This document shows positions 1 to 62,888 of a DNA stretch of 62,888 nt, one piece after another. Below the pieces are notes generated by a model. It did not search any database, had not been told where the DNA came from, and saw only the letters and a list, made by a program, of their open reading frames with translations. The position numbers and the translations under genes are program-made. Positions within the stretch are counted from its first letter, which is position 1. Every line of letters begins with the position of its first letter. The DNA comes from Gloeocapsa sp. DLM2.Bin57. Its GTDB lineage: Bacteria > Cyanobacteriota > Cyanobacteriia > Cyanobacteriales > Gloeocapsaceae. The stretch spans positions 1-62,888 of the forward strand of contig RECR01000062.1 in NCBI GenBank assembly GCA_007693955.1, given 5' to 3'.

Positions 1-107
1 TCTTTGGCTTTATACTTCTTTTATATTTTATCTATGGGGCTGCTGAATGTGGGTTAAAAGATAGGCTCTTCCGTATCTATGGTGATAAGTAAAAGTTATT
101 GGTTATA

Positions 108-134
108 GGGAACAGGCAACAGGCAACAGGCAAC
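108..134. repeat. AACAGGC heptad tandem repeat
   Basis: Four near-identical 7-nt units (AACAGGC) follow one another here, the last ending in AACG. Short tandem heptads of this kind are a familiar feature of cyanobacterial intergenic DNA (STRR class). No function is visible. Confidence 0.6.
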
Positions 135-304
135 GTAGAAGAAAATATATCTTTTAAGACACTTTTCCCAATAATGCCGAAAGAGCCGATGTTCTTTGGA
201 ATACAGCAAAACAAGACTTACCTTTCTTGCGAATTCTTATCCTTTCTATCCTAACAAATTTAAATGAATGAATCCTTGACACGCTCCCAATCTAGGATTA
301 ATAA

Positions 305-324
305 GGTGCGTTAAGTAACGCACC
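305..324. repeat. Palindrome GGTGCGTTA-AG-TAACGCACC
   Basis: A perfect 9-bp inverted repeat with a 2-nt spacer, followed by CTAC. GGTGCGTTA/TAACGCACC palindromes are common dispersed elements in cyanobacterial genomes. It lies 10 bp from the end of the transposase remnant, and could also be a hairpin terminator or part of an element end. Confidence 0.55.
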
Positions 325-334
325 CTACAGTTGA

Positions 335-774
335 TTATCGCGCTTTTTGACGCTTCATTAAAGTACTAATTCTTTCATGTCTTAGAGGTAAAGCCCAACT
401 TCCTTGGTCTTCAGGTATCCAGACTATGCTACTATAACTATATCCTTCAATTACTTTTTGAAAGTTTAATGGGGAGTAATGATAGCCTCGGTCTTTCAAG
501 GTAGAAGAATCTAATCTAGTATTGGCTGTATGATCTATAGCTAGAGTAACATATGATGAATCCAAAGGGGAATGTCTTTGATGTATCTTTTCATTAATTG
601 AGAAGGGTTTGGACGACAATCTTGTAGAGATTCGTAGGTAGAAGGCCATTGTCTTCTAAATAACGGGGAAAGAGAAAAATCAGCCAAAGAATAAGCTGTT
701 CTTGTGGTTAAAACTGCATCCATTAAATCATAAGTAGAATATGAAGGCAAACCCCAGTAAATTATAGGTATCAT
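335..774 (-). pseudogene. Frameshifted, truncated transposase remnant
   Basis: Two overlapping minus-strand frames carry one decayed gene. The upstream frame (541-774) has the N-terminal pattern STYDLMDAV...SLSPLFRRQ. The downstream frame (335-649) has TLKDRGYHY, SYSSIVWIPED and SWALPLRHERIS. These segments resemble, in order, the N-terminal half of DDE transposases of the IS701/IS4-like group found in cyanobacteria, which normally run to more than 400 residues. Reading passes from one frame to the other around 560-620, so a frameshift is needed, and the catalytic C-terminal half is missing. The family is inferred from pattern memory; a non-functional remnant is well supported, the exact IS family is not. 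Confidence 0.6.
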
Positions 775-811
775 TTCTAAATTTTTGAAGTCGATTTATG
801 TTAGAATTCAT

Positions 812-868
812 AGTAGTAGAAAAAATTAGGGAGGCTTTTTATATTTTCTCCCTTTTTACTACTTTTTT
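812..868. repeat. Bipartite inverted repeat with T-run
   Basis: AGTAGT at 812-817 pairs with ACTACT at 858-863, and AGGGAG at 828-833 with CTCCC at 848-852, around an AT-rich loop and followed by TTTTTT. It could be a plus-strand factor-independent terminator or the end of the decayed insertion element whose transposase start lies just to its left. Confidence 0.4.
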
Positions 869-1020
869 GAGCTCACAAAATTTGACATCCCCCAATCCCC
901 TCTTTTTCGCGATTTAGTCTAAACTCCAGTCCATAAGTTATCTCGTTTAAGTTACGATAAGATTATTTTGTAAATATAGAGACTATTTTATTCCTCAAAA
1001 AAGTGATCGCCCTAGCTTCA

Positions 1021-2064
1021 CTAAAAAATTAACAGTATTAAGCCTAGACCAAAATTAATTAAGTACAAAAAACCGACAACTTGGGTTTCTTGCCAACCAC
1101 TTAATTCTAAATGATGGTGTAGTGGGGCCATTTTAAAGAGACGTTTACCTATACCAGAGGGTCCTTTGGTAGCCTTATAATAACTTACTTGAGCGATGAC
1201 TGAGAGGGATTCTAACAAGAAAATTCCACTAACTATTAATAAAGCCCAAAGTTGATTAGTTAATAATCCTAAAGCAGCTAAACTACCCCCTAAAGCTAAT
1301 GATCCAGTATCCCCCATAAATACTCTAGCCTTATGGTGGTTATGAAGGAGAAATCCTAAACAAGCACCAGTAAAACTCAGAGCAAAAATACTCAGATGGG
1401 GATGAGTTGGGGTAATGATTAAACCTAAAGTGCAAAAAGCGATCGCACTAGTTCCCGCGGCTAAACCATCTACACCATCAGTGAGGTTAGTAGCGTTGCT
1501 TTCTGCTACCATCACAAATACTGCTAAAGGCCAAAACCAGATACCTAAAGATAAGCTAATTTTAGCAGGTAGAGATATATTGGTTATACTCTCTGGTTGA
1601 CTAATACCTAACCAGATGCAGAAAATTACGGCTATGGCTATTTGCAGTGCTAATTTTTGTTGGGGTGAGATACCTTTATTAGACTTCTGTCGCAAGATTT
1701 GCCAATCGTCTAACCATCCCACCAATCCATAAGCAAAAGTCACTAAAGAAATAGCGACTAATTCTGGAGTAAAGGGCGCAAACAGTAAAGCAACAGCGAT
1801 CGCCACTGGTACAAAAAAGATACCCCCCATAGTGGGTGTACCCGCTTTTTGTAGATGTATTCGAGGACCATCTTCTCTGATTACTTGTCCTGCTTTGAGT
1901 CTGCGCAATAGAGGAACAACTAGATAACCGATAGCACCACTGACTATAGTACTAATTACCAGAGCATAAATAGCAGTTATTGGGGTTAACCTGGTTAGGG
2001 AAAACCCTATTACCATTAAACTTAACCCTAAAACCAAGAGAATAAGTAGTGTCAACCCTTTCAC
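1021..2064 (-). CDS. mraY: Phospho-N-acetylmuramoyl-pentapeptide-transferase MraY
   Basis: MraY transfers phospho-MurNAc-pentapeptide from UDP to undecaprenyl phosphate in the plasma membrane, making lipid I for peptidoglycan. The 347-residue product has about ten hydrophobic segments and the family signatures: the aspartate pair in GWLDDWQ near residue 118, NLTDGVDGLAAGT near 192-204, FMGDTGSLALGG and the histidine motif APLHHHLELSGW near 312. Length is normal (about 320-370). The start is GTG at 2062-2064, giving MKGLTLLI. It begins 5 bp after the DUF3134 gene on the same strand, so the two are probably co-transcribed. It sits outside any division and cell-wall cluster, as is usual in cyanobacteria. 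Confidence 0.97.
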   Translation of the reverse strand: MKGLTLLILLVLGLSLMVIGFSLTRLTPITAIYALVISTIVSGAIGYLVVPLLRRLKAGQVIREDGPRIHLQKAGTPTMGGIFFVPVAIAVALLFAPFTPELVAISLVTFAYGLVGWLDDWQILRQKSNKGISPQQKLALQIAIAVIFCIWLGISQPESITNISLPAKISLSLGIWFWPLAVFVMVAESNATNLTDGVDGLAAGTSAIAFCTLGLIITPTHPHLSIFALSFTGACLGFLLHNHHKARVFMGDTGSLALGGSLAALGLLTNQLWALLIVSGIFLLESLSVIAQVSYYKATKGPSGIGKRLFKMAPLHHHLELSGWQETQVVGFLYLINFGLGLILLIF

Positions 2065-2069
2065 TAATC

Positions 2070-2315
2070 TTAATCTTCTATCTCTTCTAAATTCTCTGCA
2101 TCAGTTTCAAAATCATCAGCATAATCTTCTACGTCGATTAATTCTGCTATTTCTTCGTCTTGTTCGAGCAATTCTGGTTCGATATCTTTGATTTGTTCTC
2201 TATATTTGAGACGTCCAGTTTGTTTTAACCAATCTAATAACCCTGAATCATCTTTCAAGGGTATTACATTAGCAGGTTCATAACGAGGCTCTCTACGTAA
2301 TGAGGGATTATCCAT
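2070..2315 (-). CDS. DUF3134 family small acidic protein
   Basis: An 81-residue, very acidic protein. Its N-terminus reads MDNPSLRREPRYEPANVIPL and the second half is rich in Glu and Asp. The NPSLRxEPRYEPAxVIPL pattern matches the cyanobacterial DUF3134 family as I remember it; no function is known. There is no signal peptide or membrane segment. It lies immediately upstream of mraY (5-bp gap), so it probably heads a two-gene transcript. The family call is recognition by pattern and would need a profile search. Confidence 0.75.
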   Translation of the reverse strand: MDNPSLRREPRYEPANVIPLKDDSGLLDWLKQTGRLKYREQIKDIEPELLEQDEEIAELIDVEDYADDFETDAENLEEIED

Positions 2316-2615
2316 TGTTTCGATTCAATTGAAAAAATTTAGGAGTATTTTTATTTAATTTTATACTAATTTAGGTGAGTTCGGGGTTAGGGTTTAGGAG
2401 ACTTAACGAGTTCGGAGTTCGGGAGGAAAGGGGTAGCGCAAAGAGCAGCAACGATAGTGTAAAGAGTTCGGAGTTATTCTCTCATGTCCGATTAATTAGT
2501 TACGATTAAAATCCTATTTCAAGCCACTGATTAGATCATGTCCTGTTAATTGATGATAATAAACTTTTTCCTTTACACCTTCTTCCTTTCCTATTTATTG
2601 CCTATTCCCTTAAAG
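2316..2615. other. Intergenic region with GAGTTCGG repeats
   Basis: About 300 bp between pyrR and the DUF3134 gene. It contains degenerate copies of GAGTTCGGGGTT / GAGTTCGGAGTTCGGG at roughly 2374-2475, similar in style to STRR spacers elsewhere in the window, and otherwise AT-rich DNA. No coding sequence or convincing RNA is visible. Confidence 0.5.
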
Positions 2616-3152
2616 TCAAACGGCTTTGATTAACTCTACTGCATCTTTACCATCAATATCCTCTAGATAGACTTTAACCTTTTCTTCGGTAGCCGTTGGC
2701 AACATTTTACCTGTAAAATCAGGATGAATAGGCACTTCACGATGTCCTCTATCTACTAAGACGAGAAGACGAATCACCGAGGGGCGACCATATTCTGTAA
2801 CTGCGTTAAGAGCAGCTCGAATAGTTCGCCCTTTATAGATGACGTCATCGACTAAAACCACTTGTTTATGAGTCAAATCAAAGGGAATATCAGTTTTAGC
2901 TGGTGTTCTCAGGGCGATTTGGTCTAAATCATCGCGATAAAAAGTGATATCTAGTGCACCTACGGCTACATCTACCTGTTCTAAAGTGCGAATTTGCTGA
3001 GCTAGTAGTTGAGCAAGGGGAACTCCCCGAGTATAAATACCTAGTAAAACTAGGTTGGAGAGATCACCTGACTTCTCTACTACTTCAGATGCGAGACGAG
3101 TAATAGTGCGACGAATTTCTTCAGCAGAAAGAATGGGAATCACTTTATCCAT
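2616..3152 (-). CDS. pyrR: Bifunctional pyr operon regulator / uracil phosphoribosyltransferase PyrR
   Basis: PyrR binds pyr mRNA in response to UMP in Bacillus and also converts uracil and PRPP to UMP. The 178-residue product matches the family length. The PRPP-binding loop [18 protein letters not shown] is at about 97-114, with the N-terminal [15 protein letters not shown] and the conserved [20 protein letters not shown]. The start codon is 3 bp after the phosphatase stop, so it is the third gene of the kinase-phosphatase-pyrR series. No pyr biosynthetic gene is adjacent, so mRNA regulation, if kept, acts in trans; enzyme activity is the safer inference. Confidence 0.95.
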
Positions 3153-3155
3153 GAT

Positions 3156-3878
3156 TCAATCACCAGCTTCAACGAGAACGATAGTAATATTATCTGAACC
3201 CCCAGCTTTTTTAGCCTCATGAACGAGCATTTCGGCAGCTTCTGGTAAACTCTGGGTTAGTAATTTACCAATTAACTCATCGGGAACTTCTTCGGTTAAA
3301 CCATCACTACAGATTAAAAAGCGATCGCCTATTTGTACCTCTAGGGGTTCAATATCGATTTGACAGATATCTCTACGACCCAGACATTGAGACAAAACGT
3401 GACGCCAGGGGTGGGTTTTTGCCTCTTCTTTAGTTAAATCTCCTGCTTTAATAGCTTTAGCTACCCAGGTATGGTCTTCTGTCAACTGTTCTAAACTAGA
3501 AGCGCGTAAGCGATAGAGACGAGAGTCACCAATATGAGCTACCCAAGTTTGATCACCGCGGAAGACTATAAGTACTAAAGTAGTTCCCATGTCTCCTCTT
3601 TCAGGATGTTTAGATTGATCCTGTAGGATACTTTGATTAGCCGCGTCTATCGCTTCTGTCAACAAAGTATCCGTAGAAATGGAGGAGTCCCAATGTTCTT
3701 CTAGGTAAGTGTGTATAGTTTCAATGGCGATGGTACTCGCTTCTTGTCCTCCCGCGTGTCCTCCCATTCCATCAGCTACTATAAAAAAGCGCCCCTCAGG
3801 ATCGTCAATATAATAACTATCCTGATTCACTGAGCGCACAAGTCCAGGGTCTGATTTCCCCGTGAAACTAAGTTTCAT
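3156..3878 (-). CDS. PP2C-type serine/threonine protein phosphatase
   Basis: A 240-residue metal-dependent Ser/Thr phosphatase of the bacterial PrpC/Stp type, cytosolic. Visible motifs are GLVRSVNQDS near the N-terminus, the metal-binding FIVADGMGGHAGGQEAS, GDMGTTLVLIVF, WVAHIGDSRLYRLR, LTEDHTW, ICSDGLTEEV and the closing GGSDNITIVLVE. All the aspartates expected to hold the two metal ions are present. It lies 15 bp downstream of the UbiB-like kinase gene and 3 bp upstream of pyrR on the same strand. The kinase-phosphatase pairing is suggestive, but ABC1/UbiB proteins are atypical kinases, so a direct partnership is only inference. Confidence 0.95.
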   Translation of the reverse strand: MKLSFTGKSDPGLVRSVNQDSYYIDDPEGRFFIVADGMGGHAGGQEASTIAIETIHTYLEEHWDSSISTDTLLTEAIDAANQSILQDQSKHPERGDMGTTLVLIVFRGDQTWVAHIGDSRLYRLRASSLEQLTEDHTWVAKAIKAGDLTKEEAKTHPWRHVLSQCLGRRDICQIDIEPLEVQIGDRFLICSDGLTEEVPDELIGKLLTQSLPEAAEMLVHEAKKAGGSDNITIVLVEAGD

Positions 3879-3893
3879 AAGCTTTTCTCTTTT

Positions 3894-5660
3894 TTACTGG
3901 AACATACGATCTAAGCGGTCGATCCGTCTAAGTAAACGGAATAAAGCAAAAGCTGGTACTATCGCTATTAAGATCGCCGCTATTGCTATTTTCACATATC
4001 CATTGACTAAGAGAATAGTAGCAGCTAAAAGAAAAGCGCTAGTTAAGATCGTATAGTTATTACTCAATTGAATCATACCTAAACGACGTAACAGGCGATC
4101 GCTTTCTTGGGAACGAACTCTCACTAATACGTCACCACGTTCGAGTTTTTCGATGGTATCTTCTATTTTCCCTGGTAAACCTAGAGCAGTATTGCTTACT
4201 TGTGCTGCTTGTCTGCCGATTTCATCGAAAATAGTATTACTTAAACTATTACCGTTTTTCCCATTAGCATTGGTCATAATATCTAACGCAAAAGGTTGCG
4301 CCACCTCCATAAAATTAAATTCGGGATCTAAACCTTTACCCACTCCTTCTAGAGTAGAAAAAGCTCTCATCACAAAAGTAAAAGTAGCAGGAAAGCGAAA
4401 GGGTTGATCATAAGCTATCTCATAGAGATCCTCGCTAATAGAAGCTACTGATTGAGTTTCAAAGGGTTTATCCATAAAGTTATCCAGCATAAACTGAATG
4501 GAACGTCTGACAGGTCCAATATCTCCTATCGGAGCTAAAGCACCCAAATCAATTAAGGAACGAACCACGCGATCGGCGTTTTTTTCAGCAATACCAAACA
4601 AAGTTTGCATCAATTGTTCACGTACATTGCTTTTAATTTGTCCCATCATGCCAAAATCATAAAAAATTAGCGCACCATTAGTACTCACAGCGAGGTTGCC
4701 TGGATGGGGATCAGCGTGAAAAAAGCCATCATTGAGTAATTGCTGTAGATAAGCTTCAGCTCCTAATTGAGCTAGACGCTTGCGATCTAACCCTGCTGCT
4801 TCTAAGGCTTCATAGTGACTAATTTTAATCCCAGGAAGGTATTCTAGGGTTAAAACTCTTGGGGAAGTATAACGCCAGTAAACTTTAGGTACTTTTACCC
4901 AACTTTTATCCCGAAAATTTCGTCTAAAGGTATCAGCGTTACGCCCTTCGTTGAGATAATCTGTTTCTTCCCAAAGTATCCGACAACATTCTTCATAAAT
5001 ACCATTCCAATCTCTTCCTTTTCCCCAACGGGGGTGACTTTGGAAATATTGAGCAATTTTTTTAAGAATTGCTAAATCGATGGTAAACAGTTTTTGCAAC
5101 CCTGGTCGCTGAATTTTAACTACTACCTCTTCTCCATTGTGTAATTGAGCTTTATGTACTTGTCCTAAACTAGCGGCAGCTAGGGGGGTAGGGTCAAAGT
5201 TACTAAATAATTGCGGGATAGATTTACCTAAATCTGAGGTAATAATGGCACTAGCTTGCTCATAGCTAAAAGCAGGGACTTGGTCTTGTAACTTGGAAAG
5301 TTCATCTACATACTCGGTAGGGAATAAATCAGCCCGAGTAGAAAATAGCTGACCGACTTTAATAAAAGTAGGTCCTAATTCTAAGATAGTTTTTCTAATC
5401 CAGATGGCTTGGATTTTTTGACGAGCCTTGAGTTTTTCGGGACTATAGCCACCTTCTGCGAAATAGGTCCATTTTTTGCTATTGCGCCATAATTTAAACA
5501 ATAGGGTCAAAACAAACACCCAGATATCAAAGCGACGACGGTTACGGGAATAATTTTCTTGATTCCAGCGATAAGTTTTTTTCCCTTTTTCTAGCGGAGT
5601 TAAAGATGTCATAGAACTAGAAGCAAAGGAATTGTTAAAGTTTTCAGAAAAAGCAGACAC
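3894..5660 (-). CDS. ABC1/UbiB-family atypical kinase
   Basis: A 588-residue UbiB/ABC1 (ADCK-like) protein. Relatives support quinone or prenyl-lipid metabolism and are ATPases rather than classical protein kinases; in cyanobacteria the pathway would be plastoquinone or tocopherol. Signatures are KVGQLFSTRADLFP (KxGQ motif, near 98-112), the alanine-rich loop PLAAASLGQVHKA, the lysine in VVVKIQRPG, the catalytic FFHADPHPGNLAV and the DFG motif in FYDFGMMGQ. The last ~70 residues hold two hydrophobic segments likely to anchor it in a membrane. Start is uncertain: GTG at 5658-5660, or ATG at 5610-5612 (residue 17); neither has a clear ribosome binding site. First of three closely packed genes. 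Confidence 0.93.
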   Translation of the reverse strand: MSAFSENFNNSFASSSMTSLTPLEKGKKTYRWNQENYSRNRRRFDIWVFVLTLLFKLWRNSKKWTYFAEGGYSPEKLKARQKIQAIWIRKTILELGPTFIKVGQLFSTRADLFPTEYVDELSKLQDQVPAFSYEQASAIITSDLGKSIPQLFSNFDPTPLAAASLGQVHKAQLHNGEEVVVKIQRPGLQKLFTIDLAILKKIAQYFQSHPRWGKGRDWNGIYEECCRILWEETDYLNEGRNADTFRRNFRDKSWVKVPKVYWRYTSPRVLTLEYLPGIKISHYEALEAAGLDRKRLAQLGAEAYLQQLLNDGFFHADPHPGNLAVSTNGALIFYDFGMMGQIKSNVREQLMQTLFGIAEKNADRVVRSLIDLGALAPIGDIGPVRRSIQFMLDNFMDKPFETQSVASISEDLYEIAYDQPFRFPATFTFVMRAFSTLEGVGKGLDPEFNFMEVAQPFALDIMTNANGKNGNSLSNTIFDEIGRQAAQVSNTALGLPGKIEDTIEKLERGDVLVRVRSQESDRLLRRLGMIQLSNNYTILTSAFLLAATILLVNGYVKIAIAAILIAIVPAFALFRLLRRIDRLDRMFQ

Positions 5661-5700
5661 TTGACTAAAATATTATGGGTAGATTGAGGTTAAGTAAATT

Positions 5701-6015
5701 TTACAGATTTTGATTACTGTAGTTTTTCAAATCGGCTCTAAGACGAGCTATATCTGCTCTGAGTTCATCAATCGTCTCTTGTACGTCTTCAGAATACTCT
5801 GAGTAGGTTGTGGAGGTTACTACACCTTGGGCGTTCCATTCTCTCTCTGCTTTAGCCATTACTTCATTAGTAAACTGACGCAGATTTTCTCTTTGTTGGG
5901 CATCAAATTTACCTAGCTCACTTAAAGTATTACTTACAGTTTCTTCTACTTTTTCACCGAGAGTTTCAGCTAGGGCTTTTCCTAAAAAAAAGGCTTGTAT
6001 GACAGAATTACTCAT
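5701..6015 (-). CDS. Conserved cyanobacterial coiled-coil protein
   Basis: A 104-residue soluble protein with long charged helices. The N-terminal half (IQAFFLGKALAETLGEKV) is amphipathic, and the C-terminus (QETIDELRADIARLRADL, about 79-98) has heptads expected of a coiled coil. It recalls small phasin-like proteins conserved in cyanobacteria (possibly the DUF6825 group), but I cannot name a function. It stands alone, 40 bp upstream of the UbiB-like gene on the same strand, and could be read into that operon. Confidence is high that it is a gene and low for family. Confidence 0.75.
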   Translation of the reverse strand: MSNSVIQAFFLGKALAETLGEKVEETVSNTLSELGKFDAQQRENLRQFTNEVMAKAEREWNAQGVVTSTTYSEYSEDVQETIDELRADIARLRADLKNYSNQNL

Positions 6016-6156
6016 AAAACTAAGATGGTTGTTAGCATTTCACTTTACATTATTACACTTAATTTGGGGATACTAATTATTTTTAATCAGATTGGATTTT
6101 AGCGATTTTTTATGTTATATTAAGCTTAACGTATTTTTTATGTAACAAATAATACT

Positions 6157-8436
6157 ATGAGATTTGTCAATCAAACAAGACCAGCAGGAATTACCTGGAC
6201 TCCAGGTAGAGGCTATACTTATGCAGCAAGTTGGATAGACTTTAATAACGATGGTTTACCAGATTTAGTAGATGCACCCCACTGGATACAACCAGGAGTT
6301 AATCAGCTAGCAATATACCTTAACCAAGGAGATGGTACTTTTAGAGACGTTGCTCCCATAGTTCAATCTGATTATAATCAACTTCGCACCGATAATCATG
6401 GAATGGCTTGGGCTGATTTTGATAATGATGGCGATCAAGATGTAGCTTATAACTCAGGTGGTCCTACTGCTAGCGCTTTTCACGTTAATGAGAATGGAAG
6501 ACTAGTAGAAAGATCCCGACAGTTAGGAGTAGATGGGGTTATCGGTAATAGAAATGACCCCAGAAATAGCCATGGTTTGAGAGGGAGAGGTGTAACTTGG
6601 GTTGATGTCAACAGGAATGGGCGCTTAGATTTAATTCATAATAATTGGCAGATGACAGGTGCTTATTTCCAAAGTCCTCTGGTTAGACAGTTATCTGAAA
6701 GAGGTTTAGATCAAACTGCTTTATTTGTACAACAACCTAATCAAACTTTTAGACAAGAAGTAAATTTTCTCGGACAACCAACTTACTCAGCTACGGTTCA
6801 TCCCGCCGATTTAGCATTTGATAATGCACTTAATTTAATTTTTTCTGAAGGTTATAGAGAAAGAGTAACAGCCTATAGCTCAATAGGGGGTAATCGATTT
6901 GCCAAACAACTTGATGCCCTACCTTTAGAGTTAGATATACGTGGAAGACTAATAATTGCTGATATCGCTATTGCTGATTTTACTGGCGATTTAAATCCAG
7001 AAATTTTAATCATTCCCCAAAATGTAGGTTCTGATCCTGGATCACCAATGCTATTAACCTATGATCCTACCACTCGTCGTTATGTAGATCGAGCTGAAGA
7101 AGCGGGATTAGCTCAACCTATCTATGGTAATGGGTTAGCTGTCGCTGACTTTGATAATGATGGACATCTCGACATTTTTATCACAACTTGGGAAATTGAC
7201 AGAGTTAATAATCGTCGTCGTACTGGCAATAGCATTTTATTGAGAAATAGAGGTAATGGGACTTTTCAAAGAGTTCCTGGAAGTGCAGGAGCTAATCCGA
7301 ATAGAAGTGAGCAAACATGGCTTCCTGGTCTTCCTACTGGCTACACTGGATCTGGAGGTATTCAGAGGGTATTTACTGCTGATTATGATGTGAATGGGTT
7401 TATGGATATTTTTACTACTCAAGTACTACTAGAAGAGAGAAGAAATTCCAGGCAGTTTACTCCATCTTATTTATTCGCTAATCAAGGTAATAACAATAGA
7501 TGGTTACAGATTGATTTAGAAGGTAGAATGTCTAACCGTGATGCCATAGGTGCTAAGGTTTATTTAACCACTCCTGATGGTAGAACCCAATATCGAGAAT
7601 TACATCCCTATACAGGATTTGGTCAACACTCTTCGCGAATACACTTTGGTTTGAATCAACATAATGTAGCTAGAGAAATTAAAATTGTCTGGCCTCGTGG
7701 TGCTCAGCAAACTTTACGTAATGTACCTGCTAACCAAATTATTCAAGTTGTAGAGTCAGGAAATCCTAACCCTGTACTGCAAAACAGTTTTAGAGTTGGT
7801 ACTAATGGTAATGACAACATTAATGGGACTCAATTTGATGATACTTTGATTGGCAATGGTGGCAATGATGTTCTCAATGGCTTAGATGGTAATGATTTCC
7901 TTAATGGAGGAGCAGGAAACGATACTCTCAATGGCGGTAATGGTAATGATTATCTTCACGGGAGTTCTGGTAATGATTTACTGCGCGGTGAAAACGGTAA
8001 TGATACCCTAATTGGGGGAACAGGTAACGATACTCTAGATGGAGGTGCAGGAGATGATAGCTTGATTGGTGGACCTGGTAATAATATTTTAACTGGTGGT
8101 CCTGGAAGAGATCGCTTTGTTTTCCAAAATCCTAGAGATGGTGGAGTAGATAGAATTACTGATTTTAATACTAAAGAAGATTTAATTGTTGTGTCACGAA
8201 ATACTTTCAGCGGTCCTGAAGCATGGAGAACTAAGTTAGATTATGGTACTTTACCTGCTAATCGGTTTAGACTAGGCAATACCAGTACTCCTCTTGCACG
8301 AGGAAGTTTTCTCTATGACCAAGGTACTGGTAATCTCTTCTTTGATTCTTATCCAGATGCACCAGGTAATAGAGTTCATCTAGCTACATTAAATAACAGA
8401 CCTTGGCTCAATCATACCCATATATTGGTAGATTAG
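6157..8436 (+). CDS. FG-GAP / ASPIC-UnbV / RTX repeat protein, probably secreted
   Basis: A 759-residue mosaic protein. Residues 1-450 contain calcium-binding FG-GAP/VCBS-like repeats (for example [42 protein letters not shown]), predicting a beta-propeller. Residues about 462-532 match the ASPIC/UnbV domain ([29 protein letters not shown]). Residues about 548-650 carry around eleven RTX nonapeptides of the form GGxGNDxLx. The last ~108 residues ([18 protein letters not shown] onward) resemble the C-terminal region of cyanobacterial RTX proteins exported by type I secretion. There is no Sec signal peptide, which agrees with that route, but no type I exporter is in the window. It is flanked by opposite-strand genes and stands alone. 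Substrate or ligand is unknown. Confidence 0.9.
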
Positions 8437-8438
8437 TG

Positions 8439-10145
8439 CTATTGTTCTTGGTTTTGATAGATAGAAATTGAATTACCTCCACGTTTTTTGGCGTTGTAGC
8501 AGGCTTTATCTGCACGACGCATTATTTCTCCTAAATCGTTTTCACTATCGTCAATAATCACTAAACCAATGCTCACTCCTAGGTTAAAAATTTGACCTTG
8601 CCAAATAAAGCGAAAATTGAGTATAGCTTCTCGTAAAGAATTGGCTATTTCTATCCCTTTGATTAAGCTGGTTTGATAAAGTAGTAGTCCAAATTCATCT
8701 CCTCCTAGCCTAGCTAAAACATCATTAGGTCTGATTTTATCACTTAATAATCTGGTGATTTGATTAAGGAGATGATCGCCTATTTCATGACCACAACTAT
8801 CATTAACAAATTTAAACTTATCTAAATCAAAATAACATAAGATATGGAAAAGATAATTATCAAAAGCAGTGTTAATAGCTTCGGAAAGATAATATTTAAA
8901 AGCTCTTCTATTATATAATCCTGTTAAAAAATCGTGATTGGCTTCCCAATATAATTGACTCGTTAGGTTATAAGATTCTGTGGCGTCGTAAAAAACTACT
9001 ACTCCTCCAATAATTTCTCCTTGATTATTCTTAATGGGGGCTGCTGAATCCTGAATTGGGTATTCTTTCCCTTCTTTTCCGATTAAAATAGTGCCACTAG
9101 CTAAATCAACAATACGGTTTTCCTTTAAAGCCTTATCTAAGGGGTTTTCGCTAATTTCTTGACCATATTCGTTAACTAAAATTAATACTTCTGAAATTCT
9201 TTTGCCTTTGATTTCTGATAGTAACCAACCTGTTAGTTGTTCAGCTATAGGATTGCAATCGATGATAAATCCCGATGTATCGGTAACTATTACTCCGTCA
9301 CCAATAGATTTTAAGGTAGTTTGGGCAAATTCTTTGGCAGCTAATAACTCTATTTCTAAACATTTACGCTCTGTTATATCTTGTAAATTACCCTCATAAT
9401 AAATAGGTTCGTTTAACTCATTTTTAACTAGACGAATATTTTCAGAAATCCAAACTATTTGACCATCTTGACGATACACTGTTGATTCACAGCTGATAAT
9501 TTGCTCTTTTTCTTGAAGAATATCTCTAATTTCTTGATAACGGTTTCTTTCTACATAAATCTGACTAGAAATATCCTTAACATTTTCTAATAATTCTGCT
9601 GGGGATTGATACCCTAAAATCCTAGCCATGGCTGGATTTACTGTTAAATAACGTCCATCTAAAGAAGATTGAAATAAACCTTCAATAGCGTTTTCAAAAA
9701 TATTTCTATACTTGGCTTCAGCTATTTTTAATTGCTGATTTTGGAGTTCTAAACTAGTTTGTAAATCAAGAATTTTTAATTGGTGATTAATTCTGGCTAA
9801 AACTTCTTCTAATTGAAATGGTTTAGTGATATAGTCACTTCCTCCTACTGCAAAGGCTTTGGTTTTATCTATTTCTTCACCTAGCGCACTTAAAAAGATT
9901 ACGGGTATTTTCTCTGTCTGTGGATTAGCTTTTAAGCGACGACAAACCTCATAACCATCTAGATTAGGCATTCTAATATCTAGTAAAATTAAATCTGGAG
10001 GATTAGCTTTAACTGAATCTAAGGCAAATTCTCCGTCTGGTGCTATTCTAATTTTGTAACCTCTAGATGATAATAAATCTGTTAATAAACGTAAGTTATC
10101 TGGGGTATCATCTACGATAAGAATATTACTTTTCTGGTTGGTCAT
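8439..10145 (-). CDS. Response regulator with PAS domains and GGDEF diguanylate cyclase
   Basis: 568 residues. The receiver domain covers 1-120, with the acidic pair D12/D13, phospho-acceptor D56 (LILLDIRMP) and the conserved Lys in YITKPFQL. A helical linker leads to two PAS/PAC domains (about 145-265 and 270-395), then a GGDEF domain (about 400-565). The catalytic GGDEF is intact at 481-485, and the inhibitory RxxD site (RPND) lies five residues before it, so active, product-inhibited c-di-GMP synthesis is predicted. No EAL or HD-GYP domain is present. The start overlaps the histidine kinase gene by 20 bp, making that kinase the obvious phosphodonor. Confidence 0.95.
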   Translation of the reverse strand: MTNQKSNILIVDDTPDNLRLLTDLLSSRGYKIRIAPDGEFALDSVKANPPDLILLDIRMPNLDGYEVCRRLKANPQTEKIPVIFLSALGEEIDKTKAFAVGGSDYITKPFQLEEVLARINHQLKILDLQTSLELQNQQLKIAEAKYRNIFENAIEGLFQSSLDGRYLTVNPAMARILGYQSPAELLENVKDISSQIYVERNRYQEIRDILQEKEQIISCESTVYRQDGQIVWISENIRLVKNELNEPIYYEGNLQDITERKCLEIELLAAKEFAQTTLKSIGDGVIVTDTSGFIIDCNPIAEQLTGWLLSEIKGKRISEVLILVNEYGQEISENPLDKALKENRIVDLASGTILIGKEGKEYPIQDSAAPIKNNQGEIIGGVVVFYDATESYNLTSQLYWEANHDFLTGLYNRRAFKYYLSEAINTAFDNYLFHILCYFDLDKFKFVNDSCGHEIGDHLLNQITRLLSDKIRPNDVLARLGGDEFGLLLYQTSLIKGIEIANSLREAILNFRFIWQGQIFNLGVSIGLVIIDDSENDLGEIMRRADKACYNAKKRGGNSISIYQNQEQ

Positions 10146-13100
10146 ATTTAGATATTAGAGATAAAACCTCTCGCAGTTTAAAAGATTGAATTAAGTTATG
10201 AAGATAGTCAGCTAAAGCCTCATTTTGCTCACGTACTTGCTCGACTAATTTTAGCATTAAGGCTACGTCTCCTTCAAGAATGCTTTGATGGAATTTCCTT
10301 AACCAAATAGTAGGTAATTCCTCAAGACTTTGTTCTTGTTTCCTAGTAGTTGCATTCTCTATAGTTAAACAATTTTTTTTGAGTATTTCTGTACTAGGCT
10401 TATTAATAGGTAGCTTGACGCTAAATGTAGTTCCTACGCTTTCTTGAGAGTTGACAATAATTTCCCCTTGGAGATAATCAAGCAATTGTTGGGTTACTGC
10501 TAATCCTAATCCTGTACCTTGTTGGGAGTTTCTCCCTGTTTTTGTTTGACTAAAGGGTTGAAAGAGTTGTTGCATCTCTTCTGGTGCAATTCCTGCGCCT
10601 GTATCAGCTATTTTAAAGACTAAGAGGTCATTTTCTTGAGCTACAGTAAAGGCTATTTTGCCTTCGGGGGTAAATTTAAGAGCATTATCGAGGATATTAA
10701 TCAAAATTTGTCTGAGTTTAACTTCGTCTGTTTCAATATAATAGGGGATTTCGGTTTCATTACACCAAATCAATTCTAAACCTTTGGCTTGAGCTTGTAA
10801 AGCGTAGGAATTGTGCAATTGAGCAAGTAATTCGCAGAGATTGACTTGATTAAGCTTGAGATTAAAGTTTCCTGTTTCAATTTGAGCAATGGTTAAGAGA
10901 TTATTAATCAGACTGAGGAGATGATTTCCGTTGTCGAGAATAGCTTTTAATTGTGCTGTGGTAGAAGGAGTTGATTTTTTTAAGAGTAATTGGGTAAAAC
11001 CCAAGATAGCATTCATGGGGGTGCGTAATTCGTGACTAATAGCAGCTATAAACTGAGTTTTGGCGAGATTGGCTGCTTCTGCGGCTAGTTTAGCTTTTTC
11101 TAACTCCATTTGGGCGTAATGGCGATCGCTGATATCTTGGATTTGTGCAACCATATACACAGGGAGATTATCAGAATTGGTAACTAAGGAAACGTTGGTG
11201 AGAGCGTATATGGTGTTTTGTTGTTTATTAAGATAACGTTTCTCTATTTGAAAGTTTTTGACTTCTCCTGAGAGCATTTTAGTTACATGCTTGAGACTAT
11301 TATCTAAGTCATCGGGGTGCGTTAGTTGTTTAAAATTCATTTGCAATAATTCTAGAGCAGAATAACCCATAATTTCACAAAAAACACTATTGACTTGTAA
11401 AAAATTCCCTTGCAAATCTACCATTACCATTCCTGTGGCAACGTAGTTAAAACAGCTGCGGAATTTCTCTTCACTCTCTTTTAACTCAACTTCTGCTTTT
11501 TTACGATTAGTGATATCAAGAATCACACCATACCAATAGATAGCACCATTTTCCCCTAATTCAGGTTGGAGAATTCCTTGTAACCACTTTGTTTTACCTG
11601 AAATACTGACAATCCGCCATTCTTGAGCGAATAATTCTAGGGTAGCGCTACTATGAGCGATCGCCCGTTGATAATTATCGTGATCCTCTTTATGGATTAA
11701 GTCCCACATGACATTAGGATAATATAGTAAGACATCTGTATCAATCTCGATAATTTCACTTAAGAGAGGGTTGATAAATTGATATTCAATCCTACCATCG
11801 GGATAAGAAATCCAAGCGCAAATATTGCCCGGTACTTTTTTTAAGACTCTCTGTAAAAGGGTTTGATTTTTGCGTAAAGTTTCGGTGGCTTCGTTGACTT
11901 GTGTTGCTAAAGTCTGGTTATAGTCAGACAGTATAGTTTGTGTTGCGAGGCGATCGCTAATATCTTGACAGGCGTTGACACAACCGATTATTTCTTGTTT
12001 ATGGTTAAAGATGGGGTTAGAATAGACTTCACAGGGGATTATTTTCCCATTGACTCTAATTTCTATGTCATCAATAAAGACTTTTTTTCCTTGTAAAGCT
12101 TGAATTGAGGGTAATTCTGCATAGGGATATAAATCATTAGTTCCTGCGCGAAAAAGTTGATAAACTTGTGAATGTTCACCCTCTTTAGCGTTAGGAATAG
12201 TCTTAATATTTAATAATTTCATTCCATGAGGATTGATATAAGTAATTGTTCCTTTTGCATCTAATACCACTACTCCTACGGGAAGATATTCAATGGTTTG
12301 TTGTAATCTACTTTCGCTGTCTCGTAGCTGCGTAAAAGTAGTTTCTATAGATTGAGCCATTTGTTCTATAATCAAACCTAGTTGATGGATTTCTTGAATA
12401 GGACTATTAATTAAATTTTCCTCATGATTATGGGGAAGATTAAGAGCAAGTTTTTGTAATTTTAAAACAGGTATAACTATCCAACGGGAAGTAAAAAGAC
12501 TATTGAGAAGGGCGAGGGCTCCTGCAGCGAAACAGAGTAAAATAGTTCTCTGTAAATTAGCCAAATTTTCTGCAGTAAAGTCAGATTCTGGTACAATCAT
12601 CACCATTAACCAGTCTAACCCTAATTCTGAACCATAGGGAATTACCCTAACAAAATGGTTTTCTCTGTCAATAGTTAACTCGAAGGTTTGTACAGATTTT
12701 ATCTCACCTAAATTAGTAAATTTTGACTGTAAAAAATGATGAACTTCTCTAAGAGTATGGTTAGTGGTTTCTGTGGGAGCAATAGTGCTAACTTGAGAAT
12801 TTTCCTGAGCCAAGATATCTAGATGATAGGGTAAATTGAGATAGGAACTAGCGATGAGATAATCAGTACAATCAACTATATAGATCCCAGAAGAGTCACT
12901 AATCGGGATTTCCCTGAGAAAGTTACCAATTTCTTCCAGACTAATATTGACAGCAAATACCCCTATTAATTCTTGATTATCTTGACTAAAAACGGGTCGA
13001 TAAGCGTTAATCGTTAAAATACCGGTTGTCCCAATTTCAAAAGGTTTAGTCCAACCTGGTTGTTGGGTTTTAACCCCTTGTTGATACCAGGGGCGATTGA

Positions 13101-13614
13101 GTACATCAACATCAAGAGTATAGAGATATTCTCCTTTGATACCCAATTGGTCAAGATTATAAAAATGTAACTTACCTAGATTAAGGGGATCATTAAATCC
13201 GATTTCAAGAGGGTAAATTTCAGCGTATTCTACTCCGAATCTTCCCGATGTACTAATTCGATTAACTAGTCTAAAGTTTCCTAAAGGATCTCCATAGACA
13301 ATAGAGGTAACGCTATTAAATTGTCGGTGTTGTAGGATTAACTGACGGTGAATTTCTGCTAAATCTTCAGGGTTTAGTATTCCTGTTTGTATAGAGTCTT
13401 CGTTAAGACGATTAATTAAATCAGGGATAGAGAGATAATGGTCAATTTTGTTGACAAGACGATCGTTTCCTTGTACCATTAATTCTTGAGCTAAGTGATT
13501 TATTGTACTTTGTCCACTGTGATAGGAGATATAGCCAACTACTCCTACACTGAGGACAACTTGGGTTACGGATGAGATAATTAACCAAGGAAGTAAGGAG
13601 ATTTTGCGATTCAT
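10126..13614 (-). CDS. Cache-PAS sensor histidine kinase
   Basis: 1162 residues. A membrane segment at about 9-30 and another at about 356-377 enclose a periplasmic region of ~325 residues with dCache features (NRPWYQQGV...GWTKPFEI...INAYRPVF). A HAMP-like linker follows, then three PAS/PAC domains (about 430-555, 585-705 and 712-835). The HisKA box is FIAAISHELRTPMNAILGF with H861, and the ATPase domain has the N-box ILINILDNALKF and G-boxes IADTGAGIAP and GTGLGLAV. A C-terminal helical tail (about 1095-1162) carries no receiver. It begins exactly one base before the stop of the deacetylase-like gene ends and overlaps the GGDEF gene by 20 bp, so the three form an operon. The extracellular signal is unknown. 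Confidence 0.95.
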   Translation of the reverse strand: MNRKISLLPWLIISSVTQVVLSVGVVGYISYHSGQSTINHLAQELMVQGNDRLVNKIDHYLSIPDLINRLNEDSIQTGILNPEDLAEIHRQLILQHRQFNSVTSIVYGDPLGNFRLVNRISTSGRFGVEYAEIYPLEIGFNDPLNLGKLHFYNLDQLGIKGEYLYTLDVDVLNRPWYQQGVKTQQPGWTKPFEIGTTGILTINAYRPVFSQDNQELIGVFAVNISLEEIGNFLREIPISDSSGIYIVDCTDYLIASSYLNLPYHLDILAQENSQVSTIAPTETTNHTLREVHHFLQSKFTNLGEIKSVQTFELTIDRENHFVRVIPYGSELGLDWLMVMIVPESDFTAENLANLQRTILLCFAAGALALLNSLFTSRWIVIPVLKLQKLALNLPHNHEENLINSPIQEIHQLGLIIEQMAQSIETTFTQLRDSESRLQQTIEYLPVGVVVLDAKGTITYINPHGMKLLNIKTIPNAKEGEHSQVYQLFRAGTNDLYPYAELPSIQALQGKKVFIDDIEIRVNGKIIPCEVYSNPIFNHKQEIIGCVNACQDISDRLATQTILSDYNQTLATQVNEATETLRKNQTLLQRVLKKVPGNICAWISYPDGRIEYQFINPLLSEIIEIDTDVLLYYPNVMWDLIHKEDHDNYQRAIAHSSATLELFAQEWRIVSISGKTKWLQGILQPELGENGAIYWYGVILDITNRKKAEVELKESEEKFRSCFNYVATGMVMVDLQGNFLQVNSVFCEIMGYSALELLQMNFKQLTHPDDLDNSLKHVTKMLSGEVKNFQIEKRYLNKQQNTIYALTNVSLVTNSDNLPVYMVAQIQDISDRHYAQMELEKAKLAAEAANLAKTQFIAAISHELRTPMNAILGFTQLLLKKSTPSTTAQLKAILDNGNHLLSLINNLLTIAQIETGNFNLKLNQVNLCELLAQLHNSYALQAQAKGLELIWCNETEIPYYIETDEVKLRQILINILDNALKFTPEGKIAFTVAQENDLLVFKIADTGAGIAPEEMQQLFQPFSQTKTGRNSQQGTGLGLAVTQQLLDYLQGEIIVNSQESVGTTFSVKLPINKPSTEILKKNCLTIENATTRKQEQSLEELPTIWLRKFHQSILEGDVALMLKLVEQVREQNEALADYLHNLIQSFKLREVLSLISKYDQPEK

Positions 13615-14538
13615 TCAGCTGCTAATTTTTAAACAACTAGCGATCGTTGCTTTAACTGATTCTGCTAAAGCTTGCAGATGATAACCACCTTCTAAACCAA
13701 AAAGAATTTTAGGGGTAATTTCTAGACAATAATCGGTAAAGATACCATAATCTTCCGGGTGAAGGGAAATAGAGGCGAGAGGATCTAATTCATTGGCGTC
13801 ATAACCGGCACTGATAATCAGTAAATCGGGGTTAAAGTTAGTTAAAAAGGGGATAACCTGTTCTCTAAAAGCTGGGTCATAGTCAGCTATAGTGCTATAG
13901 GGTTGCATAGGAATATTAAGGACATTATTATATAGTCCGCGATCGCTAGCTTTTCCTGTACCGGGATAAGCGGGGTATTGATGGAGAGAACAATAGGCGA
14001 TCGCAGGGTTAGTAGAGACGATCGCTTCTGTACCATTACCATGGTGTACATCCCAATCGAGGATAGCGACTCGGTTAATTTGCGGTTGAGTGAGAGCATA
14101 ATTAGCGGCGATCGCGGCGTTACTAAAGAGACAAAAACCCATAGCATCATCTCTAGTAGCGTGATGTCCAGGGGGACGTGCTAAAATAAAAGCAGGTTTA
14201 CCTGTAGTTAACACCTTATCGACTCCATCTAACCAAGCGCTAACTGCGAGTAAAGCGATATCATAGCTCTGGGGAGAGATGGGGGTATCAGAATCTAGAT
14301 AACCTCCACCCTTTGTGGCTATGTACTTAATTCTGTCTATATGTTCTTGACTATGAATTTGTTTAATAATATCTAAGACTTTGGCGTCAACTGGTGTAGG
14401 TAATTGCCAATTTAATTGTCTATTCCAGGGAGCGTTTTGTAAAGCTGTGGCGATCGCTGTTAAACGTTCTGGTTTTTCAGAGTGAGATGAACCTGTTTGA
14501 TGTTCGAGGAATTGTTCTGAGTAAATGATGGTTAACAT
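13615..14538 (-). CDS. Histone deacetylase-family (AcuC/HDAC-like) amidohydrolase
   Basis: A zinc-dependent hydrolase of the arginase/HDAC superfamily. Bacterial members deacetylate acetyl-lysine, acetylpolyamines or other amides; the substrate here is unknown. Motifs are RPPGHHATRDDAMGFCLFSN (the paired active-site histidines), ILDWDVHHGNGTEAI (zinc-binding Asp and His), LIISAGYDANELDPLA (second zinc Asp) and LEGGYHLQALAES. I chose ATG 14536-14538 (MLTIIYSEQF, 307 residues) because relatives begin with this strand; an in-frame start at 14571 would add 11 residues. Its stop codon abuts the histidine kinase start with no gap, so it is the first gene of that signalling operon. Confidence 0.92.
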   Translation of the reverse strand: MLTIIYSEQFLEHQTGSSHSEKPERLTAIATALQNAPWNRQLNWQLPTPVDAKVLDIIKQIHSQEHIDRIKYIATKGGGYLDSDTPISPQSYDIALLAVSAWLDGVDKVLTTGKPAFILARPPGHHATRDDAMGFCLFSNAAIAANYALTQPQINRVAILDWDVHHGNGTEAIVSTNPAIAYCSLHQYPAYPGTGKASDRGLYNNVLNIPMQPYSTIADYDPAFREQVIPFLTNFNPDLLIISAGYDANELDPLASISLHPEDYGIFTDYCLEITPKILFGLEGGYHLQALAESVKATIASCLKISS

Positions 14539-14581
14539 AATGGCAGAAGGTAGCAAATTAATTGCTACCATAGTTAATTTT

Positions 14582-16219
14582 TTACTGCTCGTTCTTCAAG
14601 GAATTGAGCCAATTACGGATTTGTTCAGCGGCGATATCTCGTCCTCCTAAACCGAAAGCCAGAGCGATCGCTACTGCTATACCTCCTAATAATAACCCAA
14701 AAGCGAGATTAATGATATCAGGAGCAATACCCAACTGTTGCAGAGCCATTGTTGCACTTAAAATGATAATAGCAATACGAGCAGCTTGAGCTAAGGTTCT
14801 CGATTGACTTGTTCCTGAACTAGTAATAAAGTTAAAGGCGAAGTTAGCTAAATAGAGACCGATCGCTAAAATTAGCAATGCTAATAAAACCTTACCCGAA
14901 ATAAAGAGAATTATCCCCACAACGGTTCTCAGTGCGTCTATTTGCAGAATATCTACTGCGGTTAAAGCCGCGATTAACATAATTCCAACTGTAATAATAA
15001 ATCCCACCAATTCTGAGGGAGTGCGTTGAGGAATTTTGCTGGTTTTCTTCTCTGAGAGTTGAACAATAGTAGGTTGTCCACTCTGAGTAGGTTGACTTGT
15101 AGCTTCTGGTTCAAATGTTGTCTCTGTAGTAGTTGGTCGCTGAATACCCAACCATTGAAAGACGTTATCAAAGCCTACCTCTGTGAGGATATCGGTGACA
15201 AAATCAGAGACATATTTAGCGACAATATAGGCGAGGATGAGAACTACAGCAGCGCTAAAGATTTGGGGTATTTTGTTGAGTACCTGCTGTAGCATTTCTG
15301 TCCCAGGTCGGGAGATAGACTCAATATTAAGTTTATTGAGGGCTTCTATCCCAGTAGGAATGAGGATAAACACATAGGCGATCGTCCCAATAATCCAAGA
15401 CAGAGATCTGCTTCCTGAATCTTGAGGAAGACCGAAATTACCCCCAATACGGTTGATTCCAGTAGCTGTTAATAAATTAGTCACTACTTTACGGACAATT
15501 TGAGCGATAAACCAACCTACAGCACCGATTAGGATAGCGCTGAGGATTCTAGGGAGAATTCCTAAAATATCATTGAGTAATTGTTGTACAGGTCCGAGAG
15601 TACCTTCTAACTGAAGTGTACTTAAAACTCCAGGGATGAAGATAAGGAAGATTAACCAATAGATGGCGTTACCAATGGTATCACTCAAAGTAAACTGATT
15701 ACTAGTGGTCGCTGTTGTAGTAGTATCATCTCTGAGTTGTTCTCCTACACGTTCATCTAGACGCATACCTCGTAAAGTGTTGGTAACCAACATTTTAGCG
15801 ATAGTAGCTAATAACCAAGCTAACCCCAATAACAAAGCTGCTCCTGCAATTTGAGGAATAAAACTAGTGATTTGATTGAGGAGGGAGTTAAGAGGTGCAG
15901 AAACCGCGTCTAACTGTAATGAGTTGAGAGTTGCGATAATCGCGAAGAGGATAACTAGCCAAAACGCTACATTAGCTACCCATTTTTCTATGGGTATTAA
16001 TTTTTCATCGCTGTTACCTGTTACCCAAGCGGCTATTTTATTATCTACATCGGTTTGATTGAGTAGTTTTTCCACTACTCCTCTAACTATAGTGGCTATT
16101 ATCCAACCAACAACCAAAATGAGGATCGCTTTGATCACACTCCAGATATCTTGACCCACGGTTTGGGTAAAGAAGTTAGAAAGTGCATCAGTTGGTGACT
16201 GTGCTAAAAATTGATTCAT
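14582..16219 (-). CDS. CmpX-like multi-helix membrane protein, MscS-related
   Basis: 545 residues made of about five repeats of a module with paired hydrophobic helices (such as WSVIKAILILVVGWIIATIV and ILPRILSAILIGAVGWFIAQ), the TM_helix repeat seen in CmpX and MscS-like proteins. The last repeat includes a glycine/alanine-rich helix, LLLGGIAVAIALAFGLGGRD, reminiscent of the MscS pore helix, but there is no cytoplasmic MscS beta domain after it. A Thr/Gln/Pro-rich insert lies near 375-395. It probably sits in the plasma membrane and may be a mechanosensitive or osmotic-stress protein. It is 48 bp downstream of the glutamine cyclotransferase gene on the same strand. Confidence 0.85.
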   Translation of the reverse strand: MNQFLAQSPTDALSNFFTQTVGQDIWSVIKAILILVVGWIIATIVRGVVEKLLNQTDVDNKIAAWVTGNSDEKLIPIEKWVANVAFWLVILFAIIATLNSLQLDAVSAPLNSLLNQITSFIPQIAGAALLLGLAWLLATIAKMLVTNTLRGMRLDERVGEQLRDDTTTTATTSNQFTLSDTIGNAIYWLIFLIFIPGVLSTLQLEGTLGPVQQLLNDILGILPRILSAILIGAVGWFIAQIVRKVVTNLLTATGINRIGGNFGLPQDSGSRSLSWIIGTIAYVFILIPTGIEALNKLNIESISRPGTEMLQQVLNKIPQIFSAAVVLILAYIVAKYVSDFVTDILTEVGFDNVFQWLGIQRPTTTETTFEPEATSQPTQSGQPTIVQLSEKKTSKIPQRTPSELVGFIITVGIMLIAALTAVDILQIDALRTVVGIILFISGKVLLALLILAIGLYLANFAFNFITSSGTSQSRTLAQAARIAIIILSATMALQQLGIAPDIINLAFGLLLGGIAVAIALAFGLGGRDIAAEQIRNWLNSLKNEQ

Positions 16220-16267
16220 AATTTAACCCTTTTGTTTGGTTTGAATTGTATTCTAAACCAAATTTTC

Positions 16268-17068
16268 CTAAAAACAGATTTGTCCTTTTAAACCTGGTGT
16301 TAATTTAATCTCAAATAAAGTGGGCCAAAGTTTACCAGTGACAAAAAGGCGATCGCTTTCTGGTGCGTAAGCTATACCATTAAGTACTGCTTGAGGATTA
16401 GCTACTAGAGAAGTAGGGCGTAAACCTTGGAGATTAACCCAGGCTTTAACTTTACCTGTTTGGGGAGATATTCTAGCTAGACAATTACTTCCCCAAATAT
16501 TTGCCCAAATTTCACCGTTAATATATTCGAGTTCGTTAAGTCTAGTAATAGTTAGACTACCATCGCGCACTTGTAGAGTTTTAACTACCTCAAAAGTTCC
16601 AGGATCAAGATAGTAGAGAAGATCCGAACCATCACTCATGATTAAATATTGCTCATCATTGGTTAAACCCCAACCTTCGGTATCATAGTTAAAGCGTTGT
16701 CGAATCTCGAAGCTATCGGAATCATAGACAAAACCTGTATATTCTTGCCAAGTAAGCTGAATAAGTTGGTCATCCCATAAGGCTAACCCTTCGCCGAAAT
16801 AGGGAGGTGGTAGGTGATGAATTTGCAGAACTTTCCCTGTGGTTAACTCAACGCGACGTAGGGATGATTCTCCTCTTAATCCTGTACTTTCGTAGAGTTG
16901 ACCTTGGTGATAGATTAAACCCTGGGTAAAAGCTTGTTCATCGTGGGGATAAGTGTTAATAATAGTGTAGCTATAGGTTTTGCTTGCTGCTGAGGTAGAA
17001 AAGAAAATAATACCCAAAGCGCAAAGTAAAATTATTGCTACTAACCAAATAATTTTATTTAAAGACAT
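16268..17068 (-). CDS. Glutaminyl-peptide cyclotransferase (plant/bacterial beta-propeller type)
   Basis: 266 residues. Members convert N-terminal Gln to pyroglutamate, using a five-bladed propeller unrelated to the animal zinc enzyme. The first ~28 residues are a signal peptide or membrane anchor (IIWLVAIILLCALGIIFF). Conserved family patterns follow: YPHDEQAFTQGLIY, LYESTGLRGESSLR, FGEGLALWDDQLIQLTW, EGWGLTNDEQYLIMSDGS, LNELEYINGEIWANIW and NGIAYAPESDRLFVTGKLWP. It is predicted to be extracytoplasmic. It lies downstream of the infB terminator on the same strand, so it likely has its own promoter close to or inside that terminator region. Confidence 0.9.
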   Translation of the reverse strand: MSLNKIIWLVAIILLCALGIIFFSTSAASKTYSYTIINTYPHDEQAFTQGLIYHQGQLYESTGLRGESSLRRVELTTGKVLQIHHLPPPYFGEGLALWDDQLIQLTWQEYTGFVYDSDSFEIRQRFNYDTEGWGLTNDEQYLIMSDGSDLLYYLDPGTFEVVKTLQVRDGSLTITRLNELEYINGEIWANIWGSNCLARISPQTGKVKAWVNLQGLRPTSLVANPQAVLNGIAYAPESDRLFVTGKLWPTLFEIKLTPGLKGQICF

Positions 17069-17071
17069 GAG

Positions 17072-17101
17072 AAAAAAACTCTAGCTCCAATTGGGCTAGA
17101 G
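17072..17101 (-). terminator. Factor-independent terminator of the infB operon
   Basis: On the minus strand CTCTAGC pairs with GCTAGAG, with a further self-complementary CCAATTGG inside, followed directly by seven T residues. It starts 9 bp after the infB stop codon. This is a textbook intrinsic terminator and should separate infB from the cyclotransferase gene. Confidence 0.88.
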
Positions 17102-17109
17102 AAGATAAA

Positions 17110-20049
17110 CTAGTTCTGGGATAAGGTGCGGCGCTTCATGACCATCTGATAGACTTCGATGATATCGCCTACTTTCCAGTCGTTGAATTTATTTGAGCCT
17201 ATACCGCATTCATAACCCGCGTTGACTTCTTTGGCGTCTTCTTTCATCCGTTTTAGGGAATCGAGATTACCTTGATAGATGACCTCTTGTTGACGACGTA
17301 CACGCAAGAGACGGTTACGAATCACTTTACCCGAGAGGATATAACAACCTGCTACTGAACCACGACCTACAGGGAAGATGGCGCGTACTTCGGCTGTTCC
17401 GAGTTCTTCTTCTATTTCTTCGGGGTCTAGTAGTCCTTCCATCGCTCCTTGTATATCATCGAGAAGTTTATAGATAATATTGTATTCTCGGATATCTACT
17501 CCTTCTCGGTCAGCTGCGCTACGAGAACCACTAGCTAGGGTGGTGTTAAAACCGATGATAACTGCGCCGCTAGCTGCTGCTAAATCTACATCAGTTTCGG
17601 TCACTTCTCCTGCTGAGGCTAGAAGGATGCGCAATTGCACTTCATTTTGAGGTAGTTGTTGGAGAGAGCTGACGATCGCTTCTACTGAGCCTTGAACGTC
17701 TCCTTTAAGGATGAGGTTAAGTTCTTTGAGTTGTCCCTCTCTAGCTTGTTCTGAGAAGGTAGTCAGACTGACGCGACGAGAAGCGAGACTTTGTTGTAAG
17801 CGTGTTTGACGGTCTTCATCTTGTCTAGCTTCAGCCATTTGACGGGCTTCTTTTTCACTAGCGAAGACTTCAAACTCATCTCCTGCTGCGGGTACTTGAT
17901 TGAGTCCGAGTATTTCTACGGCAAAAGAGGGGCTAGCTTTTTCTACTTTATCACCGCGATCGTCGATCATGGCTCTAATTCTGCCAAATACTGACCCTGC
18001 TAGGATGACATCTCCTACTTGCAGTGTGCCATTTTGGACTAATAGGGTTGCTACTGGTCCTTTGGCGCGGTCTAGATGGGCTTCGATGATTGTTCCTTTA
18101 GCGAGGCGATCGGGGTTAGCGGAGAGTTCAGCTACTTCTGCTACGAGTAGAATCATGTCAAGTAGAGTATCGAGGTTTTCTCCTTTGAGGGCGCTAACTG
18201 GAACCATAATGGTTTCTCCCCCCCATTCTTCCGGGACAAGATCTAATTCGGCTAGTTCTTGTTTGATGCGGTCTTGATTCGCTTCGATTTTATCGATTTT
18301 ATTAATCGCTACGACTATGGGTACTTCTGCTGCTTTAGCGTGGCTGATTGCTTCCCTGGTTTGGGGTTGTACTCCATCGTCTGCTGCTACGACTAAGATA
18401 GCTATATCGGTTACTCTTGTGCCTCTAGCGCGCATGGCTGTAAAGGCTTCGTGACCTGGTGTATCTAAAAACACTACCTGCTGTGTTTCGCCGTTGTGCT
18501 CTACATCTACATGATAAGCGCCGATATGTTGGGTAATTCCCCCTGCCTCTCCCTGTGCTACCTTAGTTTGACGTATAGAGTCTAGTAGGGTAGTTTTACC
18601 ATGATCTACGTGACCCATAATCGTTACTACAGGAGGGCGTCTGACGAGATTTTCTAGGTCATCTACGTCTAACATTTCTGTAGATTTAGCAGCGCTACTT
18701 TCGAGGGTGGGAGTGAGTACTCTTACCCCAAATTCTTCGGCTACTTGTTTGGCGGTTTCTAGTTCTAGGGTTTCGGTAATATTAACGGCGATTCCTTGGA
18801 AAAAGAGGTTTTTAATGATGTCGGTTTCTGAGATTTTGAGCAGGTCTGCTAAACTTCTAACGGTTAGGCTACCTGAAATGCTTATTTCTTCTGGTTTTTC
18901 AGGCTCTGTTGCTTTGATTTCTTTGGTTTCGCCACGTTTTTCAGTTTTTTCTCCTGCTTTTTTGACTTTAGGACCAGGATTTGGTTTAGCGACAGCTGCT
19001 GGTGTGTCTGACTTGGGTTTGGGGGGACGGGCGATCGCCAGATTCATAACCCCTGATGACAAGTCTGTTTCCTCAAGAAGAGTATCTAGATCCTCATCTT
19101 CTTCGATGACGTTAGAACGTCGTTTATTTTTAGTTGGCGCTTTACCTGATTTTGCTTTACTTTCATCATCATCTTCTTCCCAGACTTTGGCTTTTTCAGG
19201 TTTAGTTATTTTATTGCGCTTGGGTTTTTCTAGTAAGATTATCTCATCTGTTTCTCCGATTTGTTTTTCATCATCTACTGAATCTGTGTCTAGATCTTCT
19301 AAATCAGGATCTATTCCTTCAACCGGTTTAATTTTCGTTGGTTTATTTAACTGAGGTCTAGCCAACCTTATAGGTGGAGTTGAACTTTCTTCTCTAGTTT
19401 TTTCTGAAGGAAGTTCTGGTTTAGTTCTCGGTCTAACCTTAATTTTAGCCTTAGGTTCTGGTTTATCTACTTCTGATTCTACTGTTTCTCTAGGTTTTTC
19501 TACAGTTGGTTTTTGTTTTGGGGATACTTCTTTCTTTTCTTCTGATGTTTGGCTAGGTTTTTTAGTTATCGGTTTAACTTGTGGTTTGGGTTTTTCTGGT
19601 CTGACAGGTGGTTGAAGTAGATGAGAAGATGTTTCTGCTGTTGTTGATTCTGACTGTTCATCTTTAGGATTTGGGGAGACAGAAGACATTGACTCTGCTG
19701 AGGTTGATTCATGTTTGGGTAAGCGCGGTGGTGGTGTCAAGCTTAAATCTCTTGTTGTTGTATCTGATGTTGCTTGCTCTGAATACTGTTTATGGTGGAT
19801 TGCTAAAATTTGCTGTTTTTTACTGTTTGCCTGTTCTGGATTTTGTTCTTCTACCATAACTGAGGAAGATAGCTGTTGGCTGCGAATTTGTTCTGCTTTA
19901 GCTATAATTTCTTTAGCTTGGGCTTCTGTTATTGTACTACTGTGACTTTTAACTGTGATGTTAAGCTGAGCACAAATTTCTAAAACTTCTTTGTTATCTA
20001 TATTCAATTCTTTTGATAAATCGTAAATTCTGACTTTGTCGTGGTTCAT
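17110..20049 (-). CDS. infB: Translation initiation factor IF-2
   Basis: 979 residues. IF-2 delivers fMet-tRNA to the 30S subunit and promotes 50S joining. An IF2_N module at 1-55 ([20 protein letters not shown]) is followed by a long Lys/Pro/Glu-rich low-complexity region to about 385, a second IF2_N module (about 390-445), and the GTPase domain with [13 protein letters not shown] (G1, from residue 478), [15 protein letters not shown] (G3), NKID (G4) and SALKGENL (G5), then the C-terminal barrels. The long variable linker is normal for cyanobacterial IF-2. It is the last gene of rimP-nusA-ylxR-infB, 136 bp after ylxR, and is followed by a strong terminator. Confidence 0.98.
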
Positions 20050-20185
20050 CCAATATCCCCCTAGTTACATAATTTGCTTATACCTTGCCTGATGGCTGGA
20101 TTTTATTTGTGTTCATGTTTATGTTTATCAAGTTAAATTGCTTGTGGTTTACTCCTTAAATTGTTCTTATTTTATGGTAACTAAA

Positions 20186-20437
20186 TTAATTTGTTTCTAG
20201 TCTTTGCCATAGTTGTTGATAAATCTCAGCTGGTACTGATGTTTTCAGTGCTTTAGCGAGACGATTTTTTTGTTGTGCTGCCCGCAGGCAGGTTTCCTGG
20301 GGGCAGAGATAAGCTGAACGTCCCATCCCTTGATCTAATTTTACCTCTTGAGAGGGATAGACTTTGATGATTCTCCAGAATGATTCTTTCGGAGCGATTT
20401 GACGACAACTTAAACAGCGTCTGTAATTGGGCTTCAT
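20186..20437 (-). CDS. ylxR: YlxR/RnpM family RNA-binding protein
   Basis: An 83-residue DUF448 protein. The signature KPNYRRCLSCRQ is followed by PKESFWRIIKV, the conserved GMGRSAYLCP and CLRAAQQKNRLAKAL. The Bacillus homologue binds RNase P RNA and modulates it. I place the start at ATG 20435-20437, where the ATG overlaps the nusA TGA as ATGA, a strong sign of translational coupling. An upstream in-frame extension inside nusA lacks family similarity. Its position between nusA and infB is the conserved one in many bacteria. Confidence 0.92.
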   Translation of the reverse strand: MKPNYRRCLSCRQIAPKESFWRIIKVYPSQEVKLDQGMGRSAYLCPQETCLRAAQQKNRLAKALKTSVPAEIYQQLWQRLETN

Positions 20438-21597
20438 TCTTCTGGTGACGATTGAGCTAATTCTGATTGATATTGTTTGGTTTCTTTGATATCGATTTTC
20501 CACCCTGTTAAACGAGCTGCTAAACGCACATTTTGTCCTTCTTTCCCTATAGCTAGACTCAGTTGATTTTCTGGTACTAGTACTAGTGCTTGACGTTCAT
20601 CGGGATTAATCAAGCTCACTGTATCTACTTTAGCAGGACTTAGGGCGTTAGCGATGTAGATAGTAGGATCTGGTGACCAACGAATAACGTCTATTTTTTC
20701 TCCTTTTAGTTCGTTTACTACTGCTTGAATACGTGAGCCTTTTGAGCCTATACAAGCTCCTACGGGATCTACGTCTCTTTCTAGTGTATCTACAGCTATT
20801 TTGGTGCGCGGTCCTACGTGGCGCGAAGGTGGGTTAGCTTCTCTGGCTACTGCTACTATGCGTACAACTTCTTCTTCTATCTCTGGTACTTCATTAGCAA
20901 ATAAATACACTACTAAACTAGCGTCAGATCTAGAGACGATTAGTTGTGGTCCACGGTGAGAGCCTTCTCTAACTTTTTTGAGATATACCTTGAATAAGGA
21001 GTTAGCTCTATAGTTGTCGTTAGGGAGTTGTTCTCTTTTGGGTAGTTCTGCTTCTACTTCGGGTTGACCAAAACCACTAGCTACAGACATAATTACTGAT
21101 TGTCTTTCAAAGCGTAAGACTTTGGCTTGTAAAACGGTGTTTTCGATCTCTTGATATTCTTCTTGGATCAGTTTTCTTTGTTGATCTCGTAGTTTTTGTA
21201 AGAGTACTTGTTTGGTTTGAATCGCTGCCATGCGTCCAAATTCTGCTTGTGGTGGGGTAACGTCTAAAACTACTTCGTCTCCTAGTTGGGCTTCTTTTTC
21301 TACTTCTTGTACTTCCTGTAGGGAGATATGATGATCGTTGTCAATTACTTCGGTGACTATTTTTTTGGTGGAGAGTATTCTAAAGCCTTCTTCTTCTGTG
21401 TCTAATTCTACTTCAAAGTTATCAAAATATTCGTCGTTGAATTGAGATCCTTCGAGATTTTGGGCGCGACGATACCTTTCATAACCTTTGAGTAGGGCTT
21501 CTCTAAGAGCGTCCTGTACTGAAGATTTGGGTAAATTGTGGGTTTGACTGATTTGTTCAATCATTGCCTGTAAACCAGGTAAAGTGACCAATGACAT
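20434..21597 (-). CDS. nusA: Transcription termination/antitermination factor NusA
   Basis: 387 residues. NusA binds RNA polymerase and controls pausing, termination and antitermination. The N-terminal domain (about 1-125) is followed by an S1-like domain (GFGQPEVEAELPKREQLP region) and KH domains with GPRTKIAVD, VGACIGSKGSRIQAVVNEL and LAIGKEGQNVRLAARLTGWK. It lacks the C-terminal acidic repeats of the E. coli protein, as is normal in cyanobacteria. It starts 25 bp downstream of rimP and overlaps ylxR by 4 bp. If the rimP leader hairpin is an attenuator, NusA could regulate its own operon. Confidence 0.97.
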   Translation of the reverse strand: MSLVTLPGLQAMIEQISQTHNLPKSSVQDALREALLKGYERYRRAQNLEGSQFNDEYFDNFEVELDTEEEGFRILSTKKIVTEVIDNDHHISLQEVQEVEKEAQLGDEVVLDVTPPQAEFGRMAAIQTKQVLLQKLRDQQRKLIQEEYQEIENTVLQAKVLRFERQSVIMSVASGFGQPEVEAELPKREQLPNDNYRANSLFKVYLKKVREGSHRGPQLIVSRSDASLVVYLFANEVPEIEEEVVRIVAVAREANPPSRHVGPRTKIAVDTLERDVDPVGACIGSKGSRIQAVVNELKGEKIDVIRWSPDPTIYIANALSPAKVDTVSLINPDERQALVLVPENQLSLAIGKEGQNVRLAARLTGWKIDIKETKQYQSELAQSSPEE

Positions 21598-21622
21598 ATA
21601 TGTTATACTCCTTATGAACTAT

Positions 21623-22084
21623 TTAAGCTTGATCATCTAGTTGGACTTTGACGATGTTTTCTCGGGGTAGCGCAATTGATTTACCTTTTTGATTGAGATA
21701 GATTTGGGTTTCGTCTCTTCCTTGTAGTTTACCACGCCATTGTTTTGGCTCGCTCCAGGGGGTGTGGGCTTTAATAATGACGTCAAAGCCTTTAAAGGCG
21801 ATAAATTCCCTATCTGTGGTTAAAATTCTCGAAGTTCCTGGACTAGAAACTTCTAATACGTATGAACCCTCGATAAGATTACTTTCATCTAGTAGTTGCT
21901 CTAAGGCTCTACTCATTTTTTCACAATCATCTAATCCTGTCTTGTCGGTTAGATTACGTATATCTACACGTAGAACTGGTGGACGTCGATTGGTTTGAAA
22001 AACAACTTCTACTACTTCTAAACCTAATTGTGAGGCAATTGGGGTGGCTAAAGCCATAATGTCAGGTACTATAGGATGAGTCAT
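21623..22084 (-). CDS. rimP: Ribosome maturation factor RimP
   Basis: 153 residues from the chosen start. RimP assists maturation of the 30S subunit. The pattern VVEVVFQTNRRPPVLRVDIR, the segment GLDDCEKMSRALEQLLDE and the conserved YVLEVSSPGTSRIL identify it. Three possible starts lie close together: TTG 22093, ATG 22090 and ATG 22084. MTHPIVPDIMALATPIA from 22084 fits the family best. It opens the rimP-nusA-ylxR-infB operon, and a terminator-like hairpin sits only a few bases upstream of the start. Confidence 0.95.
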   Translation of the reverse strand: MTHPIVPDIMALATPIASQLGLEVVEVVFQTNRRPPVLRVDIRNLTDKTGLDDCEKMSRALEQLLDESNLIEGSYVLEVSSPGTSRILTTDREFIAFKGFDVIIKAHTPWSEPKQWRGKLQGRDETQIYLNQKGKSIALPRENIVKVQLDDQA

Positions 22085-22099
22085 CGCCATCAATGCAAT

Positions 22100-22121
22100 A
22101 AAAAAAGCGGGTTAGCCCCAC
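22100..22121 (-). promoter_or_regulatory. Terminator-like hairpin in the rimP leader (possible attenuator)
   Basis: Read on the minus strand, GTGGG and CCCGC (with a G-T pair) can form a 5-bp stem with a 5-nt loop, followed by seven T residues and then the rimP start region within 7-16 bases. The order hairpin, T-run, start codon in the 5' leader of a NusA-encoding operon suggests transcription attenuation. The stem is short, so this is a candidate only. Confidence 0.45.
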
Positions 22122-22139
22122 TTGTTTGTTAAAATTACG

Positions 22140-22165
22140 CCTCGTCTGCATTAGACAAGGTTTTT
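22140..22165. promoter_or_regulatory. Second hairpin in the rimP leader
   Basis: CCTCGTCT pairs with AGACAAGG (seven of eight pairs) around a 5-nt loop. It lies 19 bp upstream of the T-run hairpin in the same leader and may be an alternative structure on the minus-strand transcript. On the plus strand it is followed by TTTTTC and could instead act as a short terminator in that direction. Confidence 0.4.
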
Positions 22166-22331
22166 CTTTAGAGTTGAAAAACTTAAAGACATTTAATTTA
22201 ATCAAGTCAATTCAACCTTAGCACAAAAGTTAATTTTTAGCAGCTTTTGTTGTTTTCTGGTGAAATTGTCTGTTGTGAGTTAGAATATCTTAATATAAGT
22301 TAATATATTCTTGGGCAATCAATCTAAAATT

Positions 22332-23192
22332 ATGGACTGTATTATTCATCGTCGTGCTCAGTTTTCAGCCAGTCATCGCTATTGGTTGCCAGAACTAGAT
22401 GAACAGGAAAATCTGAGACTTTTTGGGGCGGGTAGTAATTTTCCAGGACATGGACATAATTACGTTCTCTATGTTTCCCTAGGAGGCAATTTAGACCAAT
22501 ATGGTATGGTTCAAAATCTATCCGTGGTCAAAAAGGTCATTAAACAGGAAATAACTGAGCAACTAGATTATAGTTATCTTAATCAAGTTTGGTCTGAGTT
22601 TAGCGAAACTCTACCAACAACGGAAAATATCGCTAGAGTGATTTGGCAAAGGTTAGCCCCCCATCTCCCTTTAGTTAATATTCAATTGTTTGAACATCCA
22701 GAACTTTGGGCTGATTATCAAGGAAAAGGCATGGAAGCATCTTTAACAGTAAAAACTCATTTTAGTGCGGCGCATCGTTTGGCTCTTAATGAGCTAAGTT
22801 ATGAGGAGAATTCCGAAATCTATGGTAAATGTGCTCGTCCTCATGGACATGGACATAATTATCATCTAGAGGTGTCTGTAACAGGAGAAATTGACTCGCG
22901 TACTGGTATGTTGGTAGATTTGGGTAAGTTACAGGCAGTGATTAATGATTATATCGTTGAGCCTTTTGACCATACTTTCCTGAATAAAGATATCCCTTAT
23001 TTTGCTAAGGTAGTACCTACAGCAGAAAATATAGCTGTCTATATTGCCCAAACTTTACAAGGTCCGATCGCTGCAGTCGGGGCTGAGTTGGCTAAGGTCA
23101 AATTAATCGAAAGTCCTAATAACTCTTGTGAAATTTATTGTAAAAAATCTAGCTCTATAACCTTACCTAGTCAAGAATTGGTCAAGATTTGA
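22332..23192 (+). CDS. Tandem 6-carboxy/6-pyruvoyl-tetrahydropterin synthase-like protein
   Basis: 286 residues formed by two 6-PTPS/QueD-type domains in series (about 5-125 and 135-275). Family enzymes act on dihydroneopterin triphosphate, giving queuosine or biopterin precursors. The second domain is complete: zinc ligands in FSAAHR and HGHGHNY, catalytic Cys167 in GKCARPHGHGHNY, the DH pair in FDHTFLN and a late Glu. The first domain keeps the zinc histidines (FSASHR, GHGHNY), but the catalytic Cys position is Gly34 and the DH pair is DY (LDYSYLN), so it is probably non-catalytic. I use ATG 22332; a TTG at 22311 adds seven unrelated residues. Family members are normally single-domain, about 120-150 residues. 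Confidence 0.88.
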   Translation: MDCIIHRRAQFSASHRYWLPELDEQENLRLFGAGSNFPGHGHNYVLYVSLGGNLDQYGMVQNLSVVKKVIKQEITEQLDYSYLNQVWSEFSETLPTTENIARVIWQRLAPHLPLVNIQLFEHPELWADYQGKGMEASLTVKTHFSAAHRLALNELSYEENSEIYGKCARPHGHGHNYHLEVSVTGEIDSRTGMLVDLGKLQAVINDYIVEPFDHTFLNKDIPYFAKVVPTAENIAVYIAQTLQGPIAAVGAELAKVKLIESPNNSCEIYCKKSSSITLPSQELVKI

Positions 23193-23285
23193 AAATTTTG
23201 CCAAGAATTTTAATTAAAGCTACAAAATTTGTCTGATAATATGAGCAAAAGTTAGTTATTCTTTTTTGCAAAGGATCAGTCAATT

Positions 23286-23759
23286 ATGGAATCAAAATCT
23301 CCCGATCAAGAGTCTAAGTTACAAGAGATAGAAGCGACTATTGGTAGCTCAACTCCAGTACAAAAAGTAGGCGGTCAACTAAGTCAGGGAAAATCAGGGG
23401 GTCTCAATTTTGAGAGTATCAAGTCACAACCATGGCAAGAGTTAGTAGATACAATTTTGGATTTTTTAGCTAAAATTCCTAACTACATCGGTAGTTTTTT
23501 CTCTGACTATAGACAACCTCTGGTTACTTTGTTGTTGATAGCTTCAGGGTTTGTGACAATTTACATCACTCTGGCTGTCTTAGATGCTATTGATGATATC
23601 CCTCTTCTTTCTCCTGTGTTAAAATTGGTAGGACTAGGTTATACCGCTTGGTTTGTCTATCGTTATCTCTGGAAAGCGGAAAATCGTCAAGAATTATGGC
23701 AAGAATTTGACGCTTTTAAAGCACAAATTGTGGGTAAGAATTCCCCAGAAGATGTCTAA
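23286..23759 (+). CDS. CAAD/CURT1-domain thylakoid membrane protein
   Basis: 157 residues: a polar N-terminus (1-65), an amphipathic stretch (PWQELVDTILDFLAKIPNYI), two hydrophobic segments at about 78-98 and 106-126, and a charged C-terminal helix (ENRQELWQEFDAFKAQIVG). The architecture and the DIPLLSPVLKLVGLGYTAWF pattern match the CAAD domain first described on cyanobacterial aminoacyl-tRNA synthetases, related to plant CURT1 and cyanobacterial CurT, which curves thylakoid membranes. It is a stand-alone version. A likely terminator follows directly. I cannot tell whether this is the CurT orthologue or a paralogue. Confidence 0.85.
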   Translation: MESKSPDQESKLQEIEATIGSSTPVQKVGGQLSQGKSGGLNFESIKSQPWQELVDTILDFLAKIPNYIGSFFSDYRQPLVTLLLIASGFVTIYITLAVLDAIDDIPLLSPVLKLVGLGYTAWFVYRYLWKAENRQELWQEFDAFKAQIVGKNSPEDV

Positions 23760-23788
23760 ATAGTAGTCTTCTTTTTCTCAGCTAAACT

Positions 23789-23813
23789 CCGTGCTTAAGT
23801 CACGGGGTTTTTT
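23789..23813 (+). terminator. Factor-independent terminator after the CAAD gene
   Basis: CCGTG (23789-23793) pairs with CACGG (23801-23805), with CTT/AAG able to pair inside, and is followed by GGTTTTTT. It ends the CAAD transcript. It also contains the GTG that would be an alternative pepN start, arguing against that longer start. Confidence 0.8.
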
Positions 23814-23835
23814 AATAAAATATACTCCAAATACC

Positions 23836-26472
23836 ATGACTCAAATCTTACAACCTCAACCTATTTTTCTGAAAGATTATCAATCACCTGATTATCTCAT
23901 CCCTAGGGTAAATCTTGAATTTAATCTTGATTCTGAGCAAACTATTGTGCGCTCAAATCTAAGCCTTAAGCGCAATCAAAACACCCCTGAGAATGCACCA
24001 CTTGTTTTAAACGGTGGAGATAAATTATTACTGGTAGAAGTAAAACTTAATGGCCTAAAATTAGAACCCAATAATTATAAAATCACAGAAAGTAATCTCA
24101 TTATTCCCGATGTTCCCCAAGCTTTTACTCTGGAAATAACCACCAAAATTAATCCCGCTGCTAATCAATCAGGATCTGGACTTTATCAATCTAATGGTAA
24201 TTTTTGTACGCAAATGGAACCTGAAGGTTTTCGCAGAGTAACATTTTTTCTAGATCGTCCTGATGTTATGAGTATTTATACAACGAAAATTATTGGTGAT
24301 AAAAATACTCTACCTATTCTCCTTTCTAATGGTAATTTGAGCGCCGAAGGTGATTTAGAAGGAGGACTTCACTACGCCACTTGGCAAGATCCCTTCCCTA
24401 AACCTTGTTATTTATTTGCTTTGGTAGCGGGTAACTTAGGGGTGGTTAGAGATTCTTTTGTGACTAAAAGTGGACGAGAAATAGCGATCGCCATTTATGT
24501 AGATCCAGGCAATGAAACACGTTGTCAACACGCTATTAACTCCCTGAAAAAAGCGATGAAATGGGATGAAGATGTCTTTAACCTAGAATACGATTTAGAT
24601 CAATTTATGATCGTTGCTGTTAATGATTTTAATGCAGGGGCGATGGAAAATAAGGGCTTAAACATCTTCAACGCTTCTTTAGTACTTGCTGATCCTCAAA
24701 CTGCTACTGATGACAATTTTCTCAGAATTGAAAGCGTAGTAGCTCATGAATTTTTCCACAATTGGACAGGAAATCGGGTAACTTGTCGTGATTGGTTTCA
24801 ACTCACCCTCAAAGAAGGGTTGACAGTTTTTCGAGATCAATTGTTTTCTGCTGATCTCAATTCTCCTGCGGTTCAACGTATCCACGAAGCTAAGTTTATC
24901 AAAATCGTTCAATTTGCCGAAGATTCTGGACCCAATTCTCATCCTATTAGACCACAATCTTATATCGAAATCAATAATTTCTACACTTCTACAGTCTATG
25001 ATAAGGGTTCAGAAGTGATTAGAATGATACAAACCTTAATTGGACCAAAGTTATTCGCCGCAGGTATTGCTAAGTATTTTGAGTTATACGACGGACAAGC
25101 AGTCACTACTGAAGATTTTCTCAATGCTATGCACTTAGCTTCTGGTCTAGATTTTACTCAGTTTCAACGTTGGTATGATCAAGCGGGTACTCCTATTTGT
25201 GCAGTAGAACTTGTTTTTGATCAAGAACAAGCTACCTGTGAACTAATTGTAGAGCAATCCTGTCCCCCAACTCCAGGTCAAGAGGAAAAATTACCTTTTT
25301 ATTTCCCTTTGTCTATCGGTTTGCTAGCCCCTGATGGTAGTGAGATACCTTTAGTTTTGTCTAATCAATCTCTGGGAACAACGACAAATTTAGTCATTAA
25401 AGAACAAAAACAGCGTTTTCTCTGGACAGAAGTTAAAGAAAAGCCTGTTCCCTCTCTTTTACGCAATTTTTCTGCTCCTGTTAAGCTCCAGTATGATTAT
25501 ACTCTCGAAGAGTTGCTCCACCTTCTTAGCTATGATACAGATTTAGTAACTCGTTATGAAGCAGCCCAAAGACTAACTCATCAGGCTATTTCTTCCCTAG
25601 AAAACGATTCTGAGGTTGCTGTTGATGTTGAAAAGATTGTTACTGCTTTTGCAGGTTTAATCGGTGATTCTAGTCTAGATGCTGCTTTTCGTGCTGAAGT
25701 ACTCACTATGCCACCTTTAAGCGCTATTGTTGAATCTATGAACCCTATTGACTACGAAAGGGCTGATCGAGGACGTGAAGCTTTGATAACAATTTTAGCT
25801 AAAGGAACATACGAAACTCTGGTTAAAACTTTTGGAGAACTTTTGCCTAGTTTAGAGGGTGCATACTCTATCCAACCAGAAGTTATGGGTAAACGGGCTT
25901 TGAAAAATACTATTTTAGGTTATCTTACTCGTATTGATCAGGACTTTTTTGACTTGACTTTTTCTCAATTAGTAAAAGCAACTAATATGACTGATGAGTA
26001 CGCAGCTTTAAGGATTTTAGTTAATTATGAGTCAGAAAAGACACAAGAAGGTCTTCGGTTGTGGCAAGAAAAATGGCATGATGAACCGTTGGTTATGAAT
26101 AAGTGGTTTCAGGCTCAAGCTTCTTCTCGCTTAGCGTCTGTATCAATGGTTACAGTATTGGCAAATAATCCCTATTTTGATAAGTACAATCCTAACAAAC
26201 TGAGAGTTCTCTACAGAAGTTTTGCTAGTAATCCTCTGGCTTTTCATAAGGTTAATGGAGAAGGTTATCAGTTAATTGCCAATAAGATGATTGAGATAGA
26301 TAGCTATAACAGCAATATCGCTGCGAATTTGGCTACTTGTTTTTATCAATATCAAAAGCTAGATTCAGTAAGAAAAGAGTTGATGAGGAATAACTTGACT
26401 AGAATTGTTAATTCTGAGGGTATTTCACCTGGTGTTTATGAAATTATTTCTAAAACTTTAGGGGATAAATAA
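23836..26472 (+). CDS. pepN: Aminopeptidase N (M1 family zinc metallopeptidase)
   Basis: 878 residues from ATG 23836 (MTQILQPQPIFLKDYQ). It removes N-terminal residues from peptides in the cytosol. Motifs are NAGAMENKGLNIFN (substrate-binding GAMEN), zinc motif VAHEFFHNWTGNRVT (HExxH) with the downstream LKEGLTVFRD that supplies the third ligand, and the catalytic Tyr region NNFYTSTVYDKGSEVIRMI. Length matches the gammaproteobacterial-type PepN (about 870-890). The stop TAA shares one base with the ATG of the TPR gene (TAATG), so the two are translationally coupled. Confidence 0.97.
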   Translation: MTQILQPQPIFLKDYQSPDYLIPRVNLEFNLDSEQTIVRSNLSLKRNQNTPENAPLVLNGGDKLLLVEVKLNGLKLEPNNYKITESNLIIPDVPQAFTLEITTKINPAANQSGSGLYQSNGNFCTQMEPEGFRRVTFFLDRPDVMSIYTTKIIGDKNTLPILLSNGNLSAEGDLEGGLHYATWQDPFPKPCYLFALVAGNLGVVRDSFVTKSGREIAIAIYVDPGNETRCQHAINSLKKAMKWDEDVFNLEYDLDQFMIVAVNDFNAGAMENKGLNIFNASLVLADPQTATDDNFLRIESVVAHEFFHNWTGNRVTCRDWFQLTLKEGLTVFRDQLFSADLNSPAVQRIHEAKFIKIVQFAEDSGPNSHPIRPQSYIEINNFYTSTVYDKGSEVIRMIQTLIGPKLFAAGIAKYFELYDGQAVTTEDFLNAMHLASGLDFTQFQRWYDQAGTPICAVELVFDQEQATCELIVEQSCPPTPGQEEKLPFYFPLSIGLLAPDGSEIPLVLSNQSLGTTTNLVIKEQKQRFLWTEVKEKPVPSLLRNFSAPVKLQYDYTLEELLHLLSYDTDLVTRYEAAQRLTHQAISSLENDSEVAVDVEKIVTAFAGLIGDSSLDAAFRAEVLTMPPLSAIVESMNPIDYERADRGREALITILAKGTYETLVKTFGELLPSLEGAYSIQPEVMGKRALKNTILGYLTRIDQDFFDLTFSQLVKATNMTDEYAALRILVNYESEKTQEGLRLWQEKWHDEPLVMNKWFQAQASSRLASVSMVTVLANNPYFDKYNPNKLRVLYRSFASNPLAFHKVNGEGYQLIANKMIEIDSYNSNIAANLATCFYQYQKLDSVRKELMRNNLTRIVNSEGISPGVYEIISKTLGDK

Positions 26473-27245
26473 TGAGACTGAAACAACAATTAATAGTGCT
26501 CTTAACTAGTTTAGTATTAACTAATGTCTTGATGGTTAGGAAAATAGAGGCTAACTCGGGAGAGCAGGAGGCTTTAAAACGTTATAATCAGGGAGTAGAG
26601 CAGCTAGAATTAGCTAATTATCGAGAAGCGATCGCTAATTTTAACGCAGCGATAAAACTAAATCCTGACCAAGCCCAAGCTTATTATAATCGAGGTTATG
26701 CTCAACATCGTTTAGGTGATTATCAAGGGGCGATCGCTGATTATAGAGAAGCGATTAAATTAAATCCAGAGTTAGTGGAAGCTTATGCTAATCGTTGTTA
26801 TGGGTTGTACGTCTTGGAGGAGTACGAAGAGGCGATCGCGATGTGTACAAAAGCCATTAATTTAGATAGCAATAATGCTAATTATTATCTCAATCGAGGT
26901 AATGCTTATGATGATTTAGGAGAGTATCAATTAGCTTTAGAAGACTATCAACAAGGACTAAAAATTGAGCCAACCAATGAAATACTATTTTATAATCAAG
27001 GCTTGGTTTATAATCGCTTAGAGGAGACAACAGAGGCGATAGACAGTTATACCAATAGTATAGATTTAGCCCCAGAATTTCCTCAAGCTTACTATAATCG
27101 AGGTATTAGCTATCTCAAGATAGGGGAATCAGAGTTAGGTATCACCGACTTACGTAAAGCCCAAGAATTATTTGCCGAACAAGGAAAGCAAGAGAATTAC
27201 AAGAGGGTCAAAGATTTATTAACAATTTTAGCCCGAGATCAGTAA
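26472..27245 (+). CDS. Secreted or lipid-facing TPR-repeat protein
   Basis: 257 residues with an N-terminal signal peptide (MRLKQQLIVLLTSLVLTNVL, about 1-27) and then roughly six tetratricopeptide repeats filling 32-250. Examples are ALKRYNQGVEQLELANYREA, QAYYNRGYAQHRLGDYQGAI and QAYYNRGISYLKIGESELGI. The repeats imply protein-protein interaction in the periplasm or thylakoid lumen. Its ATG overlaps the pepN stop as TAATG. No enzymatic domain is seen, and the partner is unknown. Confidence 0.88.
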   Translation: MRLKQQLIVLLTSLVLTNVLMVRKIEANSGEQEALKRYNQGVEQLELANYREAIANFNAAIKLNPDQAQAYYNRGYAQHRLGDYQGAIADYREAIKLNPELVEAYANRCYGLYVLEEYEEAIAMCTKAINLDSNNANYYLNRGNAYDDLGEYQLALEDYQQGLKIEPTNEILFYNQGLVYNRLEETTEAIDSYTNSIDLAPEFPQAYYNRGISYLKIGESELGITDLRKAQELFAEQGKQENYKRVKDLLTILARDQ

Positions 27246-27268
27246 TCTCTTGCCTTGAATATATCTAG

Positions 27269-27448
27269 TTAATTGATATTGGAGACGGCAAAAGCCACGA
27301 AAATAATACCAATGACGAAAACTAGGGCTAAACCTCCCAAGATAATATAATTGCGTTTTTCAGTTTGAGTTGGTGGTTCACTCTGATATACTTTAGGTTC
27401 TTTAGCAAAATTATTCAGTCTGCCACCATCTTCTGTAGTATAAGGCAT
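27269..27448 (-). CDS. psb34: Photosystem II assembly protein Psb34 (Ssl1498-like)
   Basis: A 59-residue protein, shorter than most automatic cut-offs. It reads MPYTTEDGGRLNNFAKEPKV at the N-terminus, then YQSEPPTQTEKRNYIILG and one membrane helix (about 35-54). This is the pattern of Psb34/Ssl1498, a single-helix protein that binds photosystem II assembly intermediates near CP47 in Thermosynechococcus and Synechocystis. A purine-rich AAGGATAGG lies 6-14 bases before the ATG. It is convergent with the TPR gene. Recognition is from memory of the family sequence, with strong agreement in the N-terminal motif. Confidence 0.9.
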   Translation of the reverse strand: MPYTTEDGGRLNNFAKEPKVYQSEPPTQTEKRNYIILGGLALVFVIGIIFVAFAVSNIN

Positions 27449-27533
27449 TCTAACCTATCCTTGTTACTAAATTGTTATTAAGTTAAGTATAATATCATAT
27501 CTAGGGATCAATACGATTCTCCCGACTCTTTAA

Positions 27534-27584
27534 ATGGGTTTCACGACTTGAAAATGTCAAACAGTCCAGATGCGTACTGCTATA
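27534..27584 (-). repeat. Dispersed 50-nt repeat, copy A
   Basis: On the minus strand it begins TATAGCAGTACGCATCTGG and ends GTCGTGAAACCCAT. It is nearly identical to copies at 34882-34934 and 41968-42020. This copy lies 21 bp past the stop of the RecJ-like gene. Similarity with copy B continues a little into TTTAAAGAG. Confidence 0.85.
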
Positions 27585-27605
27585 ATAAGTAAAACGGCTA
27601 CTGAT

Positions 27606-29876
27606 TTAAATTAAAGAAATTGTGAAATTTTGGATAATATTTAAAGGAACTTGGTTAAAATATTGTTGTTGAAATAATTCTTCGGTAAGTGTTTCTAGAA
27701 AAGAATCAAGATATTTTTGGGGAATTAGGGTAGATTGTTGATGGCTGGTAATCTGCAATCCTTCCTCAGAATAAGTAATAATATATCCTAAATGAGATAG
27801 GGTTTCTAAACCTAGTTTTAAGGTGCGATCGCTTATTTGTAGTTTAGTTTGTATTTGTTGATAAGTAACGCTTTTTCCTGTACGATGTAAATATTTAGCG
27901 ATACCAATTAGTTGATACCAAATATCTATAGCTTGGGTTTGAGTCGGTTGATGGTATGCTAGAGCCAGTTGTTGTCCTTTTTCTTTTGCTTCTTGATAGG
28001 ATTGGGTAATATCAGACCAATAACTAGGACATTGATTAAGGGTTAGGATGTCAGATTGTTGTGGTTGCTGGGGTTGATTACGCCAATCTAATAAACCTAG
28101 ATCATTGTTTAATTGATAATAGTTGTTTTCTCCTGTGGGTTGCCAATCGATTAGTCTCACTTCATATTGACTAATATTATAACTATAGTCTAATTCTACC
28201 ACCAAATCACAGTAAGTATCTGTAGGTAATTCGTGGCTAGAATGTCCCCACCAAACTCCTGGAAATTTATTCTGAGTTGATTTATCTTGAATAAAGAAAG
28301 TTGTTTTCTGATAGCGAATATTTTGGCTACCACAATCTTTAATATTACTGGTTTTAATTTCGGTAAATATACATTTTTTTAGTAGTAATTTAGGTGGGTG
28401 ATTACCTATACCAAAAGGCTCTAATAATTTTAACTCTTTAAACAGATTTCTTCCTAACTCTTTGACGGTAATTACTAAATCTATGGCTAAAGTAGGATCT
28501 TTAAAGTTATCTATTTTCCTTCTAGCTACTTGATTGATTGCTGCAGTAAATAGGTCAATATTAGCTACTGGTAAGGTTAAACTGACAGCAGAGGTATCTC
28601 CACTAAAACCAGTTAACAACTTGATTTGAGATTTAATTAACTCGTCTAAATCTAGGTTATTAAGGGTACTTCCTAAACCTCTAGCTATTTCTTGCTCTAT
28701 ACTTAATAAGATAGTAGGGCGATTATATTCTCTAGCAATAGTATTAACTATTAAAGCCAAGACTCCTACTTCCCAACGACTATCAGCTAAGACTATTACA
28801 CTAGTTGTAGATAAGTCGATAAAGACTAGTTTAGCTTTAATTTGTGAGAGGGTATTTTTCTCTAATTCTTTACGTCTAGCGTTAGCTAATTCAACCTCAT
28901 GGGCTAATTTTTGACATTTTTTGCTGTCTTTTTCTGTTAATAATTGCACTAATAAATTACTATCATGGTAAATACGACTGACAGCGTTAATACGTGCACC
29001 AATACCATAACTAATATCCGTAGGGCGATCGCCACTTTGTTGGCATTTTTGTAATAAATAATATAATCCTAGACGTGTAGCGGTTTTTGGGTTATTTTGT
29101 TTTGGTAACTGTTGTAAACCTTTTTGGGCTAAATAGCGACAATCTCCCTTTAATTCTACCTGATCACAGATTAAGCCAATACCTACTAAGTCCAATAAGC
29201 TTTCAGGTGGTGAAGTTTGTTGACAAGTTAAATAAAACCCTTCGAGGAGTTTATAAGCTATTGCTACTGCTGAAAGGTGATAGAGAGGGTGAGTCTCAAT
29301 AAAATAACGAGGGTTAAGTATAGAGACTACCTCGGGACGATCTTCGGGTGGGGTATGATGATCTATAATAATTAAATCTATACCTAATTCTTGAGCGTAG
29401 TTAATCTCAGTTAGATTAGTACTCCCAATCCCACAGGTAATGATTACTTTGACTTCCTGTTTCGCTAGTTTAGTTATTCCTGATTTATTCAATCCGTGGA
29501 ATGCTTCTAAGCGACTCGGGAGATAATAATCTAGATAATCACCCCAAAATTTCCCTAATCCTGAGTAGAGTAAAATAGTCGCCATGACTCCATCAGGGTT
29601 AAAATCTCCCCAAATGGTGACTTTTTCTGAACAGGCGATCGCTTGTTGCAATCTATTAATAGCTAATTTTATCTCTTGTCCAAAAGCATTAGGGGGAGTG
29701 GGTTGATATTTGTCTGGTGAGAGAAAACTAACCGCGGTTTCAGGGGTTATTCCTCGTTGTTGTAACAATTTAGCCGCAAATATTCCCTCAGATTCGGGTA
29801 AATATGTTTTGACTAACTCTCTTAACTCTCTAGAAGTTGTAGAAGGTTGTGACAATTCCCAGACAAATTTACTCAT
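27606..29876 (-). CDS. recJ: RecJ-like DHH-family protein with altered metal-binding motifs
   Basis: 756 residues: DHH domain (about 70-225), DHHA1 domain (about 350-450), an OB-like region, and a C-terminal extension with a predicted helix-turn-helix (TLKLGLETLSHLGYIITYS, about 685-705). RecJ proteins are 5'-3' single-strand exonucleases. Motif III is intact (IDHH at 171-174), as is the later Asp (ICDQVEL, D238). Motif I reads GDFNPDG (Asn93 where the DxD pair needs Asp) and motif II reads TCGIGSTNL (Gly149 where relatives have Asp). Two of the usual Mn ligands are thus missing, so nuclease activity is doubtful. The rest is well preserved with no stop codons, arguing for a functional non-nuclease or altered-metal protein. 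Confidence 0.85.
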   Translation of the reverse strand: MSKFVWELSQPSTTSRELRELVKTYLPESEGIFAAKLLQQRGITPETAVSFLSPDKYQPTPPNAFGQEIKLAINRLQQAIACSEKVTIWGDFNPDGVMATILLYSGLGKFWGDYLDYYLPSRLEAFHGLNKSGITKLAKQEVKVIITCGIGSTNLTEINYAQELGIDLIIIDHHTPPEDRPEVVSILNPRYFIETHPLYHLSAVAIAYKLLEGFYLTCQQTSPPESLLDLVGIGLICDQVELKGDCRYLAQKGLQQLPKQNNPKTATRLGLYYLLQKCQQSGDRPTDISYGIGARINAVSRIYHDSNLLVQLLTEKDSKKCQKLAHEVELANARRKELEKNTLSQIKAKLVFIDLSTTSVIVLADSRWEVGVLALIVNTIAREYNRPTILLSIEQEIARGLGSTLNNLDLDELIKSQIKLLTGFSGDTSAVSLTLPVANIDLFTAAINQVARRKIDNFKDPTLAIDLVITVKELGRNLFKELKLLEPFGIGNHPPKLLLKKCIFTEIKTSNIKDCGSQNIRYQKTTFFIQDKSTQNKFPGVWWGHSSHELPTDTYCDLVVELDYSYNISQYEVRLIDWQPTGENNYYQLNNDLGLLDWRNQPQQPQQSDILTLNQCPSYWSDITQSYQEAKEKGQQLALAYHQPTQTQAIDIWYQLIGIAKYLHRTGKSVTYQQIQTKLQISDRTLKLGLETLSHLGYIITYSEEGLQITSHQQSTLIPQKYLDSFLETLTEELFQQQYFNQVPLNIIQNFTISLI

Positions 29877-29925
29877 AAAAATTAGTTGTTTTTTTCGGTT
29901 AGTTGTGCTAAGCTAGGCAAGGTCA

Positions 29926-30006
29926 GCGGATGTGGTGGAACGGTAGACACGCACGCTTGAGGGGCGTGTGACTTACGTCGTGCGAGTTCAAATCTCGCCA
30001 TCCGCA
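29926..30006 (+). tRNA. tRNA-Leu (anticodon GAG)
   Basis: A full cloverleaf can be drawn: acceptor GCGGATG pairs with CATCCGC (29999-30005), with discriminator A30006. The anticodon stem CACGC/GCGTG (29952-29956 and 29964-29968) encloses loop TTGAGGG with anticodon GAG at 29959-29961. A longer variable arm of the class II type and a T-arm GCGAG-TTCAAAT-CTCGC follow. CCA is not encoded. It reads Leu CUC/CUU codons. Confidence 0.95.
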
Positions 30007-30224
30007 TTGGGGGAAGCATTTTTCTGATAAGCTTTAGCAGAAGCCCGAATCCAGGTGTAAGCAGCAAAAGCGAAGGGTACAATCGTAAAACCTGCGCCAG
30101 TAAGAATAGGATGATTGCGTCCCACGGGAGACATAACCAAGAAAGTAATAATTATAGCACAATAAATTAAACCTAAAAAGGGTAAACCAATTACCAGTAA
30201 AGCGAATTTAGTATCTTTGTCCAT
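29988..30224 (-). CDS. Small two-helix membrane protein
   Basis: A 78-residue protein with hydrophobic segments at about 8-30 (FALLVIGLPFLGLIYCAIII) and 40-58 (LTGAGFTIVPFAFAAYTW) and a polar tail. I do not recognise the family. Its last six codons and stop run antisense across the 3' end of tRNA-Leu (29988-30006), which is unusual, but the hydrophobic pattern and initial MDKDTKFALL look like a real gene. No clear ribosome binding site is seen. It is divergent from the symporter gene downstream. Confidence 0.55.
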   Translation of the reverse strand: MDKDTKFALLVIGLPFLGLIYCAIIITFLVMSPVGRNHPILTGAGFTIVPFAFAAYTWIRASAKAYQKNASPNADGEI

Positions 30225-30312
30225 GATTTATGTAATTAACAGGGTATTTAACTAAGATATCTACTCTTAGGATACAATCCTAAAAACCTTAAGGATATCT
30301 TTAGTTCGAGTG

Positions 30313-32100
30313 ATGACAACAATCGATTATGGAATTATAGTTTTATATTTAATTTTAATAATTATTCTCGGGATAGTTTTAGAAAAGAAAGCCGCCAGAA
30401 GTATAGATAGTTACTTTTTAGGCGATCGCCAGATGCCTTGGTGGTTATTGGGAGTCTCGGGGATGGTATCTAATACCGACTTAGCGGGCACAATGGTTAT
30501 AGCAGCTTTAATCTATAGTCTAGGTACAAAAGGACTGTTTATCGAGATTAGAGGGGGTTTAGTGTTAATTATGCCCTTTTTAATGACTTTTATGGGGAAA
30601 TGGAATCGCCGGGCCCTAGTTATGACTCTAGCAGAATGGATGGAGTTTCGCTTCGGTAAGGGAAAAGAAGGGAAAATAGCTAGAATCATGAGTGCGATCG
30701 CTATTTTAATCTTTTCTATTGCAGCTTTGAGTTATTTTTCTCTAGCGGGGGGTAAGTTTTTAGGTGGTTTTCTGGGTATATCTGATCGCTATGCAGCTAT
30801 TATTCTAATTATTCTGGCTTTAGTCTATACGGTGATTAGTGGTTTCTATGGGGTAATTTGGAGTGATTTATTTCAAGCTATTTTAGTCTTTATGGCTATT
30901 ATGTATATTTGTACTTTAGCTTGGCAAACAGTAACTATTCCCGAGACTATCGTCGTGGCTTTACCTGGAAGTGAAGAGTTACAGAGTTGGAGTTTAGAAG
31001 AATGGACGAGGATTATACCCCCATTGACTACCGACTTGCAGGGAGATTATGCAGCTTTTAATCTGTTTGGGGGAGTAATTAGCTTTTATCTCATTAAAAC
31101 TATCCTAGAAGGAGTAAGTGGTCAAGGGGGATACATGATCCAACGTTATTTCGCAGCGAAAAGCGATCGCGACGTTGGTTTATTATCTCTGTTTTGGATT
31201 ATTTTACTCTCCTTTCGTTGGCCCTTGGTAACTGCATTTGCTTTGTTGGGGATTCACTATAGTAACCAAGTGGAGATGATTAGAGATCCTGAGTTAATTT
31301 TACCCCTAGTCATTAATACTTATGTACCCACAGGAATCAAAGGTTTAATCATTGCTTGTTTTATGGCTGCGGCTATGTCAACCTTTGACTCTTTGATTAA
31401 TTCTAGCGCAGCTTATTGGGTAAAAGATATCTATCAAGCTTATCTTAATCCTGAAGCTAACGAGAGACAACTACTAATCCAAAGTCGTTTAGCTTCCATT
31501 GTGATAGTTGTTTTAGGTTTAATCTTGAGTTTTAATCTGAGTAATATTAACGATATTTGGGGTTGGCTAACCGTAGGGTTGGGAGTTGGTTTAGCTATTC
31601 CCTTATTAATGAGGTGGTATTGGTGGCGTTTTAATGGCTATGGGCTAGCTATAGGTACTGCTACAGGGGCGATCGCCGCTATTTTGACGAAAATGTTAGT
31701 TATCCCCAATTTAACCTCTCTACAATGGCAAGAGTACCTGTTGTTTTTAATCCCGAGTCTTAGTTCTGTTACAGGCTGTATTTTAGGAACATTATTAACG
31801 CCACCACCTGATTTAGCAGTAGTAGAAAATTTCTACTTACAAACTCGTCCTTTTGGTTTTTGGGGTAAAATTAGGGCTAAACTCTCTCCCGTAGCTGTAG
31901 CCAAGATTAAGCGGGAAAATAGACGAGATATCCTGGCTACTGTCATCGCTATTCCTTGGCAATTGGTTTTATTTATGATGCCTGTAATGTTAATGACTAG
32001 GAGTTGGGATAATCTCGGTTTATTGAGTTTAATCTTTTTACTGTTGTCTATTGCTCTTTATTTTACTTGGTTTAGATATTTAGATTCAACTGGTACATAA
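30313..32100 (+). CDS. Sodium:solute symporter family protein
   Basis: 595 residues with about 13-14 hydrophobic segments. N-terminal features such as SIDSYFLGDRQMPWWLLG and SNTDLAGTMVIAALIY are typical of the SSS family (sodium/sugar, proline, pantothenate type), where this region forms the sodium site. The substrate cannot be read from sequence. The start is ATG 30313; a GTG directly before it would add one residue. It is followed by a LysE-family gene with a 1-bp gap, so the two are likely co-transcribed. Confidence 0.9.
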   Translation: MTTIDYGIIVLYLILIIILGIVLEKKAARSIDSYFLGDRQMPWWLLGVSGMVSNTDLAGTMVIAALIYSLGTKGLFIEIRGGLVLIMPFLMTFMGKWNRRALVMTLAEWMEFRFGKGKEGKIARIMSAIAILIFSIAALSYFSLAGGKFLGGFLGISDRYAAIILIILALVYTVISGFYGVIWSDLFQAILVFMAIMYICTLAWQTVTIPETIVVALPGSEELQSWSLEEWTRIIPPLTTDLQGDYAAFNLFGGVISFYLIKTILEGVSGQGGYMIQRYFAAKSDRDVGLLSLFWIILLSFRWPLVTAFALLGIHYSNQVEMIRDPELILPLVINTYVPTGIKGLIIACFMAAAMSTFDSLINSSAAYWVKDIYQAYLNPEANERQLLIQSRLASIVIVVLGLILSFNLSNINDIWGWLTVGLGVGLAIPLLMRWYWWRFNGYGLAIGTATGAIAAILTKMLVIPNLTSLQWQEYLLFLIPSLSSVTGCILGTLLTPPPDLAVVENFYLQTRPFGFWGKIRAKLSPVAVAKIKRENRRDILATVIAIPWQLVLFMMPVMLMTRSWDNLGLLSLIFLLLSIALYFTWFRYLDSTGT

Positions 32101-32101
32101 T

Positions 32102-32719
32102 ATGACCTTAAACAGCATTATTGCCTTATTTTTAGCTATGGTTATTCTAGCTTCTTTACCTAGTATAAGTGTTTTAATGGTATGTACCAGGACAGCTAGT
32201 GGCGGATTTATTCATGGTTTCTGTACAACCCTAGGCATAGTTTTAGGTGATATTATTTTTATTTTATTAGCTATTTGGGGATTGTCTTTTTTAGCAGAAA
32301 CTATGGGAGGTTTGTTTATATTTATTAAATACCTAGGTAGCGCTTATCTTATCTTTTTAGGGATAGGATTATTAAGATCTTGCCCTGTTGATGAACAACC
32401 AGACAATTTAGCTTTGTTAAGGGTAGATAATTCCCTTGTATCTAGTTTTTTGACGGGATTATTCATTACTTTAGCTGATCAAAAAGCGACTTTATTTTAT
32501 TTAGGGTTTCTTCCTGCTTTTGTAAATATCACTCAAATATCTTATCAAGAAACTCTAGTAATTATTGCTGTTGCTATCATAGCTGTTGGTGGTGTAAAAC
32601 TTATCTATGCTTTAATGGCTGATAAGGTTAGTATCTATATTAGCGCCAAAACCACCCAAGGAATTAAGATCATCGCTGGTTGTCTAATGATTATCATTGG
32701 GGTAATCTTGTTATTTTAG
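32102..32719 (+). CDS. LysE/RhtB-family amino-acid exporter
   Basis: 205 residues with about six membrane helices. The N-terminal PSISVLMVCTRTASGGFIHG and the segment FIKYLGSAYLIFLGIGLLRS match the LysE/RhtB translocator family, exporters of amino acids or their derivatives; the natural substrate is unknown. It starts 1 bp after the sodium symporter stop, so import and export proteins may be made together. Its 3' end overlaps the convergent small membrane protein gene by 4 bp. Confidence 0.85.
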   Translation: MTLNSIIALFLAMVILASLPSISVLMVCTRTASGGFIHGFCTTLGIVLGDIIFILLAIWGLSFLAETMGGLFIFIKYLGSAYLIFLGIGLLRSCPVDEQPDNLALLRVDNSLVSSFLTGLFITLADQKATLFYLGFLPAFVNITQISYQETLVIIAVAIIAVGGVKLIYALMADKVSIYISAKTTQGIKIIAGCLMIIIGVILLF

Positions 32720-32970
32720 ACGTCGTTTAAGCGTTGTTGAATTTTAGAGATCGCCCAATTTAAGATAGCCCCCAAAATCAGAATAGCGATCGCCGGGTTA
32801 AAGACAGGTAACCAGAGTTTGTACCAGATATCCCAACCCAGAGATAATCCCATGCTTTTACCGATTAAAGCGATAGCGAACCATAAAAAGCCGATAATCA
32901 CCACAAAGACATCAATAACCAGTATTTTATTAAGCCAATTTACTAACTTTTCTTTCATGTTGGAGTTCAT
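32716..32970 (-). CDS. Small two-helix membrane protein downstream of trmFO
   Basis: 84 residues with two hydrophobic segments ([19 protein letters not shown] at about 19-37 and [19 protein letters not shown] at about 57-75). I do not recognise a family. Two starts are possible, 32970 and 32958; both lie inside the 3' end of trmFO, giving an overlap of 41 or 29 bp, so it is probably translated from the trmFO transcript. Confidence 0.65.
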
Positions 32971-34258
32971 CTATTGCTAATAAAGAGCGATCGCGGTATT
33001 GGGCGTAACGCTGTTGTTTATTACGGATTTTTTGTTCTAGGGGGGGGAAGATACCGAAATTAGGGGGCATTGGTTGAAAATGTTTAGGAGATGCTGAACT
33101 AATAAAAGCAAATAGCGCACCCATCATAGTTGTATCAGGGAGGGTAATTGGTGTCAAGCCAAAAGCGAGACGAGCTGCATTTGTTCCCGCTAACCATCCT
33201 CCCGCGGCTGCTGCGGTATAACCTTCTGTACCGATTAATTGACCTGCTGCCAATAAAGTTGGTCTTTGTTTAAATTGTAGGGTAGGTAGGAGTAACTCTG
33301 GTGAGTTAATAAAGGTATTTCTGTGCATTACTCCCATACGGACAAATTCGGCGTTTTCTAAACCAGGAATCAGACGAAAAATCCGTTTTTGTTCTCCCCA
33401 ACGTAGGTTAGTTTGAAATCCTACCAGATTCCACAGTTGACCTGCTTTATCTTCTTGACGTAATTGTACCACCGCGTGGAGAGGTTCGCTAGATTGATAA
33501 TGATTGCGCAAGCCTACGGGTTTAAGAGGTCCAAAACGCATGGTATCTTCACCCCTACGGGCTAATTCTTCGATAGGTAAACAACCTTCAAAGAATTTAG
33601 CGGTTTCTAGCTCAAAATCCTTTAATTGGGCTTGTTCTCCTTTGACCAATTCTTGCCAAAAGTGTAGATATTCCTGTTGATTCAAAGGACAATTGAGATA
33701 AGCTGCTTCTCCCTTGTCGTAGCGAGAGGCTAAAAAGGCGATATCTCGATTAATCGACTCTCCCACCACTATAGGGCTAGCCGCGTCAAAAAAGCTCAGA
33801 TATTCTAACCCTGTGAATTGTTGTAAACTAGTAGCTAGACTAGGACTAGTTAAAGGACCTGTCGCTAAAACTACTATACCCTCACTAGGTATCTCTGTGA
33901 CTTCTTGACGAGTTAATTCAATCAAGGGGTGATTAGAGAGTCTTTGAGTGAGGGTTTGACTGAATACACCCCTATCTACCGCTAAAGCGCCTCCTGCGGG
34001 TACTGAGTGCTGATCTGCGGTACTAATTATAATGGAGTTAAGACGGCGCAATTCTTCATGAAGTAACCCTGCTGCGCGATCGCTTCCTTGTGCGCCAAAG
34101 GAATTACTACAGACTAATTCGGCTAACTCCGTAGTATGATGTGCAGGACTATTACCTTGGGGGCGCATTTCGATTAAGGTTACTGGTATCCCTGCTTGGG
34201 CGATTTGCCAAGCTGCTTCTGTTCCTGCTAAGCCTCCTCCTACAACAGTAATTCTCAT
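32930..34258 (-). CDS. trmFO: Folate/FAD-dependent tRNA (uracil-54-C5)-methyltransferase TrmFO
   Basis: 442 residues. It makes ribothymidine at position 54 of tRNA using methylene-tetrahydrofolate and FADH2. The FAD-binding N-terminus is [20 protein letters not shown], followed by the family signatures [54 protein letters not shown] and [20 protein letters not shown]. Length is normal (about 435-470). It lies 1 bp after the VOC gene, in an operon VOC-trmFO-small membrane protein. Confidence 0.97.
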
Positions 34259-34259
34259 C

Positions 34260-34841
34260 TTAACTATCTACTTCCGCCATTTCAATCACTCTATCATTAA
34301 AATCTTTGACCAAAAAATTAAGGGGTCTATCTTTGCGTATCTTATATTTAAGTCTTCTAGCTTGAATCTTGAGTAATAATTGTTCTAAACAATCGTGGTC
34401 AAAACAAACGTGACGTTGACGATTTTTATAACCTAGATTAGAACCTGAGATAACGTGTAATTGAATATTTTTTTTGAGTTGATACCATAAACCTTCTGAA
34501 CCTGCTACAGCAGTACTGGTTTTAGTAGCACTAGGACTAGTGGCTAGATAAAGTGGTTCAATTCCACCTGCTCCTAGGGTTTGTTCATAGTTATAGTAAT
34601 AATGTAGGGGTACATCTGCTACGGGTAAATTGAGTACACCTTCGTAGAATTCTCTAGCGATTTCTAAATCAGAAACCATGATGGTATGTACTTTAGGTGC
34701 ACTAGTTAGAAACATCCACATAGCTAAAGCGTAAGCTGCCAAAAGCATAACCATGATTCCCTGTGTAGAGAAGATGGTATCTAGTGAGGAAGGGAAAAAA
34801 GCCGCCAAATAGAGAAGATGATTTATCGCTACTTGTGTCAT
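34260..34841 (-). CDS. Glyoxalase/VOC-like protein with N-terminal membrane segment
   Basis: 193 residues. A hydrophobic segment ([18 protein letters not shown], about 30-48) precedes one vicinal-oxygen-chelate module of ~140 residues, with [20 protein letters not shown] at its start, [18 protein letters not shown] in the middle and [16 protein letters not shown] at the end. Such modules make metal-dependent lyases or dioxygenases, but the exact reaction cannot be inferred. It is immediately upstream of trmFO (1-bp gap). Similar genes occur in other cyanobacteria, as far as I recall. Confidence 0.75.
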
Positions 34842-34881
34842 AAACTATTAAAATTAAAGATACAGGTGCATTTAGGTTTAT

Positions 34882-34934
34882 TATAGCAGTACGCATCTGG
34901 AGTGTTTGACATTTTCAAGTCGTGAAACCCATAT
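34882..34934 (+). repeat. Dispersed 50-nt repeat, copy B
   Basis: Begins TATAGCAGTACGCATCTGG and continues to GTCGTGAAACCCATAT. It differs from copy A at about two positions (one is CTGGAG against CTGGAC) and from copy C at a few, mainly near the end. It sits upstream of the VOC gene, 40 bp from its start codon. Confidence 0.85.
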
Positions 34935-35016
34935 AAAGAGTTCGAGGTTCCGTCTCCGAAGTCTCCCTACTCCCCTCCTGACAAGGGTAGGTTTTTTACA
35001 ATAAGTTTGTAGTCAA

Positions 35017-35156
35017 GGTAAGACAAGGCAGACAAGGAGGGAAAGTAGACTCTCGAAGTATATGTATTTAAATATTACCTTGAATCAAAAACACACTTTT
35101 TGAATTGTAGTATCTACCTTGTCCCCCATTCTTCGTTCCTTCCTTGTCTCGTCTTC
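35017..35156. repeat. GACAAGG-based inverted block pair
   Basis: AAGACAAGGCAGACAAGGAG-type sequence at about 35019-35040 has a diverged inverted counterpart at about 35134-35156 (CCTTCCTTGTCTCGTCTT). The arms could fold into an imperfect stem of about 20 bp. It may be a degenerate miniature element or STRR expansions of opposite orientation; function is not evident. Confidence 0.35.
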
Positions 35157-35218
35157 ACCGAAATGTTAAAAACCTACACCTGTGAGCTACTCCCCTCTCC
35201 CTCTTGCCTTCTTATTTT

Positions 35219-35821
35219 ATGCGCGTTCCCGAATTTCCCGAAGCTAATCATCCTCTCCTTGATTCTCTCAAAACCCAAAGAGATTCAGAATTACTCAGAC
35301 AGTTTCAAGATTATCCAGATCAAGGTAAGTTCTTTGCTGCTATCTTTTATCGTTATTATCCAATTGTTTATGGTTTAATCCTGCAAAATCTAGTTACCCC
35401 TGAAGTGACTAATTATTTATTGGCTTTGGTTTGGCGTCAATTTTTCTATGAAATGCGTGGTTTAGTCTTCGAGGATTTACCCTTAGATTCTCTCCAGGAT
35501 TGGTTAATCTATCATACTGGAGCATTTTTACGGGAAGTTAGTGTACCCGAGATGATCACTTATGATTTAGAGACAACTCCACCCCCATTATGGTGTTATG
35601 TGGAACAGGGTTTAGAAAATCTTGACCCTTTATCGCGGTTTATTTTAGTGATGAGTGAAAAATTTAATTGGAATCAAACCAGGATTATTGCTTACCTACA
35701 AGCTGAAGGTCAAACTATCTCTCTAGAAGAAGTAAATCATTATTTAGAGCAAGGTTATACTGATTTACAAGCTAGTTTACCTGCTGATATTCGCGCTATT
35801 TATCTAGAAAGTTACGGTTAA
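35219..35821 (+). CDS. Degenerate ECF sigma-factor-like protein
   Basis: 200 residues. The segment KFFAAIFYRYYPIVYGLILQ followed by VTNYLLALVWRQFFYEM resembles region 2 of ECF sigma factors (the usual FxxLYxRYxPxVYxxAxR...VFxxxW pattern). The C-terminal part (LSRFILVMSEKFNWNQTRII, about 140-160) resembles a region 4 helix-turn-helix but is weak. Such sigma-70-like proteins of about 200 residues are conserved in cyanobacteria as far as I recall; DNA-binding ability is uncertain. ATG 35219 is used; TTG 35204 is a poorer choice. Its 3' end overlaps the convergent DUF2442 gene by 26 bp. Confidence 0.6.
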   Translation: MRVPEFPEANHPLLDSLKTQRDSELLRQFQDYPDQGKFFAAIFYRYYPIVYGLILQNLVTPEVTNYLLALVWRQFFYEMRGLVFEDLPLDSLQDWLIYHTGAFLREVSVPEMITYDLETTPPPLWCYVEQGLENLDPLSRFILVMSEKFNWNQTRIIAYLQAEGQTISLEEVNHYLEQGYTDLQASLPADIRAIYLESYG

Positions 35822-36068
35822 CCGCAGGTGCACCACGCAACATACCTTCTGTACTAAGATCCTCGTCGATATCACTCCAGTGAATTCCATAACCACCGCC
35901 GCAAACTTCCCAGTTTGAACGTTGAGCAGGTGTGGCATTAAGTAGTCTTGGATACCAAACTAGAGGTACTGTAATTACCCTCCCATCCATTAAATCAACG
36001 CTAATAGTCTCGTCAGTAAAGTAAACATTCTTTACTCTCTCATCCGTCCGAATTGCCGAAATACTCAT
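35796..36068 (-). CDS. DUF2442 family protein (possible antitoxin)
   Basis: 90 residues. The pattern VYFTDETISVDLMDGRVITV followed by PLVWYPRLLNATPAQRSNWE and GIHWSDIDEDLSTEGML is the DUF2442 signature. DUF2442 genes are often found next to DUF4160 genes and the pair has been suggested to be a toxin-antitoxin module. Here it overlaps the end of the DUF4160 gene by 29 bp, so the two are translated together. The role is an inference from this pairing. Confidence 0.85.
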   Translation of the reverse strand: MSISAIRTDERVKNVYFTDETISVDLMDGRVITVPLVWYPRLLNATPAQRSNWEVCGGGYGIHWSDIDEDLSTEGMLRGAPAVNRNFLDK

Positions 36069-36285
36069 ACCAACCCTCCAAGAGATTTTTCTGATTTTCT
36101 AAGACTATCGATTGTAATTGGCGAAGTTCTTTAGCACTAAAACCAATGTTACTAGATAAGCTAACTGGTTTTAACCAAAATTTAGCCGATGAAGCATCGC
36201 GGTCAATATGTATGTGCGGTGGCTCATTCAGTTCATGGCTATAAAAGTAAAAGCGGTAAGGACCGAGCCGTAAAACTGTTGGCAT
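36040..36285 (-). CDS. DUF4160 family protein (possible toxin partner)
   Basis: 81 residues. It begins MPTVLRLGPYRFYFYSHE and contains NEPPHIHIDRDASSAKFWL, the DUF4160 hallmark, with ELRQLQSIVLENQKNLLEGW near the C-terminus. It is a small basic-to-neutral soluble protein. Upstream gene of the overlapping DUF4160-DUF2442 pair. No nuclease motif is obvious, and the function of the family is not established. Confidence 0.85.
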   Translation of the reverse strand: MPTVLRLGPYRFYFYSHELNEPPHIHIDRDASSAKFWLKPVSLSSNIGFSAKELRQLQSIVLENQKNLLEGWYEYFGNSDG

Positions 36286-36396
36286 AATTCTAGATTATAG
36301 CATTACAGGTATCTGCAACTATTTTAAGTAAATGAACTACACAATAGCGTTGCTGAACTAAGATATGATGAGTTCCTAGGAAGGAGACTTCTTCCC

Positions 36397-36762
36397 TTAC
36401 TTTCCGCTAACCATTTTTACACCAACGAGAATCAAAGCTACTCCAAAAACTCTTCCTAACATTTCTTTGGGAATAGCTAGGGCTATTTTTGCTCCTAGCA
36501 ATCCTCCGATAACAAAGCCAATACACATTAATACGGCTACTTTTAAGTTAACATAACCTTGTTGATAATAAGTCCATACCGCTAAGAGTCCAATGGGAGG
36601 GATCATCATCGCTAAACTCGTTCCTTGGGCTTCTTGTTGGCTAAACTTAAAGAGGAAAACTAAGGTAGGAACTATTAATATTCCTCCACCTATACCAATT
36701 AAACCGCTAAGTGTTCCCGCTGCTAAACCTAACCCTAAGTATAAAATTATTGCTAAATCCAT
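36397..36762 (-). CDS. Half-length TauE/SafE (sulfite exporter)-family membrane protein
   Basis: 121 residues with four hydrophobic segments. The start YLGLGLAAGTLSGLIGIGGG and the following ILIVPTLVFLFKFSQQEAQG match one TauE/SafE repeat; full-length exporters (about 250 residues) have two. It ends cleanly and has a normal start, and half-size members are known, so it is probably a dimerising protein rather than a truncation. Divergent from ppx (59-bp gap). Confidence 0.88.
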   Translation of the reverse strand: MDLAIILYLGLGLAAGTLSGLIGIGGGILIVPTLVFLFKFSQQEAQGTSLAMMIPPIGLLAVWTYYQQGYVNLKVAVLMCIGFVIGGLLGAKIALAIPKEMLGRVFGVALILVGVKMVSGK

Positions 36763-36821
36763 GTTCAGTTAGACTCATTTAAGCTTAATATACCTTAAGA
36801 TAGTTTCTCTTAGCAACAATC

Positions 36822-38447
36822 ATGGTTGACTCCCTCATCAAGACTAACCCCATTTCCAATGCTAAAAATCTCGATGATTGTATTTTAGCCGCGATCGATA
36901 TCGGTACTAATTCTGTCCATATGGTAGTAGTAAAAATCGACGCTCAGTTACCCGCTTTTACGATTATAGCCAGAGAAAAAGATACTGTTCGCTTGGGCGA
37001 TCGCCATCCTGAAACGGGAGAATTAACCCCTGAAGCGATGAATCGAGCTATAGAAGCCCTCAAACGCTGTCAAGCTTTAGCAATTAGTCTCAAAGCTAGA
37101 GATATTATAGCAGTAGCTACTAGTGCTACTAGGGAAGCACCTAACGGAAGAGCATTTTTAGAACATATTCAAACAGAATTAGGAATCTCAGTAGATTTAA
37201 TTTCAGGACAAGAAGAAGCCAGACGTATTTATCTCGGGGTTTTATCTGGTTTAGACTTTCAACAGACACCACATATTATTATTGATATTGGGGGAGGATC
37301 GACAGAATTAATTTTAGCCGATAGTCAAGAACCTCGCTTCCTGAGTAGTACTAAAGTAGGCGCTGTTCGTCTTACTCAAGACTTTATCAGCACCGATCCT
37401 ATTAGTACTATTGAGTTTGTTAGGTTACAGGCTTATATCAGAGGTATGCTCGAACGTCCTGTAGAAAATATTTTACAAAGTTTGCGTACAGGAGAGCAAC
37501 CCCGTTTAGTAGGAACTTCTGGTACAATCGAAACCCTAACCACAATTAGTGCTCTCAAAAAATTAGGAACTACTCCTACTCCTCTACAAGGTTATCAAAT
37601 TAGTAGAAGAGAAATCAAGGAAATAGTTAAACAACTAGTCGCTTTAGACTACTCAGGAAGAGCCGCTATACCTGGTATGTCCGAAAAAAGAGCTGAAATT
37701 ATTCTAGCAGGTGCAATGGTTTTAGTAGAAGCGATGACCATGCTCAATCTCGATCAGATTACCTTGTGTGAACGATCTCTGCGAGAAGGAATTATCGTCG
37801 ATTGGATGTTGAATAATGGCTATATAGAGAGTCGTTTACGCTATCAAACCGAAGTCAGAGAACGTAGTGTCCTGAAAATAGCCCATAAATACCAAACTAA
37901 TCTAGATTATGGTCAAAAAGTAGCTAGTTTTACTCTAAGTATATTTGACCAACTTCAGGGAGTTTTACACAATTGGGGAGATAAAGCGAAAGAGTTATTG
38001 TGGGCTGCTGCGATTTTACATAATTGTGGGTTATATATAAGTCATGCTGCTCACCATAAACACTCCTATTATCTGATTCGTCACGCAGAATTATTAGGCT
38101 ATACCGAAACAGATATAGAAATAATCGCTAATTTAGCTCGTTACCACCGTAAAAGTAAACCAAAAAAGAAACACGAAAATTATAATAATCTTAGTCATAA
38201 AGAAACCAAACTATTGGTTAGACAATTAAGCGCTATTCTACGTCTGGCGATCGCTTTAGATCGTCGTCAAATTGGCGCTATTAATAAGATAGAATGTAAA
38301 TATGATCCTGAATATCAACAGTTACACCTCCATTTAAACCCTAGTTATCCTAATGATGATTGCGCCTTAGAATTGTGGAGTTTAGATTATAAAAAAGGAG
38401 TATTTGAAGAAGAGTTTGGCGTAAAAATAGTCACGACTTTACGATAA
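36822..38447 (+). CDS. ppx: Exopolyphosphatase / pppGpp phosphohydrolase (Ppx/GppA family)
   Basis: 541 residues. It releases phosphate from polyphosphate ends, or hydrolyses pppGpp; the two activities cannot be separated by sequence. The ASKHA-fold motifs are AIDIGTNSVHMVVVKID near 25-41, VATSATREAPN, ISGQEEARRIYLGV and IIDIGGGSTELILAD. The C-terminal half (about 330-540) has an HD-like domain (ILHNCGLYISHAAHHKHSYY). Length and domain order are typical. It runs in the same direction as the COQ4-like gene, with a 70-bp gap. Confidence 0.94.
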   Translation: MVDSLIKTNPISNAKNLDDCILAAIDIGTNSVHMVVVKIDAQLPAFTIIAREKDTVRLGDRHPETGELTPEAMNRAIEALKRCQALAISLKARDIIAVATSATREAPNGRAFLEHIQTELGISVDLISGQEEARRIYLGVLSGLDFQQTPHIIIDIGGGSTELILADSQEPRFLSSTKVGAVRLTQDFISTDPISTIEFVRLQAYIRGMLERPVENILQSLRTGEQPRLVGTSGTIETLTTISALKKLGTTPTPLQGYQISRREIKEIVKQLVALDYSGRAAIPGMSEKRAEIILAGAMVLVEAMTMLNLDQITLCERSLREGIIVDWMLNNGYIESRLRYQTEVRERSVLKIAHKYQTNLDYGQKVASFTLSIFDQLQGVLHNWGDKAKELLWAAAILHNCGLYISHAAHHKHSYYLIRHAELLGYTETDIEIIANLARYHRKSKPKKKHENYNNLSHKETKLLVRQLSAILRLAIALDRRQIGAINKIECKYDPEYQQLHLHLNPSYPNDDCALELWSLDYKKGVFEEEFGVKIVTTLR

Positions 38448-38517
38448 AATAGTTATCATAATTAATTTTTTTTGCCATATCTATGTTAAATTAGAAAAAA
38501 AATATTGAGGTGAAACA

Positions 38518-39279
38518 ATGGGTTACAGATACATTAATAACGTAGCTAATCAAGAGAATATACAAAAATTGCTAGAATTAGTAGATTTAGCCGCAGGTGC
38601 ACCTGTAGATGTCAACAGCGTTTTTGATCTTAGCGACAAACTGAATCAAAGTAAACCAATGAATAGGTGTCTTAAAGTACTGAAAAAGAATCCAGCTAGT
38701 GCTCAAATAATTGAGGAACGTTATACAGGACCTCTCTATGATTTAGAGGCTATGCTAAAGATGCCTAAATATTCTCTAGGCTGGACTTATGCCCGAGTGA
38801 TGAGTACTCTAGATTATGACCCCCAATTCTACCGACATCCGGAAACTTTCAGCAATGATGAAGCTTACGTCAATTTTCGTGTCTATAAAACTCACGACAT
38901 CCACCATATCTTAACAGGATTTAGTTTAGATAATTTAGGGGAATTAGGGGTTATTTCAGTAAGCGCTGGTCAATTCGCTTATCCTGCTTTTATTTTTCTT
39001 GATTTAATTAGTATGTTTACCTCTTTCTTGGCTAACGAAGATTTATATCAACCAGATTTAGATATGACTGAAGCAGCTAAAACTCTAGGTTATAAATTTG
39101 AGGTAATTAGCAAAGGATTGCAAATAGGACAAGCAGCTAAACCTTTATTTCCTATTAAATGGGAGGAAGGATTCGAACGTCCAATCGATGAGTGGAGACA
39201 AGAATTAAACATAAAACCAGTGACAGAAGGTTTTTATAGTTGGTACACTCGTCCCGAATTAGCAAACGCAATAGCTTAA
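38518..39279 (+). CDS. COQ4-family protein
   Basis: 253 residues. The COQ4 hallmark HDxxHx11E is intact in THDIHHILTGFSLDNLGELG, and flanking patterns (RYTGPLYDLEAMLKMPKYSL, FYRHPETFSNDEAYVNFRVY) agree with the family. In eukaryotes Coq4 organises ubiquinone biosynthesis and has been linked to oxidative decarboxylation of the C1 position. Cyanobacteria make plastoquinone rather than ubiquinone, so the role here is open. A good ribosome binding site (TTGAGGTG) lies 6-13 bases before the ATG. It is followed by coaD after 15 bp. Confidence 0.88.
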   Translation: MGYRYINNVANQENIQKLLELVDLAAGAPVDVNSVFDLSDKLNQSKPMNRCLKVLKKNPASAQIIEERYTGPLYDLEAMLKMPKYSLGWTYARVMSTLDYDPQFYRHPETFSNDEAYVNFRVYKTHDIHHILTGFSLDNLGELGVISVSAGQFAYPAFIFLDLISMFTSFLANEDLYQPDLDMTEAAKTLGYKFEVISKGLQIGQAAKPLFPIKWEEGFERPIDEWRQELNIKPVTEGFYSWYTRPELANAIA

Positions 39280-39294
39280 AATAATTTTAAACCA

Positions 39295-39774
39295 GTGATT
39301 GCTATCTATCCAGGCAGTTTTGACCCAATTACTCTAGGACATATAGACATCATTGAACGCAGTTCTAAACTGTTTGAAAAGGTGATTGTTGCTGTCTTAT
39401 CTAATCCGAGTAAAAGTCCGCTATTTTCTCAAGCCAAAAGAATCGAACAAATCAGCGAATGTACACAACATTTGACTAACGTAGAGGTAGATAGTTTCAC
39501 AGGATTAACCGTAGAATACGCTCGTTTACGTCAAGCGGGAGTATTACTACGGGGATTGCGGGTTTTATCTGATTTTGAAAAAGAATTACAAATGGCTCAT
39601 ACCAATAAAACTCTATGTGAGGATATTGAAACAGTGTTTTTAGCTACCACTAAAGAATATAGTTTTCTCAGTAGTAGTGTGGTGAAAGAAATAGCCCGTT
39701 TTGGTGGTTCAGTTAATCATCTAGTCACGGAAAATATAGCTAAAGACCTTTATAATTCCTATCAGCATGAGTAG
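39295..39774 (+). CDS. coaD: Pantetheine-phosphate adenylyltransferase CoaD
   Basis: 159 residues. It converts 4'-phosphopantetheine and ATP to dephospho-CoA. The nucleotidyltransferase motif [20 protein letters not shown] is at the N-terminus and the conserved [20 protein letters not shown] near 122-141. The start is GTG 39295, giving [11 protein letters not shown] as in other CoaDs. It overlaps the following TrpE/PabB-like gene by 8 bp, which suggests translational coupling. Confidence 0.96.
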
Positions 39775-41119
39775 ATATTGGCGATCGCTTCCTCTAGAAA
39801 ATCGTCCAGGTAGAGTTATTTTTAATCAATTATTTCGTCGGGTTTCTCCTATTGCTACTCTCTTAGAAAGTCCTTTTCCTACTTATCAAGAACAACCCTC
39901 TTTAGCGCGCTATTCTATTTGTGCGGGAGAACCTATAATTAAGGATGGAGTAAAACAACTATTTACACCCCCAATCGGTGAGATCCTACCTCTGTTACGT
40001 TCTCTAATTACTAACAATCAACAGTCAACAAATTCCCCCGATTTACCCTTTACAGGAGGATGGTTGGGATGGTTGGGTTATGATTTAGCTTGGGAAATTG
40101 AAAACTTACCTCAACTGAAACAGGATACTCTACCCTTTCGGGTGGCTTATTGGTATGAACCTGCTCAATTGGCGATCGCCGATCATCTGGAACAAACTCT
40201 CTGGTTGGCTGCACCTACTTTAACAGAAGTTGAGGAATTAGTGACACAGCTGCGATCGCCAGTTGAAGAAACTTACTCAGAAAGCAATATCTTAGATTTT
40301 TCCTTAGTTAGTTCCCAATCAGATTACGAACAAGCTGTAACTAAAGCTTTGGATTATATTCACGCAGGGGATATCTTTCAAGCTAATCTATCTCTACGTT
40401 TTCAAGTCTCAACCCAACAAGATTCTTGGTCAATTTATCAACGTCTTTCTACTATTAATCCTTCACCCTTTGCTAGTTATTGGCAAACTCCCTGGGGTGT
40501 GATGATTAGTTGTTCTCCTGAACGTTTAATTAAATTACAGGGAAATCAAGCCGAAACTCGCCCCATCGCGGGGACTCGTAGTCGGGGAGAAACTGAACAA
40601 TTAGATAGACAACTAGCCCAAGAATTAATTAATACTACCAAAGAACGCGCCGAACATATTATGTTGGTAGATTTAGAAAGAAATGATTTAGGGAGAGTCT
40701 GTCAATGGGGTTCGGTAGAGGTAGATGAGTTGTTTACTATAGAACGTTATAGTCATGTCATGCACCTAGTTAGTAACGTCAAGGGTACACTGCATCGAGA
40801 TTATGACCCTATAGACTTAATTAGGGCTGTTTTCCCTGGGGGAACGATTACAGGATGTCCGAAGGTTCGCTGTTTAGAGATTATTGAAGAATTAGAACCC
40901 CTACGACGTAATTTATTTTATGGTTCTTGTGGTTATATCAATTACAATGGCGATTTAGATTTAAATATTTTGATTCGCACCCTCTTATTTAGTCATAATC
41001 GAGTCTGGGGACAAGTAGGAGCAGGAATAGTCGCCGATAGCGATCCTACTCAAGAATGGTACGAATCTCTCTATAAAGCCCAAGCACAATTAGCGGCTTT
41101 AGGTGTTAACCAAAGATAA
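39767..41119 (+). CDS. Anthranilate/aminodeoxychorismate synthase component I-like
   Basis: 450 residues of the chorismate-binding enzyme family. Motifs are [84 protein letters not shown] and [20 protein letters not shown]. Length and N-terminus suit PabB-type proteins, but the PIAGT motif has Ala where E. coli PabB has the catalytic Lys (PIKGT), the form typical of anthranilate synthase. It could feed folate (PABA) or tryptophan synthesis; no glutaminase partner is adjacent. It overlaps coaD by 8 bp. Confidence 0.85.
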
Positions 41120-41170
41120 GGAAAGGTAGCGTTAACCAACATTCTAAATATACTTTACATTACTTAATTC

Positions 41171-41217
41171 GCTTTGATTGCTAAATGAATTAAATTATAA
41201 TCAAAGCACACTAAGTA
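41171..41217. repeat. 9-bp inverted repeat after the TrpE/PabB-like gene
   Basis: GCTTTGATT (41171-41179) and AATCAAAGC (41209-41217) are perfect complements around a 29-nt AT-rich loop. It could be a weak transcription end or a protein-binding site. There is no T-run directly after it. Confidence 0.35.
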
Positions 41218-41228
41218 TTAATTACTAC

Positions 41229-41257
41229 CCCTCCTGACTCCTGACTCCTGACTACTT
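41229..41257. repeat. TGACTCC heptad tandem repeat
   Basis: Three consecutive CTCCTGA units (CCTGACTCCTGACTCCTGAC) in the spacer before the Uma2 gene. This is a typical cyanobacterial STRR heptad. The flanking spacer of about 250 bp holds no gene. Confidence 0.65.
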
Positions 41258-41374
41258 TCTCGCTTATTACAATTAGACGTGCGGAATGTAAGATGAAACC
41301 CATTACTAATCTACCTTTTGCCTCTTGCCTGCGCCTATCGCTATAATTGAAGAAAAATTATTTCAGTAAAAAAG

Positions 41375-41956
41375 ATGGAAGCGATCGCTATTCCTAAAGG
41401 ATTCAGGGTAACTCCAGAACAATTTGAACAGTTAGCTAATACCGAACAACTAGCAAAATTAGAATTAAGCAAAACTGGAGAATTGATAATCATGAGTCCT
41501 ACTGGAGGTGAAGCAGGTCGGAAAAATCGTCGTTTGATACAACAAGTAGGCAATTGGACGGATCAAGATGCTACAGGAGAGGCTTTTGATTCTTCTACAG
41601 TTTTTATCTTACCTAATGGTGCAAGAAGAAGCCCAGATGTGAGTTGGATTAAATTAGAACGTTGGCATAAATTAACTCTAGAAGAAAAACAGGGTTTTCC
41701 GCCGATCGCTCCTGATTTTGTGATTGAGTTAGTAAGTTTTAGTGACCTGCAAAACCAGAGATATCAATACTTACAAGCCAAGATGCAGGAGTATTTAGAT
41801 AATGGTGTTAAACTTGGTTGGTTGATTGAACCTATGGGGAAAATAGTAGAAATATATCGTCCTCAAAGGGAAGTAGAAATAGTTAATAATCCTCAAACTT
41901 TATCGGGAGAAAATGTCTTACCTGGATTTGTTTTAGATTTAAGTGAGATTTTGTGA
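41375..41956 (+). CDS. Uma2-family (DUF820) putative endonuclease
   Basis: 193 residues of the Uma2 family, which has a PD-(D/E)XK nuclease fold and is greatly expanded in cyanobacteria; no biological role is established. Visible patterns are IIMSPTGGEAGRKNRRLIQQ, ARRSPDVSWIKLERW (active-site Asp region) and PDFVIELVSFSDLQNQRYQY, then KMQEYLDNGVKLGWLIEP, which matches the family core. It stands alone between repeat-rich spacers and has a repeat copy 12 bp after its stop, consistent with a mobile or recently moved gene. Confidence 0.9.
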   Translation: MEAIAIPKGFRVTPEQFEQLANTEQLAKLELSKTGELIIMSPTGGEAGRKNRRLIQQVGNWTDQDATGEAFDSSTVFILPNGARRSPDVSWIKLERWHKLTLEEKQGFPPIAPDFVIELVSFSDLQNQRYQYLQAKMQEYLDNGVKLGWLIEPMGKIVEIYRPQREVEIVNNPQTLSGENVLPGFVLDLSEIL

Positions 41957-41967
41957 TAAGAGAAAGT

Positions 41968-42020
41968 TATAGCAGTACGCATCTGGAGTGTTTGACATTT
42001 TCGGGTCGTGAAATCTATAT
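41968..42020 (+). repeat. Dispersed 50-nt repeat, copy C
   Basis: Begins TATAGCAGTACGCATCTGG and ends TCGTGAAATCTATAT. Identical to copy B for the first ~34 bases and then slightly diverged (CGGG for CAAG). It follows the Uma2 gene stop by 12 bp and is followed by TTCCGAATTCCGAATTC-type spacer DNA, as copy B is by GTTCGAGGTTCCG. Confidence 0.85.
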
Positions 42021-42167
42021 TAGGTGTTAGGTTTTAGGTAGAACGGTATTCCGAGTTCCTTTCTTCCGAATTCCGAATTCTCCCCTACTCCCATCTCCGA
42101 AGCTCCCTTTTACCTCTCTCCTGGCACGTAGTGCGATAACAACCGTATTTACCCTTAAATTATCAAC

Positions 42168-42641
42168 CTACTGACAAGCCATCACAGAAATTGTATAAGT
42201 ATCATTATTATTTCCCGCTATATTAAAGTTGACTTGATAAGGCTGTTGATCAATAGGATCTTGAAAAGGTAAAGAATAATTTTCACCAATTACCATGGGG
42301 ACATCTTTTTTTTCTAAGGCTGTACTTGCTGCGTTATTAGGATACTTTAAGTTAATAGTAACATTATAGTTACCATCATTTTCTACCCGCATCATTGCTT
42401 CATAAGAGGTAAAATTTATTCCCGCAGGTATAGCAAAATCAGTATTAAAGTTATTGGTAATCCCTAGTGCTTGAATTTGTTTAGTAATCTCAGTCTCACC
42501 AGTAGTAACTTCTTGTAAAAATTGACAGTTAGAGGGAATAGATTCAGCTTGTGCTTGTAAGAATTCTGAAGCCACTAAAGAGGTAGAACTAAACAGAGAT
42601 AACAAACCAATACCAACTACAGCAATTTTAGAGTAACTCAT
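42168..42641 (-). CDS. Secreted hypothetical protein
   Basis: 157 residues with a clear signal peptide (AVVGIGLLSLFSSTSLVA, about 7-24) and a likely cleavage before or near QAQA. The mature part is polar, with alternating hydrophobic residues (YNVTINLKYPNN, QPYQVNFNIAGNN) suggesting a beta-sandwich, and it has one Cys near each end (NCQFLQ and VMACQ) that may form a disulfide. I do not recognise a family. It is probably periplasmic or surface exposed. Confidence 0.7.
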   Translation of the reverse strand: MSYSKIAVVGIGLLSLFSSTSLVASEFLQAQAESIPSNCQFLQEVTTGETEITKQIQALGITNNFNTDFAIPAGINFTSYEAMMRVENDGNYNVTINLKYPNNAASTALEKKDVPMVIGENYSLPFQDPIDQQPYQVNFNIAGNNNDTYTISVMACQ

Positions 42642-42714
42642 AGATTATTTATTATTAAAACAACGTGTTTATTTTAGCATATTTAGAGCAACTCTTGCGC
42701 GCTTACTTATTAAT

Positions 42715-43122
42715 TTATGTTAACAATAAAAATAATAGACATATGATTACTATAATTAAAATAAAGAGAATTATTAACAGTAACCTATGGTTTTTACGCT
42801 TTTGTTGTTCAACGGTTGAGATTAATTGTGTGATTAATAAATAATGTGTTTTAGTTACTATTTTTAGTAAATCAGGGTAATCTAAATAACTTTTAGTTAC
42901 TATTTGAATTAGATTGCCTTCATTAAAATAAATAGTTTTAATAACTGGTTCATCACAATAATAACTAAAAAAAATCAGATAATTATTGTTAAATAAACCT
43001 TGAAAAATTTGTTGTTTTAGAGTATCAGGAATTGGGAAATGTTCAGTATTATTAATTTCTTCAATGACAGAACGATTTAAGTTAAAGACAAATTGATCTA
43101 AATTATGAGTAATTAATGCCAT
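42715..43122 (-). CDS. Tail-anchored hypothetical protein
   Basis: 135 residues. A soluble, mixed N-terminal part (1-108) with YNN/NYLIFFSYYC-like aromatic stretches is followed by a very hydrophobic C-terminal helix (LLLIILFILIIVIICLLFLL, about 113-133) and almost nothing after it, as in tail-anchored membrane proteins. No known domain is evident. AT-rich relative to its neighbours. It lies 34 bp downstream of ispF on the same strand and might be expressed with it. Confidence 0.65.
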   Translation of the reverse strand: MALITHNLDQFVFNLNRSVIEEINNTEHFPIPDTLKQQIFQGLFNNNYLIFFSYYCDEPVIKTIYFNEGNLIQIVTKSYLDYPDLLKIVTKTHYLLITQLISTVEQQKRKNHRLLLIILFILIIVIICLLFLLLT

Positions 43123-43156
43123 TTTATGGTAACACCGCTTAATGCCGAATAGTTAT

Positions 43157-43636
43157 TTACTCTTTATGAAGGATAATTACCGCATAAGCAGAAATCCCCT
43201 CTTCTTTGCCAACTGCGTCTAATCTTTCATTGGTGGTAGCTTTGATACCAATTTGATTAGAATTAATCCCTAGGGTTTTGGCAAGGCGATCGCGCATCAG
43301 TGTTAAGTGTGGTTTTAATTTTGGACGTTCAGCAACTATAACTGTGTCGATATTGCCAATTTGCCAACCTTGAGATAGGATAAGATCATTAACCTGTTCT
43401 AATAATAACAGACTGTTAGCACCTTGCCATTTTGAGTCAGAGGGGGGAAAATAATGACCAATATCTCCCAAAGACAAAGCACCTAACATAGCATCCATAA
43501 TCGCATGAGTCAGGACGTCAGCGTCACTATGACCTAGTAAACCCAGAGAGTGGGGGATTTCTACTCCTCCTAAAATCAGGGGGCGTCCCGCGACTAAGCG
43601 ATGGATATCATAACCATTACCAATACGAATGTTCAT
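43157..43636 (-). CDS. ispF: 2-C-methyl-D-erythritol 2,4-cyclodiphosphate synthase
   Basis: 159 residues. The fifth step of the MEP isoprenoid pathway, forming the cyclic diphosphate with release of CMP. The zinc site is in [20 protein letters not shown] (Asp, His), the conserved [20 protein letters not shown] and [11 protein letters not shown], then the CMP site AERPKLKPH and the C-terminal [20 protein letters not shown]. Length and all motifs are normal. The gene is divergent from an NTF2-like gene that starts 11 bp away. Confidence 0.97.
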
Positions 43637-43647
43637 AGTCTCGATTT

Positions 43648-43998
43648 GTGGATACAGAATATATTTATCAAATTATCACTTTAGGGGTCAAGGCTTGCGT
43701 TGATCGAGATGCTGTTAAATTTGCTTCTTTGTTTACCCCTTCAGGAGAGATTATTTTAAAGAAAGACCAAAAAATTGTTAAACCTGATCTAGAGAGAGTG
43801 ACGCGGGATTATTTTGCTAGTTTAGAATATATCAAAATTGACGTACTCAGTGTAATGATTCAGGGTAATCGGGCTTGCTTAGAGTGGTTATGGGAAGATT
43901 TTAACCAACTTAAACAGCAAAAAAACTCTCAAGAAAATTTGATTCTGATTACTTTTGAGGAAGGTTTGATACAGCGTTGGCGAGAATATCGAGGTTGA
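43648..43998 (+). CDS. NTF2/SnoaL-like small protein
   Basis: 116 residues. The pattern [20 protein letters not shown], then [13 protein letters not shown] and [16 protein letters not shown], resembles NTF2/SnoaL-like cone-shaped folds used both as enzymes and as binding domains. No catalytic residue can be assigned. The start is GTG 43648. It is divergently transcribed from ispF with 11 bp between starts, so the two promoters must lie within each other's coding regions or share the gap. Confidence 0.7.
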
Positions 43999-44023
43999 TA
44001 GATTATCATCTTTACAATTATCC

Positions 44024-44042
44024 CGTCTCTAACTAGGAGACG
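44024..44042. terminator. Hairpin between convergent genes
   Basis: CGTCTC (44024-44029) and GAGACG (44037-44042) form a perfect 6-bp stem with a 7-nt loop midway between the convergent NTF2-like and HdeA-like genes. No T-run is present, so termination is only likely by position. Confidence 0.4.
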
Positions 44043-44057
44043 AGATGGTGAATTATT

Positions 44058-44375
44058 TTATGATCCTGGACTATGTTGTTTAAAAGTATTTAATATAGTT
44101 TCGTCAGGATTATCTATACAAGAATTAATCACCTGATCTGTAAGTTGTCCCAAGTTAAGAACATTGATCGTTGTGGCGTTATTATGAGCAGTAATATACC
44201 CATGGTAAAATATGATGACTGATTCTCGATCGTCGCCACCCATTTGTAACATGGTTCTACAATCCATCGTCTCAATGTCAATGTCTTTGGGTAGTTCTTC
44301 TTGAGCTTTAACTACATTAACTCCAGTTAAAAGCAAAATTGTGGTTACAGCGCTTAATAATTTTTTCATTTTCAC
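44058..44375 (-). CDS. HdeA/HdeB-like small periplasmic protein
   Basis: 105 residues: signal peptide (LLSAVTTILLLTGVNVVKA, about 5-24, AQ at the junction) and a mature part of ~80 residues with two cysteines (DCRTML and NSCIDN). The spacing and the intervening VIIFYHGYITAHNNATTI resemble HdeA/HdeB, acid-stress chaperones that use one disulfide. I call the fold, not the function. It follows the two glycine-zipper genes on the same strand, 18 bp downstream. Confidence 0.7.
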   Translation of the reverse strand: MKMKKLLSAVTTILLLTGVNVVKAQEELPKDIDIETMDCRTMLQMGGDDRESVIIFYHGYITAHNNATTINVLNLGQLTDQVINSCIDNPDETILNTFKQHSPGS

Positions 44376-44393
44376 TCCTCAAATTTATCTTAG

Positions 44394-44735
44394 TTAGGGA
44401 CGAATACCACGCATACAGTCATCAAAAGCTGCTTGATAGAGGTTATCGCGATCGTTCACTTGACGAACACCTCCTGAAACAGCACCAACACCACCACCAA
44501 TCGCTGCTCCTGTACCTGCTCCTCCAAAAATAGCCCCTCCTAGAGCACCTGCGCCTGCTCCTACTGCTCCTCTTGTGAGTACTTGACCTCTGCTATTACG
44601 ATTAGCATAGTCCGTAGCAAACCGATGACATTCTGTTGCCGAGGGTTGTTGTGCAAGTGTAACCGAGTTCCAAGTGATTAGATTCACGGCTACTAGGGCA
44701 GTTAAAATTAAACTATTGGTATATTTTGCCTTCAT
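44394..44735 (-). CDS. Glycine-zipper envelope protein, copy 1
   Basis: 113 residues. Signal peptide (SLILTALVAVNLITWNSVTL), a Cys/His region (ATECHRFATDYANRNSRG), then a glycine zipper (GAGAGALGGAIFGGAGTGAA, about 62-90) and the C-terminal AAFDDCMRGIRP. Such zippers insert into or cross the outer membrane. About 85 percent identical by eye to the neighbouring copy, which fixes the start at ATG 44733-44735; an upstream TTG would add nine residues not found in the other copy. It lies 61 bp from copy 2. Confidence 0.88.
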   Translation of the reverse strand: MKAKYTNSLILTALVAVNLITWNSVTLAQQPSATECHRFATDYANRNSRGQVLTRGAVGAGAGALGGAIFGGAGTGAAIGGGVGAVSGGVRQVNDRDNLYQAAFDDCMRGIRP

Positions 44736-44796
44736 TCGCTTGTTTTTGCCATATTTGCTCAATACTGTTGGGATCGTCTCATTATTCTAATCGATT

Positions 44797-45138
44797 TTAG
44801 GGACGAATACCACGCATACAGTCATCAAAAGCTGCTTGATAGAGGTTATCGCGATCGTTCACTTGACGAACACCTCCTGAAACAGCACCAACGCCACCAC
44901 CAATAGCTGCTCCTGTGCCTGCTCCTCCAAAAATAGCACCTCCTAGAGCTCCTACTCCTGCTCCTATTGCTCCTCTTTTGAGAAACTGACCTCTACTATT
45001 ACGATTAGCATAATCTCTAGCAAATCGATCACATTCGATCGCTGATCTTTGTTCTGCAACTACTACTGACTGCCAAGTGATTAGATTCATGGCTACTAGA
45101 GTGGTTAAAATTAAAATATCGGTATATTTTGTCTTCAT
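44797..45138 (-). CDS. Glycine-zipper envelope protein, copy 2
   Basis: 113 residues, a tandem paralogue of the downstream gene: MKTKYTDILILTTLVAMNLI signal region, AIECDRFARDYANRNSRG, the same GAGVGALGGAIFGGAGTGAA zipper and the identical C-terminal half. The last ~50 residues of the two copies are the same, while the signal peptides differ most. The duplicated unit includes the intergenic leader, and a third, decayed copy begins just upstream. Function is unknown, probably outer-envelope. Confidence 0.88.
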   Translation of the reverse strand: MKTKYTDILILTTLVAMNLITWQSVVVAEQRSAIECDRFARDYANRNSRGQFLKRGAIGAGVGALGGAIFGGAGTGAAIGGGVGAVSGGVRQVNDRDNLYQAAFDDCMRGIRP

Positions 45139-45162
45139 TTAGTTTGTTTGCGGTATTTGTTC

Positions 45163-45236
45163 AATACTGTTAGTATCGTCTCATCATTTTAATCGATTTT
45201 AGGTACGAATAACACGCATAAAGTCATCAAAAGTTT
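45163..45236 (-). pseudogene. Stump of a third glycine-zipper copy
   Basis: This stretch matches the spacer and 3' end that follow each intact copy (AATACTGTT...TCGTCTCAT, then ATCGATTTTAGG). On the minus strand it encodes KTFDDFMRVIRT-stop (45199-45234), against AAFDDCMRGIRP-stop in the intact copies. Similarity ends abruptly at about 45236, so the rest of this copy has been deleted. Confidence 0.75.
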
Positions 45237-45377
45237 TCACCTGGTAACCTTTTTAAGAAACAACCCCACTATAAATAGTAAAACCAAGCAAATAAACGCA
45301 AATTAATGCTAGAACGAGATAAATCGGGGGGGGTAGAGATACAATCTTTAAAAACCTTTTTTGAGCCTAAATAACCT

Positions 45378-45406
45378 TTGTAAATCCTTAAAAAGGCTGC
45401 TATACT
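45378..45406 (+). promoter_or_regulatory. Sigma-70-type promoter of the PEP-CTERM gene
   Basis: TTGTAA (45378-45383) and TATACT (45401-45406) are separated by exactly 17 bp, matching 4/6 and 5/6 of the consensus. It is 29 bp upstream of the ATG at 45436, and so supports that start over the longer frame. Confidence 0.6.
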
Positions 45407-45435
45407 CTCGGCAGTTAGATATTTTAATCGGATTT

Positions 45436-46077
45436 ATGCACAACAAAATTAATTCCATAATAGTTTCTACTTTTAGCTTATGCGCTCTTATTGGCGTTAC
45501 TGCTAATTCTGCTCAAGCTCAAAATGCTCCTATTGAGATCAACAATCCTCCTATTAACATTAACTCCGATGACTTTATAGAAGTATCAGGTTCAGGATTT
45601 AACTATGATTTTTCCTACGTATTTGATCAATTTGTCTCTATTGAAGGGATGATTGATGGTACTCTCAGCAGTGTTGATAATGACACAATTCGGGTTAACA
45701 ATGTCATGGCTACTTTAACTTCAACAGGTGGTACACTTGGCAACCGAACCTTTAGTTTTGATACAACTCTAGGAGGTTTTCATATTTCAGGAAGTTTTGA
45801 TGAGAATCCTGGTTTCGTTAGTCTTTCAGGTAATTTATTCGATTTAGCGGTTATTGCTGAACCTATTGATAATGTATGTCTCCAAGGAGCTGGATTTTGT
45901 TTAATTGGAACTTTTGCTTCAAGTACTTTCCCTGGTCCTCAAGCTCAATCCTATACTCTTGATTCTGCTAATTTTGAAATCAGTGCAAAAGAAGTAATTC
46001 CAGAACCCATGACTATTTTAGGTTCATTATTTGTTTTTGGTTTTGGCTCTTTTTTAAAACGTCAATACAGCAAATAG
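45436..46077 (+). CDS. PEP-CTERM-anchored secreted protein
   Basis: 213 residues from ATG 45436. Signal peptide (IIVSTFSLCALIGVTANSAQ, about 8-27), a mature part rich in Ser/Gly/Asn and beta-type sequence (TLSSVDNDTIRVNNVMATLT), and a C-terminal sorting signal: PEP motif in EVIPEPMTILGSLFVFGFGS followed by a hydrophobic stretch and KRQYSK. PEP-CTERM proteins are exported and processed by exosortase. No exosortase gene lies in this window. The body has no recognised domain. The longer frame from TTG 45361 is rejected because a promoter lies inside it. Confidence 0.85.
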   Translation: MHNKINSIIVSTFSLCALIGVTANSAQAQNAPIEINNPPININSDDFIEVSGSGFNYDFSYVFDQFVSIEGMIDGTLSSVDNDTIRVNNVMATLTSTGGTLGNRTFSFDTTLGGFHISGSFDENPGFVSLSGNLFDLAVIAEPIDNVCLQGAGFCLIGTFASSTFPGPQAQSYTLDSANFEISAKEVIPEPMTILGSLFVFGFGSFLKRQYSK

Positions 46078-46102
46078 TTAAGCTTAATTAATTTTGTTTA
46101 TT

Positions 46103-46128
46103 CGGTAGCATTTTGCTACCGATTTTAG
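46103..46128 (+). terminator. Factor-independent terminator after the PEP-CTERM gene
   Basis: CGGTAGCA (46103-46110) and TGCTACCG (46114-46121) form a perfect 8-bp stem with a 3-nt loop, followed by ATTTTAG. It may serve both the PEP-CTERM gene and, in the other direction, the DUF2887 gene, whose stop is only 27 bp beyond. Confidence 0.75.
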
Positions 46129-46147
46129 TTAATAAGTACATAAAAAC

Positions 46148-47014
46148 TTAGTCTCTGTTTAGATATTTTCTCCCTTCTGTGATAACTATTTCTAAAGGTA
46201 AATCTAAGGTTTCGGAGATAACCTCTACACTTAATCCTAATTGTAGTAGTTTAGGGATAGTTTCTAGTTTGACTACTTGTCTTTCTTCTTGTCTCCCTAA
46301 CTCGATTCCTTCCTCTCTCCCTAACTCGATTCCTTCCTCTCTCCCTAACTCAATTCCTTCCTCTCTACCTTCCTCTTTCGCTTCCTGATAAAATCTAGTT
46401 TGTTTCAAATCACTTAGACTAAACATCGCTTCTATCTCCTGACGTTGGGCAAAGGGTAATTTATAGATTAAAATACTTTCTATTAATTCTAAAATCTCGG
46501 CTTTGATGTTGCCATTATTTACCTGTTGAGTTACTCTCTCTATTAAGGGTTTGGCTATCTCTATGGCTTGAGTTGTTTCGGCGGTTACTAGTAGAATAGT
46601 GTTAATCCCGATTGACTCGGTTAACTCTAATTCATTAAGATAGATTCTCTCTACCCTTCCTGAATCGAATAACTCACGATAATTATCTCTATATTCTGAT
46701 TCTATCTGAGGATGGGGATAAATAACCACTCCTCGCCAATCACTAGACAAAGATGTCTGAGTTAAATAGAGAAATATTTCCCCAAAGAAACGACGATAGA
46801 AATTAGCGTCATACTGAAATTGTACCTCTAGAAAGTAAATTGGTTGATTCTCTTGATTCGGGAGAAAGACACCATCAATGCGAAAAGAGAGTTGTTTTAC
46901 TTCTACGGAAGAGAATTGATAAAGGTTAGCTGTTTCCTCTGAGGAGTTGATTAATTCAAAGAAAAACTCAGGGAAACTTTGAAAGAGTCGATAGAAGATG
47001 GTATCGGTTTTCAC
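46148..47014 (-). CDS. DUF2887/Rpn-like PD-(D/E)XK putative nuclease
   Basis: 288 residues. The N-terminal part (FYRLFQSFPEFFFELINSSE, then VKQLSFRIDGVFLPN and PIYFLEVQFQYDANFYRRFF) is the DUF2887 pattern, in which the Asp, Glu and Gln of the nuclease core are kept; members are expanded in cyanobacteria and relate to recombination-promoting nucleases. Near residues 215-240 an eight-residue unit, REEGIELG, repeats three times, coded by three 24-bp units. Start is GTG 47012-47014, overlapping the cbiA stop as GTGA, so it is coupled to that operon. Confidence 0.85.
   Translation of the reverse strand: MKTDTIFYRLFQSFPEFFFELINSSEETANLYQFSSVEVKQLSFRIDGVFLPNQENQPIYFLEVQFQYDANFYRRFFGEIFLYLTQTSLSSDWRGVVIYPHPQIESEYRDNYRELFDSGRVERIYLNELELTESIGINTILLVTAETTQAIEIAKPLIERVTQQVNNGNIKAEILELIESILIYKLPFAQRQEIEAMFSLSDLKQTRFYQEAKEEGREEGIELGREEGIELGREEGIELGRQEERQVVKLETIPKLLQLGLSVEVISETLDLPLEIVITEGRKYLNRD
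46293..46364. repeat. Three 24-bp tandem repeats inside the DUF2887 gene
   Basis: CTCCCTAACTCGATTCCTTC plus CTCT, repeated three times with one base change in the third unit, and a partial fourth. In frame they encode REEGIELG units. Copy number may vary between strains, since 24 bp keeps the frame. Confidence 0.85.
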
Positions 47015-48330
47015 TTTGTAATTAAAAATTCTTGTACTATGTGGGGATAACCTCCGAAATGGAGATGTAAGTAAGAAGCATAGACTTTATTGATTCGCCA
47101 ACCTTCGTAAGTATGATTAATTCTCCAGACTGGTTGTCGGGGTGAGGTAGTAAGTTGGGAGCGATGGAATTGATGACCCCATACTTGATCATCTTTGAAA
47201 TCAGTTATTATACCTTGGGCTTGACGATAACCAAGAGTAAGTTTTTGAGTCATAATCGCCGTAGTGGGTAGAATACCTACCATTGACCAATGATTCTGGT
47301 TAAAATCAATAATCTCTTCACTGAGATACATTAATCCTCCACATTCAGCATAGGTGGGTAATCCTTGTTGAATAGCTTGTTTAAGGGCGTTTTTTCCTGC
47401 TTGATTCTCCGCTAATTGGGAAGCGAATACTTCTGGGTAACCTCCACCTAAATAGATTCCTTGAATATCAGGGGGTAATTTTTCCTCTTTTAGGGGACTC
47501 CAGGGGATTAATTTCACACCATTAGCAGTAAGAATGTCGAGATTATCTTGATAATAAAAGTTAAAAGCTTGGTCACGGGCGATCGCCAAACGTTGACGTT
47601 GTTTCCAAGGTATAGAGGGAAACAGGGATTGAGGGGAAGTTTTACTCTTAACAGACATTAAAGGGAGTAGTTGAGACCAATCAAAACAAGATTGACCGAT
47701 CGCTGTTAGTTTATTACTAATCTCCGTAAATTGAGGTATTTCTGAAGGGATAACTAAACCTAGGTGTCGGGAAGGGAAGGTAACCGAGTCTTCACGTCTG
47801 AGGACACCTAAAATAGGTAAATTAAGGGGTTGTAAAGCGTTAGTGAGTAATTCTAAATGGCGATCGCTACCTACCCTATTAAGTATTACTCCTGCTAATT
47901 TTATCCTAGAGTCAAAGCTACGATAACCATGGGCGATCGCAGCTATTGAACCTGATAACCTAGAACAATCTATCACTAATAGTACTGGTAAATCCAAGAG
48001 ACGAGCGATATGAGCGGTACTAGCAAAATCAGTAATCTTATTATAACTAATACCGTCAAATAAACCCATCACCCCTTCGATGAGAGCATAATCTACATCA
48101 CAGGAGTGATAAGTAAAACAATTTTGCACATAATCACAGGAAGTCAGTACAGGATCTAAATTACGACAAGGGCGATCGCTAACCAGGCTATGAAACATAG
48201 GGTCAATATAGTCTGGACCTACTTTAAAAGATTGTACTGTTGCACCTTGACGGGTTAAATAAGCGAGAATAGCTAGGGTAACGGTAGTTTTACCTTCTCC
48301 TGAACGACAACCCGCGATAATTAGACCCAT
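47011..48330 (-). CDS. cbiA: Cobyrinate a,c-diamide synthase
   Basis: 439 residues. Amidates the a and c carboxylates of cobyrinic acid using glutamine and ATP. The N-terminal ATP site is AGCRSGEGKTTVTLAILAYL (P-loop variant), with VGPDYIDPMFHSLVSDRPCR and EGVMGLFDGI. The C-terminal glutaminase-like part has YLGGGYPEVFASQLAEN and YAECGGLMYLSEEII with the catalytic Cys, and a late His. The ATG shares a base with the opcA stop (TAATG), and a DUF2887 gene follows by GTGA overlap. It is the only corrin-ring gene in the window, and no cobalamin riboswitch is seen upstream. Confidence 0.95.
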   Translation of the reverse strand: MGLIIAGCRSGEGKTTVTLAILAYLTRQGATVQSFKVGPDYIDPMFHSLVSDRPCRNLDPVLTSCDYVQNCFTYHSCDVDYALIEGVMGLFDGISYNKITDFASTAHIARLLDLPVLLVIDCSRLSGSIAAIAHGYRSFDSRIKLAGVILNRVGSDRHLELLTNALQPLNLPILGVLRREDSVTFPSRHLGLVIPSEIPQFTEISNKLTAIGQSCFDWSQLLPLMSVKSKTSPQSLFPSIPWKQRQRLAIARDQAFNFYYQDNLDILTANGVKLIPWSPLKEEKLPPDIQGIYLGGGYPEVFASQLAENQAGKNALKQAIQQGLPTYAECGGLMYLSEEIIDFNQNHWSMVGILPTTAIMTQKLTLGYRQAQGIITDFKDDQVWGHQFHRSQLTTSPRQPVWRINHTYEGWRINKVYASYLHLHFGGYPHIVQEFLITK

Positions 48331-49703
48331 TAGCAGTTAATCAGCTGTAGAATTTGGTGAGTAATTTTCATCGCTTCTAGGTAGAGAGGATCGCGACCCC
48401 GAGTCTGTAACTGTTGTCCTAAAAGTATCTCAGTATTTTGATCATAAACAGGTGTTACTTGTTGAATTCGACAAGCTTGAGCACCTCCACCCGCTTCCAT
48501 GCGCATACAACCTGCGGTTTCTGAACACAACACGGTACAGCAATCAGCCTGTAAATTGGTGGATGATAACCGTAAACTGAGTAAATCACCTAGTACATTT
48601 CCCCAGTCAGCCAGATTGATACCTCCTAATTCTGCTTGAATTTCTTTGCCGTCGCTATTAACTAGATTGATATGTTTGATATCGTTTCCTCCCTCGTCTT
48701 CTTGATATTGATAACTAACGGGACGCCATTTTAAGCGACTAGCTAACCAACCCAGATACATCAGTGCTTGAGTAGAGTTACCCTTTTCATAGTCTATTGT
48801 AACTTTATCAACTTCATAAATACCTGCACGTCGTTCAGGGGGATCAAAAGCTTGTGCTGCTAATTCTTGCCAAGGAGAGAGTCTCGACCAATTTAAGTCA
48901 GTAATTTTTACTCCATCTTCTAATAATTGAGCGAGCAATTGTAAATTAGCTTCAGGATAATTAAAGGTACTCGAATCAACGATAATCGCATCACTATCGT
49001 GACAGAGACGTTTAAATAAGCCATAATCTGGTTCTGGTGTCGCTTTCCACCATAAGAATGTGGGTAATTCTGCTATAACTAAAGCAGATATAATACCAGC
49101 TATTCTTTCTAAAGCTTCTGCTGTACCCTGTAGGGTTATATACTCACAACAGATTAAACTATGAGCCGATCGCTTTTGAATGGGACAATAAGCGGAAACT
49201 TGAGCTGTCACCCCTTGATCATCACCTACGGTAGGACAAAGAGTAATAATACGACAGGGATTAGAAGCAGCGATCGCGTCGGCGATACCTGCTCCTTGGA
49301 GGTCCGGACTATAGTGTGAAATCGCGTTAGCTTCTGCTTGAGATAATTTACCCGTGGTTTTCGCTTCCTCAAAAGCCTGTTGTAGCTTATTGAGTAACTG
49401 TGGGTTAGAATGTCCTGTGACTTCTATTTCATAGAATTTTTGAGCTGCTTTAATAGCTGAGATTGTTTTTGGTCCTGTTAAACCATCAATTGGACCGTTA
49501 TAAAAATGTAAAGCTGCTAAGAGACGTTGGGTTTCTTCTGGTTCGTAAACTACTAGAGTAAAAGTTGTTGCTCTTGTGACACTAGGTCCATCGTCATTAT
49601 TGCGATAACTTTGCCAGATTTCCCGTAATTCTGCCTCAATATCCTCAATTGAGACGTCTTTTGGTGCTTGTAAAGAAACTAGAGGGGTAGATGAGTGTAC
49701 CAT
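48330..49703 (-). CDS. opcA: Glucose-6-phosphate dehydrogenase assembly protein OpcA
   Basis: 457 residues. OpcA activates and helps assemble G6PDH, linking it to redox and dark metabolism in cyanobacteria. The N-terminus has a peptidoglycan-binding-like repeat (LLAALHFYNGPIDGLTGPKT, about 62-110). Family segments are SLICCEYITLQGTAEALERI, LPTFLWWKATPEPDYGLFKR, VDSSTFNYPEANLQLLAQLL and DCCTVLCSETAGCMRMEAGG. It follows zwf after 28 bp and overlaps cbiA by one base. The Cys cluster in VLCSETAGC may be relevant to redox control, which is inference. Confidence 0.95.
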   Translation of the reverse strand: MVHSSTPLVSLQAPKDVSIEDIEAELREIWQSYRNNDDGPSVTRATTFTLVVYEPEETQRLLAALHFYNGPIDGLTGPKTISAIKAAQKFYEIEVTGHSNPQLLNKLQQAFEEAKTTGKLSQAEANAISHYSPDLQGAGIADAIAASNPCRIITLCPTVGDDQGVTAQVSAYCPIQKRSAHSLICCEYITLQGTAEALERIAGIISALVIAELPTFLWWKATPEPDYGLFKRLCHDSDAIIVDSSTFNYPEANLQLLAQLLEDGVKITDLNWSRLSPWQELAAQAFDPPERRAGIYEVDKVTIDYEKGNSTQALMYLGWLASRLKWRPVSYQYQEDEGGNDIKHINLVNSDGKEIQAELGGINLADWGNVLGDLLSLRLSSTNLQADCCTVLCSETAGCMRMEAGGGAQACRIQQVTPVYDQNTEILLGQQLQTRGRDPLYLEAMKITHQILQLINC

Positions 49704-49731
49704 AATTAATCTTCAGCCTTAAGTAATAATT

Positions 49732-51261
49732 TTATAATCTGCGCCATTGACGACCATCTCTGTTGAGTAACAATTCTGCTTCTAATGGTTCCCATGTTCC
49801 CGCTTCATAAGTTGGGATCAAATTAGGATCGCTTGGTTGTTCCCAAGCATTAAGTACAGGTGTAACCACGCGCCAAGCTTCTTCTACTTCATCGGCGCGA
49901 GTAAACAGAGTTTGGTCTCCTAACATACAATCTAGCAAAAGACGATGATAAGCTTCTGCTGTTGCCATACCAAAAGCTGAACCATAACTAAAGTCCATAT
50001 CTACAGTACGACTACGCAACTCTGTACCTGGCATTTTTGCTTCAAACCTTAAAGATATACCCTCATTAGGTTGAATACGCATAGTTAACACGTTAGGATT
50101 AGCTTGATGGGCGGCTGATTCAAAAATTAACAAGGGGACTTGGCGAAATTGAATGGCGATTTCTGATACTTTTTTAGGTAAGCGTTTCCCTGTGCGTAAA
50201 TAAAAGGGTACACCTTGCCAACGCCAATTATCAATCAAAAGTTTTAACGCTACATAAGTTGGTGTGGTTGAACCTTCCTTTACTCCTGGTTCATCTCGAT
50301 AACCACTTACTGGTTTACCTTTCATCCAACCTGCTGCATATTGTCCTCTCACTGCTGATAATTCTAGGTTGTCTATATCCGCTAGATGGGTAGCTTGTAA
50401 GACTTTGACTTTTTCGTTGCGGATACTATCTGCGTTAAGTGCGTTTGGCGCTTCCATCGCACACAAGCAAAATAGTTGTAGTAGGTGATTTTGCACCATA
50501 TCTCTAAGTGCTCCAGAAGTATCATAATAACCCGCGCGTTCTTCTACTCCTACGCTTTCAGCTACGGTTATCTGTACGTGATCTACGTATTGACGATTCC
50601 AGAGGGGTTCAAAAATCGCGTTAGCGAAGCGAAAAACGAGCAAATTCTGAACGGTTTCTTTACCTAGATAGTGGTCAATGCGATAGACTTGTTCTTCTTT
50701 ACAGACTTGTTGTACAATTTTATTGAGTGCTTGGGCTGTTCTGAGGTCTTTACCGAAGGGTTTCTCAATCACTATGCGGGTTTTATTGGGTTCGCGTATC
50801 ATATTAGCAGCACCGAGATTTTTTAACCCTGGTGGGAAAAAGTTCGGTGATACTGCTAGATAAAAGACGCGGTTACCCATTGTACCCCTACGTCCGTCTA
50901 ATTCTTCTAAGAAAGCTTTAAGCTTTTGATAGCTTGCTTCTTCGTCCATATTTCCTGAACAATAATATAACCCTTCGGCAAAGTCTGACCAGGTTTCTTC
51001 ATCTCCTATCCCATCAGAGAATTCCTCTACTCCTTCCCGCATTTTTGAGCGGAAATATTCATGACTCCATTCTCGACGCGCTACCCCTACAATAGTTATT
51101 TCTGGTGGTAGTTTTCCTTCGCGTTTTAATTGGTATAAAGCGGGCACTAGTTTTCTTTGGGTTAAGTCTCCTGAAGCCCCAAATATAGTGATAATCAAGG
51201 GTTCAGGTATTCTTTCTTGTCTTAAACCTGCTCTGAGGGGATTTTCTAATAAATTTACCAT
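49732..51261 (-). CDS. zwf: Glucose-6-phosphate 1-dehydrogenase
   Basis: 509 residues. It oxidises glucose-6-phosphate with NADP and feeds the oxidative pentose phosphate pathway, the main dark route to NADPH. Motifs are the nucleotide site [20 protein letters not shown], the active-site [19 protein letters not shown] and [18 protein letters not shown]. The two Cys residues that form the regulatory disulfide in some cyanobacterial enzymes would need alignment. First gene of zwf-opcA-cbiA-DUF2887. Length is typical for cyanobacteria (about 509-513). Confidence 0.97.
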
Positions 51262-51444
51262 AGTTTCTTTTGAGCTTTAAGGATGCTGATATCTTCAGGA
51301 TATGTTTATTATATTATTTTTGTTGAGAAATATCTATTTTTAATAACATATAAAACCATACATAGATTTACCCTAAGACTTTCTTATTTTATACTCAGAA
51401 GTTTTCTATTTACCTTGATTTTAGACTTTCTTAAGAAATATAGA

Positions 51445-52833
51445 TTAATCAAAACCTAAAGTCATAAAAGCAAATCTCAGTACAAATACTAGGGCTAAAA
51501 TCCAGGTAGCCAAAGGTACTTCTTGGGCTTTTCCTTGGCAAGATTTGACTAAGGGATAAGTAATAAAACCTATAGATAAACCTTCAGCGATGGAAAAACT
51601 TAAAGGGATCATAAACATAGTTAAAAACGCGGGAATCGCTTCTCCTAAATCATTCCAGCGTATATAAACCACGTTAGACATCATCAAGACACCGACAATT
51701 ATTAGGGTAGGTGCGGTAGCATAAGCTGGTATAGCTGCTAAAAGCGGGATGAATAGTAGAGAAATAAAAAATAACAAGGCTACTATCAAAGCCGTTAAAC
51801 CTGTTTTACCACCTTCAGCGACTCCTGCTGCTGATTCTACATAAGTAGTAACACTAGAAGTACCCATCACAGCTCCTACAGTTGTGGCGATCGCGTCTGC
51901 TAAGAGTGCTTCATTTGCTCTAGGTAATTCTCCTTTAGCATTGATAAAACCTGCTTTCATCCCTACTCCTGTGAGAGTTCCGATTGTATCAAACATATCT
52001 ACAAATAAGAAAACAAACAAAACCGCGAGGAAGTTAATTAAATTATCCAGACGTATCTGTAAAACTCCTTTAATCCCTTCAGCGAATAAATGGCTAGGAA
52101 AAGGAGGTATTTCTATTAATCCTTGGGGGGGTGGTGTTATCCCCAAAATCCAACCTAAAATAGCTGTAGCGAGAATTCCCCAGAGTAATCCCCCTTTTAC
52201 CCCTCTTACCACAAAGGCGATGGTTATGAATAATCCTATTATCGCTACAATCGTGTTGGGTTCGGTTAAACTCCCAAAGGCTGTTTTGGTTACTGGTGAT
52301 GAGACAATAATTCCTGCGCCTCCTGTTTCGGGATTACCTCCTAAACCTAGATAAGCGATAAATAAACCTATTCCTGCTCCTGTAGCACTTTTTAATGACA
52401 TAGGAATGGCTTTAATAATCTGGTTACGAATATTACTGAGGGTTAAGCCAATAAAAATTAATCCTTCTACGAAAACAGCGGCTAAAGCTAAACGCCAATC
52501 AATTCCTAACCCTAAGACAACGGAATAAGCAAAAAAAGCATTAATACCCATTCCTGGAGCTAAACCAAAGGGATAATTAGCGTATAATGCCATAATTATT
52601 GTCCCGACTCCTGCAGATACCGCGGTAGCTACCACTAATTCTGAGAATAAATCTTGAGGTTGATTGAGAAATATACCATCAGAGAGAATCAGGGGATTAA
52701 CGATGAGTATATAAGCCATCGTCATAAAAGTAGTTAAACCAGCTAAAATCTCGGTACGAAAGTTAGTGTTATATTCAGTTAATTTAAAATAATTGCTTAT
52801 TTTGATCTGCCATTTGGTAGGACTTTCAATCAT
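51445..52833 (-). CDS. NCS2/AzgA-family purine permease
   Basis: 462 residues from ATG 52833. Proton-linked importers of adenine, guanine or hypoxanthine. About 12-14 membrane segments; family signatures FRTEILAGLTTFMTMAYILI, YPFGLAPGMGINAFFAYSVV, FVFLFVDMFDTIGTLTGVG and GAVMGTSSVTTYVESAAGVA. A GTG 45 bp upstream would add 15 residues not present in the family. It stands between zwf (183-bp AT-rich gap) and the MEKHLA gene (85 bp), so it probably has its own promoter. Confidence 0.94.
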   Translation of the reverse strand: MIESPTKWQIKISNYFKLTEYNTNFRTEILAGLTTFMTMAYILIVNPLILSDGIFLNQPQDLFSELVVATAVSAGVGTIIMALYANYPFGLAPGMGINAFFAYSVVLGLGIDWRLALAAVFVEGLIFIGLTLSNIRNQIIKAIPMSLKSATGAGIGLFIAYLGLGGNPETGGAGIIVSSPVTKTAFGSLTEPNTIVAIIGLFITIAFVVRGVKGGLLWGILATAILGWILGITPPPQGLIEIPPFPSHLFAEGIKGVLQIRLDNLINFLAVLFVFLFVDMFDTIGTLTGVGMKAGFINAKGELPRANEALLADAIATTVGAVMGTSSVTTYVESAAGVAEGGKTGLTALIVALLFFISLLFIPLLAAIPAYATAPTLIIVGVLMMSNVVYIRWNDLGEAIPAFLTMFMIPLSFSIAEGLSIGFITYPLVKSCQGKAQEVPLATWILALVFVLRFAFMTLGFD

Positions 52834-52918
52834 TTTAATTAAATAGCGATTCTGAGCAACAAGCCGGTATCCTATCACATAAGTTTACGCATAGCTGTGC
52901 GCTTTAATACATAATAAC

Positions 52919-53389
52919 TTAGTCACAATATTCCCAATTAGAAAAAGTAGCAGCTTGACCACAAGCTTCACCTTGACTATTAACTAGATTCCAAATAATC
53001 GCTTTGTTAATCAAAAAACGTTTACCACTGCGAGAAATTCTGATACCTTGGTAATTATCAATAAAACCCTGTTGAGCAGCTAAAGTCAGCATTCTTTGAC
53101 GTTCTTCGCGATTAATTGGTTCAGCGGTACATCGAGAAGGAGTTTGACAGAATTCATCCCAATTCATTTCCCAAAGTTGTAAAGCGATTTGATTACCATA
53201 AGTTAAAATAGGGTCAGGTGCAGTATTATGAGCAACCACCACAAAAGGAACATAAAATAAAGTTTCAGCTTCTAATAAAGTATCTCCTATTCTGGTTATT
53301 AATTGTTTACCTAAATACTTAGCATAACTATCTAATAAACACTGACTCTGATTAACAACTTGGGGTTGTTGCCAAATGAAATTAGTCAT
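52919..53389 (-). CDS. MEKHLA domain protein
   Basis: 156 residues covering one MEKHLA domain, a PAS-like fold found alone in cyanobacteria and at the C-terminus of plant HD-ZIP III regulators. Features are LYEAETLFYVPFVVVAHNT-like sequence (LLEAETLFYVPFVVVAHNTA), GNQIALQLWEMNWDEFCQTP and GFIDNYQGIRISRSGKRFLI, then AIIWNLVNSQGEACGQAATF. It may bind a small ligand or sense redox state; no partner is defined. It follows the orphan 53414-54088 gene by 24 bp. Confidence 0.88.
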   Translation of the reverse strand: MTNFIWQQPQVVNQSQCLLDSYAKYLGKQLITRIGDTLLEAETLFYVPFVVVAHNTAPDPILTYGNQIALQLWEMNWDEFCQTPSRCTAEPINREERQRMLTLAAQQGFIDNYQGIRISRSGKRFLINKAIIWNLVNSQGEACGQAATFSNWEYCD

Positions 53390-53413
53390 ATTTATTTGCT
53401 TAAGATGTTCTGG

Positions 53414-54088
53414 TTAGTTTTCCTCGTTGAACTCACAAGGCAATATTGATAAAAATTCTTTGATATTTTCTTTTTGACTATTTTTTTCTATAGGTTGAGG
53501 AAAAGGTATTTTAATGGGAATTATTCTAGGACTTTTAAAATAAGAAATGAAATCATAACAACCCAAGTTTTCATCCTTAACTATCCATTCATTATTGATA
53601 AATGTTAAGGTTGGTTTTTCTATTGCTAGTGCATAAAAAAATGCCGAAGTTAGACTAGATATTATATACTTATGGTTTTGGTCTAGATTTTGAATACTTT
53701 CAGTATATTTATAATTAAGACCTGTGGTTAGATAAGGATGATGAGATTGTGTAAATTCTGACAATGACAGTTTCTTAAAAAATTCTTCTGGGTTGGAATG
53801 AGATAAATCAATTTCTTCTTGAGTTGCATCAGGGTTAAATTTTATGGCAAAATTATAATAATAAGATAATGAAAAACTACTACTTTTCTTATTAGTGATT
53901 ACAAAACTTCCTTGTTCATAGGCAAAACCTATAAATAATTGGCTTCCGTCTTTTCTATAATAAGACCAGCGTGTTTTCCTGTTGTAATAATTTAAAGAGT
54001 AAGAGAATTCATCTTTATTTATCTGTACTGTAATTGTTTTGCGAAGTCTAACGTTATTAATAAAATCTATCCAAAAATCAGTATTCAT
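53414..54088 (-). CDS. Orphan hypothetical protein, aromatic-rich
   Basis: 224 residues from ATG 54086-54088, chosen because AGGTG lies 5-9 bases upstream; ATG 54136 and TTG 54142 are in-frame alternatives. The protein is rich in Tyr, Phe, Ser and Asn (SLSYYYNFAIKFNPD, DFISYFKSPRI) and has no signal peptide or membrane helix. I do not recognise any domain. The DNA is more AT-rich than the surrounding carbon-metabolism genes, which may mean later arrival. It is 87 bp downstream of pyk on the same strand. Confidence 0.65.
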   Translation of the reverse strand: MNTDFWIDFINNVRLRKTITVQINKDEFSYSLNYYNRKTRWSYYRKDGSQLFIGFAYEQGSFVITNKKSSSFSLSYYYNFAIKFNPDATQEEIDLSHSNPEEFFKKLSLSEFTQSHHPYLTTGLNYKYTESIQNLDQNHKYIISSLTSAFFYALAIEKPTLTFINNEWIVKDENLGCYDFISYFKSPRIIPIKIPFPQPIEKNSQKENIKEFLSILPCEFNEEN

Positions 54089-54174
54089 AGACACCTGTCT
54101 TCCCCACCTTAACTCTTTACTTATATTAATACTCATTCCCAATCAAAGAAAGAGAATGAGTATTAAAAGTGTAT

Positions 54175-56760
<2,586 letters not shown>

Positions 56761-56783
56761 AATAACCACTAAAACCGTTCTAC

Positions 56784-58373
56784 CTAAGCCTGAACCATGG
56801 AAACCATGAGACTTCCTGGGGTGGAGGGATTTCCTTCTAGAGATACTCCACGGTTATTAGCTGCTAAATGACGCACAATCTTATAAACGGTTTCCACCTG
56901 TTCGGTTGCACCTGCTTTAGCTGCTAAATCGGCGATACTCAGGGGTGCTGAGCTATTTTTGATGGCTTTTAAGATACTACGCTGTAGGTCTAATACTGAA
57001 GCTGCGGCTTTTTTACCTGCTTCTACTCCAGGTTGGTGATAGGCGTTGATATTGACAATAGAAGCGTAGAAACTAACTGCTCTTTCGTAGAGGGCGATTA
57101 ATGCACCCACACGACGTGCATCTACTTTAGGGATGGTAATGGTGATGGAATCGCGATTATTCTCATAGAGTGCTTGTCGTGTTCCGAGGAGGAATCCTGA
57201 GAGGAAGTCTCCCGAGGTAGCATCCCTTTCTACTTCGAGGGATTTTCCGTTTCTATCTTCTAGCACTTCAATAAAGGTAGCGAAGAAGTTGGGTACACCT
57301 TCTCTTAACTGTTGTACGTAAGCGTGTTGGTCCGTTGAACCTTTGTTACCATAAACAGCGATACCCTGATAAACGGTGTTACCGTCTAAGTCTTTTTCTT
57401 TCCCTAGTGACTCCATAACTAATTGTTGGAGATAGCGAGAGAAGAGGAGAAGACTATCTTTATAAGGAAGTATGACCATATCTTTGCTACCTTTGCCATC
57501 ACCGCTATAGTACCAAGCTAAGGTTAACAAGGCGGCGGGATTTTTTTTGATATCTGCTATACGAGTAGCCATATCCATTTCTTTTGCTCCCGCGATCATG
57601 GCTTTGAGATCTACACCTAGTAACCCTGCGCCAAGTAAGCCTACCGCTGACATTACAGAAGTACGACCTCCTACCCAATCGAACATAGGAAAACTGGCTA
57701 ACCAACCTTGTTCTTTTTGGATTTGGTCCATTTTGCTTCCTGCCATAGTAATCGCTACTGCGTGACTAGGAAAGTCTAAGCCTTGTTGTTTGTAGAATTC
57801 GGCTACTTCTAACATCCCGTTACGGGTTTCGGGTGTTCCTCCTGATTTGCTGGTAACGATTACCAGAGTGCTAGGGAGACGGTTTTTAATCCGATTTAAG
57901 ACTCTATCGATACCGCTAGGATCGGTATTATCAATAAAGTGGATGTTGAGAGGGGGAAAGTCAGGAGTAAGGGCTTCAGCGATGAATTGAGGTCCAAGGG
58001 CTGAGCCACCTATACCCACGGAGAGGATATCGGTAAATTTATCTGCTCCTGGTGGTTTGATTGTGCCTTGGTGTACTTTCTGGATAAAGCTTTCCATAGC
58101 CTCCAAAGTCTCAACAATCTCTTTTTTGGGCGCTGCTGGGGCTAGATCTGGATTTCTTAACCAGTAGTGACCTACCATGCGTTCTTCGTCGGGATTGGCG
58201 ATCGCTCCTCCTTCTAGTGCTTTCATATCTGCAAAAGCTTTCTCAAACTTAGGTTGCAGTGTAGATAACAGACTATCAGGGAAGCGCATCCGACTAATAT
58301 CTAGATATAATTCTAGTTCCCCATGGTAATAAAGCCAATCTTGATAACGTTGCCAAAGTTCTTGACTATTCAT
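56784..58373 (-). CDS. pgi: Glucose-6-phosphate isomerase
   Basis: 529 residues. Interconverts glucose-6-phosphate and fructose-6-phosphate. Family motifs are [20 protein letters not shown], the phosphate-binding [38 protein letters not shown] and the catalytic region [20 protein letters not shown] (with Glu, His and Lys expected). Length fits the cyanobacterial form (about 528). It starts 14 bp after eno and so is co-transcribed with pgm-eno. Confidence 0.97.
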
Positions 58374-58387
58374 AAGTTCCCCTGATT

Positions 58388-61355
<2,968 letters not shown>

Positions 61356-61452
61356 ATTTTTTCCCTATTTTTTTTCTAGTGATGATAATATTCAACAATT
61401 AGCATATTTTGTCATCAACTTTGCTAAGACTAACATTCTGTTATCTTTACTT

Positions 61453-61488
61453 ACCCAAATTTTAAGTCTTTTTTAATAAAGTTTGGGT
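61453..61488. repeat. Inverted repeat upstream of pgm
   Basis: ACCCAAA (61453-61459) and TTTGGGT (61482-61488) enclose a 22-nt AT-rich loop with a T-run. It lies between the end of the ABC gene and pgm. It may be a weak terminator for the ABC gene or an operator for the glycolytic genes. Confidence 0.35.
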
Positions 61489-61514
61489 TAAGAGTTAATT
61501 AAGATTAAAAATGC

Positions 61515-62474
61515 CTAAGAAGATTTATAAATACCCCTTTCTTGTAACTGTTTTAGGAAAAATTCTTCTAAAGATACCCTAGCTAAACGTAAATTTAATA
61601 ACTGTGCATCAATTGTGGCTAAATAATGAATAAACCTTTCTGGTTCTTGATTTAGTTGACCATGCCAATAATGTTCATCTTGGCTTAAATTGTTGATCCA
61701 GGGGGATAATTGTTCTTGAGTTCCTCCTTTGACTACTACTTGATAACTATCAGGAGATCCTAACAATTCATTGAGTGAACCTGAACAAATCAGATTACCT
61801 TGGGCGAGAATAGCAATGCGATCGCAGATTAACTCTACATCAGAAAGTATATGAGAATTAAAAAAGATGGTTTTGCCTCTTTCTTTGAGAGATAGTATAA
61901 TTTGTCTGACTTGATAACGTCCCATGGGATCTAATCCTGACATTGGTTCATCGAGAAAGACTACATCAGGGTCATTGATTAAGGCTTGAGCCATACCAAT
62001 ACGTTGTACCATCCCTTTAGAATATTGTCGCAGTTGTTTCTTTTTGGCTGTTGATTCAGCTAATCCCACTAAGTCTAATAATTCTACTACCCTTTTTTTG
62101 GTTTCTTTTGGGGGGATTTGGAATAAACCGGCGACAAAGTTTAAAAATTCCCAACCCGTCAAATAGTCGTAATAATAGGCATTTTCTGGGAGATAGCCAA
62201 CCCGTTGTTTAATGGAGCGATCGCCAACGGGACGACCTAATAACACTGCTTTTCCCGAGGTAGATTTAATGATTCCGAGGAGAATTTTTAGTAAAGTTGT
62301 TTTACCCGCGCCATTTGGTCCTAATAATCCAAAGGTTTCTCCCTGCTGAATTCCTAAAGAACAATCTTGTAGGGATACTACTTTTTGATTCAACCAAAAC
62401 CCAGTGCGATAGACTTTACCAAGATTCCAGGTTTCAACGACATTTGTCTTAATTTTATCACCGACACTATCCAT
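61515..62474 (-). CDS. ABC transporter ATP-binding protein
   Basis: 319 residues. One ABC ATPase domain (about 12-235) with Walker A LLGPNGAGKTTLLKILLG, a Q-loop, the signature RQYSKGMVQRIGMAQAL, Walker B DPDVVFLDEPMSGLDPMG and switch His in FNSHILSDVELICD. The C-terminal ~80 residues resemble the DUF4162-like extension of drug and lipid ABC-2 exporters (LNLRLARVSLEEFFLKQL). It should pair with an ABC-2 permease, which is not in the window. Substrate cannot be predicted. Divergent from rpmB (59-bp gap). Confidence 0.92.
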   Translation of the reverse strand: MDSVGDKIKTNVVETWNLGKVYRTGFWLNQKVVSLQDCSLGIQQGETFGLLGPNGAGKTTLLKILLGIIKSTSGKAVLLGRPVGDRSIKQRVGYLPENAYYYDYLTGWEFLNFVAGLFQIPPKETKKRVVELLDLVGLAESTAKKKQLRQYSKGMVQRIGMAQALINDPDVVFLDEPMSGLDPMGRYQVRQIILSLKERGKTIFFNSHILSDVELICDRIAILAQGNLICSGSLNELLGSPDSYQVVVKGGTQEQLSPWINNLSQDEHYWHGQLNQEPERFIHYLATIDAQLLNLRLARVSLEEFFLKQLQERGIYKSS

Positions 62475-62484
62475 GTTTATACAA

Positions 62485-62490
62485 TATAAT
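62485..62490 (+). promoter_or_regulatory. -10 element of rpmB
   Basis: A perfect TATAAT lies 44 bp upstream of the rpmB ATG. The -35 region at the 17-bp distance (CGACAC, 62462-62467) is weak and overlaps the start of the divergent ABC gene. Confidence 0.5.
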
Positions 62491-62533
62491 AGTAAAGCTC
62501 TAGATAGAATTAAAAAGAGGTCTTGAATTAATT

Positions 62534-62770
62534 ATGGCTCGTAAATGCGATCTTACAGGAAAAAAAGCTAATAATGCCTTTAGTATATCCCATTCTCACC
62601 GTAGAACCAAAAGATTACAAGAAGCAAATTTACAATGGAAGAGAGTTTGGTGGGCTGAAGGTCAACGTTGGGTGAAACTGCGTCTTTCTACCAAAGCGAT
62701 TAAAACCCTTAATCACAAAGGATTACAAGCTATGGCAAAAGAAGCAGGAATCAACCTTAATAATTATTAG
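62534..62770 (+). CDS. rpmB: Ribosomal protein bL28
   Basis: 78 residues, the normal length. [20 protein letters not shown], then [19 protein letters not shown] and [18 protein letters not shown] are typical of cyanobacterial L28 proteins. It is a component of the large ribosomal subunit near the E site. It stands alone with its own TATAAT box and a strong terminator. Confidence 0.97.
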
Positions 62771-62784
62771 TTCTGTGACATACT

Positions 62785-62820
62785 CCTACACCAAATCAAA
62801 GATTATGGTGTAGGCTTCTT
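62785..62820 (+). terminator. Factor-independent terminator of rpmB
   Basis: CCTACACCA (62785-62793) and TGGTGTAGG (62806-62814) form a perfect 9-bp stem, and AATC/GATT can pair within the loop. It is followed by CTTCTTATCTTT, an imperfect T-rich tract. It begins 15 bp after the stop codon. Confidence 0.75.
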
Positions 62821-62888
62821 ATCTTTCACCTTAAGAGATGATTGACCGTTTTTGAGTGAGGCGATGCCCATCCCCACTTTTTTAATTA

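Follow-up and report, generated by a model that had tools for sequence, protein, structure and literature searches.

How a cyanobacterium comes to keep a full-length RecJ gene whose product lacks residues expected to bind the catalytic metals is the question raised by one locus in the window analyzed here, a 62,888-nucleotide contig (RECR01000062.1) of Gloeocapsa sp. DLM2.Bin57. A first-pass annotation, made from the DNA letters alone, had pointed to the gene and likened its product to Cdc45. The frame (27606 to 29876, reverse strand) translates to 756 amino acids with zero internal stops, and its product is predicted to be nuclease-dead. Pfam matches to DHH and RecJ_OB were both above cut-off, HTH_11 matched below threshold, and TIGR00644 matched with an E value of 5.9e-118, narrowly missing the curated NCBIfam cut-off for the recJ equivalog (394.5 versus 396.9 bits). 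In the tree, the gene groups with two orthologues from the same genus (L036 and L007) among about 100 orthologues in Cyanobacteriia. The open frame, domain matches, and orthologues together point to RecJcy, the second RecJ paralogue of cyanobacteria, which we identified with the recJcy/recJcya of the literature (PMC5101192 and PMC10653904). In a survey of 291 genomes, RecJcy was widespread among Cyanobacteriia and absent from the picocyanobacterial family f25.

The window genome encodes five DHH-domain loci, and a second RecJ with complete motifs, which the first-pass annotation had proposed looking for, was found as a separate canonical RecJ of 652 amino acids in which GDYDADG, TVDNGIS, ITDHHD, and GGH are all complete. 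A single-protein search of the genome contigs gave no match. In the window, recJcy is flanked on one side by genes for an M1 aminopeptidase and a TPR protein, and its neighbors on the opposite side encode a sodium:solute symporter and a LysE-type transporter; none of these is conserved beside recJcy in other genomes. Aside from a PD-(D/E)XK gene described below, the only conserved neighbors of recJcy were an ORF that is apparently antisense and genes confined to particular lineages.

Two metal-binding aspartates had been reported missing from this protein, and both the codons and the alignment bear this out. About 90 intact orthologues carry GDFDADG, TCDTGS, and GGH, along with DHH and D238, versus GDFNPDG, TCGIGS, and SGD in the window copy. 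(The first-pass annotation had given TCDTGS correctly for cyanobacterial relatives; like GDFDADG, it occurs in nearly all intact orthologues.) Motif I is degenerate, reading DFNPD (D93N and A94P; residues 91 to 95; 29592 to 29606, reverse strand), with N93 encoded by AAC at 29598 to 29600, and in motif II GI replaces DT (D149G and T150I; 29427 to 29432, reverse strand), with G149 encoded by GGG at 29430 to 29432. When aligned to characterized RecJ from S. aureus and D. radiodurans, N93 falls opposite the second Asp of DxD and G149 opposite the motif II Asp, and no adjacent acidic residue in GDFNPDGV or ITCGIGST offers a substitute. Motif III is retained as originally described (D172-H173-H174; 29355 to 29363, reverse strand), preceded immediately by T171I, and D91 and the motif IV Asp238 (29163 to 29165, reverse strand) are also present. 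Further changes extend beyond those first noticed: the DHHA1 motif has SGD replacing GGH (residues 425 to 427; 28596 to 28604, reverse strand), and 29 of 109 core positions defined as near-invariant from 92 intact orthologues (27%) are altered. Lacking both complete metal ligands in motifs I to IV and the DHHA1 GGH of an active DHH/RecJ exonuclease, the window protein is most likely incapable of the two-metal DHH nuclease reaction. Because D91, DHH, and D238 are retained, a weak or altered metal site could give residual activity.

The OB domain (about residues 466 to 580; 28137 to 28481, reverse strand; Pfam RecJ_OB) kept its near-invariant positions (0 of 8 changed, and 0 of 10 for the OB and C-terminal parts combined), and 20 of 20 conserved C-terminal positions were also kept. 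Sequencing error at 29598 to 29600 and 29430 to 29432 was ruled out, since errors at two codons cannot explain the loss of GGH and changes spread over 29 core positions in an open frame. Also ruled out was a loss common to the whole genus: L036 (70% identity) and L007 (57%) keep all ligands, and the active-site loss therefore happened on the window branch. The closest relative, L036 (genome G291), carries R403C, G42R, and a divergent extreme C terminus along with its full set of metal ligands, which suggests either partial relaxation or an assembly error.

Selection on recJcy was estimated with a purpose-written codon model, with canonical RecJ and the PD-(D/E)XK protein as controls. On the window branch, the whole gene had an omega of 0.24, a value that is approximate at such divergence, and omega = 1 was rejected (likelihood ratio statistic of 17.6 with free branch lengths). 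For partitions, branch lengths were fixed from the whole gene, as free-length domain-by-domain values were unstable. Near-invariant core positions had an omega of 0.32 on the window branch versus 0.002 in the background. The other core positions had an omega of 0.24, versus the 0.40 to 0.47 predicted if the core had been neutral over the same fraction of the branch (p of 5e-5 or less), and the C-terminal part had an omega of 0.095. Omega = 1 was rejected for the gene as a whole and also for these remaining core sites and the OB and C-terminal regions. The frame contains 0 stops, compared to about 13 expected under neutrality for that fraction of the branch and about 43 under neutrality throughout. 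Canonical RecJ on the same branch had an omega of 0.08. The claim that the gene is preserved rather than simply decaying thus holds up, and recJcy in the window, a copy known from one genome, does not look like decay but appears to be still maintained by purifying selection despite the loss of its active site.

A gene inactivated recently could, however, be turning into a pseudogene, its open frame merely reflecting recency. The 27% of near-invariant core positions altered, the relaxation and divergent C terminus of the sister copy L036, and the outright loss of RecJcy in g33, g193, G051, and picocyanobacteria are all consistent with such a path. Against it stand the zero stops and the rejection of omega = 1 for the whole gene, the other core positions, and the OB and C-terminal regions, and dead copies elsewhere persist across genera (omega of 0.06 to 0.17) and in genomes of 1.4 to 1.5 Mb. 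We consider ongoing pseudogene formation unlikely.

These other dead copies show that the window is not a single case. The RecJcy active site was also lost in three other lineages, which we call Geminocystis-type (family f9), UCYN-A-type, and Alkalinema-type. In f9, whose named members are Geminocystis sp. GBBB08 and a related metagenome-assembled genome (MAG), D93 was replaced and GGH lost in 5 of 5 g32 and 2 of 2 g25 genomes (L109 to L112, L115, L120, and L121), while the nuclease was intact in g13 and RecJcy was missing from g33. Two genomes of 1.44 and 1.49 Mb (G492 and G501) contain nifH and no photosystem reaction-centre gene, and we infer from this size and gene content that they are of the UCYN-A type, a nitrogen-fixing endosymbiont. 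Their RecJcy (L271 and L274) is a frame of about 790 codons in which all ligands are lost (GKEGLNS, TCGIKD, and GRN replacing DHH), and their canonical RecJ is intact. In the Alkalinema-type MAGs, RecJcy has D93A and keeps the remaining ligands. A RecJcy in the g116 MAG (L113, genome G300) is degenerate with an internal TAA and is possibly a true pseudogene.

Dead RecJcy copies require 4 changes on the tree, with which taxonomy is concordant, and on this basis one common origin of all of them is unlikely. The number may be five, since the canonical RecJ tree joins g25 to the intact g13, not to the dead g32, within f9. Omega was 0.06 to 0.17 among dead f9 copies versus 0.11 to 0.15 in intact pairs. 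UCYN-A-type copies had an omega of 0.099 and Alkalinema-type copies one of 0.25, and omega = 1 was rejected for the dead copies of all three lineages. Residue losses, their recurrence, and the purifying selection that accompanies them can all be read in the sequences themselves. Losses in dead lineages were concentrated in DHH and DHHA1, and several positions changed in every one of these lineages, often alike. T171 became I or V, S401 was replaced by a bulky residue (hydrophobic or aromatic), and A431 became V, I, F, or L; A94, P294, and G432 changed as well. The reverse pattern, an intact nuclease with an eroded C-terminal domain, was found in f9 g13 and in L073, so the two halves of RecJcy can be lost separately. 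Independent losses, each with purifying selection retained, make a non-catalytic role for RecJcy very likely.

The same comparisons bear on whether dead copies are dead at all. Nuclease activity might be kept through a re-arranged metal site built from DHH, D91, D238, or other acidic residues, as the window copy still has several of the ligand positions and the g32 copies retain DHH and the motif II Asp. Such a site is very unlikely, given that the expected ligands D93 and D149 disappeared together with GGH, leaving no acidic neighbor to replace them, and that UCYN-A-type copies are still constrained without any ligand at all.

The best candidate for the non-catalytic role is partnership with a putative RecB-type PD-(D/E)XK protein. 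This protein of about 265 amino acids, assigned to the PD-(D/E)XK superfamily (PDDEXK_1), is encoded beside recJcy in many Nostocaceae. Genes for it lie, for example, at 619 to 1422 in L020, 4004 to 4804 in L021, and 964 to 1722 in L307. It has no NCBIfam model, and PADLOC gave just a weak Cas4-like match. The gene lies within 2.2 kb of recJcy in 35 genomes, upstream on the same strand in 34 of them. Among the 291 genomes surveyed, with Cyanobacteriia tallied by hand, the partner was present in 98 of 98 RecJcy-positive Cyanobacteriia (including G175, whose RecJ is diverged and uncertain in type) and in 1 of 40 RecJcy-negative Cyanobacteriia, the exception being G201, which had no RecJcy match; as the genomes are related, these figures amount to about four or five effective events rather than 138. 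Both genes were lost together, independently, in g33, g193, G051, and picocyanobacteria, with a 44-amino-acid remnant of the partner in G051.

In the window genome, the partner gene is present on contig C114, unlinked to recJcy. It was also present in the f9 genomes with dead RecJcy that were searched and in both UCYN-A-type genomes, whereas the Alkalinema-type recJcy loci had no partner gene within their 4-kb flanks. Its D, DxK, and QxxxY residues were invariant, including in the dead-RecJcy genomes checked, and its omega was 0.08 to 0.19. Co-occurrence of the pair, gene order, and the intact partner site are thus evident from the genomes; contact between the two proteins is what we infer.

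We take Synechocystis sll1354 and the S. elongatus recJ paralogue to be RecJcy/recJcya, sll1354 presumably belonging to this clade. By tree and alignment, the window protein shares with this family the DHH-DHHA1-OB arrangement and a C-terminal HTH-like domain, usually alongside a canonical RecJ. It differs in that the window copy and the three other lineages lack catalytic residues, whereas the published family is treated as an exonuclease. In S. elongatus RB-TnSeq, loss of recJcy, cas4, uvrD, or the PD-(D/E)XK gene Synpcc7942_0992 each favored RSF1010 plasmids, and the same paper states that natural transformation benefits from each loss too (PMC10653904). Synpcc7942_0992 is a candidate orthologue of the partner. 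In Synechocystis, transformation is two orders of magnitude higher when recJ (sll1354) is lost (PMC10667661, citing Kufryk 2002). The genetics in these two papers (PMC10653904 and PMC10667661) thus mark RecJcy as a barrier against natural transformation and foreign plasmids.

Structural models were consistent with this family placement. AlphaFold modeled the window protein with a mean pLDDT of 91.4 in the RecJ DHH-DHHA1-OB layout, and the Geminocystis-type protein had the same layout (mean pLDDT of 88.9); because the alignments behind both models included intact homologues that steered the predictions, the models are not independent proof that dead copies fold. The C-terminal region (residues 581 to 756; 27609 to 28136, reverse strand) contains a winged-helix-like unit (helices 649 to 666, 672 to 679, and 683 to 695; strands 698 to 703 and 706 to 712) followed by two more helices. 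An HTH-like tail had been predicted at this end and is present; it is not new here, being ancestral to RecJcy. Compared to canonical RecJ of T. thermophilus, D. radiodurans, and S. aureus, the protein shares DHH, DHHA1, and the OB fold, but lacks the equivalents of D93 and D149 as well as GGH, and its C-terminal domain has no confident structural match.

The proposed parallel with Cdc45 could mean that dead RecJcy is a replication factor that belongs constitutively to the replication machinery. Both proteins have a RecJ-type DHH-DHHA1 fold without catalysis, and dead RecJcy is kept in reduced UCYN-A-type genomes. However, the best structural match to the window model was bacterial RecJ (5f55; Z of 34.6), with RecJ entries scoring about 29 to 35 and Cdc45 entries about 13 to 17 over the DHH-DHHA1 core only. 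Cdc45 carries a CMG-interaction domain, for MCM/GINS contact, inserted between DHH and DHHA1, whereas RecJ-type helices make this connection in the window model. Overall similarity to Cdc45 is low, several free-living lineages do without RecJcy, and the product of the linked gene belongs to a nuclease family rather than to the replication proteins. The phenotypes of relatives in the two genetic studies concern transformation and plasmids (PMC10653904 and PMC10667661). Because the nearest fold is bacterial RecJ, the genetics concern incoming DNA, and the neighbor is a PD-(D/E)XK protein, a replication role is unsupported and highly improbable. What stands of the Cdc45 parallel is the loss of catalysis from a RecJ fold, now in several independent cases.

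We therefore favor, with a probability of about 0.6, an explanation in which RecJcy has two separable roles and in which the window and three other lineages dropped the nuclease while keeping a selected non-catalytic role with the PD-(D/E)XK partner. The first role would be that of a 5'-3' single-stranded DNA exonuclease. The second would require the folded core and the OB and C-terminal domains, and would have been retained as the window, Geminocystis-type, UCYN-A-type, and Alkalinema-type lineages independently gave up the first; canonical RecJ is intact in the dead-RecJcy lineages where checked. Most likely, this second role is the binding of single-stranded DNA together with the loading, positioning, or regulation of the RecB-family nuclease, presumably by physical contact, the functional pair handling incoming or aberrant single-stranded DNA. 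RecC-type subunits, in which a dead nuclease-fold protein is kept beside an active PD-(D/E)XK nuclease in a two-protein nuclease, are analogous, but they have a different fold, and the RecJcy pairing is predicted from genes. RecJcy itself is already known; a literature search covering mainly freely accessible papers found no report of dead RecJcy or of its pairing with a PD-(D/E)XK protein.

More tentatively, RecJcy and its partner might constitute an undescribed two-component DNA-processing system of cyanobacteria, one whose RecJ subunit was repeatedly reduced to a non-catalytic yet required component, even in a UCYN-A-type endosymbiont. The transition from RecJ to Cdc45 would then have a counterpart in bacteria that arose more than once. 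That the catalytic site was lost four times independently while the protein stayed is a natural experiment separating two functions of a repair nuclease, and suggests that a bacterial RecJ has a job beyond cutting DNA. The PD-(D/E)XK protein encoded next to recJcy provides a specific candidate for its partner and is relevant to the improved transformation of recJ mutants in model cyanobacteria, and the family offers a setting in which to ask how RecJ-fold proteins, like Cdc45, turn non-catalytic.
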